Of a stretch of DNA of 35,285 nucleotides, positions 1 to 35,285 are shown one piece after another; the stretch's first letter is position 1; each line of letters opens with the position of its first letter. The notes beneath the pieces were generated by a model, which was not told the origin of the DNA, made no database searches, and was given only the letters and a program-made list of their open reading frames with translations. The position numbers were made by a program, and so were the translations under genes. The DNA is from a virus. The DNA is taken from the IMG/VR virus record IMGVR_UViG_3300042890_004808, positions 1-35,285 of that record; one strand, written 5' to 3'.

Positions 1-97
1 CGCCACCTTGTACAAATACACGCAGTTTAAGTGCAGGATTACCTTCTTCTGCAATAAGGTCTTGTATCCTAGTTGTAGCTGATTCAGTCAGTGTCAT
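1..97 (-). CDS. erpA: ErpA/IscA-type Fe-S cluster carrier, N-terminal part (cut by window edge)
   Basis: Only the first 32 codons are present; the gene runs off the left edge. The visible protein, [19 protein letters not shown] followed by [13 protein letters not shown], matches the start of A-type Fe-S carriers (HesB/IscA/ErpA family), just before the first conserved Cys, which lies outside the window. These proteins pass Fe-S clusters to apo-enzymes in the cytoplasm. The ATG at 97 is preferred because a GAAAG ribosome site lies 6 nt upstream; an ATG at 100 would add one Met. The start overlaps the stop of the superoxide dismutase gene (CTATGATGA), so the two are probably translationally coupled. 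The family call is fairly firm. ErpA versus IscA cannot be decided from this fragment. Confidence 0.8.
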
Positions 98-651
98 CAT
101 AGTCTTTCGTTACAAACATCCCAGTCGATAATCTTCCAAATATTATCCAGGTATTTTTCTTTGTCCCACTGATAATCAGTGGCCCAAACATGCTCCCACC
201 AATCAATCAGCACACAAATGTCTGTGCGAACAGCATGGTTGGGTATAGTTTTAATTGTGCCATTGGTGCTCAAATACACCCATCCAGAACCTTGAATTTT
301 CATTGCTGTTTCTTTAACTGCAATTTTAAAATCTTCATAGGTTTTAAAATTCTCTTCAATTAAGGCCAGCACCGCACCCCGTGGCCGGTTGGCGCCTTTG
401 GGCGGGCGCAATTGCGGAAAGAATTTGTTGTGTAAAAAGCTACCAGCACGATTAAAATCTGCGTTGCCTTCGCCTGCGTTGTAACGCTTTGCATAGCCTT
501 TGGCCAAATGCCCGTAATGGTATTCTAAACTTTCTTTACTCAATACTGGCTCCAGGTCTTTCTCACCGTAAGGCAGCGGTGTAGTTTCCAGCTTGGCAGG
601 CCGTGTACTGGCCTCTACTAGATTTAAATCTTGTCGTATTTCGTAGTGCAT
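97..651 (-). CDS. sodB: Fe/Mn superoxide dismutase
   Basis: A 184-residue protein of the Fe/Mn superoxide dismutase family, which converts superoxide to peroxide and oxygen. Visible motifs in order: [13 protein letters not shown] (26-38), EYHYGHL with first metal ligand H45, FLHNKFFPQ with H74, GSGWVYLS (121-128), and [12 protein letters not shown] with ligands D150 and H154. The tail [17 protein letters not shown] resembles the family C-terminus. Length is slightly below the usual 190-200. I chose the ATG at 651. A GTG at 696 would add 15 residues lying inside the upstream gene and unlike the family. The gene sits between an SGNH hydrolase and erpA. A CATAAATA late-promoter-like motif lies just upstream at 657-664. 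Fe versus Mn preference cannot be read. Confidence 0.85.
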
Positions 652-656
652 ATGGG

Positions 657-664
657 TATTTATG
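657..664 (-). promoter_or_regulatory. T4-late-like promoter motif upstream of SOD
   Basis: The minus strand reads CATAAATA, close to the T4-type late promoter TATAAATA. The expected start point, about 6 nt further on, would fall at the SOD start codon. This may be chance, since the motif overlaps the stop codon of the upstream gene. Confidence 0.25.
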
Positions 665-1370
665 CGCCTAGTGCATTTGCATATCGGTTTTGCCACAGAG
701 CTGCCGCGGCAATGTGTGCATCTTCCAATGGATGCATTCCTCCCTTGGACACAAAAAATCCATTTTTTCTGGACCAGTCTACAAAATTTTGCCCTTCAAA
801 TAATTCTAGTTCTGGATATACTAGTTTTTGCAGTTCGTTGATGTAATCGGGAGTCAAATCCTTGTGTTCACAAGAAATATCAAACATGTCATAATCCATG
901 TAGGTTTGTATGCAATTGATATTTTTTTGTTTCATATATGATTGTGCCGCATATATTATTTGTAAATTTCGTAATTTATTCCATAGTATGCCAGCATTGA
1001 TTCGTGAATGATAAAACTCGACCATTTCTTTAGCCTGAGTGCGGTCTACCAAGTCTTTAAGACGTGCTGGCACACAAGTAGGGCCAAAGGTAATCCAAGT
1101 TTTATGGTCAAAAACATAATAATCCCAACGACTGATCCAAGTCCAGTTTATAACTGCCAAGGTGTCTTCAACTGGATTTTGTGCAAACCAAGAATAAATT
1201 TGCTGTGCAATGTAATCGTTCCCACATCCGGAGTTTGCCCTAGTATGATATTCACAATTTAAATTGTTGGCAACGCGACCCGGCCATCCCAAAGATCCGT
1301 CGTCGTTGTTTTCTTGTTCTGAGCCATAGACAAAACTATCGCCAAATCCTATAATTTTTTTAGTTGTCAT
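660..1370 (-). CDS. SGNH/GDSL-type hydrolase-like protein
   Basis: A 236-residue protein. Near its N-terminus it has IIGFGDSFVYG (about residues 6-16), the GDS(L) nucleophile block of SGNH hydrolases. Near the C-terminus it has GGMHPLEDAHIAAA, matching the block V Asp/His pattern (DxxH or HPxxxxH). A GCGN at about 49-52 could be the block III Asn. No signal peptide is seen, so it probably acts in the cytoplasm or on the virion. Family members are esterases, acyltransferases or O-acetyl esterases of glycans. It resembles the proteins at 2491-3102 and 12743-13504 in size and end blocks. Its start lies 40 nt from a divergent plus-strand ligase gene. Substrate unknown. Confidence 0.6.
   Translation of the reverse strand: MTTKKIIGFGDSFVYGSEQENNDDGSLGWPGRVANNLNCEYHTRANSGCGNDYIAQQIYSWFAQNPVEDTLAVINWTWISRWDYYVFDHKTWITFGPTCVPARLKDLVDRTQAKEMVEFYHSRINAGILWNKLRNLQIIYAAQSYMKQKNINCIQTYMDYDMFDISCEHKDLTPDYINELQKLVYPELELFEGQNFVDWSRKNGFFVSKGGMHPLEDAHIAAAALWQNRYANALGA
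1327..1355 (+). promoter_or_regulatory. Possible sigma-70 promoter for the ligase island
   Basis: TAGACA (1327-1332), a 17-nt spacer and TATAAT (1350-1355) point toward the plus-strand gene at 1410. The element lies inside the start of the divergent SGNH gene. It would leave a leader of about 48 nt with no good ribosome site. It is one mismatch from consensus. Confidence 0.4.
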
Positions 1371-1409
1371 TTTCTTTTACTTGTTTATTTTGAGCCAATA
1401 AGTATTGAC

Positions 1410-2489
1410 ATGAAACGAGCAGTTATTTGTGCAAACAACCCTCAGGATTATATCAATCAATTAGATGATTACAGTATCATGATCATCAATCCTGATGCGG
1501 CTGCATCAAGACAAAAATATTTATTAGACAATGCTGACTATAGTTTATTAATCACCAACCAAGGTGAAAGCTACAGAGACGGTGCGGACTACTGCAACGA
1601 ACGCTTGCTTTGGTATACCAGTGGTACCACCGGAGACAGCAAGTTTTGTAGTTTTACTCAAGATCAAGTGAATACATTGGCTCAGCGAATCTGTTCTGCC
1701 TATGATATCACTGCAAATGATCGGTATGTCAGCATAATGCCTCTGTGGCATGCACACGGACAAGGAATGTATTGGGCTATACAACAGGCCCGGTGCGAAA
1801 TACACTATATGCCTGTAAAAAATATCAAGTCCATGCCTGACTATGATCCAACTTTTATCAGTGCTATTCCTGATTTTTTACGAGTTATTTCTCAAATGGA
1901 TTTTGATCATTTGAGATTTATAAGATCTGCCAGTGCGGCTTTGCCCACGGAATTGTATCAGCATCTGTCAGAAAAATATCAGGTGCCTGTGATAGAAGCA
2001 TTTGGTATGACTGAGTCCTTGAGTCAATGTTTTACCAATCCTTTGCATGGAGAACAACGACCGGGCACTGTGGGTTTGCCCGACGGAATAGAAGCTGATA
2101 TTGTGGACGGACATCTCTACATTCAAGGTTCTACTGTGTTTGCTCCTGGATGGTACGACACTGGCGATTTGGCCGATCGTGATGAGGCTGGATATTATCG
2201 TATATTAGGGCGCAGCAAAGATCAAATCAATGTTCGCGGCATCAAAGTTAATCCAGTGAGCTTGGAATATCAACTGAAATCCAACATTGACAATCTCACA
2301 GACTGTGTGATTTTTGGCACAGATTGTGTCAAGTGTTTGTACACTGGCACCTGTGATTCACAGACCATTAAAGATTTTTTAATTGGCCTAGGACAACATT
2401 GTTGGCCACGAGTGCTAGAACAGATTGACTTGATACCAGTGAGTCCGTCTGGAAAAATTTCTCGAATCTGGTTAAATGAAAGGTATTAG
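1410..2489 (+). CDS. Compact ANL-superfamily acyl/aryl adenylate (CoA) ligase
   Basis: A 359-residue AMP-forming ligase. Core motifs are present in order: YTSGTTGDSK (69-78, ATP loop), IMPLWHAHG (109-117), EAFGMTES (196-203), WYDTGDL (248-254, adenylate binding), GRSKDQINVRG (267-277, hinge) and PSGKISR (346-352) with the catalytic Lys at 349. Members activate a carboxylic acid as acyl-AMP and pass it to CoA, a carrier protein or an amine. The ATP loop lies about 100 residues earlier than in ordinary 500-residue acyl-CoA synthetases, while A3-to-A5 spacing is normal. It therefore looks N-terminally shortened but catalytically complete. It lies on the plus strand, facing away from its left neighbours. 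Its stop is one base from the next gene's start, so they form an operon. Substrate unknown. Confidence 0.8.
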   Translation: MKRAVICANNPQDYINQLDDYSIMIINPDAAASRQKYLLDNADYSLLITNQGESYRDGADYCNERLLWYTSGTTGDSKFCSFTQDQVNTLAQRICSAYDITANDRYVSIMPLWHAHGQGMYWAIQQARCEIHYMPVKNIKSMPDYDPTFISAIPDFLRVISQMDFDHLRFIRSASAALPTELYQHLSEKYQVPVIEAFGMTESLSQCFTNPLHGEQRPGTVGLPDGIEADIVDGHLYIQGSTVFAPGWYDTGDLADRDEAGYYRILGRSKDQINVRGIKVNPVSLEYQLKSNIDNLTDCVIFGTDCVKCLYTGTCDSQTIKDFLIGLGQHCWPRVLEQIDLIPVSPSGKISRIWLNERY

Positions 2490-2490
2490 T

Positions 2491-3102
2491 ATGTCTAGAC
2501 TTGTTGCATTTGGATCCAGTATTATAATGGAAAAAAACTCATTTCCAGAGTTGATAGCAACACATCTGTCTCGTGATTATGTGTCACGAATCAAACCTGT
2601 CAATTCCAATCACAAAATTGCCAGAATGGTGTTATACCAAAGCTACGAATCTGATGATTTTGTGCTGGTGGATTGGACAACAACTATACGACACGAGTTC
2701 AGAACTGAACAAGGATGGGTGGGTACCAGCAGGGCAACATACAAACCCGGTTGCGGATTTGAAGAACACTGGTATCAAGGTCCTGGCCAATGGGAGTATA
2801 CCGGAATATCTTCATCCTTGAAGGAAATTATATTAGCACAGACATTCCTTGTTGCTCGTGGTATACCTTACATGTTTACATTTGACTACGACGATATCAT
2901 TGCCAGTAATTTGTTAGCAGAACCGGATAATTATATCAGTTCATTGAAAATTCTAATTGATTGGAATCGTGTGGTGTTGTTTGATAATCATGGATTTTTA
3001 ACCTGGTGTAAAAAGAATAATTATGAATTCAACGGGTCGCATCCAAAACAATCTTCGCATCGGATAGCAGCCGATTATCTATTAAATAAATTTAAATTTT
3101 AA
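2491..3102 (+). CDS. SGNH-like hydrolase/acyltransferase downstream of the ligase
   Basis: A 203-residue protein. The N-terminus MSRLVAFGSSI resembles an SGNH block I in which GDS is replaced by GSS. The C-terminus NGSHPKQSSHRIAADYLL keeps an HPxxxxHxxxA pattern like block V of the other SGNH-like proteins in this window. I chose the ATG at 2491 because GAAAGG sits 8 nt upstream; an ATG at 2476 would overlap the ligase stop. It is co-transcribed with the ligase and ends one base before the convergent infA gene. A natural guess is that it transfers or removes the acyl group activated by the ligase. That is inference from adjacency, and the altered nucleophile block makes activity uncertain. 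Confidence 0.5.
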   Translation: MSRLVAFGSSIIMEKNSFPELIATHLSRDYVSRIKPVNSNHKIARMVLYQSYESDDFVLVDWTTTIRHEFRTEQGWVGTSRATYKPGCGFEEHWYQGPGQWEYTGISSSLKEIILAQTFLVARGIPYMFTFDYDDIIASNLLAEPDNYISSLKILIDWNRVVLFDNHGFLTWCKKNNYEFNGSHPKQSSHRIAADYLLNKFKF

Positions 3103-3103
3103 A

Positions 3104-3322
3104 TTATCTACGTCTTACTATGCGTCCACGAGTTACATCGTAAGGACTAAACTCCATCTCTACTATATCACCAGCCAATACTTTGATGTTGTTTTGGCGC
3201 ATACGCCCATTCAATGAGGCTAGTACAGTATTTTCAATACCTGTTAGTTTTACTCGGTATGTAGTGTTTCGTAACACTTCTATTACCACACCATCCATCT
3301 TTATAAAATCGTCTTTACTCAA
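3104..3322 (-). CDS. infA: Translation initiation factor IF-1
   Basis: A 72-residue OB-fold protein with the full length of bacterial IF-1. It binds the 30S A site and works with IF-2 and IF-3 at initiation. Diagnostic stretches are MDGVVIEVLRNTTYRVKL (9-26), NGRMRQNNIKVLAGD and the ending SPYDVTRGRIVRRR, which parallel IF-1 of ordinary bacteria. The start is TTG at 3322, because the residues from there align with the family N-terminus (MAKEDxIxMxG type). A later ATG at 3298 would remove them. The gene overlaps the end of the upstream SH3-like gene by 8 nt and is the last gene before a convergent plus-strand operon. A phage copy is unusual. Identification is strong. Confidence 0.92.
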   Translation of the reverse strand: MSKDDFIKMDGVVIEVLRNTTYRVKLTGIENTVLASLNGRMRQNNIKVLAGDIVEMEFSPYDVTRGRIVRRR

Positions 3323-3674
3323 TTGTGACCGCTATCTTTTGTAATCTATCCCATCTGAAACTACGCCACCCATTGGCGTTGCAATCCCAAACTGCACAGG
3401 TTTCTTTTTTGTCTACGGTTTTGGATTGGTTTACAGGCTCTTTATTTACATGTTTAGCACCCAAGGTCTCGTTTAAAGTGCAGGTCATTGAGCGCATACT
3501 TCCATCAGCTTTGGTAAACTCAATTTGAACTGTGGATTCATTGAGCATACCATACATCCAATTTTGCAATTTTTGCCGGTCCGGCTCACTGGCTTCTTGG
3601 TACCAATTGCCAGCGTTGCCCTGGAGTAAACGCCAAGTTTCGCTTTTATTAAATGCTTGTAGGTCAAATTTCAT
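3315..3674 (-). CDS. Small phage protein with SH3-like (WYL_2/DUF2693-type) domain
   Basis: A 119-residue protein. The middle (VQIEFTKADGSMRSMTCTLN) and the end (VWDCNANGWRSFRWDRLQKI) match the pattern of small phage proteins with an Sm/SH3-like beta-barrel, sometimes annotated as WYL_2 or DUF2693. In those, 'F.K.DG..R.M.CTLN' precedes a 'VWD...GWRSFRWD' strand. The N-terminal 45 residues are helical and unmatched. The function is not known; the fold often binds nucleic acid or protein. It is coupled to infA by an 8-nt overlap and starts 4 nt inside the end of the upstream gene. Confidence 0.6.
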   Translation of the reverse strand: MKFDLQAFNKSETWRLLQGNAGNWYQEASEPDRQKLQNWMYGMLNESTVQIEFTKADGSMRSMTCTLNETLGAKHVNKEPVNQSKTVDKKETCAVWDCNANGWRSFRWDRLQKIAVTIE

Positions 3675-4063
3675 CGTCTCATCCTTGAAATATCTATGGC
3701 TTGTTCGTCACTGAAAACCGGTACTGCATTTGATTTATGCATTGTAGCAATACCTTTGACTTTGGTGCCTGTGTAAACTTTTGCTGGTGCTACTGTGGCA
3801 ACACCGGCGCCTGAATTTAAACTAGGAATATGTTTTGTATCTGTACGACCTATAGGAGTAGGAAGGCTATAAGTCAAGGTCTCTGCTTTCATGGCACGAC
3901 TACGCTTTTTTTCTTCAGCTTCGATGCCTTGTTTTTTAAGCAATTCTTTCCATGACGCATCTAGCTCACGGGCCTTACGTGCTTCATCGGCATTACGAAA
4001 TTTTATCTTGCCCTTGCGTTTACCATTTAGACTCAACGAAGGATGGTGTAAATGCATGCTCAT
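3671..4063 (-). CDS. Conserved phage hypothetical protein, basic N-terminus
   Basis: A 130-residue protein with a basic, helical N-terminal half (KRKGKIKFRNADEARKARE, then EEKKRSRAMK) and a disordered Gly/Ala/Thr-rich second half ending HKSNAVPVFSDEQAIDISRMRR. I recognise this layout from hypothetical proteins in many podo- and myoviruses, where it has no assigned role. A clear AGGA ribosome site precedes the ATG at 4063, and a strong promoter lies at 4095-4123. It is the first gene of a three-gene operon ending with infA. Its charge suggests nucleic acid or ribosome contact, but nothing proves it. Confidence 0.6.
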   Translation of the reverse strand: MSMHLHHPSLSLNGKRKGKIKFRNADEARKARELDASWKELLKKQGIEAEEKKRSRAMKAETLTYSLPTPIGRTDTKHIPSLNSGAGVATVAPAKVYTGTKVKGIATMHKSNAVPVFSDEQAIDISRMRR

Positions 4064-4094
4064 AATTTATCCTGTAATCATGTGTGAATAGTCA

Positions 4095-4123
4095 ATTATA
4101 ACAAGTTATTAGTTATTGGTCAA
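4095..4123 (-). promoter_or_regulatory. Sigma-70 promoter for the infA operon
   Basis: The minus strand has TTGACC (4123-4118), a 17-nt spacer, and TATAAT (4100-4095) preceded by TGT (extended -10). The -35 sits in the GGTTGACC context shared by most promoters here. It overlaps the stop codon of the P-loop gene upstream. Confidence 0.85.
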
Positions 4124-4692
4124 CCTGTTACTGATTTATACCATATAGTGTGCAACTTTTGGGCAAGTTTTGCATCAATTTGCGTAACAAGTTCTGATTC
4201 TATAAATTTGATTATTTGATCAACTTGTTCTGTAAATATATCTTCAGCATTCAGTGTAAAAAAATCTTTTTCACCAAATAATTTTTCCATATATTGAACA
4301 GAGTATAAACTGGTTTGTTCATGGAACCAATAGTTCTTAAAATTTGGACAAAATTTTAGCAGCCTATCATAAGCTGCAGTATTTTTTTTTGGAAATGTTA
4401 TTATTAAAAATTTACGATTTATAAAAAATTTATCAATTTGTTTTTGTTGTATCCAAAGATATTCTGCTAAATGTCCACATAACACGTTGCTTTGGATCTG
4501 TAACTGTGGCAAATTATCCAACAAAGATTTTTCTTGTAGATTTGATATATCAGCCAGATGTGCAGTTTTTATGCCCGGCCGATATTTACTAAGATCAGTA
4601 TTGCGTGTAAATCTACTAGATAATCCAATTAAATTTGCTAGATGATTGCCGCCAAGTCCTGGTGCAAATATAACAAATAAATTTTCAATCAT
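4120..4692 (-). CDS. P-loop / sulfotransferase-like protein, copy 1
   Basis: A 190-residue protein starting MIENLFVIFAPGLGGNHLANLI. The N-terminal strand plus GLGGNHL loop resembles the phosphosulfate-binding loop of sulfotransferase-like proteins. No clear second cofactor motif is visible. A similar opening (VSFPPGAGGNWLASVL) occurs in the 239-residue protein at 6558-7277, so the two look like divergent paralogues. The start overlaps the stop of the membrane protein upstream by 4 nt, making it third in the lysis-like cluster. True sulfotransferase activity is uncertain. Confidence 0.4.
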   Translation of the reverse strand: MIENLFVIFAPGLGGNHLANLIGLSSRFTRNTDLSKYRPGIKTAHLADISNLQEKSLLDNLPQLQIQSNVLCGHLAEYLWIQQKQIDKFFINRKFLIITFPKKNTAAYDRLLKFCPNFKNYWFHEQTSLYSVQYMEKLFGEKDFFTLNAEDIFTEQVDQIIKFIESELVTQIDAKLAQKLHTIWYKSVTG

Positions 4693-5012
4693 TTGAATAG
4701 TATTAGAGCCATTAAAACAGCCTGTGCCATAAATCCCATACCAATGGTAATGATGTTAAGTGCGTCTTTGAGTATGACTGCTCGGCCAAACATTAGGATA
4801 AGTCCTGCCCACATGAATAGCACAATGTCCAAATTGGGTGTGCGGTCACTGAGTCCGGTTAATAGGCTCAACAAAGTAGGGATGGTTGCACAATGAATAA
4901 TAACAGTGGCCAACCATCCCAGCGTTTCAGCTGAAATTTTAGGTAAATGTTCGTCAATAAATTGTCTAAATCCTTGAACTGCAGATTCAATAAAAGTTAA
5001 TCCAAATTTCAT
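4689..5012 (-). CDS. Small membrane protein, possible holin
   Basis: A 107-residue protein with an amphipathic N-terminal region and three likely membrane segments: about 30-50 (LGWLATVIIHCATIPTLLSL), 62-80 (IVLFMWAGLILMFGRAVIL) and 86-106 (NIITIGMGFMAQAVLMALIL). It begins 4 nt inside the end of the cell wall hydrolase gene, and its own stop overlaps the next gene by 4 nt. Holins often show this size, topology and position beside a lysin. It has no family signature I recognise, so holin is a positional suggestion. Confidence 0.5.
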   Translation of the reverse strand: MKFGLTFIESAVQGFRQFIDEHLPKISAETLGWLATVIIHCATIPTLLSLLTGLSDRTPNLDIVLFMWAGLILMFGRAVILKDALNIITIGMGFMAQAVLMALILFK

Positions 5013-5587
5013 ATTTTTTCTCCGTAAAAGATGTGATTTCCAATTTGAGCAACAACAGGTTTACCCCATTGTGGTTTTATATGCACTGCATGAAAATACA
5101 TGGCCTTTTGTAAACTAGGCAATCGAAAACCTTCAAGCAGTACTTTTTTGGCTACTTCTTCGCTTTCTTTCCACATGGCTCCATGCACAGATTTAGTTTT
5201 GTGTGTGCCTTCACAGTACCAGCTGAACTGACAAATTACCTTTTCGTATACAATGTTCTTTTGATAAACTACTCCGCACACATTGCTGGCAAATTTTCCA
5301 CTGTCCACTCGATTCATAGTAACCTGTGCCACTGCTACTTTACCTTCAAACGGCTCACCAGCTGCTTCCCAATAGATATTACGAGTCAGGCATTCTAATT
5401 GTTGGGTGCGCTCTTTTGCGCTCACATGTTCTGGTTTATGTAATGCGTTGTTTGCTTTTAGATTGTCAAGATGATAAGTTGTAAAATTTACCACTATCAT
5501 AATAACCATCAAGAGACTTACAAATTTTACTAATACACTACCCCATGTTTCTAAGATGGTGCAGATGCTGTTGGTTGAATTATTCAA
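5009..5587 (-). CDS. SleB-type cell wall hydrolase with N-terminal membrane anchor
   Basis: A 192-residue protein. Residues about 17-37 form one hydrophobic segment, a signal anchor or SAR-like sequence. The rest matches the Hydrolase_2 (SleB/CwlJ) family: LTRNIYWEAAGEPFEGKVAV (67-86) with likely catalytic Glu at 74, then VTMNRV, the QFSWYC motif (120-125) and a C-terminal AMYFHA segment. Such enzymes cut the glycan backbone of peptidoglycan; in phages they act at lysis or during entry. The start is TTG at 5587, supported by AAAAGGAG 6 nt upstream; no ATG suits. A structured leader lies upstream (5619-5682). It heads a coupled group with a possible holin. Confidence 0.8.
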   Translation of the reverse strand: MNNSTNSICTILETWGSVLVKFVSLLMVIMIVVNFTTYHLDNLKANNALHKPEHVSAKERTQQLECLTRNIYWEAAGEPFEGKVAVAQVTMNRVDSGKFASNVCGVVYQKNIVYEKVICQFSWYCEGTHKTKSVHGAMWKESEEVAKKVLLEGFRLPSLQKAMYFHAVHIKPQWGKPVVAQIGNHIFYGEKI

Positions 5588-5618
5588 CTTGTTCTCCTTT
5601 TAACTGGATTGATAAGAA

Positions 5619-5682
5619 GGGGCAGATGTATGATTGTGACCTATTGCCAATATATAAATTAGCAGATTGGGTTTTCTGCCCC
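5619..5682 (-). promoter_or_regulatory. Two-stem structured leader before the cell wall hydrolase gene
   Basis: GGGGCAGA (5619-5626) pairs perfectly with TCTGCCCC (5675-5682) around a 48-nt interior. Inside, CCAAT and ATTGG (about 5646-5669) can pair as a second helix. It lies 32 nt upstream of the hydrolase start codon. It could be an mRNA regulatory element. A tRNA was considered and does not fit. Confidence 0.35.
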
Positions 5683-5720
5683 CGCAAATACTTAGTTCTG
5701 ACTTTGTTAATGGACTGTTA

Positions 5721-5737
5721 TACCGGAAATTCTGGTA
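5721..5737. promoter_or_regulatory. Near-perfect 17-nt palindrome in the intergenic region
   Basis: TACCGGAAATTCTGGTA is an inverted repeat with one mismatched pair, in the 173-nt gap between the coiled-coil protein gene and the cell wall hydrolase. It has the size and symmetry of a small operator, but no clear promoter sits next to it. Confidence 0.25.
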
Positions 5738-5760
5738 CATTTTTGTCGTTAACTACACAC

Positions 5761-6252
5761 TTAATCAACAATCGGTGGTGGCATTGCAGTTAGCTTTTCC
5801 CACATCTCTGATTTTTCTTTAAGTTGTTTTTCTAGTTCTCGGTACTGCTCGCCAAGTTCTCGAAGTTGATCCCATTCTGTTTCTAGTTCTGGGTTTGGGT
5901 GTAAAATATTCAAGCGTTCTGCAATGGTGTTTAATGTATCCATCAGGCTTACACCGTTGACCCGGATGTCAGCATTTTCACCTTGGAGACTGATTGTTCC
6001 GCTGGGAACAATGGTGCCAGCCTGTGTGTTCCAGTTGGCATAACTGTAGCCGTTGGCCCCTGTGACCGCACTAATAGTGCTACCACCATTGATTAAGTAA
6101 GGATTGTCAATGGAGTAGGTACCAGTTGTGTTACCAAGTGATGATACAGTTATAGAGTCAATAGCACCAATGGTAGCAGGTGCGTCTATTGAATCTATAG
6201 AAATGGTATCTTCACTGTAGTGAGTGGTGTTGTTAGATTTTGCTAAATCCAT
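5761..6252 (-). CDS. Phage protein with coiled-coil C-terminus, possibly virion-associated
   Basis: A 163-residue protein. Residues 1-80 are Ser/Thr/Gly-rich and beta-like (SLGNTTGTYSIDNPYLINGG). A middle segment, ISLQGENADIRVNGVSLMD, resembles short beta modules of phage structural proteins. The C-terminus, about 110-155, is a charged coiled coil (LETEWDQLRELGEQYRELE, then KQLKEKSEMWEKL), followed by MPPPIVD. I have seen similar C-termini in unnamed phage proteins. No catalytic motif is present. A virion or fibre-accessory role is plausible but unproven. Only a weak ribosome site precedes the ATG. Confidence 0.5.
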   Translation of the reverse strand: MDLAKSNNTTHYSEDTISIDSIDAPATIGAIDSITVSSLGNTTGTYSIDNPYLINGGSTISAVTGANGYSYANWNTQAGTIVPSGTISLQGENADIRVNGVSLMDTLNTIAERLNILHPNPELETEWDQLRELGEQYRELEKQLKEKSEMWEKLTAMPPPIVD

Positions 6253-6301
6253 GCAATTACTTTTATATTCAACCAGCAGTATTTACAAAGCGGTACCCGG
6301 A

Positions 6302-6493
6302 TTAGGGTTTGGCAGTTGCTAATGTTTCTTTTTCAGCGGTAATTTCTTTACGACGCTCTTTGATACCTTTGCTCATTTCCTGCAGGGCTTTTCTAGCACG
6401 GGCCGCTGCGGCTTTGACACCTTTTTCTGTAAACTTGGCATTTTCGGCAAGGTAAGTTTCATAAGCGGCTACGATTTGTTCATGTTGTGTCAT
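6302..6493 (-). CDS. Small basic protein, histone H1/Hc1-like
   Basis: A 63-residue, Lys/Arg/Ala-rich helical protein: MTQHEQIVAAYETYLAEN, then KAAAARARKALQEMSKGIKERRKEITAEK. It resembles the small Hc1/H1-like proteins found in phages and bacteria, which bind DNA without sequence preference. AAAGGAAAC precedes the ATG at 6493, and a promoter lies at 6519-6546. It may compact phage DNA or affect the host nucleoid. Low complexity makes the family call tentative. Confidence 0.5.
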   Translation of the reverse strand: MTQHEQIVAAYETYLAENAKFTEKGVKAAAARARKALQEMSKGIKERRKEITAEKETLATAKP

Positions 6494-6518
6494 TTGTGTT
6501 TCCTTTAAATGTATAGTA

Positions 6519-6546
6519 ATTATACAACATTTTGCACACTTGTCAA
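6519..6546 (-). promoter_or_regulatory. Sigma-70 promoter of the basic protein gene with overlapping inverted repeat
   Basis: TTGACA (6546-6541), a 16-nt spacer and TATAAT (6524-6519). The inverted repeat TGTATA (6510-6515) / TATACA (6521-6526) overlaps the -10 and the expected start point, as an operator or 5' hairpin would. Confidence 0.75.
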
Positions 6547-6557
6547 ATTTTGTTTAA

Positions 6558-7277
6558 TCAAATTGAAAACGTATTTTGCTGTGTGTACTCTAAAATCATC
6601 GGGCGGAATTTATGAACCCAGGTCGTCATTTCTTCCGACCCGAATTTTTCAAATACATCAAATGGTGCAGTGTAATTATTATTTTGTAAAAATGCCAAAC
6701 TCCATATTAAAAACAACCTATGATTAACATTTGTTTTGTAATTTACAACCTGGCAAGTTTTTGTATAGCTATCTAATGCAATTTTAAATTGAGGAAAATC
6801 AATATGATTTTTTTTGTGATTGTATTCAAGGAAATTACAGATAGCAGTCCAGGCACGATTAGGATCAACAAATAAATCTTGCCAATCAATTTGAAATTTT
6901 CCAGGACATTGATAGTTTTGTATACATCTACATTGATCAATTAACCAGAAAAAATTATCTTTGTTGTTAATAGTTTGTTTGTGAGGATTTACTATAAATT
7001 TTTTCCCTCCAATACGTGTGTACTTGGAGTTGCGTAATATTTGTTTATGCAGATATAATTTCCAAAAATTATATTTGTAAGAGTTATTTCCAATGGACAA
7101 TGTATTATCTGTAATCATTGGATGGTGACCTAACTCAATTTTATATATGTTATGAAAATTTATTTTTTGAGCTGCCCAACTATAATCAGGGTAAACACAA
7201 TAACTTAACACACTTGCAAGCCAATTGCCTCCTGCTCCAGGAGGGAACGAAACTTGTAATTTTATAAATTGCGACAT
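6558..7277 (-). CDS. P-loop / sulfotransferase-like protein, copy 2
   Basis: A 239-residue protein beginning with KLQVSFPPGAGGNWLASVL (about residues 7-25), a strand-loop-helix like the phosphosulfate or nucleotide loop of sulfotransferase-like folds. The middle and end are Asn/Lys-rich with several Trp and His. Only the N-terminal loop clearly resembles the protein at 4120-4692. It follows the 80-residue gene by 3 nt, with a GGTGA ribosome site. Local AT content is higher than in neighbouring genes. Assignment to sulfotransferases is tentative. Confidence 0.4.
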   Translation of the reverse strand: MSQFIKLQVSFPPGAGGNWLASVLSYCVYPDYSWAAQKINFHNIYKIELGHHPMITDNTLSIGNNSYKYNFWKLYLHKQILRNSKYTRIGGKKFIVNPHKQTINNKDNFFWLIDQCRCIQNYQCPGKFQIDWQDLFVDPNRAWTAICNFLEYNHKKNHIDFPQFKIALDSYTKTCQVVNYKTNVNHRLFLIWSLAFLQNNNYTAPFDVFEKFGSEEMTTWVHKFRPMILEYTQQNTFSI

Positions 7278-7280
7278 AAA

Positions 7281-7523
7281 TCACCCATGTATGTGTCGAC
7301 GATTCCAAGTATCCCATATAGTTACATCGTCCCAATTGTGGCGCCAGGTCACCATAAACAAGTTCAATGAATTATGATCAAACAAATACATACGTCCATC
7401 ATCGATTCTGGCACGAGCATTTTTATTGTCGTTGATCCAGGCAGTGAATAAATTTCTAGCCTGAGACGTTCTGAGTAATATTATAAACATGGCTTCACCA
7501 TGTTTATCTTTGGGTTGGGACAT
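7281..7523 (-). CDS. Hypothetical protein, 80 residues
   Basis: Not recognised. It is a compact soluble protein with MFIILLRTSQARNLFTAWI near the N-terminus and a Trp/His-rich end (TWRHNWDDVTIWDTWNRRH). Its ATG follows the stop of the upstream gene directly (TAAATG), and the P-loop gene begins 3 nt after its end. It is therefore part of the 7769-6558 transcription unit. Confidence 0.5.
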   Translation of the reverse strand: MSQPKDKHGEAMFIILLRTSQARNLFTAWINDNKNARARIDDGRMYLFDHNSLNLFMVTWRHNWDDVTIWDTWNRRHIHG

Positions 7524-7769
7524 TTAGTGCAAGGATTGATTGGCAGGCTGACTACAAGCAAGCGCAGTCAATTGCTCAACATATTTAGCAAATTCATCGT
7601 CTATTATGACTTCTTCATTGTCGTGTTCAGCTGCAGTGTCATTGGGCACACCCAAAACACGCATGAGACCGCCCATATGGATTTTAGTTATACCTTCTCG
7701 ATACAATACCAACATGAGATGCATGGTAGCTATACGGATTATTTCTTCTTGGGTGTTTTCATCGAGCAT
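7524..7769 (-). CDS. Hypothetical protein with acidic C-terminal segment
   Basis: An 81-residue protein: MLDENTQEEIIRIATMHLM, then a helical body, then DNEEVIIDDEFAKYVEQL near the C-terminus. I chose the ATG at 7769. A GTG at 7811 would begin inside the terminator hairpin at 7800-7823 and is unlikely. The EEVIIDDEF run resembles DDFIIDDEV in the start-less ORF at 14453-14635, but this may only be shared acidity. Function unknown. Confidence 0.5.
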   Translation of the reverse strand: MLDENTQEEIIRIATMHLMLVLYREGITKIHMGGLMRVLGVPNDTAAEHDNEEVIIDDEFAKYVEQLTALACSQPANQSLH

Positions 7770-7799
7770 ACAATTAATTATGACAGATTTAAAAATCGT

Positions 7800-7823
7800 A
7801 AAAAATGGCACCGAAGTGCCATT
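7800..7823 (-). terminator. Intrinsic terminator with UUCG loop
   Basis: On the minus strand AATGGCAC, TTCG, GTGCCATT forms an 8-bp perfect stem with a UUCG tetraloop, running into a six-T tract. It ends the gene at 7843-8190. Confidence 0.9.
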
Positions 7824-7842
7824 GTGTTGGAGTAGATTCCTA

Positions 7843-8190
7843 TTAGGCTTCTACTGCTGAGTTAACAGCCTTGGCAGGTGTTTTGCCAGACTTCACACTT
7901 GAAGCACTGACAGTCAATTCGCCTTTCTTGGCAAGTTTGGTTTTTTCTGCCAATTTGTTGGCTACTGCATAGCTGGCATCGCCAGTGTAGCCCTGTGTGT
8001 CTTGCAAGAACTGCAAAGCCTGCAATTTGGTCATTGCATGTGGAAGTTCAATCAGATTGATATCTGTGCAACCAGACTTGTTCAAAATCTTATGACGAGA
8101 TACCAAATCATTCGCAAAGCGAGCTTTGGTAGTGCCATCAGGATTAGTTGCAGTGCCTGCGACGGAGAAGAGTTTTTCAGTTGTTGACAT
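7843..8190 (-). CDS. Conserved phage hypothetical protein
   Basis: A 115-residue protein: MSTTEKLFSVAGTATNPDG, then ARFANDLVSRHKILNKSG, then DINLIELPHAMTKLQALQFL, with a Lys/Ala/Ser-rich flexible C-terminus. I recognise the 'FSVxG...RFAND...DINLIxLP' pattern from unnamed proteins of T4-like and other phages. I chose the ATG at 8190, with GAAAGG about 8 nt upstream; an ATG at 8205 lacks a site. A promoter at 8262-8290 precedes it and a terminator follows, so it may form a single-gene unit. Function unknown. Confidence 0.6.
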   Translation of the reverse strand: MSTTEKLFSVAGTATNPDGTTKARFANDLVSRHKILNKSGCTDINLIELPHAMTKLQALQFLQDTQGYTGDASYAVANKLAEKTKLAKKGELTVSASSVKSGKTPAKAVNSAVEA

Positions 8191-8233
8191 GGTGTTGCCT
8201 TTCAAAGTTGCCTATAAAGTTTAAGTTAAAATA

Positions 8234-8254
8234 CATGTTGCTTGTCACACAACA
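8234..8254 (-). other. 5'-terminal stem-loop of the 8190 transcript
   Basis: ATGTTG and CAACAT, 6 bp around a 9-nt loop, begin within one base of the transcription start expected from the promoter at 8262-8290. A 5'-terminal hairpin can shield mRNA from decay. Confidence 0.45.
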
Positions 8255-8261
8255 TATCAAT

Positions 8262-8290
8262 ATTATAGCAAAAGAACAGTTTATGGTCAA
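8262..8290 (-). promoter_or_regulatory. Sigma-70 promoter
   Basis: TTGACC (8290-8285), a 17-nt spacer, and TATAAT (8267-8262) preceded by TGC (extended -10). It serves the gene at 7843-8190. Confidence 0.88.
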
Positions 8291-8326
8291 GTCTTTTTGC
8301 AATAATTTTGATTGGGTTTGCCCGAA

Positions 8327-8455
8327 TCACTGGGCCAATTCTTTGCTTTGAGTTTGGATGGTCTGAACGCCCTTGTCAAACATTCGAGCAATGCCCGAAA
8401 ATCCAACGGCACTGACCACCAAGCCTAAAATGAATCCAATTATGAGTTTGCTCAT
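8327..8455 (-). CDS. Small membrane protein, 42 residues
   Basis: Reads MSKLIIGFILGLVVSAVGFS, then GIARMFDKGVQTIQTQSKELAQ. One hydrophobic segment (about 3-20) contains glycines and is followed by an amphipathic helix. AAGGAAATATC directly precedes the ATG, a good ribosome site, and it follows the 8465-9172 gene by 9 nt. Similar one-span micro-proteins are common in phages, usually without assigned function. Confidence 0.6.
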   Translation of the reverse strand: MSKLIIGFILGLVVSAVGFSGIARMFDKGVQTIQTQSKELAQ

Positions 8456-8464
8456 GATATTTCC

Positions 8465-9172
8465 TTAGATAATGCTCACACGGTTGAGTTGGGTGGTGTT
8501 ATTGTCACGGTGAGCTTTGACAGTGCCACGGATCTTTGTACCGGGTCCTGTTTCAATAGGAGCGCGGTAGCTAAAAAACACACTACGATTTTGACTATCA
8601 ACCGCAGCTACAAACCAAACATTGTAGTTGGCGCTGTAAGAAGCTCTCAAAACTTCTACTTCTAAACTGACTTTTTCACCCACACGGCCAATGTGTTCAT
8701 TGGCAGTTTGACGCAGTCTCGAATCTGTTTCTGCACGAGCCTGGCCACGAGCTTGGCTTGCTGGCAAGCATGGAACAATGGCCAAGGCCAGTCGATCCAA
8801 ATTGGAATCAAAACTTTCCTCTACTGCAACGACCTTTTGCACACTTAGATCAAATTCGCTCAATTGACCTTTTAGGGCTTTGACAGTGAAGTCACCACGC
8901 ACCCAATCCAAACACTCTTGACCAGCTTGGTAATCTTCGGCAGTCAACTGAGTTGGGTCAGTCAGCAATTCTGCAAACACTTCGCGACTGGTTTTAAATT
9001 TCAACACAGGTGGATCTGCTTGGTGATCCCATTCAGTGGCCTTGATATAACGGTTATCATTGATACGATGTGCTGCAATGGCCGCTGCCCAAACCAGGGC
9101 CACTGGATACTTGGTACCGGGTGCGGCTGAACGAGTTGATTTTGGGTATTTGCCTGGCATATAATATTGCAT
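8465..9172 (-). CDS. Phage hypothetical protein with possible OB-fold C-terminal domain
   Basis: A 235-residue protein. The N-terminus is basic (MPGKYPKSTRSAAPGTKYPV). A helical middle carries a Gln/Ala/Arg-rich stretch (ASQARGQARAETDSRLRQTA). The last 75 residues (GEKVSLEVEVLRASYSANYN to IRGTVKAHRDNNTTQLNRVSI) look like an OB-fold, with a final 'GTVKxHR..NTTQLNRV' strand as in nucleic-acid-binding folds. AAAAGGAGC precedes the ATG. A role in DNA or RNA binding is possible. I recognise the general layout from phages but no named family. Confidence 0.5.
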   Translation of the reverse strand: MQYYMPGKYPKSTRSAAPGTKYPVALVWAAAIAAHRINDNRYIKATEWDHQADPPVLKFKTSREVFAELLTDPTQLTAEDYQAGQECLDWVRGDFTVKALKGQLSEFDLSVQKVVAVEESFDSNLDRLALAIVPCLPASQARGQARAETDSRLRQTANEHIGRVGEKVSLEVEVLRASYSANYNVWFVAAVDSQNRSVFFSYRAPIETGPGTKIRGTVKAHRDNNTTQLNRVSII

Positions 9173-9193
9173 CTTTTTGCTCCTTTTGTTGCC

Positions 9194-9277
9194 TTAAATC
9201 TTTGTGAGAATCCAAACCTTCACAGCAAAGATCACAACGACCACTGCTGTTGTTACAATAATTTCTAAATCTGTCAT
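9194..9277 (-). CDS. Single-span micro-protein, 27 residues
   Basis: Reads MTDLEIIVTTAVVVVIFAVK, then VWILTKI: an acidic start, one membrane helix and a basic end. Its start overlaps the stop of the upstream gene as TGATG, and GGAG lies 6 nt upstream, so translation is well supported despite the size. The larger gene at 9172 follows after 21 nt. Function unknown. Confidence 0.55.
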   Translation of the reverse strand: MTDLEIIVTTAVVVVIFAVKVWILTKI

Positions 9278-9555
9278 CACATGCTCCAATAAGTTTCCGA
9301 AGCCGGGTTGCATGACCACGGAGTGTCTGCATCAATCTCTACCGGCTTGCCTGTCATTAAATTGCGAACAGTGATCCGGGGTGCAGTGTAAGTGCCGCGA
9401 TCTACAATGTTCAGTTGGCTTTCGTTCCAACCTGCCTTGTTACACAGACGAGTGCGGGTGGCTTTGGCGGCACCAAAAGTTTTGTAGGCACGAGTTCGGT
9501 TGGGACCGTCTGTGACAATAAGACCAGTACCTTTGGCAACAATTACATAACTCAT
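9277..9555 (-). CDS. Hypothetical phage protein, 92 residues
   Basis: Reads MSYVIVAKGTGLIVTDGPN, then RAYKTFGAAKATRTRLCNKAG, ending ETYWSM. The 'VIV...Y.TFGAAKATRTRL.NK' layout resembles small phage proteins in which a beta hairpin precedes a helix beginning at a Lys/Ala run. AAGGAGTTCAAG precedes the ATG. It has its own promoter (9586-9614) and is followed by two overlapping or close genes down to 8465. Function unknown. Confidence 0.55.
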   Translation of the reverse strand: MSYVIVAKGTGLIVTDGPNRTRAYKTFGAAKATRTRLCNKAGWNESQLNIVDRGTYTAPRITVRNLMTGKPVEIDADTPWSCNPASETYWSM

Positions 9556-9585
9556 CTTGAACTCCTTTTTAATTACTATACAAGT

Positions 9586-9614
9586 ATTATAACAGATCGG
9601 AATTTATTGGTCAA
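9586..9614 (-). promoter_or_regulatory. Sigma-70 promoter, small-gene family
   Basis: TTGACC (9614-9609), a 17-nt spacer containing TCCGATCTGT, then TATAAT (9591-9586) with TGT before it. The leader runs into AAAAAGGAG, as at the sibling promoters. Confidence 0.9.
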
Positions 9615-9968
9615 TCAATCTAACCGTGAACCTGCGTAAACACGATCCAGACCCAGCTTGTTCTTCAGTACTTCGGCGTAGGCTTCGGCGCCGGCTTCCA
9701 AGATGCTGATGCTTTGTGTAGGGAAACCACTGGGGTTCCACAGGCACAAGGCACCCGTGTAGTCTTTGCGGAAGCCTGCGGCTGCCAACCACTTGCCCAG
9801 CTTGCTGTTTGAGCGAACGCCGTAGACGTTAACCCAGGCAAAGCCACAAGCATCACGATCGCCATGCTTGGCGTGGAATGCCTTGGCGGCAGTACGGGCT
9901 TGGATGCCTGCTTCGTTGGTAGCGTCTTGTACCAACTGCTCTGTGATCACTGTTGCGACTGCTTGCAT
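9615..9968 (-). CDS. Hypothetical phage protein, 117 residues
   Basis: Reads MQAVATVITEQLVQDATNEA, then RTAAKAFHAKHGDRDACGFAWVNVYGVRSNSKLGKWLAAAGF, ending LGLDRVYAGSRLD. The middle resembles small phage proteins of unknown role in which 'DACGFAWV...GV.....KLG..L...GF' forms a mixed alpha/beta domain. I chose the ATG at 9968, with AAAAAGGAGATAG upstream; further upstream sequence belongs to the promoter. GC content at its 3' end is higher than in the surrounding small genes. Confidence 0.6.
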   Translation of the reverse strand: MQAVATVITEQLVQDATNEAGIQARTAAKAFHAKHGDRDACGFAWVNVYGVRSNSKLGKWLAAAGFRKDYTGALCLWNPSGFPTQSISILEAGAEAYAEVLKNKLGLDRVYAGSRLD

Positions 9969-9998
9969 AACTATCTCCTTTTTACTTACTATGCTGTT

Positions 9999-10027
9999 AT
10001 TATAACAAATTGGGTATTTTTGGTCAA
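9999..10027 (-). promoter_or_regulatory. Sigma-70 promoter, small-gene family
   Basis: TTGACC (10027-10022), a 17-nt spacer AAAAATACCCAATTTGT, and TATAAT (10004-9999), with an extended -10. The spacer is nearly the same as at 10328 and 12642. Confidence 0.92.
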
Positions 10028-10033
10028 CCGTTT

Positions 10034-10297
10034 TCACACAAAATCATAGGCGTATTCGCCTTGAATTGGGCCGTTGAGTTGCACTTTTCCCACACCAAAT
10101 TCCAGGATCAATCGGTCAAAAATGGTCTGGGCAGTCAACTCAGAACAAGCAGCAAACAAGGTGCCAGTTTCTCCAAAAAAACCAGCATGTTCGTTGTCAT
10201 TTAGCAACGGACGAACAATGTAAGTTACATCGCTTTCAAATTTTTCTTGCTGGTGCTGAGTGATCATTTCACCAACTGTTTCGTATCTTAAAGTCAT
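10034..10297 (-). CDS. Hypothetical phage protein, 87 residues
   Basis: Reads MTLRYETVGEMITQHQQEKF, then VTYIVRPLLNDNEHAGFFGE, ending IQGEYAYDFV. No family recognised. I chose the ATG at 10297, preceded by AAGGAGTTAAAG and by its own promoter at 10328-10356. It ends 7 nt before the next promoter's -35, so it may be a single-gene unit. Confidence 0.55.
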   Translation of the reverse strand: MTLRYETVGEMITQHQQEKFESDVTYIVRPLLNDNEHAGFFGETGTLFAACSELTAQTIFDRLILEFGVGKVQLNGPIQGEYAYDFV

Positions 10298-10327
10298 CTT
10301 TAACTCCTTGTTTCTTACTATACTTCT

Positions 10328-10356
10328 ATTATAGCAAAACGGGTGTTTTTGGTCAA
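10328..10356 (-). promoter_or_regulatory. Sigma-70 promoter, small-gene family
   Basis: TTGACC (10356-10351), a 17-nt spacer AAAAACACCCGTTTTGC, and TATAAT (10333-10328). It is a close copy of the element at 9999-10027. Confidence 0.92.
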
Positions 10357-10383
10357 CCTTTTTGTGTTGTTTTTTTGCAACAC

Positions 10384-10611
10384 TTATTTGGCTTTGTAGG
10401 CCTTGTAAAAATGGGCTGCATAGTCTGCATAATTGCAATAGGCCCATTCTTCTCGACGGCCTGGCCACCAATTAATTGGTCGGTTTTCACCCCGTAATAT
10501 ATCCATCATCAGGACACGATTATTTCGTGTGACCTGAGCCTTGGCTGAACTTTCGCGATCATACACACTTATGCAGTGACCCGATTTCACCCGATACACT
10601 ACAAAAAACAA
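10384..10611 (-). CDS. Hypothetical phage protein, 75 residues
   Basis: Reads MFFVVYRVKSGHCISVYDR, then ESSAKAQVTRNNR, ending YADYAAHFYKAYKAK. The N-terminal beta hairpin followed by a helix with Lys and Arg resembles the protein at 9277-9555 in layout. The start would be TTG at 10611; GAGTT just upstream is a weak ribosome site, 13 nt after the previous stop. Function unknown. Confidence 0.45.
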   Translation of the reverse strand: MFFVVYRVKSGHCISVYDRESSAKAQVTRNNRVLMMDILRGENRPINWWPGRREEWAYCNYADYAAHFYKAYKAK

Positions 10612-10624
10612 TTTAACTCGGCTA

Positions 10625-10897
10625 TCATGCCGCCTCTAACATGTTTGCTGGAACTCTAAACAAAGAGCCGCCGGTGTGAACTGTGATATACTTGATGGCA
10701 ATTTTTTCAACTGTGCCAAGATAAGTACGGCCATTGCGATTGCTGGTAAACTTAACACGATCCCCAATACACAACGACCGTTTGTTGTTGATTACCAGTT
10801 GGGTTCGAGCAAATTTCACTGCCATCATAACAGATTCCAACTGCTCATTGGTTAATCCATTGAACATGATTGCATTGTTGATTTCTTTGATATCCAT
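10625..10897 (-). CDS. Hypothetical protein with SH3-like C-terminal segment
   Basis: A 90-residue protein. A helical N-terminus (NGLTNEQLESVMMAVKFART) is followed by GDRVKFTSNRNGRTYLGTVEKI, a strand pattern typical of small SH3/KOW-like barrels that bind RNA or protein. Its start shares one base with the stop of the upstream gene (TAATGG), and it precedes the 10611 gene by 13 nt. Function unknown. Confidence 0.5.
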   Translation of the reverse strand: MDIKEINNAIMFNGLTNEQLESVMMAVKFARTQLVINNKRSLCIGDRVKFTSNRNGRTYLGTVEKIAIKYITVHTGGSLFRVPANMLEAA

Positions 10898-11070
10898 TAT
10901 GCCACCTCTTTATTAGTCAATAATTGTTCCAAGAATGAAATACGAATTTCGTCAGTCACACCTCGACTCTGCAGACTATTGTACAGGTCTAGCTCTTCCT
11001 GAATTTCTTCCGGAGTGCATGATTCGTATTTCTCTAAAAACTCCACAAACAATGATTTCATCTGTCCCAT
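10897..11070 (-). CDS. Hypothetical helical protein, 57 residues
   Basis: Reads MGQMKSLFVEFLEKYESCTP, then EEIQEELDLYNSLQSRGV, mostly helical and acidic. I chose the ATG at 11070 because AAAAAGGA lies 5 nt upstream and overlaps the previous stop. An ATG at 11151 would lie inside the upstream gene. Function unknown. Confidence 0.5.
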   Translation of the reverse strand: MGQMKSLFVEFLEKYESCTPEEIQEELDLYNSLQSRGVTDEIRISFLEQLLTNKEVA

Positions 11071-11071
11071 A

Positions 11072-11317
11072 TCAATCCTTTTTAGAACGTATTTGTTTAA
11101 TAATTTTATCAGCTTCTTTGGTGTTTTCAACGCCAGTGCGGCATTGTTCAACTACGGCCATTTTCATCATTTCAATGATGCCTTCACACTCAATCTTTTC
11201 TCGCTTGGGCAAGGTGTTGATAAAGGCCTGAACTTGGTCGTATTCTTCAAGACTCCACATGATGTCTGCCAGCACCTGTTGGCGAGCGTTCAGCCCATGC
11301 AATTCTAAATCATTCAT
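11072..11317 (-). CDS. Conserved phage hypothetical protein, 81 residues
   Basis: Reads MNDLELHGLNARQQVLADIM, then WSLEEYDQVQAFINTLPKRE, then EGIIEMMKMAVVEQ. I recognise 'LxLHGLNxRQxVLAD.MW....DQV..FI..LPKRE' from many phage genomes, always without a named role. I chose the ATG at 11317, with AAAAGGA upstream; the previous gene ends there as TAATG. Confidence 0.6.
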   Translation of the reverse strand: MNDLELHGLNARQQVLADIMWSLEEYDQVQAFINTLPKREKIECEGIIEMMKMAVVEQCRTGVENTKEADKIIKQIRSKKD

Positions 11318-11550
11318 TACCAATCCTTTTTGTTGCCGTCGGCTTCGTTCCAGTCGTAACCGGCCATGTAGTCTGCAATCTCTTGCGGTGTAAGGTTTAT
11401 GTTTAAAGAACCCGAATCACCACCCACTCCGCCTTTGTGCGGTCTACGTGGGCGACCGTAGTAGCTGTCTGCTGAACCACGATCAAACGCATCACCGTGC
11501 TCGACTTCGTATGTACAACCATTGTATTCTGCTTTGTAACCTGTCTTCAT
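11317..11550 (-). CDS. Conserved phage hypothetical protein, 77 residues
   Basis: Reads MKTGYKAEYNGCTYEVEHGD, then AFDRGSADSYYGRPRRPHK, then INLTPQEIADYMAGYDWNE. This pattern ('YEVxHGxAxDRGSxDSYYxRPxxPHK ... E I A x Y x A G Y') is one I recognise from numerous phages; no function is assigned. AAGGAGAATTCA precedes the ATG at 11550. It follows the 11561 gene by 10 nt. Confidence 0.65.
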   Translation of the reverse strand: MKTGYKAEYNGCTYEVEHGDAFDRGSADSYYGRPRRPHKGGVGGDSGSLNINLTPQEIADYMAGYDWNEADGNKKDW

Positions 11551-11560
11551 TGAATTCTCC

Positions 11561-11929
11561 TTAACCCGCTTTGCGGAAGTACATATAGGGCAAGCCCAGT
11601 GTCCAAGCAAGGTAACTGTCGTCACCGTTGGTCTCTTCTGCTTCGTGGATCCAACGCATGGCCATGGCCAAGTCTTTGGCACCCATGCTGATCAATTCAG
11701 CAACACGGCGCTCAAATGTTTCTACAGCCCGAGCTTCGGCTGTTTTGCGTTCTTGGTCGGCCGCATCGATTGCTACACCGAGACCTTCGAACTCTGCATC
11801 GAACTGCTCAAGAGTCCAGGTAGAGGTGTCAATGTGACGGGGACGGAAGCCGTAAGCATCTTTATACATGTCCCAAAAGGTAGCTTGGGCCTGCTCTAAT
11901 TGTGTCATGTCTTCCCATACTGTAAACAT
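11561..11929 (-). CDS. Conserved phage hypothetical protein, 122 residues
   Basis: Reads MFTVWEDMTQLEQAQATFW, then DMYKDAYGFRPRHIDTSTWT, a helical middle (AARAVETFERR type), then AMRWIHEAEETNGDDSY. It resembles a family of short phage proteins with 'A..TFWD.YKDA.G.RPR' near the start. AAGGAGAGACAG precedes the ATG. It lies in the operon started by the promoter at 12288-12316. Function unknown. Confidence 0.6.
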   Translation of the reverse strand: MFTVWEDMTQLEQAQATFWDMYKDAYGFRPRHIDTSTWTLEQFDAEFEGLGVAIDAADQERKTAEARAVETFERRVAELISMGAKDLAMAMRWIHEAEETNGDDSYLAWTLGLPYMYFRKAG

Positions 11930-11939
11930 CTGTCTCTCC

Positions 11940-12257
11940 TTAAACTGTATATGATGCGCCGGTCAACACATTTACCACTCGGGCACCAGGGCCAAATTCG
12001 GCGCGGGCTTCTAACATTTCTTCTGTGCTAGGACCACGATAGTTGGCACGATAAGCTTCAATAGCGGCACGGTCTTCAATTATGCGTTGAGCCAAACTGT
12101 TGGATTGTATCTGAGCATCCATCCAACCAGCATCTACAAAATTTTGCAACATGTCTGCAAAAGGAATTTTATCGTTGGAATGCCAGCGAGCAACTGGACC
12201 AGTTTCATCATTGGTCCAGTCTAAATAAAACTGAGATTTGTACTTTTCATCTACCAT
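11940..12257 (-). CDS. Hypothetical phage protein, 105 residues
   Basis: Reads MVDEKYKSQFYLDWTNDETG, then PVARWHSNDKIPFADMLQNF, ending VVNVLTGASYTV. The 'FYLDW.N..GP.ARWHS.D.IPF.DML' stretch is one I associate with unnamed phage proteins. I chose the ATG at 12257, with AAAAGGAGTTC upstream, just after the promoter leader. It is the first gene of the 12257-10384 operon. Confidence 0.55.
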   Translation of the reverse strand: MVDEKYKSQFYLDWTNDETGPVARWHSNDKIPFADMLQNFVDAGWMDAQIQSNSLAQRIIEDRAAIEAYRANYRGPSTEEMLEARAEFGPGARVVNVLTGASYTV

Positions 12258-12287
12258 TTTGAACTCCTTTTTGCTTAACATGCTGTT

Positions 12288-12316
12288 ATTATAACCGATC
12301 TTGTGTTTTGGGTCAA
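12288..12316 (-). promoter_or_regulatory. Sigma-70 promoter, small-gene family
   Basis: TTGACC (12316-12311), a 17-nt spacer CAAAACACAAGATCGGT, and TATAAT (12293-12288). Here the extended -10 TG is replaced by GG. Confidence 0.9.
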
Positions 12317-12320
12317 CCGT

Positions 12321-12635
12321 TTAGTGACTGTTCAGAGCTGGATTTTCGCCATTGATTAGCTCGCGTTCTACTGCATGAGCTGGTTTGCGTCCACGCACAA
12401 TGTCAACTAAAAGTACTGCAAAAGCTTCTGCTCCGTGTTCGCGGATGCTGTTGCATAAAGCCCACGTTTTGTTTTCAGTCAGTGCGCGACGCACATGCTT
12501 TTGGAAGCGAACTTTCAATGCTTTTTTTACTTGCGAGCCGCATACAGTGATGCCAATATATGACTCATTGGTGTTAGTGTTTACTAACATGTAAACTGCA
12601 TGCTTGGTGTCTTGACGGCGTTTTCTTGTCTTCAT
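12321..12635 (-). CDS. GIY-YIG endonuclease-like protein
   Basis: A 104-residue protein of about the size of a single GIY-YIG domain. HAVYMLVNTNTNESYIGIT (12-30) carries the two-strand core ('VYM' and 'YIG'), followed by a basic helix KVRFQKHVRRAL holding the catalytic-type Arg. It ends at INGENPALNSH, near the usual C-terminal Glu and Asn residues of the fold. Such proteins are homing or repair nucleases. The ATG at 12635 lies exactly at the start point predicted from the promoter at 12642-12670, so the mRNA would be leaderless; no ribosome site is present. Confidence 0.7.
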   Translation of the reverse strand: MKTRKRRQDTKHAVYMLVNTNTNESYIGITVCGSQVKKALKVRFQKHVRRALTENKTWALCNSIREHGAEAFAVLLVDIVRGRKPAHAVERELINGENPALNSH

Positions 12636-12641
12636 GTTAGT

Positions 12642-12670
12642 ATTATAGCAAATCGGGCATTTTGGGTCAA
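12642..12670 (-). promoter_or_regulatory. Sigma-70 promoter predicting a leaderless mRNA
   Basis: TTGACC (12670-12665), a 17-nt spacer CAAAATGCCCGATTTGC, and TATAAT (12647-12642). Only ACTAAC separates the -10 from the ATG, placing +1 at the A of the start codon. Confidence 0.92.
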
Positions 12671-12698
12671 CCAAAATTTTGTTGTATTTTAGCCACAA

Positions 12699-12724
12699 AA
12701 AACCCCTATAAAATACAGGGTTTT
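12699..12724 (-). terminator. Intrinsic terminator
   Basis: AAAACCC (12699-12705) and GGGTTTT (12718-12724) pair. On the minus strand the hairpin ends in a T-tract. It ends the SGNH gene at 12743 and lies 29 nt before the next promoter's -35. Confidence 0.75.
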
Positions 12725-12742
12725 AGGTGTTGTTTTTTAGCA

Positions 12743-13504
12743 CTACTTTATTAAATCGGACCAGTTGATATTTTGTAAAAACCAATCTGCAATTTTCTGA
12801 TGTCCCAATATTGAAGGATGATTATTCCATGTATAATATTTTTTGTATGCATCCGATACTGTTAATTCAGTGTGATAAGGTGGCCTTTTATTATAATTTT
12901 GCCCCCAAGTATCATTGAGTATATCTACTAGAGTATTATTATTAAACTGATGACCCAAGAAATTGTCAGTTTCAAGAATCTTATCAAAACTATTTAAATG
13001 ATCTTCAAAACTATACAATGGATTATCAAATAAATTAAATTTGATTATATTTACTTTGTATTTCTTAGATATTTGATCCAATGCAGATATAATATAAAAT
13101 AAATCAAATATCTCAACAAAACGTAAATTCTGATTTTCTACTAATCCATTGTCATTTATACCTTTATTATTGACTGACAGACTTCTTCTATCTCTATAGG
13201 TGGTGGTAATCCCAAACAATATTGTGTCTTTTTCTGTTAATAATCCATTGTAGATAATTCTCATTAATCTATCCAACTGGTAAAAATTGCTATGTCCTCT
13301 TCCTGCCTTGTTAAGAAATTCGCAATTTAATTTTTTTGCAATAATGGCCGCAAAACTAACATTGTTTTTAAGATATTCTTCTCTTTCAATCGGCGGCATG
13401 TTGTGTGTTGGTGGAAATTTTGGATTGTAGTTTATATCAGCAGGGCCAAAATCATCTTGGTCGCCCACAACAAAACTATCTCCAAACGCTATTATTCGTG
13501 ACAT
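12743..13504 (-). CDS. SGNH/GDSL-type hydrolase-like protein
   Basis: A 253-residue protein. MSRIIAFGDSFVVG carries the GDS nucleophile block, and NKAGRGHSN (about 66-74) fits the block III Gly-x-Asn region. The C-terminal NHPSILGHQKIADWF carries the block V type His pair. No signal peptide is seen. It resembles the SGNH gene at 660-1370 (same opening and closing blocks) but has a longer Asn/Lys-rich middle and higher AT content. It lies just after a GT9-like gene, so it may modify a glycan. AGGATAAT precedes the ATG at 13504. Confidence 0.6.
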   Translation of the reverse strand: MSRIIAFGDSFVVGDQDDFGPADINYNPKFPPTHNMPPIEREEYLKNNVSFAAIIAKKLNCEFLNKAGRGHSNFYQLDRLMRIIYNGLLTEKDTILFGITTTYRDRRSLSVNNKGINDNGLVENQNLRFVEIFDLFYIISALDQISKKYKVNIIKFNLFDNPLYSFEDHLNSFDKILETDNFLGHQFNNNTLVDILNDTWGQNYNKRPPYHTELTVSDAYKKYYTWNNHPSILGHQKIADWFLQNINWSDLIK

Positions 13505-13515
13505 ATTATCCTACT

Positions 13516-14433
13516 TTATATGGAATATTTGATTCCGGCAATTGCAATATTTTTTATGTATTTTTTAATGAAATCTAATTCAAACTGTGACAACACTATG
13601 TTTAACTCTTGTCCATCAACAGTTTTTATTGCAACACTTTTAAGATTGGGCGGGCTTATAATAAGGTCACTATTAAAAAATACACTATTTCCCTGACTGT
13701 CGTGCAACTGTGTTATTAGTTCAGCAAAATATGTTGGAGTCCAAGACAGTATTTCTTGCTCGTCTTTGACAAAATAAGTTTTGGGATCTAGGTGTAATTT
13801 TTGTGGTACATAAAACATATCAGAGTCAGGAGAACGTCCATCCTCATAATGATGCCAGGGCATTATTACAGTAGGGATTGACAATGTGTGAGCAAGATGA
13901 CACATGCCGCCTTCGTAGCCAATCACACAATCACATAGTTCATTTAGCTGCCAGACTTTTTGTTCAATGCTGGTATCTAATCTGTTAAATGTTATGACAT
14001 CATATCCCGCTGATTGCGCCAACTGAAAAATTTCACTCCAGAATTCTTTTGAATATAATCGATTGTAAGGAAATGCATTGTTTGCAAATTCATACTGCAG
14101 GTCCCAGGTGGCCAATCCAATGCATGGTTTGCGCTGGTCAGAGATAGGATATTGTTTACCAAACAAAGCCAAATTATCATTATGAAGATACGGACTAAAA
14201 AATTTACCTTTGTCTGTGCATTTTAATATTAGATCATCTTCCAATGCCTGTTTGTCAACAATGGTCAATTGTTCAATTTGAAAGATTTTTTTTATTTCTC
14301 TAAGAGTTGTGTTTGATGCTGGCGTATGCAGAGTAATGGGTTCTCCAGAATGCAACAGCATTGACAATATTGACAGTGTTGACCCAATGCCTGTTTGTGA
14401 CAGTTCATATTCTAACATAGTGTATATATTCAA
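13516..14433 (-). CDS. Glycosyltransferase family 9-like (heptosyltransferase-type) protein
   Basis: A 305-residue protein. The second half has a nucleotide-sugar binding layout like heptosyltransferases: CIGLATWDLQY, then KEFWSEIFQLAQSAGYDVIT, and CDCVIGYEGGMCHLAHTLS (about 187-205), a form of the family's 'GxxSGxxHLAxxLGxPTV' loop. The N-terminal half, which would bind the acceptor, is divergent. GT9 enzymes act on lipopolysaccharide cores. Starts possible are TTG at 14433 or ATG at 14418; neither has a good ribosome site. It follows the terminator at 14436-14472 and precedes an SGNH gene. Confidence 0.5.
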   Translation of the reverse strand: MNIYTMLEYELSQTGIGSTLSILSMLLHSGEPITLHTPASNTTLREIKKIFQIEQLTIVDKQALEDDLILKCTDKGKFFSPYLHNDNLALFGKQYPISDQRKPCIGLATWDLQYEFANNAFPYNRLYSKEFWSEIFQLAQSAGYDVITFNRLDTSIEQKVWQLNELCDCVIGYEGGMCHLAHTLSIPTVIMPWHHYEDGRSPDSDMFYVPQKLHLDPKTYFVKDEQEILSWTPTYFAELITQLHDSQGNSVFFNSDLIISPPNLKSVAIKTVDGQELNIVLSQFELDFIKKYIKNIAIAGIKYSI

Positions 14434-14435
14434 AT

Positions 14436-14472
14436 AAAAAGCCCAGGCACTTTTACGTAGCGTGGGCTTTTT
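14436..14472 (-). terminator. Intrinsic terminator (possibly bidirectional)
   Basis: AAAAAGCCCAGGC (14436-14448) pairs with GCGTGGGCTTTTT (14460-14472) with one mismatch. It overlaps the last codons of the acidic ORF. Confidence 0.75.
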
Positions 14473-14635
14473 TGTATGCTTGCATTGCCAAGGATCTTGC
14501 CAATGCTAATCTATCTTGGACATAATCAGAAAGTTCTTCATCATCGTGTACTACTTTTCCAAACTCTAAACTCCTGCGATTACGTCCAAATGTGACTTCA
14601 TCGTCTATTATGAAGTCATCATTGTCATCTAGATT
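14453..14635 (-). other. Acidic 60-codon ORF with no start codon; possible +1 frameshift extension
   Basis: The reading frame NLDDNDDFIIDDEVTFGRN, then RRSLEFGKVVHDDEELSDYV, ending QAYKKAHAT looks like a genuine phage protein with a 'FGRNRRSLEFGK' core. It has no ATG, GTG or TTG start at a sensible place. It begins exactly where the secreted AKP-rich gene stops, in the +1 frame (TCC AAA TAA). A +1 shift at AAA TAA would fuse the two. It could also be a truncated gene or use a rare start codon. The upstream continuation of the frame is an antisense-like shadow of the AKP gene. Confidence 0.4.
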
Positions 14636-14855
14636 ATTTGGATGCCGGTGCAGCTGCCTTGGCGTCTGCTTTAGGTGCGTCCTTCTTAGCAGGCTCACTT
14701 TTGGCAGGCGTTGCTGGTGCAGGTGCGGCAGCTGGTTTAGCAGGTGCTGTGGCAGCAGGCTTGGCATCAGCTTTCTTTTCTTCTTTCTTGGCAGGTTCTG
14801 CGGCAAAAGCAGAGACAGCAAATGCTGAAGCGATCAAAGTTGCGACTAATTTCAT
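14634..14855 (-). CDS. Secreted Ala/Lys/Pro-rich protein
   Basis: A 73-residue protein with a classic signal peptide, MKLVATLIASAFAVSAFA cut before AEP, followed by 55 residues of only A, K, P, E, D, S and T (KKEEKKADAKPAATAPAKPA and so on). It should be exported to the periplasm and be disordered. Similar short signal-plus-AKP proteins are frequent in betaproteobacteria, so host origin is likely. AAAAAGGAAAC precedes the ATG. GC content is higher than in neighbouring genes. Function unknown; periplasmic spacer or envelope stress roles have been suggested for comparable proteins. Confidence 0.7.
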   Translation of the reverse strand: MKLVATLIASAFAVSAFAAEPAKKEEKKADAKPAATAPAKPAAAPAPATPAKSEPAKKDAPKADAKAAAPASK

Positions 14856-14936
14856 GATAAGTTTCCTTTTTGGTTAATGTAGAAATTTCTATCCCTACAT
14901 ATATACAACGCCTGGGCAACACATTTAGTTGACAAA

Positions 14937-16091
14937 CTATTGTTTTTTGGTAAAAATATAAATGCCTTCAGATTTTGTAGCCTGCTCAGCTCTGTTATTT
15001 CCTACTCCGGGTCGTGTGGTCAATAACATGTTCACAGTTTCTTGGTATTCAAAACCGACCTGCTTGCTTATTTCTTTCCATCGATCCACAATTTCAAACT
15101 GCTCTTTGCCATTTTTATAATCTGCTATGTTTACTGCATATATGCCATCTGAACACAAGCTGCGATGTATCATTTGCAATGTGGGCACAACATAAGATTC
15201 AAACCAAGCATCAAGGTTACGATAGCGATTCATGCACTGAGTGGGTTCATCGCAGTAGGTTTCCAGATTGAAATAAGGCGGACTTGAAAATGCTGCATCG
15301 TATGCGTCAGGTGCTGACTCCAGTTCTTCACTGCCGCAGTTGTGCATTTCATATCCGGCACCCATTCCACAATCAGTGATCAATTCGCCCAGTGCCACGA
15401 GACCTTGATAGGTGCGAGTGTTGGGATCTATACCCGAATAATGATAGCGTAGATTACTGGTCAATGCTCCCAGCATGCGGCCACCGTAGCCTGAGCTAAA
15501 ATCCAACACTTGCCCGCGAAACACCGGACAAATGTATTCCCATATGGCCTGAGCATTCATTGGCTTGAAATTCTGTATGGTACCGCCGTTGACCAATTCC
15601 AGTGCGGTTCTAAGACTCCGAGGATGAACTGCTTGATCTCCATTGTCACGGAACTTGTAACAGATCTTAATGGCACGTCTGAGTTTGTTGTCATGATTGA
15701 ACCGTGACCGAATACTCACAGTGTCATTGTTGTTCCATTTGGCATCCTGCATGTTGGGAAACCAAAAACGGCCAAATGCTGATCCTGCTGAACCGCCAAT
15801 GGCCAAAGTGCTATTTTTAACCGATTTTTTTGCCGCAGCCACTGCATGAATCTGTTGACGACATCCTTCTAAACTGTAATAAGTTATAGGAACAATGCCA
15901 ACTGATCTATATATTTGAAATGCCGCTTCTTGTATGGCTTCTTTGCCGGCATCGTCTGCAGCAGTCCATGCCTGTTTGCTCAACACTCGGAGTTGACTAT
16001 CTACAGATTCGTAACCAGTGTATTCGTCAGAAGTGGGGATCACTCCCCACTCTGCACAGATGTTATTGTAATAGGTTTCAATCAGTGACAC
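14937..16091 (-). CDS. Site-specific DNA methyltransferase (SPPY motif)
   Basis: A 384-residue protein. VLDFSSGYGGRMLGAL (195-210) is the SAM-binding motif I, and FSSPPYFNLE (268-277) is the catalytic motif IV of N4-cytosine/N6-adenine methyltransferases. The N-terminal 150 residues are helical and probably bind DNA or a partner. NPNTRTYQG-like acidic motif II follows as SGIDPNTRTYQG (219-230). It overlaps the GIY-YIG-like gene by 14 nt and is third in a ParB-like, GIY-YIG-like, methyltransferase operon. It may protect phage DNA or mark host DNA. Target sequence unknown. Confidence 0.75.
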   Translation of the reverse strand: MSLIETYYNNICAEWGVIPTSDEYTGYESVDSQLRVLSKQAWTAADDAGKEAIQEAAFQIYRSVGIVPITYYSLEGCRQQIHAVAAAKKSVKNSTLAIGGSAGSAFGRFWFPNMQDAKWNNNDTVSIRSRFNHDNKLRRAIKICYKFRDNGDQAVHPRSLRTALELVNGGTIQNFKPMNAQAIWEYICPVFRGQVLDFSSGYGGRMLGALTSNLRYHYSGIDPNTRTYQGLVALGELITDCGMGAGYEMHNCGSEELESAPDAYDAAFSSPPYFNLETYCDEPTQCMNRYRNLDAWFESYVVPTLQMIHRSLCSDGIYAVNIADYKNGKEQFEIVDRWKEISKQVGFEYQETVNMLLTTRPGVGNNRAEQATKSEGIYIFTKKQ

Positions 16092-16440
16092 GTTCTATTC
16101 CAATGAATGTATTTTCTATTTCCCATTCTACCCATCCGTGTACCGCTTGATGGTCAATGTTTTCGTTGATCCACTCGTATCTAAATCCATTAGTGCCTGT
16201 TACAATGTGTTGATAAAAATCAGATTTGATTCTGTTTTCTAGTTCACGTACAAGCCGTTCTGGACCTGTCCATAAACCTGTGAATTTTACTGTGTGCCCA
16301 ACATGACCTTCGTAGCCTTGTGTACGGCCTGTTGGGTTGCCAGTGATGCCAAAACAAGTCCTGGTTAGGATGTTATCTGTAGCATCATCAACAAAACGAT
16401 GGCGCCACAGATAAAAGTAATAAGGTTTAGATTCCTGCAT
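16078..16440 (-). CDS. GIY-YIG-like protein, 120 residues
   Basis: Reads MQESKPYYFYLWRHRFVDDA, then LTRTCFGITGNPTGRTQGYEGHVGH, then VRELENRIKSDFYQH. The 'YYFYLWRHR ... FGIT' pair resembles the GIY and YIG strands, followed by Arg (GRTQGY) and, later, Glu in LENRIK, as in GIY-YIG nucleases. It overlaps both neighbours by 14 nt (ParB-like upstream, methyltransferase downstream), so the three are made together. Similar unnamed phage proteins sit by methyltransferases. Nuclease activity unproven. Confidence 0.5.
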   Translation of the reverse strand: MQESKPYYFYLWRHRFVDDATDNILTRTCFGITGNPTGRTQGYEGHVGHTVKFTGLWTGPERLVRELENRIKSDFYQHIVTGTNGFRYEWINENIDHQAVHGWVEWEIENTFIGIERVTD

Positions 16441-17617
16441 ACAGATTCATACCAGGTACCACAGGCATGTTCAATTTGCCAGCATACTTTTTGGCATCAA
16501 GATAGTCCAGCACCAAAATTGGAGTGAGACAACTGTCACTCCAGGATTTGTTTAGATTGTTGGCATACTGAAATGACTCCAGACGTTGTTTACAATCTTT
16601 ATGAAAGGCCTTGGGTGAACCATACAGTGTTTTGAACATGTTGAACAGATCATTTTCCATTGCTGCATCCAGTTTGACTGCAGGTTTGTTGACACGAGCC
16701 GCATGATGCAGTCGACCAAATGCCAAAATAAAACCGCCATCTACACCTTTTTCGTTTGGGTAATAGCGATTGTGCCAGGCTAGTGCCCAGTCCAAATCTT
16801 GCTTGGCCAAATCAAACACTTTTTGTTCTGTGCCGTGTCCAGCAATCAAGTTACAACCATGCAGGTATGTGACCATGCCCGGTGTGGCCTGATTGCTTTG
16901 AGCTGCACTGGCCTTGGCCGGAAACATACTGTTGTTTTCAAGTATCTGCTGGATTTCTTCACTTTGCACATCTTCAGTAAATTCTGAATTGTACAGTCTA
17001 ACACCGTTTACACGACTGCGATGCAGGTGAAATGCATCAATGGGTTTGCGCATGCCACCATTGATCTGTCGGAATCCATAGTTGCCTACTGCTTCGCCTT
17101 TGAGATCACTGCCAGGAACTGCCATGTCTTCATCAAAAGATTTGATCTGGATCAAATGGTCTGGGCTGACCAATCCAGCCTGCATCAAGTGGAATATGAT
17201 ACAAGAACTTTGCTGGCCTTCCCAGGCACTGTATCTACCATTGGCCAATTTGGTGCACATCACAGGCATGATAATGCGTGGATCAAAACGTTCAAGAATG
17301 TCTGCTTGATGGTCGGCTTCCTCATCACGTTGGATCTCAACATTGATGTCAATTTCACTGGCTGGTACCAGCAGGAGTTCACCAAAATGCTCCTGTGTAT
17401 ATGTTTGTCCAGCAAGACGAGCTTTTAAATCTGCAACGGCTTTTTGAACCTTGGTATTGGCATTGGCCTTTGCGGCTCTTTGAGTCAGCGGCACATAAAT
17501 GGCCCGAGCCTGGTTAGGAGTAAGTCGACGATTTTGTTGTAGCACAATGGGTGCAAACGGATTGGCACCTCTGTTCACAGTACGAGGCAAAGTGATAGCA
17601 TTGACAGTTGTTGTCAT
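16427..17617 (-). CDS. ParB-like (ParB/DGQHR-type) protein
   Basis: A 396-residue protein. LLVPASEIDINVEIQRDEEAD, then RIIMPVMCTKLANGRYSAWEGQQSSCIIFHLMQAG (about 82-150), has the order of a ParB-N domain: conserved start residues, the Arg/Asp loop, and the 'x.GQxR' loop here as EGQQ. The rest, about 250 residues, is helical and unmatched, with an unusual 'YSAWEGQQ' variant of the GQHR box. In phages such proteins bind DNA, hydrolyse CTP or DNA, or assist methyltransferases. AAAGGAAATTC precedes the ATG. Its promoter lies at 17688-17716. A 100-nt gap separates it from the next gene. Confidence 0.6.
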   Translation of the reverse strand: MTTTVNAITLPRTVNRGANPFAPIVLQQNRRLTPNQARAIYVPLTQRAAKANANTKVQKAVADLKARLAGQTYTQEHFGELLLVPASEIDINVEIQRDEEADHQADILERFDPRIIMPVMCTKLANGRYSAWEGQQSSCIIFHLMQAGLVSPDHLIQIKSFDEDMAVPGSDLKGEAVGNYGFRQINGGMRKPIDAFHLHRSRVNGVRLYNSEFTEDVQSEEIQQILENNSMFPAKASAAQSNQATPGMVTYLHGCNLIAGHGTEQKVFDLAKQDLDWALAWHNRYYPNEKGVDGGFILAFGRLHHAARVNKPAVKLDAAMENDLFNMFKTLYGSPKAFHKDCKQRLESFQYANNLNKSWSDSCLTPILVLDYLDAKKYAGKLNMPVVPGMNLYAGI

Positions 17618-17687
17618 TTGAATTTCCTTTAAAATTAATAAAATTGTTTTTTAAAACAGCACGAAGCCACTCTATCAAACAGTTGTA

Positions 17688-17716
17688 ATTGTACTAAAAA
17701 ACAAAGCAGTTGTCAA
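17688..17716 (-). promoter_or_regulatory. Sigma-70 promoter of the ParB/methyltransferase operon
   Basis: TTGACA (17716-17711), a 17-nt spacer and TACAAT (17693-17688). The leader is about 65 nt before AAAGGAAATTC, longer than at other promoters here. Confidence 0.8.
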
Positions 17717-17717
17717 C

Positions 17718-18050
17718 CTAGGCAATCACTCTTTTGTTGGTGTTGCGGTCACTGTAAAAACATTCGCCATTTTTGCGTATATGATCCACTATGTATTGGG
17801 GATTTGTATCAAATGCTTCCACTAGATCCTGTTTGGTTATTCCATCATCAACAGAAAACAAGTAAATCTCGTAGTTGCGCTGAGGGTTTGCCTGTGCCCT
17901 GAGTCTGAGATGGAATGGGTTAGCAAGTGCATGTCTTGGGCTGGACTTGCCTTGTAGTCGTTCCCACATGACTCGTTGTTCATCTGCAGTGACGTCATCG
18001 AGGTATTCAAGACCATTGCAGTCCCACATGGCTATAAAAGTATGGGTCAT
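17718..18050 (-). CDS. Conserved phage hypothetical protein, 110 residues
   Basis: Reads MTHTFIAMWDCNGLEYLDD, then VTADEQRVMWERLQG, then RAQANPQRNYEIYLFSVDDG, ending GECFYSDRNTNKRVIA. 'MTHTFxAMWDCxGLE' and 'NPQRxYEIYxF' are stretches I recognise from unnamed proteins of T4-like and other phages. It begins 4 nt inside the end of the 81-residue gene. Function unknown. Confidence 0.6.
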   Translation of the reverse strand: MTHTFIAMWDCNGLEYLDDVTADEQRVMWERLQGKSSPRHALANPFHLRLRAQANPQRNYEIYLFSVDDGITKQDLVEAFDTNPQYIVDHIRKNGECFYSDRNTNKRVIA

Positions 18051-18292
18051 AACACCTGAATTTGTTTTTTCTTGTCTTTTGACGGGGCAAATTCACATTG
18101 AAGATAATAATCTGTAAGTTTAGCAGTAACCATTGCCGGTAAATCATAGTAGGGAGTTTCCAACAAAAAAATTACATCAGTACGCCGCCAGGTGCCAGTA
18201 CGAAAAAATTGTTCAACAGTTTTTCTATGTTCAACATTTGTTACATCAAATATTACAGTAGGGCGTAGTGTCAAGTTCAAAAGGCTCATCAT
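18047..18292 (-). CDS. Conserved phage hypothetical protein, 81 residues
   Basis: Reads MMSLLNLTLRPTVIFDVTN, then EHRKTVEQFFRTGTWRRTDVIF, then PYYDLPAMVTAKLTDYYLQCEF. The 'HRK...F...GTW....V.F....PYGD/YDLPAM' order is one I recognise from short phage ORFs. Two adjacent ATGs (18292 and 18289) are possible. A strong promoter lies 30 nt upstream. It is the first of two genes in its unit. Function unknown. Confidence 0.55.
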   Translation of the reverse strand: MMSLLNLTLRPTVIFDVTNVEHRKTVEQFFRTGTWRRTDVIFLLETPYYDLPAMVTAKLTDYYLQCEFAPSKDKKKQIQVL

Positions 18293-18321
18293 GGTTTATC
18301 CAAAGAGTTTATAACAGTTAA

Positions 18322-18350
18322 ATTATAGCACACATTTGAATTGGTGTCAA
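18322..18350 (-). promoter_or_regulatory. Sigma-70 promoter, consensus -35
   Basis: TTGACA (18350-18345), a 17-nt spacer, and TATAAT (18327-18322) with TGC before it. It serves the genes at 18047 and 17718. Confidence 0.92.
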
Positions 18351-18351
18351 C

Positions 18352-18588
18352 TCAGTGCCACCGCATTACAAATGCCAGGTAATCCCGTTCTGAATCAAAA
18401 TAAAAGATATATTTTCCCGGAGTGCGGTCAGAACTGGTTTCTATCAATTGCCAACGCCATTCATCGTCCATTCCTAATTTGCACCAAGCTAAAATATATT
18501 CAATTTCTCCAAATGGTTTGGTGATTTCGCAGGCATGACTAAAACTCACTGCTTCTCGGAGATAACTAACCGGAGGATCTAATAGCAT
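18352..18588 (-). CDS. Hypothetical phage protein, 78 residues
   Basis: Reads MLLDPPVSYLREAVSFSHA, then YILAWCKLGMDDEWRWQLIE, then PGKYIFYFDSERDYLAFVMRW. No family recognised. Its start is 2 nt after the stop of the upstream cyclotransferase-like gene, so it is the last gene of the long 22738-18352 operon. It ends 2 nt before the -35 of the next promoter, a compact arrangement. Confidence 0.5.
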   Translation of the reverse strand: MLLDPPVSYLREAVSFSHACEITKPFGEIEYILAWCKLGMDDEWRWQLIETSSDRTPGKYIFYFDSERDYLAFVMRWH

Positions 18589-18590
18589 GA

Positions 18591-19025
18591 TTAGGTGGCA
18601 GGATATTCTTGATCATATCTGGTGTACACTCGATCAATGGCCGCATCAAATAATTTTTCGGGCAAGCGCCACTGAGTATAAGATAAGCCAATATCATTTA
18701 CGTAACGTTCGCCAGGATAACCGCCCAGTGGACCGTTCATTTCATAAAAGAAAAAATCACTACCATTTTGACGCCAATCACGTTTTGAATAATAATGCGG
18801 AAATCCTTCAAAATGATCCAGTTCATCTTCGTCCTGCGGTGTCAACGACCACAGTACACCGGCACATTGTGCACCGTTGACCGGAATTATGGTGGCATGG
18901 CTGTAGAATTCCAATTGCCAGTTTTGTAACATCATGGCTTTGATCGGCTGAGCGGTAGGGCATCGGCGGCGCATGACCGCACGATTCATATTGGCACCAT
19001 ACGCAAAATAAAGACGTTTATTCAA
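18591..19025 (-). CDS. Gamma-glutamylcyclotransferase-like (AIG2 fold) protein
   Basis: A 144-residue protein. RLYFAYGANMNRAVMRRRCP (4-23) is the start strand and 'YGSNxxxxxMxxRC' loop of the GGCT/AIG2/BtrG family. CAGVLWSLTPQDEDELDHFEGF (53-74) holds the conserved 'GxxW.L...D...LD.FEG' segment with the catalytic-type Glu. The fold opens gamma-glutamyl amides to 5-oxoproline, releasing an amine. The start is TTG at 19025, supported by AAGGAACAG upstream. It overlaps the previous gene by 8 nt. In phages the role is unknown; glutathione or modified-base chemistry are possibilities. Confidence 0.7.
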   Translation of the reverse strand: MNKRLYFAYGANMNRAVMRRRCPTAQPIKAMMLQNWQLEFYSHATIIPVNGAQCAGVLWSLTPQDEDELDHFEGFPHYYSKRDWRQNGSDFFFYEMNGPLGGYPGERYVNDIGLSYTQWRLPEKLFDAAIDRVYTRYDQEYPAT

Positions 19026-19287
19026 GATACTGTTCCTTTATATACTTATCTGCTCGATCAATGTTTGTGTCGTGGTACAGTATGTTGTCTGTTATGTTAA
19101 AATGATTGCAAAAACTTTGAGCATAACGTAGACCGTACAGTGCATCCCAAGAAAACTGTTGTTTCCATGCCGTGTATTCGATCAATGGAATTTTTTTGTA
19201 AACACAAAGATCTTTTTTGTGATCTGTGTCTGCTAGTAATTGTTTCACATGTGATGCAAAAACTGCAGAACTTTGCGGTTCAGTCAT
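19018..19287 (-). CDS. Hypothetical phage protein, 89 residues
   Basis: Reads MTEPQSSAVFASHVKQLLAD, then CVYKKIPLIEYTAWKQQFSW, then LRYAQSFCNHFNITDNILYH. No named family, though the layout with 'YGLRYAQSFCNHF' is like unnamed phage ORFs. Its start overlaps the end of the DUF2452-like gene by 8 nt, and its stop overlaps the cyclotransferase-like gene. Function unknown. Confidence 0.5.
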   Translation of the reverse strand: MTEPQSSAVFASHVKQLLADTDHKKDLCVYKKIPLIEYTAWKQQFSWDALYGLRYAQSFCNHFNITDNILYHDTNIDRADKYIKEQYLE

Positions 19288-19750
19288 GTTGAATTTCCAT
19301 CCAGGTATGGTCGCCCATGTACTTGACTTGTGTTATGTAGTCATAGTTTTCTGGTTTACCTGTGCTCCATTCAGTTGGACCGTGAAGTGATAAAATCATT
19401 TTTTGCTTTCTTGTGTCAAACGCTAACCAATAATACTGGCCCATAACAATTTGAAATTGATATTCTGCTGCATAAACCATGTCAGTGACATCAAGTCTGC
19501 GTTTGATGTCTTCTGCTTGTTTCTGTAATACTGTAACCAATTCCATAATTCTATCATACTCTTGCTGGGCATACATCCTAGCATGATTGATCATTATGTC
19601 TTTCTGTTTCTCTATAGGAATCAGATCAAATTTAGGACCACCAGCTTCGGTAGGATATGGTGTGACGTTTCGGTTAATAAAATTAACCAAAGTGTTGCCT
19701 GTAGTTATATCAAAACTGGCACGGCCTTTGGCTGAGTTATTTTCTTCCAT
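19280..19750 (-). CDS. DUF2452-like phage protein
   Basis: A 156-residue protein. TPYPTEAGGPKFDLIPIEKQ, then KDIMINHARMYAQQEYDRIM, then VTVLQKQAEDIKRRLDVTDM, and the ending GQYYWLAFDTRKQKMILSLH with GPTEWSTGKP. This run matches my memory of the DUF2452 family, common in bacteria and T4-like phages, with no known activity. The long central helix is coiled-coil-like. It starts 1 nt inside the stop of the gene upstream (TGATGG), in the long operon from 22738. Confidence 0.8.
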   Translation of the reverse strand: MEENNSAKGRASFDITTGNTLVNFINRNVTPYPTEAGGPKFDLIPIEKQKDIMINHARMYAQQEYDRIMELVTVLQKQAEDIKRRLDVTDMVYAAEYQFQIVMGQYYWLAFDTRKQKMILSLHGPTEWSTGKPENYDYITQVKYMGDHTWMEIQHD

Positions 19751-20427
19751 CAGTCCCAGAGATTTTGATAATACTTGCCAAACAATGCAAATCCGTTTTG
19801 CATACGTTCCTCTACTTTTTTCATGCCTTCGTAGTCACATTTGTATGTGTGATTTGGACCATCTTCCCAGTGGTACATGGTGGCTTTGCCATTTTTGTCC
19901 CATTCGCAGGCAACTGTTTTGTGATCAAATTCGCCTGAGCGAAAAGCATCTTGCCAGGAATCGTCGACCTTGTGTTCAAACGCAAAGATCATTTCATCCA
20001 ACACCCAATCCCAACGCTTGAACCAGTTATCGTCGGTGTCCCACTCGTTTTCCTTGGGTCCGGCTTCTGTGCTTCTCAATCCTAGTCCTTCAGGCACATC
20101 CTGGTCATCCACACTGGGAGAGCCATGCTTGGTTGTCTTCAACTGTTTGAGCATGGGCAAGATTATGTCAGCCAGGGTATGATCCATGCTCCAGGTATCG
20201 TATCTGTCAATTTTTACATAGTTGATCTTGGGATGAACAAAGTCTAAAAACTTCATCCAGGCCTTGCAAATGGGTTCTAAACGGGCCACCCATTTGTCGT
20301 ATTTGTGGCCGGGCGTATCTTCGTGATTGTAAAAAACATCATCGTCCTTTTCCCAAAAGCAAACTGCTTTTAGAATGGTATATGGACTGACCCAATGATA
20401 TCGGTAGTTGCTTTTGTAAATTTTCAT
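19750..20427 (-). CDS. Conserved T4-like phage hypothetical protein, 225 residues
   Basis: Reads MKIYKSNYRYHWVSPYTILK, then VHPKINYVKIDRYDTWSMDH, then LADIILPMLKQLKTTKHGSP, then KENEWDTDDNWFKRWDWVLDE. I recognise 'KIDRYDTWxMDHTLAxIxLPMLKQLKxTKHGSPxVDDxDVPE' from many T4-like and cyanophage genomes, where it is unnamed. No catalytic motif is evident; it is rich in Trp, Asp and His. It is coupled to its neighbours by 1-4 nt overlaps. Function unknown. Confidence 0.75.
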   Translation of the reverse strand: MKIYKSNYRYHWVSPYTILKAVCFWEKDDDVFYNHEDTPGHKYDKWVARLEPICKAWMKFLDFVHPKINYVKIDRYDTWSMDHTLADIILPMLKQLKTTKHGSPSVDDQDVPEGLGLRSTEAGPKENEWDTDDNWFKRWDWVLDEMIFAFEHKVDDSWQDAFRSGEFDHKTVACEWDKNGKATMYHWEDGPNHTYKCDYEGMKKVEERMQNGFALFGKYYQNLWD

Positions 20428-20687
20428 GTGGTTGTCCTAAAATACGGTGCTCGATCAGCGTCTGTTATTTCCATGTTAAAATGTTGTTTAATAACTTGAT
20501 TCCATGGAACACCTTTACAGTAGATCGATTGCTGGTACGCAAAGTCAGCACACTCCTGAATCAATAACTCAGCAAACTTTTCCAAGTTCATGCCATCCAG
20601 TACTGGCGGTTTATAATCGCCACCTCTGAGTGATTCGCAATAGGCTCCGGCTTGCTCAGCAAGTTCATAAATTCGTTTGCTCATCAT
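20424..20687 (-). CDS. Conserved phage hypothetical protein, 87 residues
   Basis: Reads MMSKRIYELAEQAGAYCESL, then NLEKFAELLIQECADFAYQQ, ending DADRAPYFRTTT. A short helical protein with 'LEKFAELLIxEC' of the type commonly seen in phage genomes. It overlaps both neighbours by 4 nt. Function unknown. Confidence 0.6.
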   Translation of the reverse strand: MMSKRIYELAEQAGAYCESLRGGDYKPPVLDGMNLEKFAELLIQECADFAYQQSIYCKGVPWNQVIKQHFNMEITDADRAPYFRTTT

Positions 20688-20953
20688 TCACTCCATTTTA
20701 ATATAAGCCAAAAATATTTTGGATCATTTTCATCTATGTCAAACCAAATTTGACGATCTTGCTTTTTAACACAAATCCCTTTGGCAGTAAAAAATTCTAC
20801 TGCATAATCCAATAACTTGTCTCTCTGTGTAGAATCATTCAATGAATCACTTACTGCATTTGTAGCATGAGCACCAGAATGAAACTCATCTAAAAATTCA
20901 TCTACTACATAGTTAGTAAACCAACTTGGACACTCTTGAAAACTAAATCTCAT
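20684..20953 (-). CDS. Hypothetical protein, 89 residues
   Basis: Reads MRFSFQECPSWFTNYVVDEFL, then HATNAVSDSLNDSTQRDKLL, ending IDENDPKYFWLILKWSE. I chose the ATG at 20953. It lies inside the end of the possible 20-codon ORF upstream, and a second ATG at 20986 would be read through that ORF. Not recognised. Confidence 0.5.
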   Translation of the reverse strand: MRFSFQECPSWFTNYVVDEFLDEFHSGAHATNAVSDSLNDSTQRDKLLDYAVEFFTAKGICVKKQDRQIWFDIDENDPKYFWLILKWSE

Positions 20954-21005
20954 GCTCGGCAAATTCAATCCATTTATCAATTTCACTGTGAGTACAATTA
21001 GACAT
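20943..21005 (-). CDS. Possible micro-ORF, 20 residues
   Basis: Reads MSNCTHSEIDKWIEFAEHEI. It starts inside the end of the metallophosphoesterase gene (GATGTCTAA) and ends over the start of the next gene, bridging the 44-nt gap. Coding is plausible only from position; it may simply aid coupling. Confidence 0.3.
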   Translation of the reverse strand: MSNCTHSEIDKWIEFAEHEI

Positions 21006-21795
21006 CAACATATTTGATGACAAAATTGTTGGCTCGGGTTTCATATCCATGATAGCCTCTTGGGTTGCAGACCACTCGTGTGGTGCCAATTTCATAGTCA
21101 AACTCATCATGCATGTGCCCGTGAGTCCAAAGCACAATCTCTGGATAGTTCAGAATCAGCTTGCTTAGATCACTTGCAAAACATCCATTCATCACTTTGT
21201 CACCCTGGTACTGCTCTGCGATACTTTGAAAACTCGGAGCATGATGACCTACTACCACAACATTTGGATCATGTATGTTGTTGGCCCGACGATTATCTAG
21301 CACTAGTTTTATATAGTTGATCATGTCTGTGTGCTCTTGTAAAGCATGCACAGGCAAAAACTTCCAACTTACATGATCATTGGTGTTTCGAACACCGCGA
21401 AAATCACTCATCATTGAGCCTGCGGCGTGCAAGGTCAATGGGTCACGCTGGTTAAAATCAGTCCATAGTGTGCCACCAATGAATGTGATATCACCAAGTT
21501 TTAATGTGCTACGATCCAATAAATGTACATTGCGGATGTTCAACGAATCCAACATGTTTTGAATACGCTCAGCACTTTTGGCATAGTCTCCATGATAGTG
21601 TTCGTGGTTTCCCATGACGTAGATAGTTTCAGGGAATCGAAAACTCACACGCTGAAAAAAGTCTGTCACTGCAGATGTCAGTGAGTCTGCCACATAGATA
21701 TCACCGCCAAGAATCAACACATCAGCTGACTCATTGTTCTCAAGAACAATGTCGCTGAATTCAAGATGTAGATCTGATGTGATTGCTAATTTCAT
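20998..21795 (-). CDS. Calcineurin-like metallophosphoesterase
   Basis: A 265-residue protein with all metal-binding motifs in order: TSDLHLEF (6-13; D8, H10), GGDIYV (30-35; D32), MGNHEHYHGD (61-70; N63, H64), VVVGHHAPS (H in motif IV), WTHGHMHDEF (H-x-H) and CNPRGY. Such phosphoesterases cut phosphomono- or diesters, often nucleotides or nucleic acids. Similar enzymes are common in T4-like and other phages. Its start overlaps the membrane protein gene by 35 nt. A promoter inside that gene (21938-21966) can drive it. Substrate unknown. Confidence 0.85.
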   Translation of the reverse strand: MKLAITSDLHLEFSDIVLENNESADVLILGGDIYVADSLTSAVTDFFQRVSFRFPETIYVMGNHEHYHGDYAKSAERIQNMLDSLNIRNVHLLDRSTLKLGDITFIGGTLWTDFNQRDPLTLHAAGSMMSDFRGVRNTNDHVSWKFLPVHALQEHTDMINYIKLVLDNRRANNIHDPNVVVVGHHAPSFQSIAEQYQGDKVMNGCFASDLSKLILNYPEIVLWTHGHMHDEFDYEIGTTRVVCNPRGYHGYETRANNFVIKYVDV

Positions 21796-22120
21796 TTTTT
21801 ATTTCTTTTTTCCACTGTGCCACAACTGCAGGATCTCCGCCAACAATATAAGCACTGATGTTGGGAAATCTTGATTGGAATGCTTCCTGTATTTCTTTCA
21901 GTGTTTGCCCTTGACAGAGAAATTGATTTGTTTCGCTATTATAGCAGTAAATTACATTTTGGTCAACCTCAACAGTGACACCTATGTTGTCAGGCAGTGC
22001 CTGCTCTAGTTCGGCAGCAATTTGTGCACCAATTCTGTTCATTATCCAGTTAAATGTCATTATGGATAACACAATACCGAATACCATACCGATCACAATA
22101 TCACCAATGTTGATGTCCAT
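21761..22120 (-). CDS. Membrane-anchored conserved phage protein
   Basis: A 119-residue protein. Residues about 6-28 (GDIVIGMVFGIVLSIMTFNW) are one membrane span. The soluble part ends with QFLCQGQTLKEIQEAFQSRF, then PNISAYIVGGDPAVVAQW, a pattern I recognise from phage ORFs of unknown role. It overlaps the metallophosphoesterase by 35 nt. The codons for VDQNVIYCYN also spell a full sigma-70 promoter (21938-21966). It starts 1 nt after the stop of the gene upstream. Confidence 0.6.
   Translation of the reverse strand: MDINIGDIVIGMVFGIVLSIMTFNWIMNRIGAQIAAELEQALPDNIGVTVEVDQNVIYCYNSETNQFLCQGQTLKEIQEAFQSRFPNISAYIVGGDPAVVAQWKKEIKNEISNHIRSTS
21938..21966 (-). promoter_or_regulatory. Sigma-70 promoter inside a coding region
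   Basis: TTGACC (21966-21961), a 17-nt spacer, and TATAAT (21943-21938) with TGC before it, in the GGTTGACC context. It lies within the gene at 21761-22120 and can drive the metallophosphoesterase and everything below it to 18352. Confidence 0.8.
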
Positions 22121-22121
22121 C

Positions 22122-22280
22122 TTATTCCCCCAATAGTTTATTTACGTACAACAAAATTTCTGCCAAATTCCAACTAAAAATTATACCATCAAAAATATAA
22201 GTGATCCGGCGTTCTGTGTAATCAAAGGTCACTAACCAGTACCCGGTCAGCATCACTATGGCAATATTTAAGTAAATCAT
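22122..22280 (-). CDS. Small membrane protein, 52 residues
   Basis: Reads MIYLNIAIVMLTGYWLVTFD, then YTERRITYIFDGIIFSWNLA, ending EILLYVNKLLGE. Two hydrophobic stretches, about 2-19 and 29-46. The ATG at 22280 overlaps the stop of the cupin gene (CAATGA). An earlier ATG at 22382 would lie deep in that gene. Function unknown. Confidence 0.5.
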   Translation of the reverse strand: MIYLNIAIVMLTGYWLVTFDYTERRITYIFDGIIFSWNLAEILLYVNKLLGE

Positions 22281-22738
22281 TGTTGAGCCCGTTGAGCAAG
22301 ATACTGCTCGCTTTCTATCCATCCGGTGCGAGTCAAAAAGCCCCAGTCTCGTTGTTTTGGGCCAGGAACAAACAGTGTCCATGTGTCAACTGTTGGATCT
22401 ATTTCAATACGATGATAACTGGTTGCACGGCTAAATCTAAAATGCCCAGGACCGCGCCATACTGCAACTTCCATGACTTTTTGACCGTGCATGTTAAAAT
22501 GCGGGATCCATTCGGTGTAGCCACCTTTTAGAATGAGAGTAAAATACGGCCACGGATGATCATGCACATCATCTGGGTCGCTTTTTAAGAATCGATGTAA
22601 AAACACATTGAATGGAAAACGTGCACGATCTTTTAAAAAAACATAATAACGTTCTAAATAAGGTGCGTCATTGACTCGATCCATTATGATACGTTTACGG
22701 TCATGACGTTCCAACCAACGCAGTAAGAAATTTGACAT
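22277..22738 (-). CDS. Cupin-fold phage protein
   Basis: A 153-residue protein. DPDDVHDHPWPYFTLILKGG (54-73) has the HxH-type cupin metal motif (VHDHPW) and 'LKGGYxE', then VWRGPGHFRFSRATSYHRIE with a later His of cupin motif 2. VDTWTLFVPGPKQRDWGFLT follows. I recognise this protein in many phages as a cupin of unknown substrate. It is the first gene of the long operon to 18352, from the promoter at 22764-22792, with a short 19-nt leader and no ribosome site. Confidence 0.75.
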   Translation of the reverse strand: MSNFLLRWLERHDRKRIIMDRVNDAPYLERYYVFLKDRARFPFNVFLHRFLKSDPDDVHDHPWPYFTLILKGGYTEWIPHFNMHGQKVMEVAVWRGPGHFRFSRATSYHRIEIDPTVDTWTLFVPGPKQRDWGFLTRTGWIESEQYLAQRAQQ

Positions 22739-22763
22739 GGTTATTAAACTTGGCTAAAACTAT

Positions 22764-22792
22764 ATTTTACACTGTTGTGATTTTTAGGTCAA
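22764..22792 (-). promoter_or_regulatory. Sigma-70 promoter of the cupin-led operon
   Basis: TTGACC (22792-22787), a 17-nt spacer and TAAAAT (22769-22764). Its -35 starts 2 nt after the terminator at 22795-22821. Confidence 0.75.
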
Positions 22793-22794
22793 TA

Positions 22795-22821
22795 AAAAAC
22801 CCTACATAATGCAGGGTTTTT
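22795..22821 (-). terminator. Intrinsic terminator
   Basis: AAAAACCCT (22795-22803) and AGGGTTTTT (22813-22821): 9 bp perfect, followed by a T-run on both strands. It ends the HTH-like gene at 22847. Confidence 0.85.
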
Positions 22822-22846
22822 ACAACTTCCTAGCCTAAACTAAGAA

Positions 22847-23119
22847 TTACACCAGGCCCATGGCCAATGCTCGGTAACCAGCAGCCACAACCTTGCGTGA
22901 AGGTTTGCCAATGGCGTATTCTGATACCATTACACCGTTGCCAGCTTTACGGGTGTTGCAATACACTGCAAATCCAGCGGAACGGATTCTGCTGGCTTCG
23001 GCAGAAATGTTCTTGATACCAAAACGTTTCTCAGCCTGGGCAGGAGTAACAGTTTCGCCACTGTGCAATGCTGTGAACAGTTTGTAGGTTTTTGTTTTTG
23101 GACTAAAACGAGTGATCAT
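22847..23119 (-). CDS. Helix-turn-helix-like phage protein
   Basis: A 90-residue protein. YKLFTALHSGETVTPAQAEK, then RFGIKNISAEASRIRSAGFA, VYCNTRKAGNGVMVSEYAIG forms a winged-helix pattern: helix, a turn at 'VTPAQAEKRFGI', a recognition helix 'NISAEASRIRSAGF' and a beta wing. Similar proteins are widespread in phages, often labelled HTH. It may bind DNA and regulate the nearby divergent units. AAAAAGGAAAAC precedes the ATG. It is a single-gene unit between its promoter (23175-23203) and terminator (22795-22821). Confidence 0.6.
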   Translation of the reverse strand: MITRFSPKTKTYKLFTALHSGETVTPAQAEKRFGIKNISAEASRIRSAGFAVYCNTRKAGNGVMVSEYAIGKPSRKVVAAGYRALAMGLV

Positions 23120-23151
23120 AATTTAAGTTTTCCTTTTTAAATTTAAAATAA

Positions 23152-23165
23152 CTGTTAACTAACAG
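23152..23165 (-). other. 5'-proximal stem-loop of the HTH transcript
   Basis: CTGTTA and TAACAG (6 bp, 2-nt centre) begin about 3 nt after the start point expected from the promoter at 23175-23203. It could be a 5' stabiliser or an operator for the HTH protein. Confidence 0.4.
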
Positions 23166-23174
23166 TATGATGCT

Positions 23175-23203
23175 AGTATAACACGATTGCAGAATCTACG
23201 CAA
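23175..23203 (-). promoter_or_regulatory. Sigma-70 promoter of the HTH gene
   Basis: TTGCGT (23203-23198), a 17-nt spacer, and TATACT (23180-23175) with TGT before it. It is weaker than the family consensus. Confidence 0.65.
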
Positions 23204-23225
23204 CAGTTTTAGAACCAAGTTTAAC

Positions 23226-23233
23226 CATAAATA
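23226..23233 (+). promoter_or_regulatory. T4-late-like promoter motif for the fibre operon
   Basis: CATAAATA on the plus strand, about 24 nt before the fibre ATG. The expected start about 6 nt later leaves a leader with AAAGG. No sigma-70 promoter is visible here. Confidence 0.5.
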
Positions 23234-23256
23234 ACAATAAAGGTTGATTTACTTCA

Positions 23257-26200
23257 ATGACACAATATACCATTTACGCCACTGCTGCCAATCCTGTTGG
23301 AAATATCATAACCGTCAATTCCGTGGACAATATGTTTTCGGGTCTGCCCATTGTGTTTTCGGGCAACACGTTTGGTGGCATCACGGCCAATGCCACCTAT
23401 TACATTGGCACAGTGATACCAGGATATCCCACAAGCACAATAACCCTATCCAGTTTGCCAGGTGGTGCAACATACGCAGTTTCCAACGCTTCGGGCAACA
23501 TGACTGCGGTTTTTAGTTCGGGTGGTCAACAGATCATCAACACTGTACCTCCAGGTGAATCATTGATCACGGCTTTTACGGCAGTTAATGTAAACTTTGA
23601 CCAAATATTTGCTGCAGGTCCAGTGAACAGCAATATCCAAATTGCCAACAACACTGTTCTAACCACCAATACCAATGGCAATATCAACTTGGTGCCCAAT
23701 GGAGTTGGCACAGTAGTAGTCAATTCATCTGTGCTTCCAGACACAGCAAACATTAGAAATTTAGGTAGTGCAACACGTCGTTGGGCCACAGTGTATTCTC
23801 AGTATCTAAACATCAGTGCCGGCACTTCGGTAAATGGTGACCTGACTGTGGCTGGAAATTTAACAGTCCAAGGCAACATTATACAAGTTGGCAACATTGT
23901 TACCGAAACATTGACCATTCAATTGGCCAATGCAGCCAGCACAGCCAATGCGGCCAATGGTTCTGGCATTACTGTAGGTGCCAATGATAACATTGCTACA
24001 TTGTTATATAATTCTACCGGCAATGTGTGGACCACAAACATTGGGTTGAGTGCAGTTGGCAACATCACTGCACCATATTTCTTTGGCAACGGCAGTCAAT
24101 TGACTGGGCTCGCCGCAACTTACGGCAATGCCAACGTGGTCACATTGTTGGCTGGGTTTGGTGCCAACACAGTGAGCACCACTGGCAATATCACAGGTGG
24201 ATATTTCTTTGGCAATGTCAGTCAAGCAAATGGATTCCCAGCAACGTATGGCAATAGCAATGCTGTGGCCTACGGTGAATCAGGATGGGCCGGCAATATC
24301 ATTCCAAGTGGCAATGCTATTTACAGTTTGGGCAATGCCACAAATCAGTGGAACGATTTGTATGTGTCGAACGCTACCATTTTTATGAACAATGTGCCTG
24401 TCAGTCTAAGCCCAGGCAATGTGCTTACAGTCAACGGCAATGCTGTATTACAAAACGATAGTAACACCAGCATATCAACTACAGGCAACATCACTGCTGG
24501 TAATATAAGCATTACCGGTGGAAGTTTGACCTGGTCCAATGCCAGCATAGTGCAGACCAGTGCCTCAGACGTAAGCATAACCGGTGATGGCCAAGTCACG
24601 GTGCGCAGTCTGGGTGGCACTTATCAATGGACCTTTGACTCAAATGGCAACTTGACAGCACCGGCCAACGTCAGTGCCACTGGCAACGTCACAGGTGCTT
24701 ACATCAAAGGTAACGGCAGTGAATTGACCAGTTTACCAGCTCCTGTGGTCACACAAGATATCACCTCCAATGGTGCCATGAGTATAATGACTTATGATGG
24801 CAACATAAAATATGTAAACTATGCCACAGTTGAACCCTCCAGTGGTAACATTGCAGGCGGCAACATTACTACTACTGGATTGGTCAGTGCTACAGGCAAC
24901 ATCACTGGCAACTATTTCTTTGGCAACGGCAGCCAACTGACCGGTATCAATGTGTCCACGTCAAGCATTTCAAACGGCAACAGCAACGTGGCCATAGCCA
25001 CGGCCAACGGCAATGTCACAGTGGCGGTAGCAGGTGCAGGTACCTGGACTTTTGACACAACAGGTAATGTAACTATTCCCGGCAATATTGTTGGTACAGC
25101 TACCATAGACATCGACAACCGTGCCACAGGCAACGGTGCAGACATACAACTCTACTCAGCCGATGACATCTTGTTACAGGCTCGTGATCGCAGTGCAGGA
25201 TCTACTTCCGAAGGTGGTGACATCAATATTTTTGCTGGTGATTCGGCCGAAGACAGCGACAGCAGTGGCGGCGATGTTGTGATTGAAGGCGGCCGCGGTG
25301 GAGCATCCAACGTTGATTTTGGTGGATCAGGCGGAACTATTACCATACAGGGCGGCCAGGGCGGTGCGGCTTCCACTGGCGTTGACAACTATCCTGCCCA
25401 AGACGGTGGTCTACTCACACTCCGTGCCGGCGATGCTGGCGGCAACATGGGCAATATTGATAGAGGTGCTGCAGGTGGTAATGTAATCATCGAAGCTGGC
25501 GACAGCACTGGTAATGGCGTTAATGGTGGCACTATCTATCTAACTTCGGGTGCCGCTGATGCAAGCGCATTGGCAGGTGATGTTGTGATTCAAGCCGGTG
25601 GTACCTGGACTTTTGACGGGGCTGGTAACCTCAACTTGCCAATGGGTGGTGTTGTTTATGAAACCAACATTCCGGACGGCGGACTTAGTGGTAGTGCCAT
25701 TGCTTTAAAACCAACAGGTGGAACCAATGCTGATCAAGAGTTGTTGATTTATCCCACAGTCAATGATGCCAATCACTTGCACTTGACCACAGGCAACTTA
25801 TACAACACAGAGTTATTCTTAGGCGACGACAACTTGTATGTCAAGTTGGCCAATACCGGTAATGTCGTGGTCAACAGCAACGACGATACAGGCAACACAG
25901 CACAGTGGACCTTTGGTGCCAATGGTAACTTGACCTTGCCGGGTAATATTATCGCAATAAACTATGCCAACGGTAATCGAGTAACCGGCGGCGTCACATT
26001 CAATGGTGAGGCAGTGATCGGCACCGGCACCAGCAACACACAGAGTGGACTGTATCTTGCACCGGATCCTGTGTCCCTAACAAATGATTTATACCTGCGA
26101 GTGCGGGGCAATATCATTGACGAACCCACACACATACATTTTGACACCGGCAACAATCAATACTTCAATCAGTTCATCGGCGATGACAACAAGTATATAC

Positions 26201-27147
26201 AGTTGGCCAATACCGGCAACATCGTAATCAACAGCAATGATGCGGCTGGTAACTCAGCACAGTGGATATTTAATACCGCTGGCACATTAACATTGCCCGG
26301 TGGCAGTCGAATTAGACCCCTAGGCGCCAATTTGGATCTATTTGCTGGTGGTGGTTATGTAAACTTGATAACTGCTGATGAAAGCTCTTATATGGGCGTT
26401 AGTGGCAATGGTGGTTTTATTACCACTGTTAGTGGAACTTGGCAATTTGATACTACTGGCAATTTGAGTGCTCCTGGCAACATCAGTGCTGTTGGCAACA
26501 TTGTCAGTGGAAACTTAACTGTTGGATCAGGTACTATAACTGGCGGAAATGTCAATGGTGCAAATTTCAATGGCAATGTAGCATTTGGCACTGGTACAGT
26601 AGGAGGTTCTGGCAACATAACCGGCGGTAATTTAATTACCACAGGCTCAGGCGGTGCCATCACCATGAGTGGCGGCAACATCACTGGTGCCGGTAATATT
26701 TCAGCTGGTAATATCAGTGCCACAGGCAATGTTACAGCCGCTAATTTCTTTGGTAATGGTAATACCTTATCTAATGTTGCCACAACATTCGAAAGCACTT
26801 GGACTGTGCCCGTAGGCAACAGCACACAGAATTTCACTGTGCCGATCAACAACACGTATCAACTATGGGTCCTTGGTAACATACCCAACGGTATCATAGT
26901 CTACAATGCCACGGTCAGTGTGTCCAACACCAACGTGCCAGTGATAGGTCAACAGTTTGCCTGGAACTATGAAGGCGGTGGCAACATATTGATGTTTACC
27001 AGCATCCCTGCTCAGATTATAGGCACAGCCGGTGCTATCGCCAATGCTCAACCTGCGGTGGCCAACACCAATGTGTTCTCTTTTGGTATCAACAACACCA
27101 GCGGCAACGCTGTAACTGTAAATTACGGTTACACCAAGATAAGTTAA
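23257..27147 (+). CDS. Giant repetitive tail fibre protein
   Basis: A 1,296-residue protein, very rich in Gly, Asn, Thr and Val. Repeats include 'LGSATRRWxxxY/LGNATNQWxDLY' (about 169 and 359), 'YFFGNGSQLTGL'-type units (about 272, 316, 551 and 1163) and GNITAGN/GNIS runs, typical of triple-stranded beta fibre shafts of T4-like phages. Residues about 650-780 form a Gly-rich domain (GGRGG, GGSGG, GGQGG). Two related blocks (about 847-895 and 965-1018: 'GDDN.Y..LANTGN..INSND..GN.AQW') look like an internal duplication. The last 120 residues form a non-repetitive knob, ending YGYTKIS. It should bind the host surface. A weak AAAGG precedes the ATG at 23257. No signal peptide. Confidence 0.85.
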   Translation: MTQYTIYATAANPVGNIITVNSVDNMFSGLPIVFSGNTFGGITANATYYIGTVIPGYPTSTITLSSLPGGATYAVSNASGNMTAVFSSGGQQIINTVPPGESLITAFTAVNVNFDQIFAAGPVNSNIQIANNTVLTTNTNGNINLVPNGVGTVVVNSSVLPDTANIRNLGSATRRWATVYSQYLNISAGTSVNGDLTVAGNLTVQGNIIQVGNIVTETLTIQLANAASTANAANGSGITVGANDNIATLLYNSTGNVWTTNIGLSAVGNITAPYFFGNGSQLTGLAATYGNANVVTLLAGFGANTVSTTGNITGGYFFGNVSQANGFPATYGNSNAVAYGESGWAGNIIPSGNAIYSLGNATNQWNDLYVSNATIFMNNVPVSLSPGNVLTVNGNAVLQNDSNTSISTTGNITAGNISITGGSLTWSNASIVQTSASDVSITGDGQVTVRSLGGTYQWTFDSNGNLTAPANVSATGNVTGAYIKGNGSELTSLPAPVVTQDITSNGAMSIMTYDGNIKYVNYATVEPSSGNIAGGNITTTGLVSATGNITGNYFFGNGSQLTGINVSTSSISNGNSNVAIATANGNVTVAVAGAGTWTFDTTGNVTIPGNIVGTATIDIDNRATGNGADIQLYSADDILLQARDRSAGSTSEGGDINIFAGDSAEDSDSSGGDVVIEGGRGGASNVDFGGSGGTITIQGGQGGAASTGVDNYPAQDGGLLTLRAGDAGGNMGNIDRGAAGGNVIIEAGDSTGNGVNGGTIYLTSGAADASALAGDVVIQAGGTWTFDGAGNLNLPMGGVVYETNIPDGGLSGSAIALKPTGGTNADQELLIYPTVNDANHLHLTTGNLYNTELFLGDDNLYVKLANTGNVVVNSNDDTGNTAQWTFGANGNLTLPGNIIAINYANGNRVTGGVTFNGEAVIGTGTSNTQSGLYLAPDPVSLTNDLYLRVRGNIIDEPTHIHFDTGNNQYFNQFIGDDNKYIQLANTGNIVINSNDAAGNSAQWIFNTAGTLTLPGGSRIRPLGANLDLFAGGGYVNLITADESSYMGVSGNGGFITTVSGTWQFDTTGNLSAPGNISAVGNIVSGNLTVGSGTITGGNVNGANFNGNVAFGTGTVGGSGNITGGNLITTGSGGAITMSGGNITGAGNISAGNISATGNVTAANFFGNGNTLSNVATTFESTWTVPVGNSTQNFTVPINNTYQLWVLGNIPNGIIVYNATVSVSNTNVPVIGQQFAWNYEGGGNILMFTSIPAQIIGTAGAIANAQPAVANTNVFSFGINNTSGNAVTVNYGYTKIS
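25201..25600 (+). repeat. Glycine-rich repeat domain in the fibre
   Basis: Gly-rich motifs separated by hydrophobic strands (DVVIEGG, TITIQGG, LLTLRAG, NVIIEAG, TIYLTSG, DVVIQAG). The spacing of about 17-23 residues suggests a repeated strand-plus-Gly-loop fold like the poly-glycine tips of some fibre adhesins. Confidence 0.6.
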
Positions 27148-27150
27148 ACA

Positions 27151-27858
27151 ATGGCCATAACTATAGGACCTGGAATCACTGTTGGAGCTGGCGTGTCCGT
27201 TACACAGACTTCGTCAATAGTCACTGATGGATTAGTATTACATTACGATTTTAGCGATCCTGCCAGTTACCCAGGAACAGGCACTGCCGTAACTGACTTG
27301 TCCACTGCCGCCAATAACGGAACTGTGGTCAACGACTACAGTGCTATATCCTATGTGGCTGATGGCCAGACCAGTTATTTCAACTGGTCTACCAATGCAG
27401 GCGGTAGTGGATCAAACTCATTTGGTGGCAGTATCCACACTGCATCAACCAATGTGTATCAAGATTTTACCATGGTATTCCAACCTGATTTCACTGTGAG
27501 TGGACTAGCAGGCCTATTTGGTATCCCAGGCGACAAGAGCATGAGATTTTACAACAACGGCTGGGAAGCACCCAATCCCGGCAATGACGACGATTGGGCT
27601 GCTGGAACCTTTGGTGCAACCACTTTCTACGTAAATGGAATAGCAAGCGATCAGGCAGTGGCCGGATGGAATGTCATGGGAGGCACAACAACCAACCCTG
27701 CTTTCTCTGGACCTACACAATTATATGTTGGTACCAGTGGCTATGAGAATCGCAACATGCAAGGTAAGATTGCTGTGGTGTTGATGTATAACAGAACATT
27801 AACAGCAGAAGAACAACTGCAAAACTTCAACTACTTCAAGTCACGCTTCGGTCTTTAA
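27151..27858 (+). CDS. LamG/concanavalin A-like adhesin or fibre-tip protein
   Basis: A 235-residue protein. DGLVLHYDFSDPASYPGTGT (about 26-45), then a jelly-roll strand series (YQDFTMVFQPDF, LAGLFGIPGD, PTQLYVGTSGYENRNMQGKI) and 'AVVLMYNRTLTAEEQLQNFN' at the end match the LamG/Laminin-like fold seen in many phage fibre proteins. The N-terminal 25 residues are Gly/Thr-rich (ITIGPGITVGAGVSVTQTSS) and may dock onto a trimer. It starts 3 nt after the fibre gene, so both come from the same message. It probably binds a host glycan. Its 3' end overlaps the convergent SWIM gene by 18 nt. Confidence 0.75.
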   Translation: MAITIGPGITVGAGVSVTQTSSIVTDGLVLHYDFSDPASYPGTGTAVTDLSTAANNGTVVNDYSAISYVADGQTSYFNWSTNAGGSGSNSFGGSIHTASTNVYQDFTMVFQPDFTVSGLAGLFGIPGDKSMRFYNNGWEAPNPGNDDDWAAGTFGATTFYVNGIASDQAVAGWNVMGGTTTNPAFSGPTQLYVGTSGYENRNMQGKIAVVLMYNRTLTAEEQLQNFNYFKSRFGL

Positions 27859-28209
27859 TTTCACAATGTGTTTGCACTCGCCCTTTTGCCATTTCGATGC
27901 AGGGCAGGTGCAAGTCCAACTTCCGCGGTCATTGGTCACAGTATAAACTGCACCCTTGCTACCAGGAACCCGGTACTGTTCACCTGCTGATTCTACTTCT
28001 ACTTCATCACGTGGTCGGAATCCCCAGGTGTTGGCGATCTCTTTAAACTTGCGTCCGCGAACATGAAAGCGATACGGAGTTTTAACTTCATCAATCCGAC
28101 CTTCCTTGTTGATGTAAGCATACATCTTGTCTTTGCTGTCGCTTAAGAAGTAAACGTGATTGACCACCCGTTCGTTGCCCCAATCAGTGATTTCAAGAAA
28201 TGCTTTCAT
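27841..28209 (-). CDS. SWIM-type zinc finger protein
   Basis: A 122-residue protein. The end has WTCTCPASKWQKGECKHIVK (about 98-117), the CxCx(n)CxH zinc pattern of SWIM domains, which bind DNA or protein. The N-terminal part (MKAFLEITDWGNERVVNHVY) is a beta-rich domain of the kind seen in phage proteins with SWIM tails. AAAGGAAAACATAAGC precedes the ATG. Its 3' end overlaps the convergent LamG-like gene by 18 nt. Role unknown; DNA binding likely. Confidence 0.75.
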   Translation of the reverse strand: MKAFLEITDWGNERVVNHVYFLSDSKDKMYAYINKEGRIDEVKTPYRFHVRGRKFKEIANTWGFRPRDEVEVESAGEQYRVPGSKGAVYTVTNDRGSWTCTCPASKWQKGECKHIVKLKTEA

Positions 28210-28224
28210 TGCTTATGTTTTCCT

Positions 28225-28464
28225 TTAAACTTGGCCAATTGCTTTTACTAGTCCTGTAAACCCAATGGCCACACTCACCAGGTTCACAAACATCTGTGGC
28301 TTGTTTCGAACACGGATAGTCCAGGCCAGAAACAGTATTGTTCCTATAAAAAATGTAAGGATATTGTAAGGATAGGCCTCAGGACCTGCGGCATTTAAAC
28401 TGTGTCCTGCTACAATAAACACAGCTCCGGCCCATTGCAAAATTTCATCAGTATCTAATTTCAT
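28225..28464 (-). CDS. Small membrane protein with leaderless start
   Basis: A 79-residue protein: MKLDTDEILQWAGAVFIVAG, then HSLNAAGPEAYPYNILTFFI, then GTILFLAWTIRVRNKPQMFV, ending VSVAIGFTGLVKAIGQV. Three hydrophobic stretches (about 9-24, 33-50 and 58-77). I recognise the 'GHSLNAxGPxxYPYNIxxFxxGTxxFLxWxIRVRNxPQ' pattern from phages and bacteria. The ATG lies exactly at the start point predicted from the promoter at 28471-28499, so the mRNA would be leaderless. Function unknown. Confidence 0.65.
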   Translation of the reverse strand: MKLDTDEILQWAGAVFIVAGHSLNAAGPEAYPYNILTFFIGTILFLAWTIRVRNKPQMFVNLVSVAIGFTGLVKAIGQV

Positions 28465-28470
28465 ACTATG

Positions 28471-28499
28471 ATTATAGCAGTTTGGGAGTATTTGGTCAA
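28471..28499 (-). promoter_or_regulatory. Sigma-70 promoter predicting a leaderless mRNA
   Basis: TTGACC (28499-28494), a 17-nt spacer AAATACTCCCAAACTGC, and TATAAT (28476-28471). Only CATAGT separates the -10 from ATG. It overlaps the stop of the glycosyltransferase gene. Confidence 0.9.
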
Positions 28500-29569
28500 C
28501 CAGATAAAAGTCCTTGATTTTGAAGGGTTTTTAGGGCAGAATTTACGCTATTTGCCCAACTAAATTCAGTTCTGATAACCCTGCTGTTTTTAAGAGCATT
28601 GGGTGCTAAAAAATCCCAGTGATTTTTAGCAAACCTCAGGCATTCTGCCAAATGGTCAACATCAGGTATGGCCCATAGTCCCCAATTGTTGCTGGGTTCG
28701 GGATAAAATCTGTGGTATTCGGGACACTCAATTGTGCCCAATTTGTAGTCCACAGGCACTGTGCCACTTGTTATGTGTTGCAGGTATTCTCTATGCCCAC
28801 TGTAAAATGTTGACACAATGGGCATACCTGATGCGGCAGCTTCAATGATGGGCAGGCCCCAACCTTCGCCTTTGGATGGCAACACAAAAACGTCACAGTT
28901 GCGATAAAAGTCCACTAGATTATCAGCTTCGCCCCAGAACACTTGCACATTGGTTAGCCCTTGATCTTGTATGTATTTTTCTAAATCCTGTTGAGTCAGC
29001 CCGTATCCTACAAAATAGTTTGTTTTGATCACCAGCTCTACCATTGGATTATTGCCAAATGCTTGTGCAAATGCTTGGATAACTTCGTTGCAACTTTTTC
29101 TTTGTTCGTATTTGCCCACAAACAAAAATCTAAACGGACGGCCCAAGTTGCTGGGTCTAGCATACGGATGGAATTGATCTGTGTCCACGCCTTCAGGAAC
29201 CACTGCCACACGGGCTGGATCAATTCCGTGAGTAATCAATGTTTGTTGTCCCCAACCACTGGGAACCCACACACTGTCAGCATGTGGCAATACCTTCATC
29301 AACAAACTGGGTATGCGAGTGCTTTCAAACACAGTCCATTGAACGTTGTGTCCGCAAAAATGTTCATGTATGTTCATGGGCACAAAGCTGATGTTGATGT
29401 CTCCAGGTTGGCTTTGTTGCACTGCTGAATTTAATTGTGCCGAATCTTGAAAGTTGATTTCTTCCACAAGATTACCAATGCCGTTGACTCTTTTGATAGC
29501 GTCTGCAAAGCAGGTGTAGTGCCGACCAATACCTAGATTGTTGCGTAGTCCAATTAGTCTAATTTTCAT
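28496..29569 (-). CDS. Glycosyltransferase family 4-like protein
   Basis: A 357-residue protein. Order: N-terminal Rossmann-like region (MKIRLIGLRNNLGIGRHYTC), a central 'VAVVPEGVDTDQFHPYARPS' loop, then 'FLFVGKYEQRKSCNEVIQAF', and PSKGEGWGLPIIEAAASGMP with the E-x7-E pattern of GT4 transferases. It should bind a nucleotide sugar and move it to a lipid, protein or glycan. I chose the ATG at 29569, which overlaps the previous stop (TAATG); an ATG further upstream would lie in that gene. It is third after the radical SAM gene. Confidence 0.8.
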   Translation of the reverse strand: MKIRLIGLRNNLGIGRHYTCFADAIKRVNGIGNLVEEINFQDSAQLNSAVQQSQPGDINISFVPMNIHEHFCGHNVQWTVFESTRIPSLLMKVLPHADSVWVPSGWGQQTLITHGIDPARVAVVPEGVDTDQFHPYARPSNLGRPFRFLFVGKYEQRKSCNEVIQAFAQAFGNNPMVELVIKTNYFVGYGLTQQDLEKYIQDQGLTNVQVFWGEADNLVDFYRNCDVFVLPSKGEGWGLPIIEAAASGMPIVSTFYSGHREYLQHITSGTVPVDYKLGTIECPEYHRFYPEPSNNWGLWAIPDVDHLAECLRFAKNHWDFLAPNALKNSRVIRTEFSWANSVNSALKTLQNQGLLSG

Positions 29570-30003
29570 TATTCGATCAACAGTCCTTGACCTTGCACGG
29601 TGTGTAGCCATTGATAAAATGGCCTAGGAATATGCAATTCCCAAATGCCATTGAATCCCAAATAATTAGTAGGAGTATCTATATCATGATCATTGACATA
29701 AGTAATCAAATTATTGTATTTAGGAATCAGTGCAACACCATCAACTGTCAAGGATTCAATAATTATTGCAGTTTCTTTTTGATCATTGTATATTTTATCA
29801 ATGAGTTCTACCTGGATGCACATGGGATCAAGCAGACCACAATCCCAGTTTATACAAACTGCACTATCAAGTGTTTGATTTAACAAAATTTTATTGTTGT
29901 ATTTGACCAAGGCAGTGGGTACGCCGTTGTCAACAATAGCTGACAGTCGTAATTGCACATTGAGTTGAATGTCAGTACCCAGCAGATCTGAAAATTGATT
30001 CAT
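29569..30003 (-). CDS. Beta-rich conserved phage protein between radical SAM and glycosyltransferase genes
   Basis: A 144-residue protein: MNQFSDLLGTDIQLNVQLRL, a series of strands, then LIPKYNNLITYVNDHDIDTP, ending NGIWELHIPRPFYQWLHTVQ plus GQGLLIE. The ending 'W.....I P . P F Y Q W L H . V . G Q G . L' is one I associate with unnamed T4-like phage proteins found near radical SAM or glycan genes. It overlaps the radical SAM gene by 32 nt and the glycosyltransferase gene by 1 nt. It may be a glycan-binding or acceptor protein; unproven. Confidence 0.5.
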   Translation of the reverse strand: MNQFSDLLGTDIQLNVQLRLSAIVDNGVPTALVKYNNKILLNQTLDSAVCINWDCGLLDPMCIQVELIDKIYNDQKETAIIIESLTVDGVALIPKYNNLITYVNDHDIDTPTNYLGFNGIWELHIPRPFYQWLHTVQGQGLLIE

Positions 30004-31273
30004 ATTGGGGCACATAGTCTAACACACAATTGCTACGGCTGGCTTCTAATTTTTTTAAATACTGCACAAGTTGCGGCAATCGATGGTGTTCATCTTCGCC
30101 AAACTCCAACAAATTACAATAACTAGCTGCATCCTGTACCAACTGTTGTTCCACAATGCCAGGATCGCGTGTGTTTATTATTTGCGCAGTTGATTCTACA
30201 GTGTGTGCATCAATCCATTGTTTTATACCTTGACAAATTTGTAGTCTTTGTTGTTTTGGTAACACATTGATTCTTAAAAATTCTGGGTCTTGAAGAAAAT
30301 TACAGCTTTCCACTGACAATTTATTGTCCCATGCAAAATCATAAATTGTTGTCAAGTCATGTATTGTCAAACAAGTTGGAGTTACTCTGAGTTGCATTAA
30401 CCAACCATGATTTTTAGACAATGATATCCATTGATTTAAAATTTTATTGACCTCGGGCAAATCACTGGGCCAACGCACGTAGTCATTGACTGGCGTCAAG
30501 GTATCAATGCTTACTCCCAAATTGACCTGTTTGAATTGTGTTAACAAATCAATAACATCACTGTTCCATACAGTGAGATTTGTAGTGAATCCTATTGTGA
30601 CATTCTTGGCCAGGCCTGCGGCAATGATCCCTTTTAGAATAATTTCAAATCCAGGCGTGATCAGTGTTTCACCTCCAAGAAAGTGCAGGTAATGCAATTC
30701 ATTGCAGACGCTTAAATTGTCAATGAACTTTTTTATTAATTTTTCATCGTTGCACCACGAGCCCGGAGGCATTTGATCTATCAATCCAATGCGTTTAAAT
30801 TCTGTGGCCAATCTACTGCTAAATTCTGGATTACAATACACACACGCCGAATTGCAAAAATTACCAAGATCAATCTGCCAGTCACTGGGCAATCTATTGG
30901 TGTGTCCGGCGTGATCATTGCTGTATTTAAATTCGTGAAATACCGGACTGCTGATCATGGTTTTTTCAAATTTGTCAACAGTGACACCAACTTTCAATAA
31001 CTGGCGCTGTCTACCACTGGGTTTTTTGTGTTGTTCCATGTGATGACATTCAGAACATGGAGCATGGTCTTGACCCGAAAGTAATTTTGTCCGTATGGGC
31101 GCCATGGTATTCTGAAAGTAGTCAATTGGTGATTGATTTCTTATGTTGTGATCAGCGTCAATCCTGCTGGTTTGAGATGTTTTGGATTGCCATCTGCAAT
31201 ACTCGTAACTGCCAGAATTGTTGATTCTCATGTGCAACCATGGGCTTGAGCAAAAAGTTTTTTCAAATGACAT
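29972..31273 (-). CDS. Radical SAM enzyme with N-terminal SPASM/twitch-like Cys region
   Basis: A 433-residue protein. NFCNSACVYC (138-147) is the radical SAM CxxxCxxC cluster motif, followed by GGETLITPGF (the Gly-rich SAM loop) and 'TTNLTVW', 'GVSIDTLTP'. The N-terminus has extra Cys at 8, 26, 73 and 76 (FCSSPWLHMR, YEYCRW, CSECHH), as in proteins carrying a further Fe-S cluster like SPASM or twitch. Members cut or join C-C, C-N or thioether bonds in peptides or small molecules. A TATAAATA late-like motif lies 10 nt before the ATG. It overlaps the beta-rich gene, then a glycosyltransferase. Product unknown. Confidence 0.8.
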   Translation of the reverse strand: MSFEKTFCSSPWLHMRINNSGSYEYCRWQSKTSQTSRIDADHNIRNQSPIDYFQNTMAPIRTKLLSGQDHAPCSECHHMEQHKKPSGRQRQLLKVGVTVDKFEKTMISSPVFHEFKYSNDHAGHTNRLPSDWQIDLGNFCNSACVYCNPEFSSRLATEFKRIGLIDQMPPGSWCNDEKLIKKFIDNLSVCNELHYLHFLGGETLITPGFEIILKGIIAAGLAKNVTIGFTTNLTVWNSDVIDLLTQFKQVNLGVSIDTLTPVNDYVRWPSDLPEVNKILNQWISLSKNHGWLMQLRVTPTCLTIHDLTTIYDFAWDNKLSVESCNFLQDPEFLRINVLPKQQRLQICQGIKQWIDAHTVESTAQIINTRDPGIVEQQLVQDAASYCNLLEFGEDEHHRLPQLVQYLKKLEASRSNCVLDYVPQYESIFRSAGY

Positions 31274-31282
31274 TGTAATTTT

Positions 31283-31290
31283 TATTTATA
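31283..31290 (-). promoter_or_regulatory. T4-late-like promoter motif before the radical SAM gene
   Basis: The minus strand reads TATAAATA (31290-31283), a perfect match to the T4-type late consensus, 10 nt before the ATG. It leaves a leader of about 4 nt. Confidence 0.5.
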
Positions 31291-31348
31291 AACTAACAGC
31301 TACTGCCATAATATTGTATAAGTATACTATAATTTTTGGAAAAATACA

Positions 31349-32908
31349 ATGCGTGACCTACTTGATTTGCTAGACAATTTAGAAGAAAGTCGTGGACTAA
31401 GTGCCCGGCAACCTGGCGAAATTTACAACCGTGGCCCTGATGCCGACGATCAAATTGCATTTCAGGGACTGACTTTTTACCCAGAAGTTGGATCATACAC
31501 AGATGTCCAACAAATGTTGGCGGCCTTTGCTCAGGTAGAAGATCAAGTTGGGCGTGAGATTGAACAGATTAATCGTCCCAATGCAAGAACACGAGCATTT
31601 GGCATAGCAGCATTTAATACCGCGGTGGGTCCTAGATACTTGGCAAAATTTGCCGAGGAAATCAAACCGGTCAGAACACAAAATACATTTTTCCAAACCA
31701 AAGATATACCTGGTGGGTTTAGTCAATCGGATGCTCGTGGCAGCAAAGAAAAAGTCGGTTACAAACCCAGTGATGTGTTGACTGAATTCAAAAGTCAAAC
31801 TCCATCCAGTATACTGGCACAGATTGCTGCCAAGTTTGGTGAAAGCTCAGACGAGTATCGCGCCGCAGTTATTATTACTTCCACTGACAGGTTTCCTGTG
31901 AGTGTGCCTGCGGGCAAGATGGACTTTGCTGGTTTCCGTGATTACTTTTGCGAAATGCTACAACCTATCGTGCTGATCCGTGGTATTCCAGTCAAAGGCA
32001 ATGCTGCCAAGGCCGCGGAAATCTTCATGGGTCAAGATGGATTTGCAGGATCTGTTGTGAGTTTCAATCAAAATGTCAGCGGTGGGTTATACGATAGTTT
32101 GTTGATCAGTCCTGAAGGCAAACAGATCAAACTCAGTTCAAAAGGCGCCAAGGGTGCGATGGCATCTAGCATAAACTTATTGACCAGTGTGCGTGAACTA
32201 GAAGCTGCTGGTATGACACAGTTCCGACAGCAATATGCCGATGTGATTGAAATTCTAGAAACCATTGACCGAGGTGATCATAATTCAGGCCCATTGACCC
32301 TGGCAGTAGAACAAGAATTAATCACTGCTGCAGAAGTACAACAAGTAATGGGTTTAAAGCAATATGCAGGTGTCAAAGACTTTGATATTGACAAAATCAA
32401 TATCAGTAAAAATCTAAAGAAGATTTATCACGATCGCACTGCAGAAGATCCCAGCAAGATAGTACCATTGAATCACATGGTAGCAAGTATTGCGTACAAG
32501 GTTGTTAATCATATCAACATGACCACAGACTTCAGTGATGCTGCCGCTGACATTCTCAATAACTCGGCGTTTGTGCAGATGTACACTGAAGCTAAAAATG
32601 CCAAAACAGAATTCATAATCCAAGGGTTTAATACAGTATGGCCCAGCAAGTTGTTTACCGAAGTCACACTGGAGGCACAAAAGAGTTATTCCAGCACATC
32701 TAGTTCAAGTGGCAAGTTGGTTTTTAACATCAACAAACAACCCAAGGTTGAACCCAATGTAGAGCAGACTGCCACTGCTGGTGATGCAGACAAGGGCAAA
32801 GCTGGGGAGTTGGTTGATTATATTCCGCCTCGTAGCAATGTCAAGGCCTATCAAGAACCAGAGAAATTTGGTAACGAAAAAACTCTAGGGCGTAAGCGTC
32901 AGAAGTAA
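31349..32908 (+). CDS. Large conserved phage protein of unknown function
   Basis: A 519-residue protein. MRDLLDLLDNLEESRGLSAR is helical. A middle segment reads PEGKQIKLSSKGAKGAMASS (about 257-276), with a 'LSSKGxxGA' motif seen in large T4-like proteins and some nuclease-like proteins. The C-terminus is a low-complexity linker (YSSTSSSSGKLV), then a charged tail (GRKRQK). I recognise the general pattern from unnamed large proteins of marine T4-like phages. GGAAAAATACA precedes the ATG. No clear plus-strand promoter; TATAAT at 31328-31333 lacks a -35. It ends on a palindrome shared with the ClpP gene. Confidence 0.5.
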   Translation: MRDLLDLLDNLEESRGLSARQPGEIYNRGPDADDQIAFQGLTFYPEVGSYTDVQQMLAAFAQVEDQVGREIEQINRPNARTRAFGIAAFNTAVGPRYLAKFAEEIKPVRTQNTFFQTKDIPGGFSQSDARGSKEKVGYKPSDVLTEFKSQTPSSILAQIAAKFGESSDEYRAAVIITSTDRFPVSVPAGKMDFAGFRDYFCEMLQPIVLIRGIPVKGNAAKAAEIFMGQDGFAGSVVSFNQNVSGGLYDSLLISPEGKQIKLSSKGAKGAMASSINLLTSVRELEAAGMTQFRQQYADVIEILETIDRGDHNSGPLTLAVEQELITAAEVQQVMGLKQYAGVKDFDIDKINISKNLKKIYHDRTAEDPSKIVPLNHMVASIAYKVVNHINMTTDFSDAAADILNNSAFVQMYTEAKNAKTEFIIQGFNTVWPSKLFTEVTLEAQKSYSSTSSSSGKLVFNINKQPKVEPNVEQTATAGDADKGKAGELVDYIPPRSNVKAYQEPEKFGNEKTLGRKRQK

Positions 32909-32916
32909 TTACTTCT
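32901..32916. other. 16-nt perfect palindrome holding two convergent stop codons
   Basis: AGAAGTAATTACTTCT contains TAA (32906-32908) of the plus-strand gene and TTA (32909-32911), the stop of the minus-strand ClpP gene. It has no T-tract, so it is not a normal terminator. Confidence 0.5.
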
Positions 32917-33484
32917 TGAGATCACTCACATAGTCACAGATGTGCAATTCCAATGCATCTTTGGAACTTAGCCAAACATCCTGTGGCGGCAGCAGGTATT
33001 TGCGTATGGCGTCGTCATCTAATCCAGTTGCATTACGATACAACTCTAACATGCGCTGAAATGTGAGTTCGTATTCTTTTACCTGTGCAAACAATTCATG
33101 TGCTTTGCCGTCACTGCCCCAGCTGTACTGATGACTTAGAATACTTGTGTTGGGTGTAAGAACCCTGCGGCCCTTGGCCCCTGCAATGAATATACACAGT
33201 CCTGCACTGGCAATTTGTCCTAGTCCAATGGTTTTAACCGGAATACTACTGGCATTCATCACATCTATCAGTGCAAACGCACTTTGGAGATCGCCGCCTT
33301 CACTGCAGATCATTAGTAGCAGTTCTTTTTTCTTTTTCTTGACCACATGATTTTCAACAAGAATCCATTCAATGATAGGTTTGATGGCTTCATCGTCCAC
33401 TGGACCCATAAAAACATACATACCTGTATCGTTCAACAGCTGTGAATGATCTTTTACATTGGTGTCTGAGTCTGGTGTGGTCAT
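32909..33484 (-). CDS. clpP: ClpP-like serine protease
   Basis: A 191-residue protein, the usual ClpP length. SEGGDLQSAF (61-70) is the substrate-strand region, GLGQIASAG (87-95) holds the nucleophile Ser at 93 (GxxAS), and SILSHQYSW places His at 118. PPQDVWLSSKDALE (166-179) places Asp at 169, so the catalytic triad is complete. In phages, ClpP-like proteases often process capsid or prohead proteins; in bacteria they work with Clp ATPases. No capsid gene is in the window, so the role is open. A promoter with a palindromic -10 lies upstream. Confidence 0.8.
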   Translation of the reverse strand: MTTPDSDTNVKDHSQLLNDTGMYVFMGPVDDEAIKPIIEWILVENHVVKKKKKELLLMICSEGGDLQSAFALIDVMNASSIPVKTIGLGQIASAGLCIFIAGAKGRRVLTPNTSILSHQYSWGSDGKAHELFAQVKEYELTFQRMLELYRNATGLDDDAIRKYLLPPQDVWLSSKDALELHICDYVSDLKK

Positions 33485-33509
33485 GATAATTAAATAAGTT
33501 AGTGCATGT

Positions 33510-33537
33510 ATTATAGCATGCTATAATGATTGTACAA
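33510..33537 (-). promoter_or_regulatory. Sigma-70 promoter of the ClpP gene with palindromic -10
   Basis: TTGTAC (33537-33532), a 16-nt spacer, TATAAT (33515-33510). The -10 lies within ATTATAGCATGCTATAAT (33510-33527), a perfect 18-nt palindrome and a candidate operator. The leader is about 19 nt with no clear ribosome site. Confidence 0.7.
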
Positions 33538-33553
33538 TTACTTATGGCAAAAA

Positions 33554-33581
33554 AAAATCCAGTATCGAAATACTGGATTTT
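33554..33581 (-). terminator. Intrinsic terminator with UUCG loop
   Basis: AAAATCCAGTAT and ATACTGGATTTT, 12 bp perfect, around TTCG on the minus strand, then nine T. It ends the phasin-like gene. Confidence 0.92.
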
Positions 33582-33599
33582 GGCCAAACAATTATTGTT

Positions 33600-33863
33600 T
33601 TATTTTTTACTTGCTTTTGGCGTAAACTCTTCAACCATTTTAGCGTAATCAAATTTACCAGCAGTTTGAGCAAATTTGGTGGCCTCTTCGACCAAAGTAG
33701 CCATTGTGTCAGCACCCAATTTAACAGCCTTTTTGGAGTATTCGGCGTTGGTATCAACTAGTTTGTTGAGTGTATCTGCAATTGTTTCATTTTGAACAAA
33801 AGTTTTAACGAAAGTTTTTTGACTGGTTTGAATAGAGTCGATTGTGTTATCTAATGCGAACAT
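33600..33863 (-). CDS. Phasin-like protein
   Basis: An 87-residue helical protein: FALDNTIDSIQTSQKTFVKT, then FVQNETIADTLNKLVDTNAE, then AVKLGADTMATLVEEATKFA, ending DYAKMVEEFTPKASKK. The amphipathic helical pattern resembles the phasin_2 family, which coats polyhydroxyalkanoate granules in bacteria and is often near 100 residues. I chose the ATG at 33863, with AAAGGAAAATAAA upstream. It is a single-gene unit between its promoter and a strong terminator. Its family call rests on pattern, since phasins are low in identity. Confidence 0.55.
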   Translation of the reverse strand: MFALDNTIDSIQTSQKTFVKTFVQNETIADTLNKLVDTNAEYSKKAVKLGADTMATLVEEATKFAQTAGKFDYAKMVEEFTPKASKK

Positions 33864-33913
33864 TTTATTTTCCTTTATTAAGCGAAATGTTAACAAGACC
33901 CGCCCTATGCAGC

Positions 33914-33941
33914 GTCTTGTACTATATTATATATGATAATT
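33914..33941 (-). other. 5'-terminal stem-loop of the phasin-like transcript
   Basis: ACAAGAC and GTCTTGT (7 bp around a 14-nt loop, within about 33893-33920) begin at the start point expected from the promoter at 33926-33955. The loop is rich in G and C. Confidence 0.4.
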
Positions 33942-33955
33942 ATTGTGCAGTGCAA
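33926..33955 (-). promoter_or_regulatory. Sigma-70 promoter of the phasin-like gene
   Basis: TTGCAC (33955-33950), an 18-nt spacer and TATAAT (33931-33926). A hairpin follows at once and the AAAGGAAAA ribosome site lies further on. Confidence 0.7.
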
Positions 33956-33965
33956 CAATTATTTG

Positions 33966-33981
33966 TAGTGAGCGATCACTA
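33966..33981. other. Hairpin at the end of the desaturase gene
   Basis: TAGTGA, GCGA, TCACTA form a 6-bp stem that includes the desaturase stop codon. A T-run follows on the plus strand only, so it is not a clear terminator for the desaturase. Confidence 0.3.
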
Positions 33982-34683
33982 ATTTTTTAAAGTCAATAAC
34001 CTAGAAAATTTAAAAATTTGTATCCACATCCAGCCTGCATCAAATTCAAACCAACGACGGCTCAGTCGAGGGTTAGCAGGATCCAAATGATGGTTATTAT
34101 GCAGGCATTCGCCACCAACAACAATGTCCCAAGGAACAATGTTTCTACTGTGATCTTTGGTTTCACCATTTCGATACCCCCACCAGTGTCCTAACCCATT
34201 GATTACACCTGCCGCCCAGAATGGGATCCATATCATTTGGATAATCCATATTAACACGCCCCAATAACCAAACAGCAATAGATCTATCAGTAACATGAGC
34301 AAGATACCCAGGCGGCTGTGCTTGGTGTATACGTTTTGTTCCAGCCAATCGTTGGGTGTGCCTGCGCCATATTGTTGCACCATCTCAGAGTCTTTGCTGG
34401 CCGAATGATACAGTTCAGCGCCGCGAAATAAAATTCTAAGAATTCCGTACACATGTGGGCTGTGTGGATCGCCAGATTCTTCTGTGAATCTGTGATGTTT
34501 ACGATGTATTGCTACCCACTGTTTGGTAACCATGCCTGTGGTGAGCCATAGCCAGGCTCGCATGAAGTGTTCTAGCACAGGGTGAAAAAGTATGCCGCGA
34601 TGTGCTTGCCCGCGGTGTAGATACAAAGTAACACACACTATGGTGATGTGTGTCATCACCAAGGTGGCAATAAGTTCATTCAT
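33979..34683 (-). CDS. Compact membrane fatty acid desaturase (delta-9 type)
   Basis: A 234-residue di-iron desaturase. The three His boxes are present: HRGQAH (23-28), HRKHH (60-64) and HNNHH (195-199), with 'DPHSP' after box 2 as in delta-9 acyl-lipid or acyl-CoA desaturases. Hydrophobic stretches near 3-22, 38-54, 126-140 and 142-163 span the membrane. It is shorter than usual family members (about 270-400) because it begins just before box 1. It introduces a double bond into acyl chains using oxygen and an electron donor. It is the last gene of a chain of micro-ORFs from 35161. I chose the ATG at 34683. Confidence 0.82.
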   Translation of the reverse strand: MNELIATLVMTHITIVCVTLYLHRGQAHRGILFHPVLEHFMRAWLWLTTGMVTKQWVAIHRKHHRFTEESGDPHSPHVYGILRILFRGAELYHSASKDSEMVQQYGAGTPNDWLEQNVYTKHSRLGILLMLLIDLLLFGYWGVLIWIIQMIWIPFWAAGVINGLGHWWGYRNGETKDHSRNIVPWDIVVGGECLHNNHHLDPANPRLSRRWFEFDAGWMWIQIFKFSRLLTLKN

Positions 34684-34705
34684 CAATTACTTATCAATTT
34701 TTGGA

Positions 34706-34807
34706 TTAAACCCAACCAGTGATTTCATCATTGAGGTTGATAGGATGGACTTCCCAACCTTGTTGCGCCCAGCGTATCAACATCAACAATGTGTCTAAAT
34801 AGTTCAT
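34706..34807 (-). CDS. Micro-ORF, 33 residues
   Basis: Reads MNYLDTLLMLIRWAQQGWEV, then HPINLNDEITGWV. AGGAG lies 8 nt upstream, and its start overlaps the stop of the previous ORF (CAATGA). One amphipathic helix. It is 22 nt before the desaturase. Function unknown. Confidence 0.55.
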   Translation of the reverse strand: MNYLDTLLMLIRWAQQGWEVHPINLNDEITGWV

Positions 34808-34881
34808 TGATCCAACTCCTGTACCAAATACATTAGAATTATTATCCCAAATAATATAATTTGAATTGCTACTAATTCCAT
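34804..34881 (-). CDS. Single-span micro-protein, 25 residues
   Basis: Reads MELVAIQIILFGIIILMYLV, then QELDQ. It is nearly a pure membrane helix. It begins 2 nt after the stop of the previous micro-ORF and overlaps the next by 4 nt. It carries no ribosome site of its own, so it is probably translated by coupling. Confidence 0.5.
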   Translation of the reverse strand: MELVAIQIILFGIIILMYLVQELDQ

Positions 34882-34883
34882 GA

Positions 34884-34988
34884 TTATTTCCAATAATGGT
34901 GTCTGCTGGCAGAGTGTTGACGATATTCGTGGATCATTTCTGTCCAGGTGATTAGACCTTTGTAAATGGTTTTTAAAAAGTTTTTCAT
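34884..34988 (-). CDS. Micro-ORF, 34 residues
   Basis: Reads MKNFLKTIYKGLITWTEMIH, then EYRQHSASRHHYWK. A basic amphipathic helix followed by a His/Tyr-rich tail, a pattern seen in small phage proteins. Its start overlaps the stop of the upstream gene as ATGA. Confidence 0.55.
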   Translation of the reverse strand: MKNFLKTIYKGLITWTEMIHEYRQHSASRHHYWK

Positions 34989-35161
34989 AGATAAGTTTCT
35001 AGTTGAGAATTAAATTGTCGGACGTAAGTTTCCAACTGTGCAGCATCGGTAATGCCTTTGGTGCTTAGATATTGATCTAAGCGGCTTTGATAACTGTTAC
35101 CTGGAAACATTTCACTTAAACGTTCCAAGATAGACAGCATTTTTTCTGATAGGTATTTCAT
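34985..35161 (-). CDS. Small helical protein (DUF3563-like end), 58 residues
   Basis: Reads MKYLSEKMLSILERLSEMFP, then GNSYQSRLDQYLSTKGITDA, ending AQLETYVRQFNSQLETYL. The second half, with 'YLS..G.TDAAQLETYVRQFN', resembles small bacterial proteins (some labelled DUF3563) in which an acidic helix follows a 'D..LE..M' stretch. I chose the ATG at 35161, with CAGGAC 9 nt upstream; an ATG at 35191 would begin inside the 5' hairpin. It is the first gene of the desaturase operon. Function unknown. Confidence 0.5.
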   Translation of the reverse strand: MKYLSEKMLSILERLSEMFPGNSYQSRLDQYLSTKGITDAAQLETYVRQFNSQLETYL

Positions 35162-35186
35162 TTGTAATGTCCTGTATATGTAGCTA

Positions 35187-35206
35187 CTCATGGTTTCTAC
35201 TGAGTA
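35187..35206 (-). other. 5'-proximal stem-loop of the desaturase-operon transcript
   Basis: ACTCA and TGAGT, 5 bp around a 10-nt loop, begin about 3 nt after the start point expected from the promoter at 35215-35243. Confidence 0.35.
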
Positions 35207-35214
35207 TTTATGTT

Positions 35215-35243
35215 ATTATATTGCATTGCCACATAAATGTCAA
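35215..35243 (-). promoter_or_regulatory. Perfect-consensus sigma-70 promoter of the desaturase operon
   Basis: TTGACA (35243-35238), a 17-nt spacer and TATAAT (35220-35215), both hexamers perfect. It is the strongest promoter by sequence in the window. Confidence 0.93.
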
Positions 35244-35285
35244 ATAAAAATTAATTTTTTTTTTGGAGTAAATACACTGTATAGG

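Follow-up and report, generated by a model that had tools for sequence, protein, structure and literature searches.

In the virus record IMGVR_UViG_3300042890_004808 (positions 1 to 35,285; this whole stretch of 35,285 bases is referred to as the window), the gene for a short adenylate-forming ligase of the ANL superfamily is directly followed by the gene for an SGNH-fold protein (Table 1). The locus raises the question whether a ligase of this size is still an enzyme and, if so, where a phage might send the acyl group that it activates.

Table 1. Features of the ligase locus in the window.
Feature	Position	Strand	Evidence
Fe/Mn superoxide dismutase (SOD), cassette flank	97..696	-	PF02777 4e-19; same gene cluster in L025, L032
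Divergent GDS-type SGNH protein, 236 aa	660..1370	-	SGNH profile 9.7e-58, synteny
Divergent intergenic region, 39 bases, between GDS-SGNH gene and ligase	1371..1409	.	Coordinates
Short ANL adenylate-forming ligase, 359 aa	1410..2489	+	ATG start; PF00501 E 5.6e-26
SGNH-fold protein, 203 aa, GSS box	2491..3102	+	AF2 model, fold match to TesA
Translation initiation factor IF-1, 72 aa, other flank	3104..3322	-	PF01176 1.9e-19; same gene cluster in L025

Arrangement of the gene pair in the window

A sequence-only reading had described the two genes as separated by a single base, the partner as carrying GSS instead of GDS, a GDS-type SGNH gene as lying divergently next to the pair (660-1370, minus strand), and the island as oriented against its neighbours. 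Each of these statements was borne out. The ligase stop codon ends at position 2489 and the SGNH ATG is located at 2491, a start which was preferred to the mechanical ORF start at 2476 because the relatives within its clade begin at the residue encoded from 2491. The nearest genes on either side of the pair are encoded on the minus strand, and plus-strand genes are found farther away (23257-27858, 31349-32908). In addition to the profile match given in Table 1, the product of the divergent gene yields a weak PF13472 match (E 0.04) under the cut-off, and a GDS-type SGNH gene resides at the equivalent place in L025 and L032, two other viral sequences in which the complete block of divergent GDS-type gene, ligase and GSS-type SGNH gene recurs.

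The window also contains other metabolic and stress genes, including those for SOD and ClpP. A phage-encoded IF-1 directly follows the SGNH gene (3104-3322, minus), a fatty acid desaturase (PF00487, 2.3e-14) is encoded at 33979-34686 (minus), and at 28496-31273 (minus) a radical SAM protein, a 148-residue protein without assigned function and a glycosyltransferase (PF00534) form a row. The protein encoded at 4120-4692 (minus) has a P-loop-like stretch, GGNHLAN, which by eye is similar to GGNHIAN in ORFs of L218 and L219. The window's phage also exists in a longer copy, G001, in which the gene for an iron-sulphur biosynthesis protein (L218:604-930, PF01521) adjoins that for SOD. A reading as a defence system was dropped, as PADLOC models gave no match for the seven proteins searched.

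A family of short ligases on viral contigs

The ligase contains a PF00501 domain with the stretches TSGTTGDSK (P-loop, residues 70-78), HAHG (114-117), RSASA (172-176), FGMTE (198-202), DTGD (250-253), K279 and GK (348-349), among which we take the P-loop, the A5, A7 and A8 motifs and the C-terminal catalytic lysine of the ANL superfamily to be represented. For comparison, the ligases of 80 loci were reduced to 50 aligned rows, the window's protein counted in, by removing six that are cut by contig ends, three that do not align from residue 1 and ungapped near-copies of more than 95% identity. All 50 of these non-redundant full-length proteins start with Met and comprise 358-365 residues, and T70-K78, E202, D253, R268, K279 and K349 are invariant among them. 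Thus, the short form is a trait of the family and not a sign of decay, and the ligase has a complete set of catalytic motifs, as had been claimed. Departures occur outside the 50 rows, in L205 (TSGTVGDSK) and in the second ligase of L204, which has a serine at the position of H114. The latter locus (L204:6001-9532) combines two ligases of the family with genes for DegT and SGNH proteins, which might mean that two acids are activated.

Both the ligase and the SGNH gene look to be under purifying selection: dN/dS ranges from 0.09 to 0.17 among five pairs of ligases and from 0.06 to 0.23 among four pairs of SGNH genes, with one further pair of either kind at saturated dS and several of the dS values above 2 and, hence, close to saturation.

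A scan of viral contigs revealed 82 stretches that encode relatives of the ligase, of which 80 were kept (50-100% identical); a profile-based scan raised the number of stretches to 116, and the 80 listed from it are all at least 55% identical. A more divergent seed, L078, led to six loci, every one on contigs already known. In BFVD, a 359-residue protein of an uncultured Caudovirales phage is 62% identical to the ligase and is named only as an Acs-type synthetase. Among annotated phage records, 42 match; among the 40 listed, identity does not exceed 26.7% wherever half of the protein or more is covered, which rules out close relatives in this set, and partial matches reach 34.4%. Judged by their gene names, several of the top-matching records (Acinetobacter phage MD-2021a) look like fragments of bacterial chromosomes. 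The statement that such ligases are rare in phages is therefore valid for the annotated records and does not extend to viral contigs. No named NCBIfam model applies among the matches listed, all of which are far under their cut-offs (the best with 121 bits versus 650). Similarly, a close cellular parent is not supported, as the three best cellular matches, from Bacillota MAGs (L093-L095), are just 25-28% identical.

Structural modeling of the ligase using AlphaFold (AF2) resulted in a mean pLDDT of 91.3, with the minimum at residues 72-75 of the P-loop. The model aligns to MatB (4fut) with 350 of its 359 residues at 3.0 Å, and from residue 1 to 359 it follows solved chains up to about residue 510 (Z 31-32.6), strongly suggesting the two-domain ANL fold including the C-terminal lid, for which Pfam gave no domain above the cut-off. 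Compared with the cellular L093 protein (500 residues), the ligase is 128 residues short in total, made up of 59 at the N-terminus, 26 ahead of the P-loop and a number of short loops. Accordingly, the N-terminal shortening that had been pointed out is real, but it does not amount to one missing subdomain, since internal loops are lost as well and the core is kept. The stretch from the P-loop to the A5 motif is retained; in ANL enzymes, this stretch forms the lining of the acyl pocket.

With regard to the acid, the best PDB profile matches are oxalyl-CoA synthetases (E 7e-40 to 8e-35), followed by MenE (1e-26) and MatB (8e-25), and oxalyl-CoA synthetases are also the top matches in Foldseek at 22-24% identity. 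These enzymes (AtAAE3, 5ie0-5ie3; Lathyrus, 6qjz; yeast Pcs60, 8aff) have the stretches PLxHxHG, LRF(I/V)RSxSAxL and NPL...G.VG.P.G in common with the phage ligase. In the AtAAE3 chain, the aligned counterparts of H114 and S175 are positions 214 and 289, which we take to have a role in oxalate binding. They are, however, about 510 residues long, and the phage ligase, with 359, is without their N-terminus and loops; as the architecture of about 500 residues is absent throughout the family, we do not file the ligase as an oxalyl-CoA synthetase. Feruloyl-CoA synthetase, MenE, Pcs60, MatB and AAE3 all yield Z 31.0-32.6 to the model, so that the acid is not readable from the fold. MatB, MenE and feruloyl-CoA synthetase thus have the same fold, but also a fuller N-terminus, and MatB and MenE have lower profile scores. 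By analogy to oxalyl- and malonyl-CoA synthetases, the acid might be small and perhaps dicarboxylic.

The SGNH protein and the exchangeable neighbours of the ligase

The 203-residue SGNH protein has the box G8-S9-S10, with S10 as the candidate nucleophile and H184 as the candidate histidine. Its sequence profile match is merely 8e-4; its AF2 model (pLDDT 88.4), however, displays the alpha/beta/alpha fold of SGNH enzymes, with TesA and other GDSL enzymes as best fold matches (E. coli TesA 1ivn, Z 13.8, 3.1 Å over 155 residues; Foldseek 1e-5 to 4rw0). The phage record collection returned no match to the protein. S10 and H184, i.e. the block I serine and the block V histidine, are identical in all seven members of its clade. 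In contrast, a GxND block is absent from the window's protein, as are the block II Gly, the block III Asn and the block V Asp; in the SGNH alignment (A5), the clade has S39-N40 where the NGxS clade mostly has Gly-Asn, and the Asp position is Asn in the window's protein and N, Q or D in the clade. Among 23 SGNH proteins the nucleophile position is occupied by Ser in 18 and by Cys in five, and the histidine is absent in exactly those five (L028, L037, L040, L043 and L062), a coincidence without exception. An SGNH fold without the full hydrolase signature leaves room for a role in acyl transfer or binding.

SGNH-like genes are present in 33 of the 40 records behind the ligase loci, a set with several near-copies and many fragments. 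A single phage may have several: the window has a further one at 12743-13504 (minus), and the 75-kb G001 has them in seven places. An earlier count found an SGNH gene immediately downstream of the ligase in 18 of 49 loci, in 15 of them on the same strand, versus 8 of 481 other genes (binomial value 2e-10 at an assumed background of 6%).

From the gene clusters around the ligase, four partner families were identified, namely SGNH, FabK-like, a minimal DegT aminotransferase (mini-DegT) and a NeuD/VioB-like N-acyltransferase. Of 63 non-redundant viral loci (counted without the second ligase of L204 and with L034 and L036 restored), 56 encode at least one of them no more than three genes from the ligase. 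The next downstream gene belongs to one of them in 51 of the 60 loci with at least 700 bases downstream or counted as such, with SGNH in 19, FabK-like in 13, NeuD in 10, DegT in 9 and another gene in the remaining 9. Partner profiles match 93 of the 354 genes up to three positions from the ligase and 4 of the 297 that lie five or more positions away. This enrichment is partly circular and, like the earlier SGNH count, overstated because the profiles were seeded from ligase neighbours and the loci are related. Thus, the SGNH gene does accompany the ligase elsewhere, and neither of the two outcomes that would have refuted the sequence-only reading, a decayed copy of a full-length ligase or an SGNH partner never seen with it in other phages, was obtained. 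The SGNH gene is, however, one of four interchangeable neighbours rather than the specific partner that this reading had made of it.

The nearest solved relatives of the NeuD-like partners are LpxD, PglD and VioB, those of the mini-DegT partners are DegT sugar aminotransferases including perosamine synthetases, and that of the FabK-like partners is FabK; the NCBIfam scores of all three are under the curated cut-offs. The DegT-type protein at L054:8010-8669 and 20 relatives have only about 200 residues, with the core residues conserved and no C-terminal part. Of 27 FabK-like loci, 20 are on contigs with the ligase, and for seven (L208, L211-L216) none was found in the stretch examined, so that this link is not obligatory. 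The DegT and FabK-like profiles matched nothing in the window, nor in the portions of G001 and G003 that were scanned, and NeuD is likewise absent from the window. A carrier protein as partner was dismissed, as PF00550 occurs in just one of the 40 records.

SGNH and NeuD genes are never found together within three genes of the ligase, neither in the 63 loci (singly in 23 and 24; Fisher 4e-7) nor in 36 ligase clusters at 75% identity (singly in 16 and 14; 1e-5). Either of them may be joined by DegT within this distance (SGNH in 8 and NeuD in 13 of the 63 loci). The exclusion is local only, because G001 has a NeuD-like gene about 51 kb from its ligase pair. On a ligase tree of 62 rows (the 50 rows and 12 ligases from 11 later loci, labelled by hand, with the FabK label of L058 taken from a partial gene), the partner labels are scattered over several parts, and 3, 2 and 2 gains or losses are needed for the same-strand SGNH lineages SG1, SG2 and SG3 and 3 for FabK-like, indicating that partners have changed more than once.

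The ligase itself resides in at least five gene contexts, which fits the separate acquisition that had been proposed for the island: between the SOD and IF-1 genes (the window, L025 and partly L032); close to the gene for a family B DNA polymerase and to a small regulator-like gene (many of the FabK, DegT and NeuD versions); between SbcD-like and SbcC-like nuclease genes (L011, L012, L033, L035); near GTP cyclohydrolase and sugar epimerase genes (L010 and others); and in a same-strand gene run (L037, L040, L042-L046) with no Pfam match for the two that were scanned. In G001, a run without the ligase consists of an unassigned 359-residue gene, a small regulator-like gene, a 93-residue ORF, the NeuD-like gene and the start of a polymerase gene (polymerase and regulator named by likeness to L208), and the ligase pair is located about 51 kb away. 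This arrangement fits a mobile ligase, whichever the direction of movement.

Possible roles and comparison with known systems

Based on these findings, we propose, with about even confidence for and against, that the locus is a mobile phage cassette which activates a small acid and places the acyl group on an amino-sugar or another glycan, with the SGNH protein as an interchangeable acyl-handling enzyme. The ligase would adenylate a small carboxylic acid with ATP and pass the acyl group to CoA or another thiol, from which a second, swappable enzyme would take it over, putatively the SGNH-fold protein in the window's version and a NeuD/PglD/VioB-like N-acyltransferase in others. In some versions, reduction of the acyl chain could fall to the FabK-like flavoprotein, and the amino-sugar acceptor could come from the minimal DegT aminotransferase. 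What would result is a sugar or amino-sugar bearing the acyl group, for use in the glycan coat of virions or infected cells. Gene structure, conserved motifs, predicted folds, signs of purifying selection, recurrence, partner exchange and the local exclusion of SGNH and NeuD are shown by the data; catalysis, the acid, CoA as its carrier, the sugar acceptor and transfer instead of removal by the SGNH protein are inferred. Glycan, lipid and DNA had all been named as conceivable targets; glycan is the best supported of the three, because the ligase also recurs with mini-DegT and NeuD/VioB-like enzymes. Apart from the partial circularity of the enrichment and the local nature of the exclusion, several findings weigh against the proposal: the partner scores under the NCBIfam cut-offs, the lack of DegT and FabK-like matches in the window, the seven FabK-like loci without a ligase, the scarcity of carrier proteins and absence of AT3 genes in the 40 records, the inability of acetyl-CoA to serve the SGNH domain of OatA directly (PMC9558356), the missing GxND block, the five SGNH proteins that have lost Ser and His, and the ligases with altered motifs. 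More tentatively, it might be speculated that the cassette is a minimal acyl-sugar pathway in which the trimmed ligase feeds either a hexapeptide enzyme of the NeuD type or a hydrolase-turned-transferase of the SGNH fold, presumed to be cytosolic, and that phages alter the surface of the infected cell or virion by exchanging acid, enzyme or sugar.

The alternative that survives best, although we find it doubtful, is that the SGNH protein is a hydrolase, either an acyl-CoA thioesterase such as TesA or a deacylase by which acyl groups from the ligase are taken off again or proof-read. The fold match to TesA, the conserved S10 and H184 and the abundance of SGNH-like genes in these phages are consistent with such a role, and phage GDSL lipases appear under cell entry or exit in a listing within PMC7468147. 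A thioesterase that shares an operon with a ligase would, however, give rise to a futile cycle, the protein has no GxND block and its clade varies at the Asp position, and the local exclusion of SGNH and NeuD suits a step shared by the two. We consider it unlikely that the ligase is a metabolic salvage gene, e.g. for the use or detoxification of an oxalate-like acid via its CoA ester, with incidental neighbours. The oxalyl-CoA synthetases as nearest solved relatives by profile and the metabolic and stress genes of the window would be in line with salvage, as would the long-chain acyl-CoA synthetases of three viral units from digesters, read as aiding fatty acid degradation in PMC10401857; incidental neighbours are hard to reconcile with the finding that in 51 of 60 loci, and across several gene contexts, the next gene comes from one of four families linked to acyl groups or sugars. 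Transfer of the acyl group to nucleic acid or protein, e.g. to a hypermodified base, appears very improbable. In L010, a few genes separate the ligase from that for GTP cyclohydrolase I, which acts early in deazapurine and pterin routes, and members of the cyclohydrolase cluster are directly upstream in L014, L024, L027 and L028, but the cluster occurs in only 15 of 80 loci and the recurrent partners match sugar enzymes. Finally, that the ligase is a decayed fragment of a full-length enzyme beside an unrelated gene can be counted as refuted, as the 128 residues fewer than in L093 are outweighed by uniform length in 50 of 50 proteins, invariant motifs, dN/dS of about 0.1 and a model pLDDT of 91.

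Sugar-modifying genes of phages are known as such, and T4-like marine phages carry clusters of lipopolysaccharide genes in which sugar enzymes are encoded next to replication proteins. With its 359 residues the ligase is a very small natural ANL enzyme, and the family further includes a DegT enzyme of about 200 residues and an SGNH candidate transferase, all of them open to direct assay in vitro; it also offers a starting point for asking why SGNH-like genes occur in many environmental phages. Among the papers listed in our literature searches, none showed a phage ligase with an SGNH or sugar-acylating partner module. Viral acyl-CoA synthetases as such are already in print: long-chain enzymes on viral sequences from anaerobic digesters (PMC10401857) resemble the phage ligase, as far as their description goes, in being acyl-CoA ligase genes of viruses, but they are read as serving fatty acid degradation, and the passages on them mention no partner module.

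A further parallel is found in the AT3 and AT3-SGNH O-acyltransferase systems (OafB, OatA) and PatA/PatB, which likewise combine an activated acyl donor with an SGNH-fold protein. According to PMC9558356, the last step of transfer by fused AT3-SGNH proteins is presumed to lie with the SGNH domain, but acetyl-CoA is unable to act as direct donor for this domain in OatA. In L093-L095, the three best cellular relatives, an AT3 acyltransferase gene directly follows the ligase (PF01757 in the two scanned), three cases that are hardly independent, as their AT3 proteins are 86-88% alike. Unlike in these systems, AT3 (PF01757) or a fused AT3-SGNH protein occurs in none of the 40 ligase-bearing phage records, which rules out AT3 as a partner there and makes the cellular arrangement a parallel and not a case of membership.

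Also comparable is the N-acylation of amino-sugars by NeuD, PglD or VioB in conjunction with a DegT aminotransferase, and both enzyme types recur beside phage ligases. In contrast to this system, neither is encoded beside the window's ligase, the phage DegT has only about 200 residues, and the phage loci add an acid ligase and sometimes a FabK-like protein. A phage that encodes the activation of the acid as well would choose the chemical group itself instead of depending on the acyl donors of its host.
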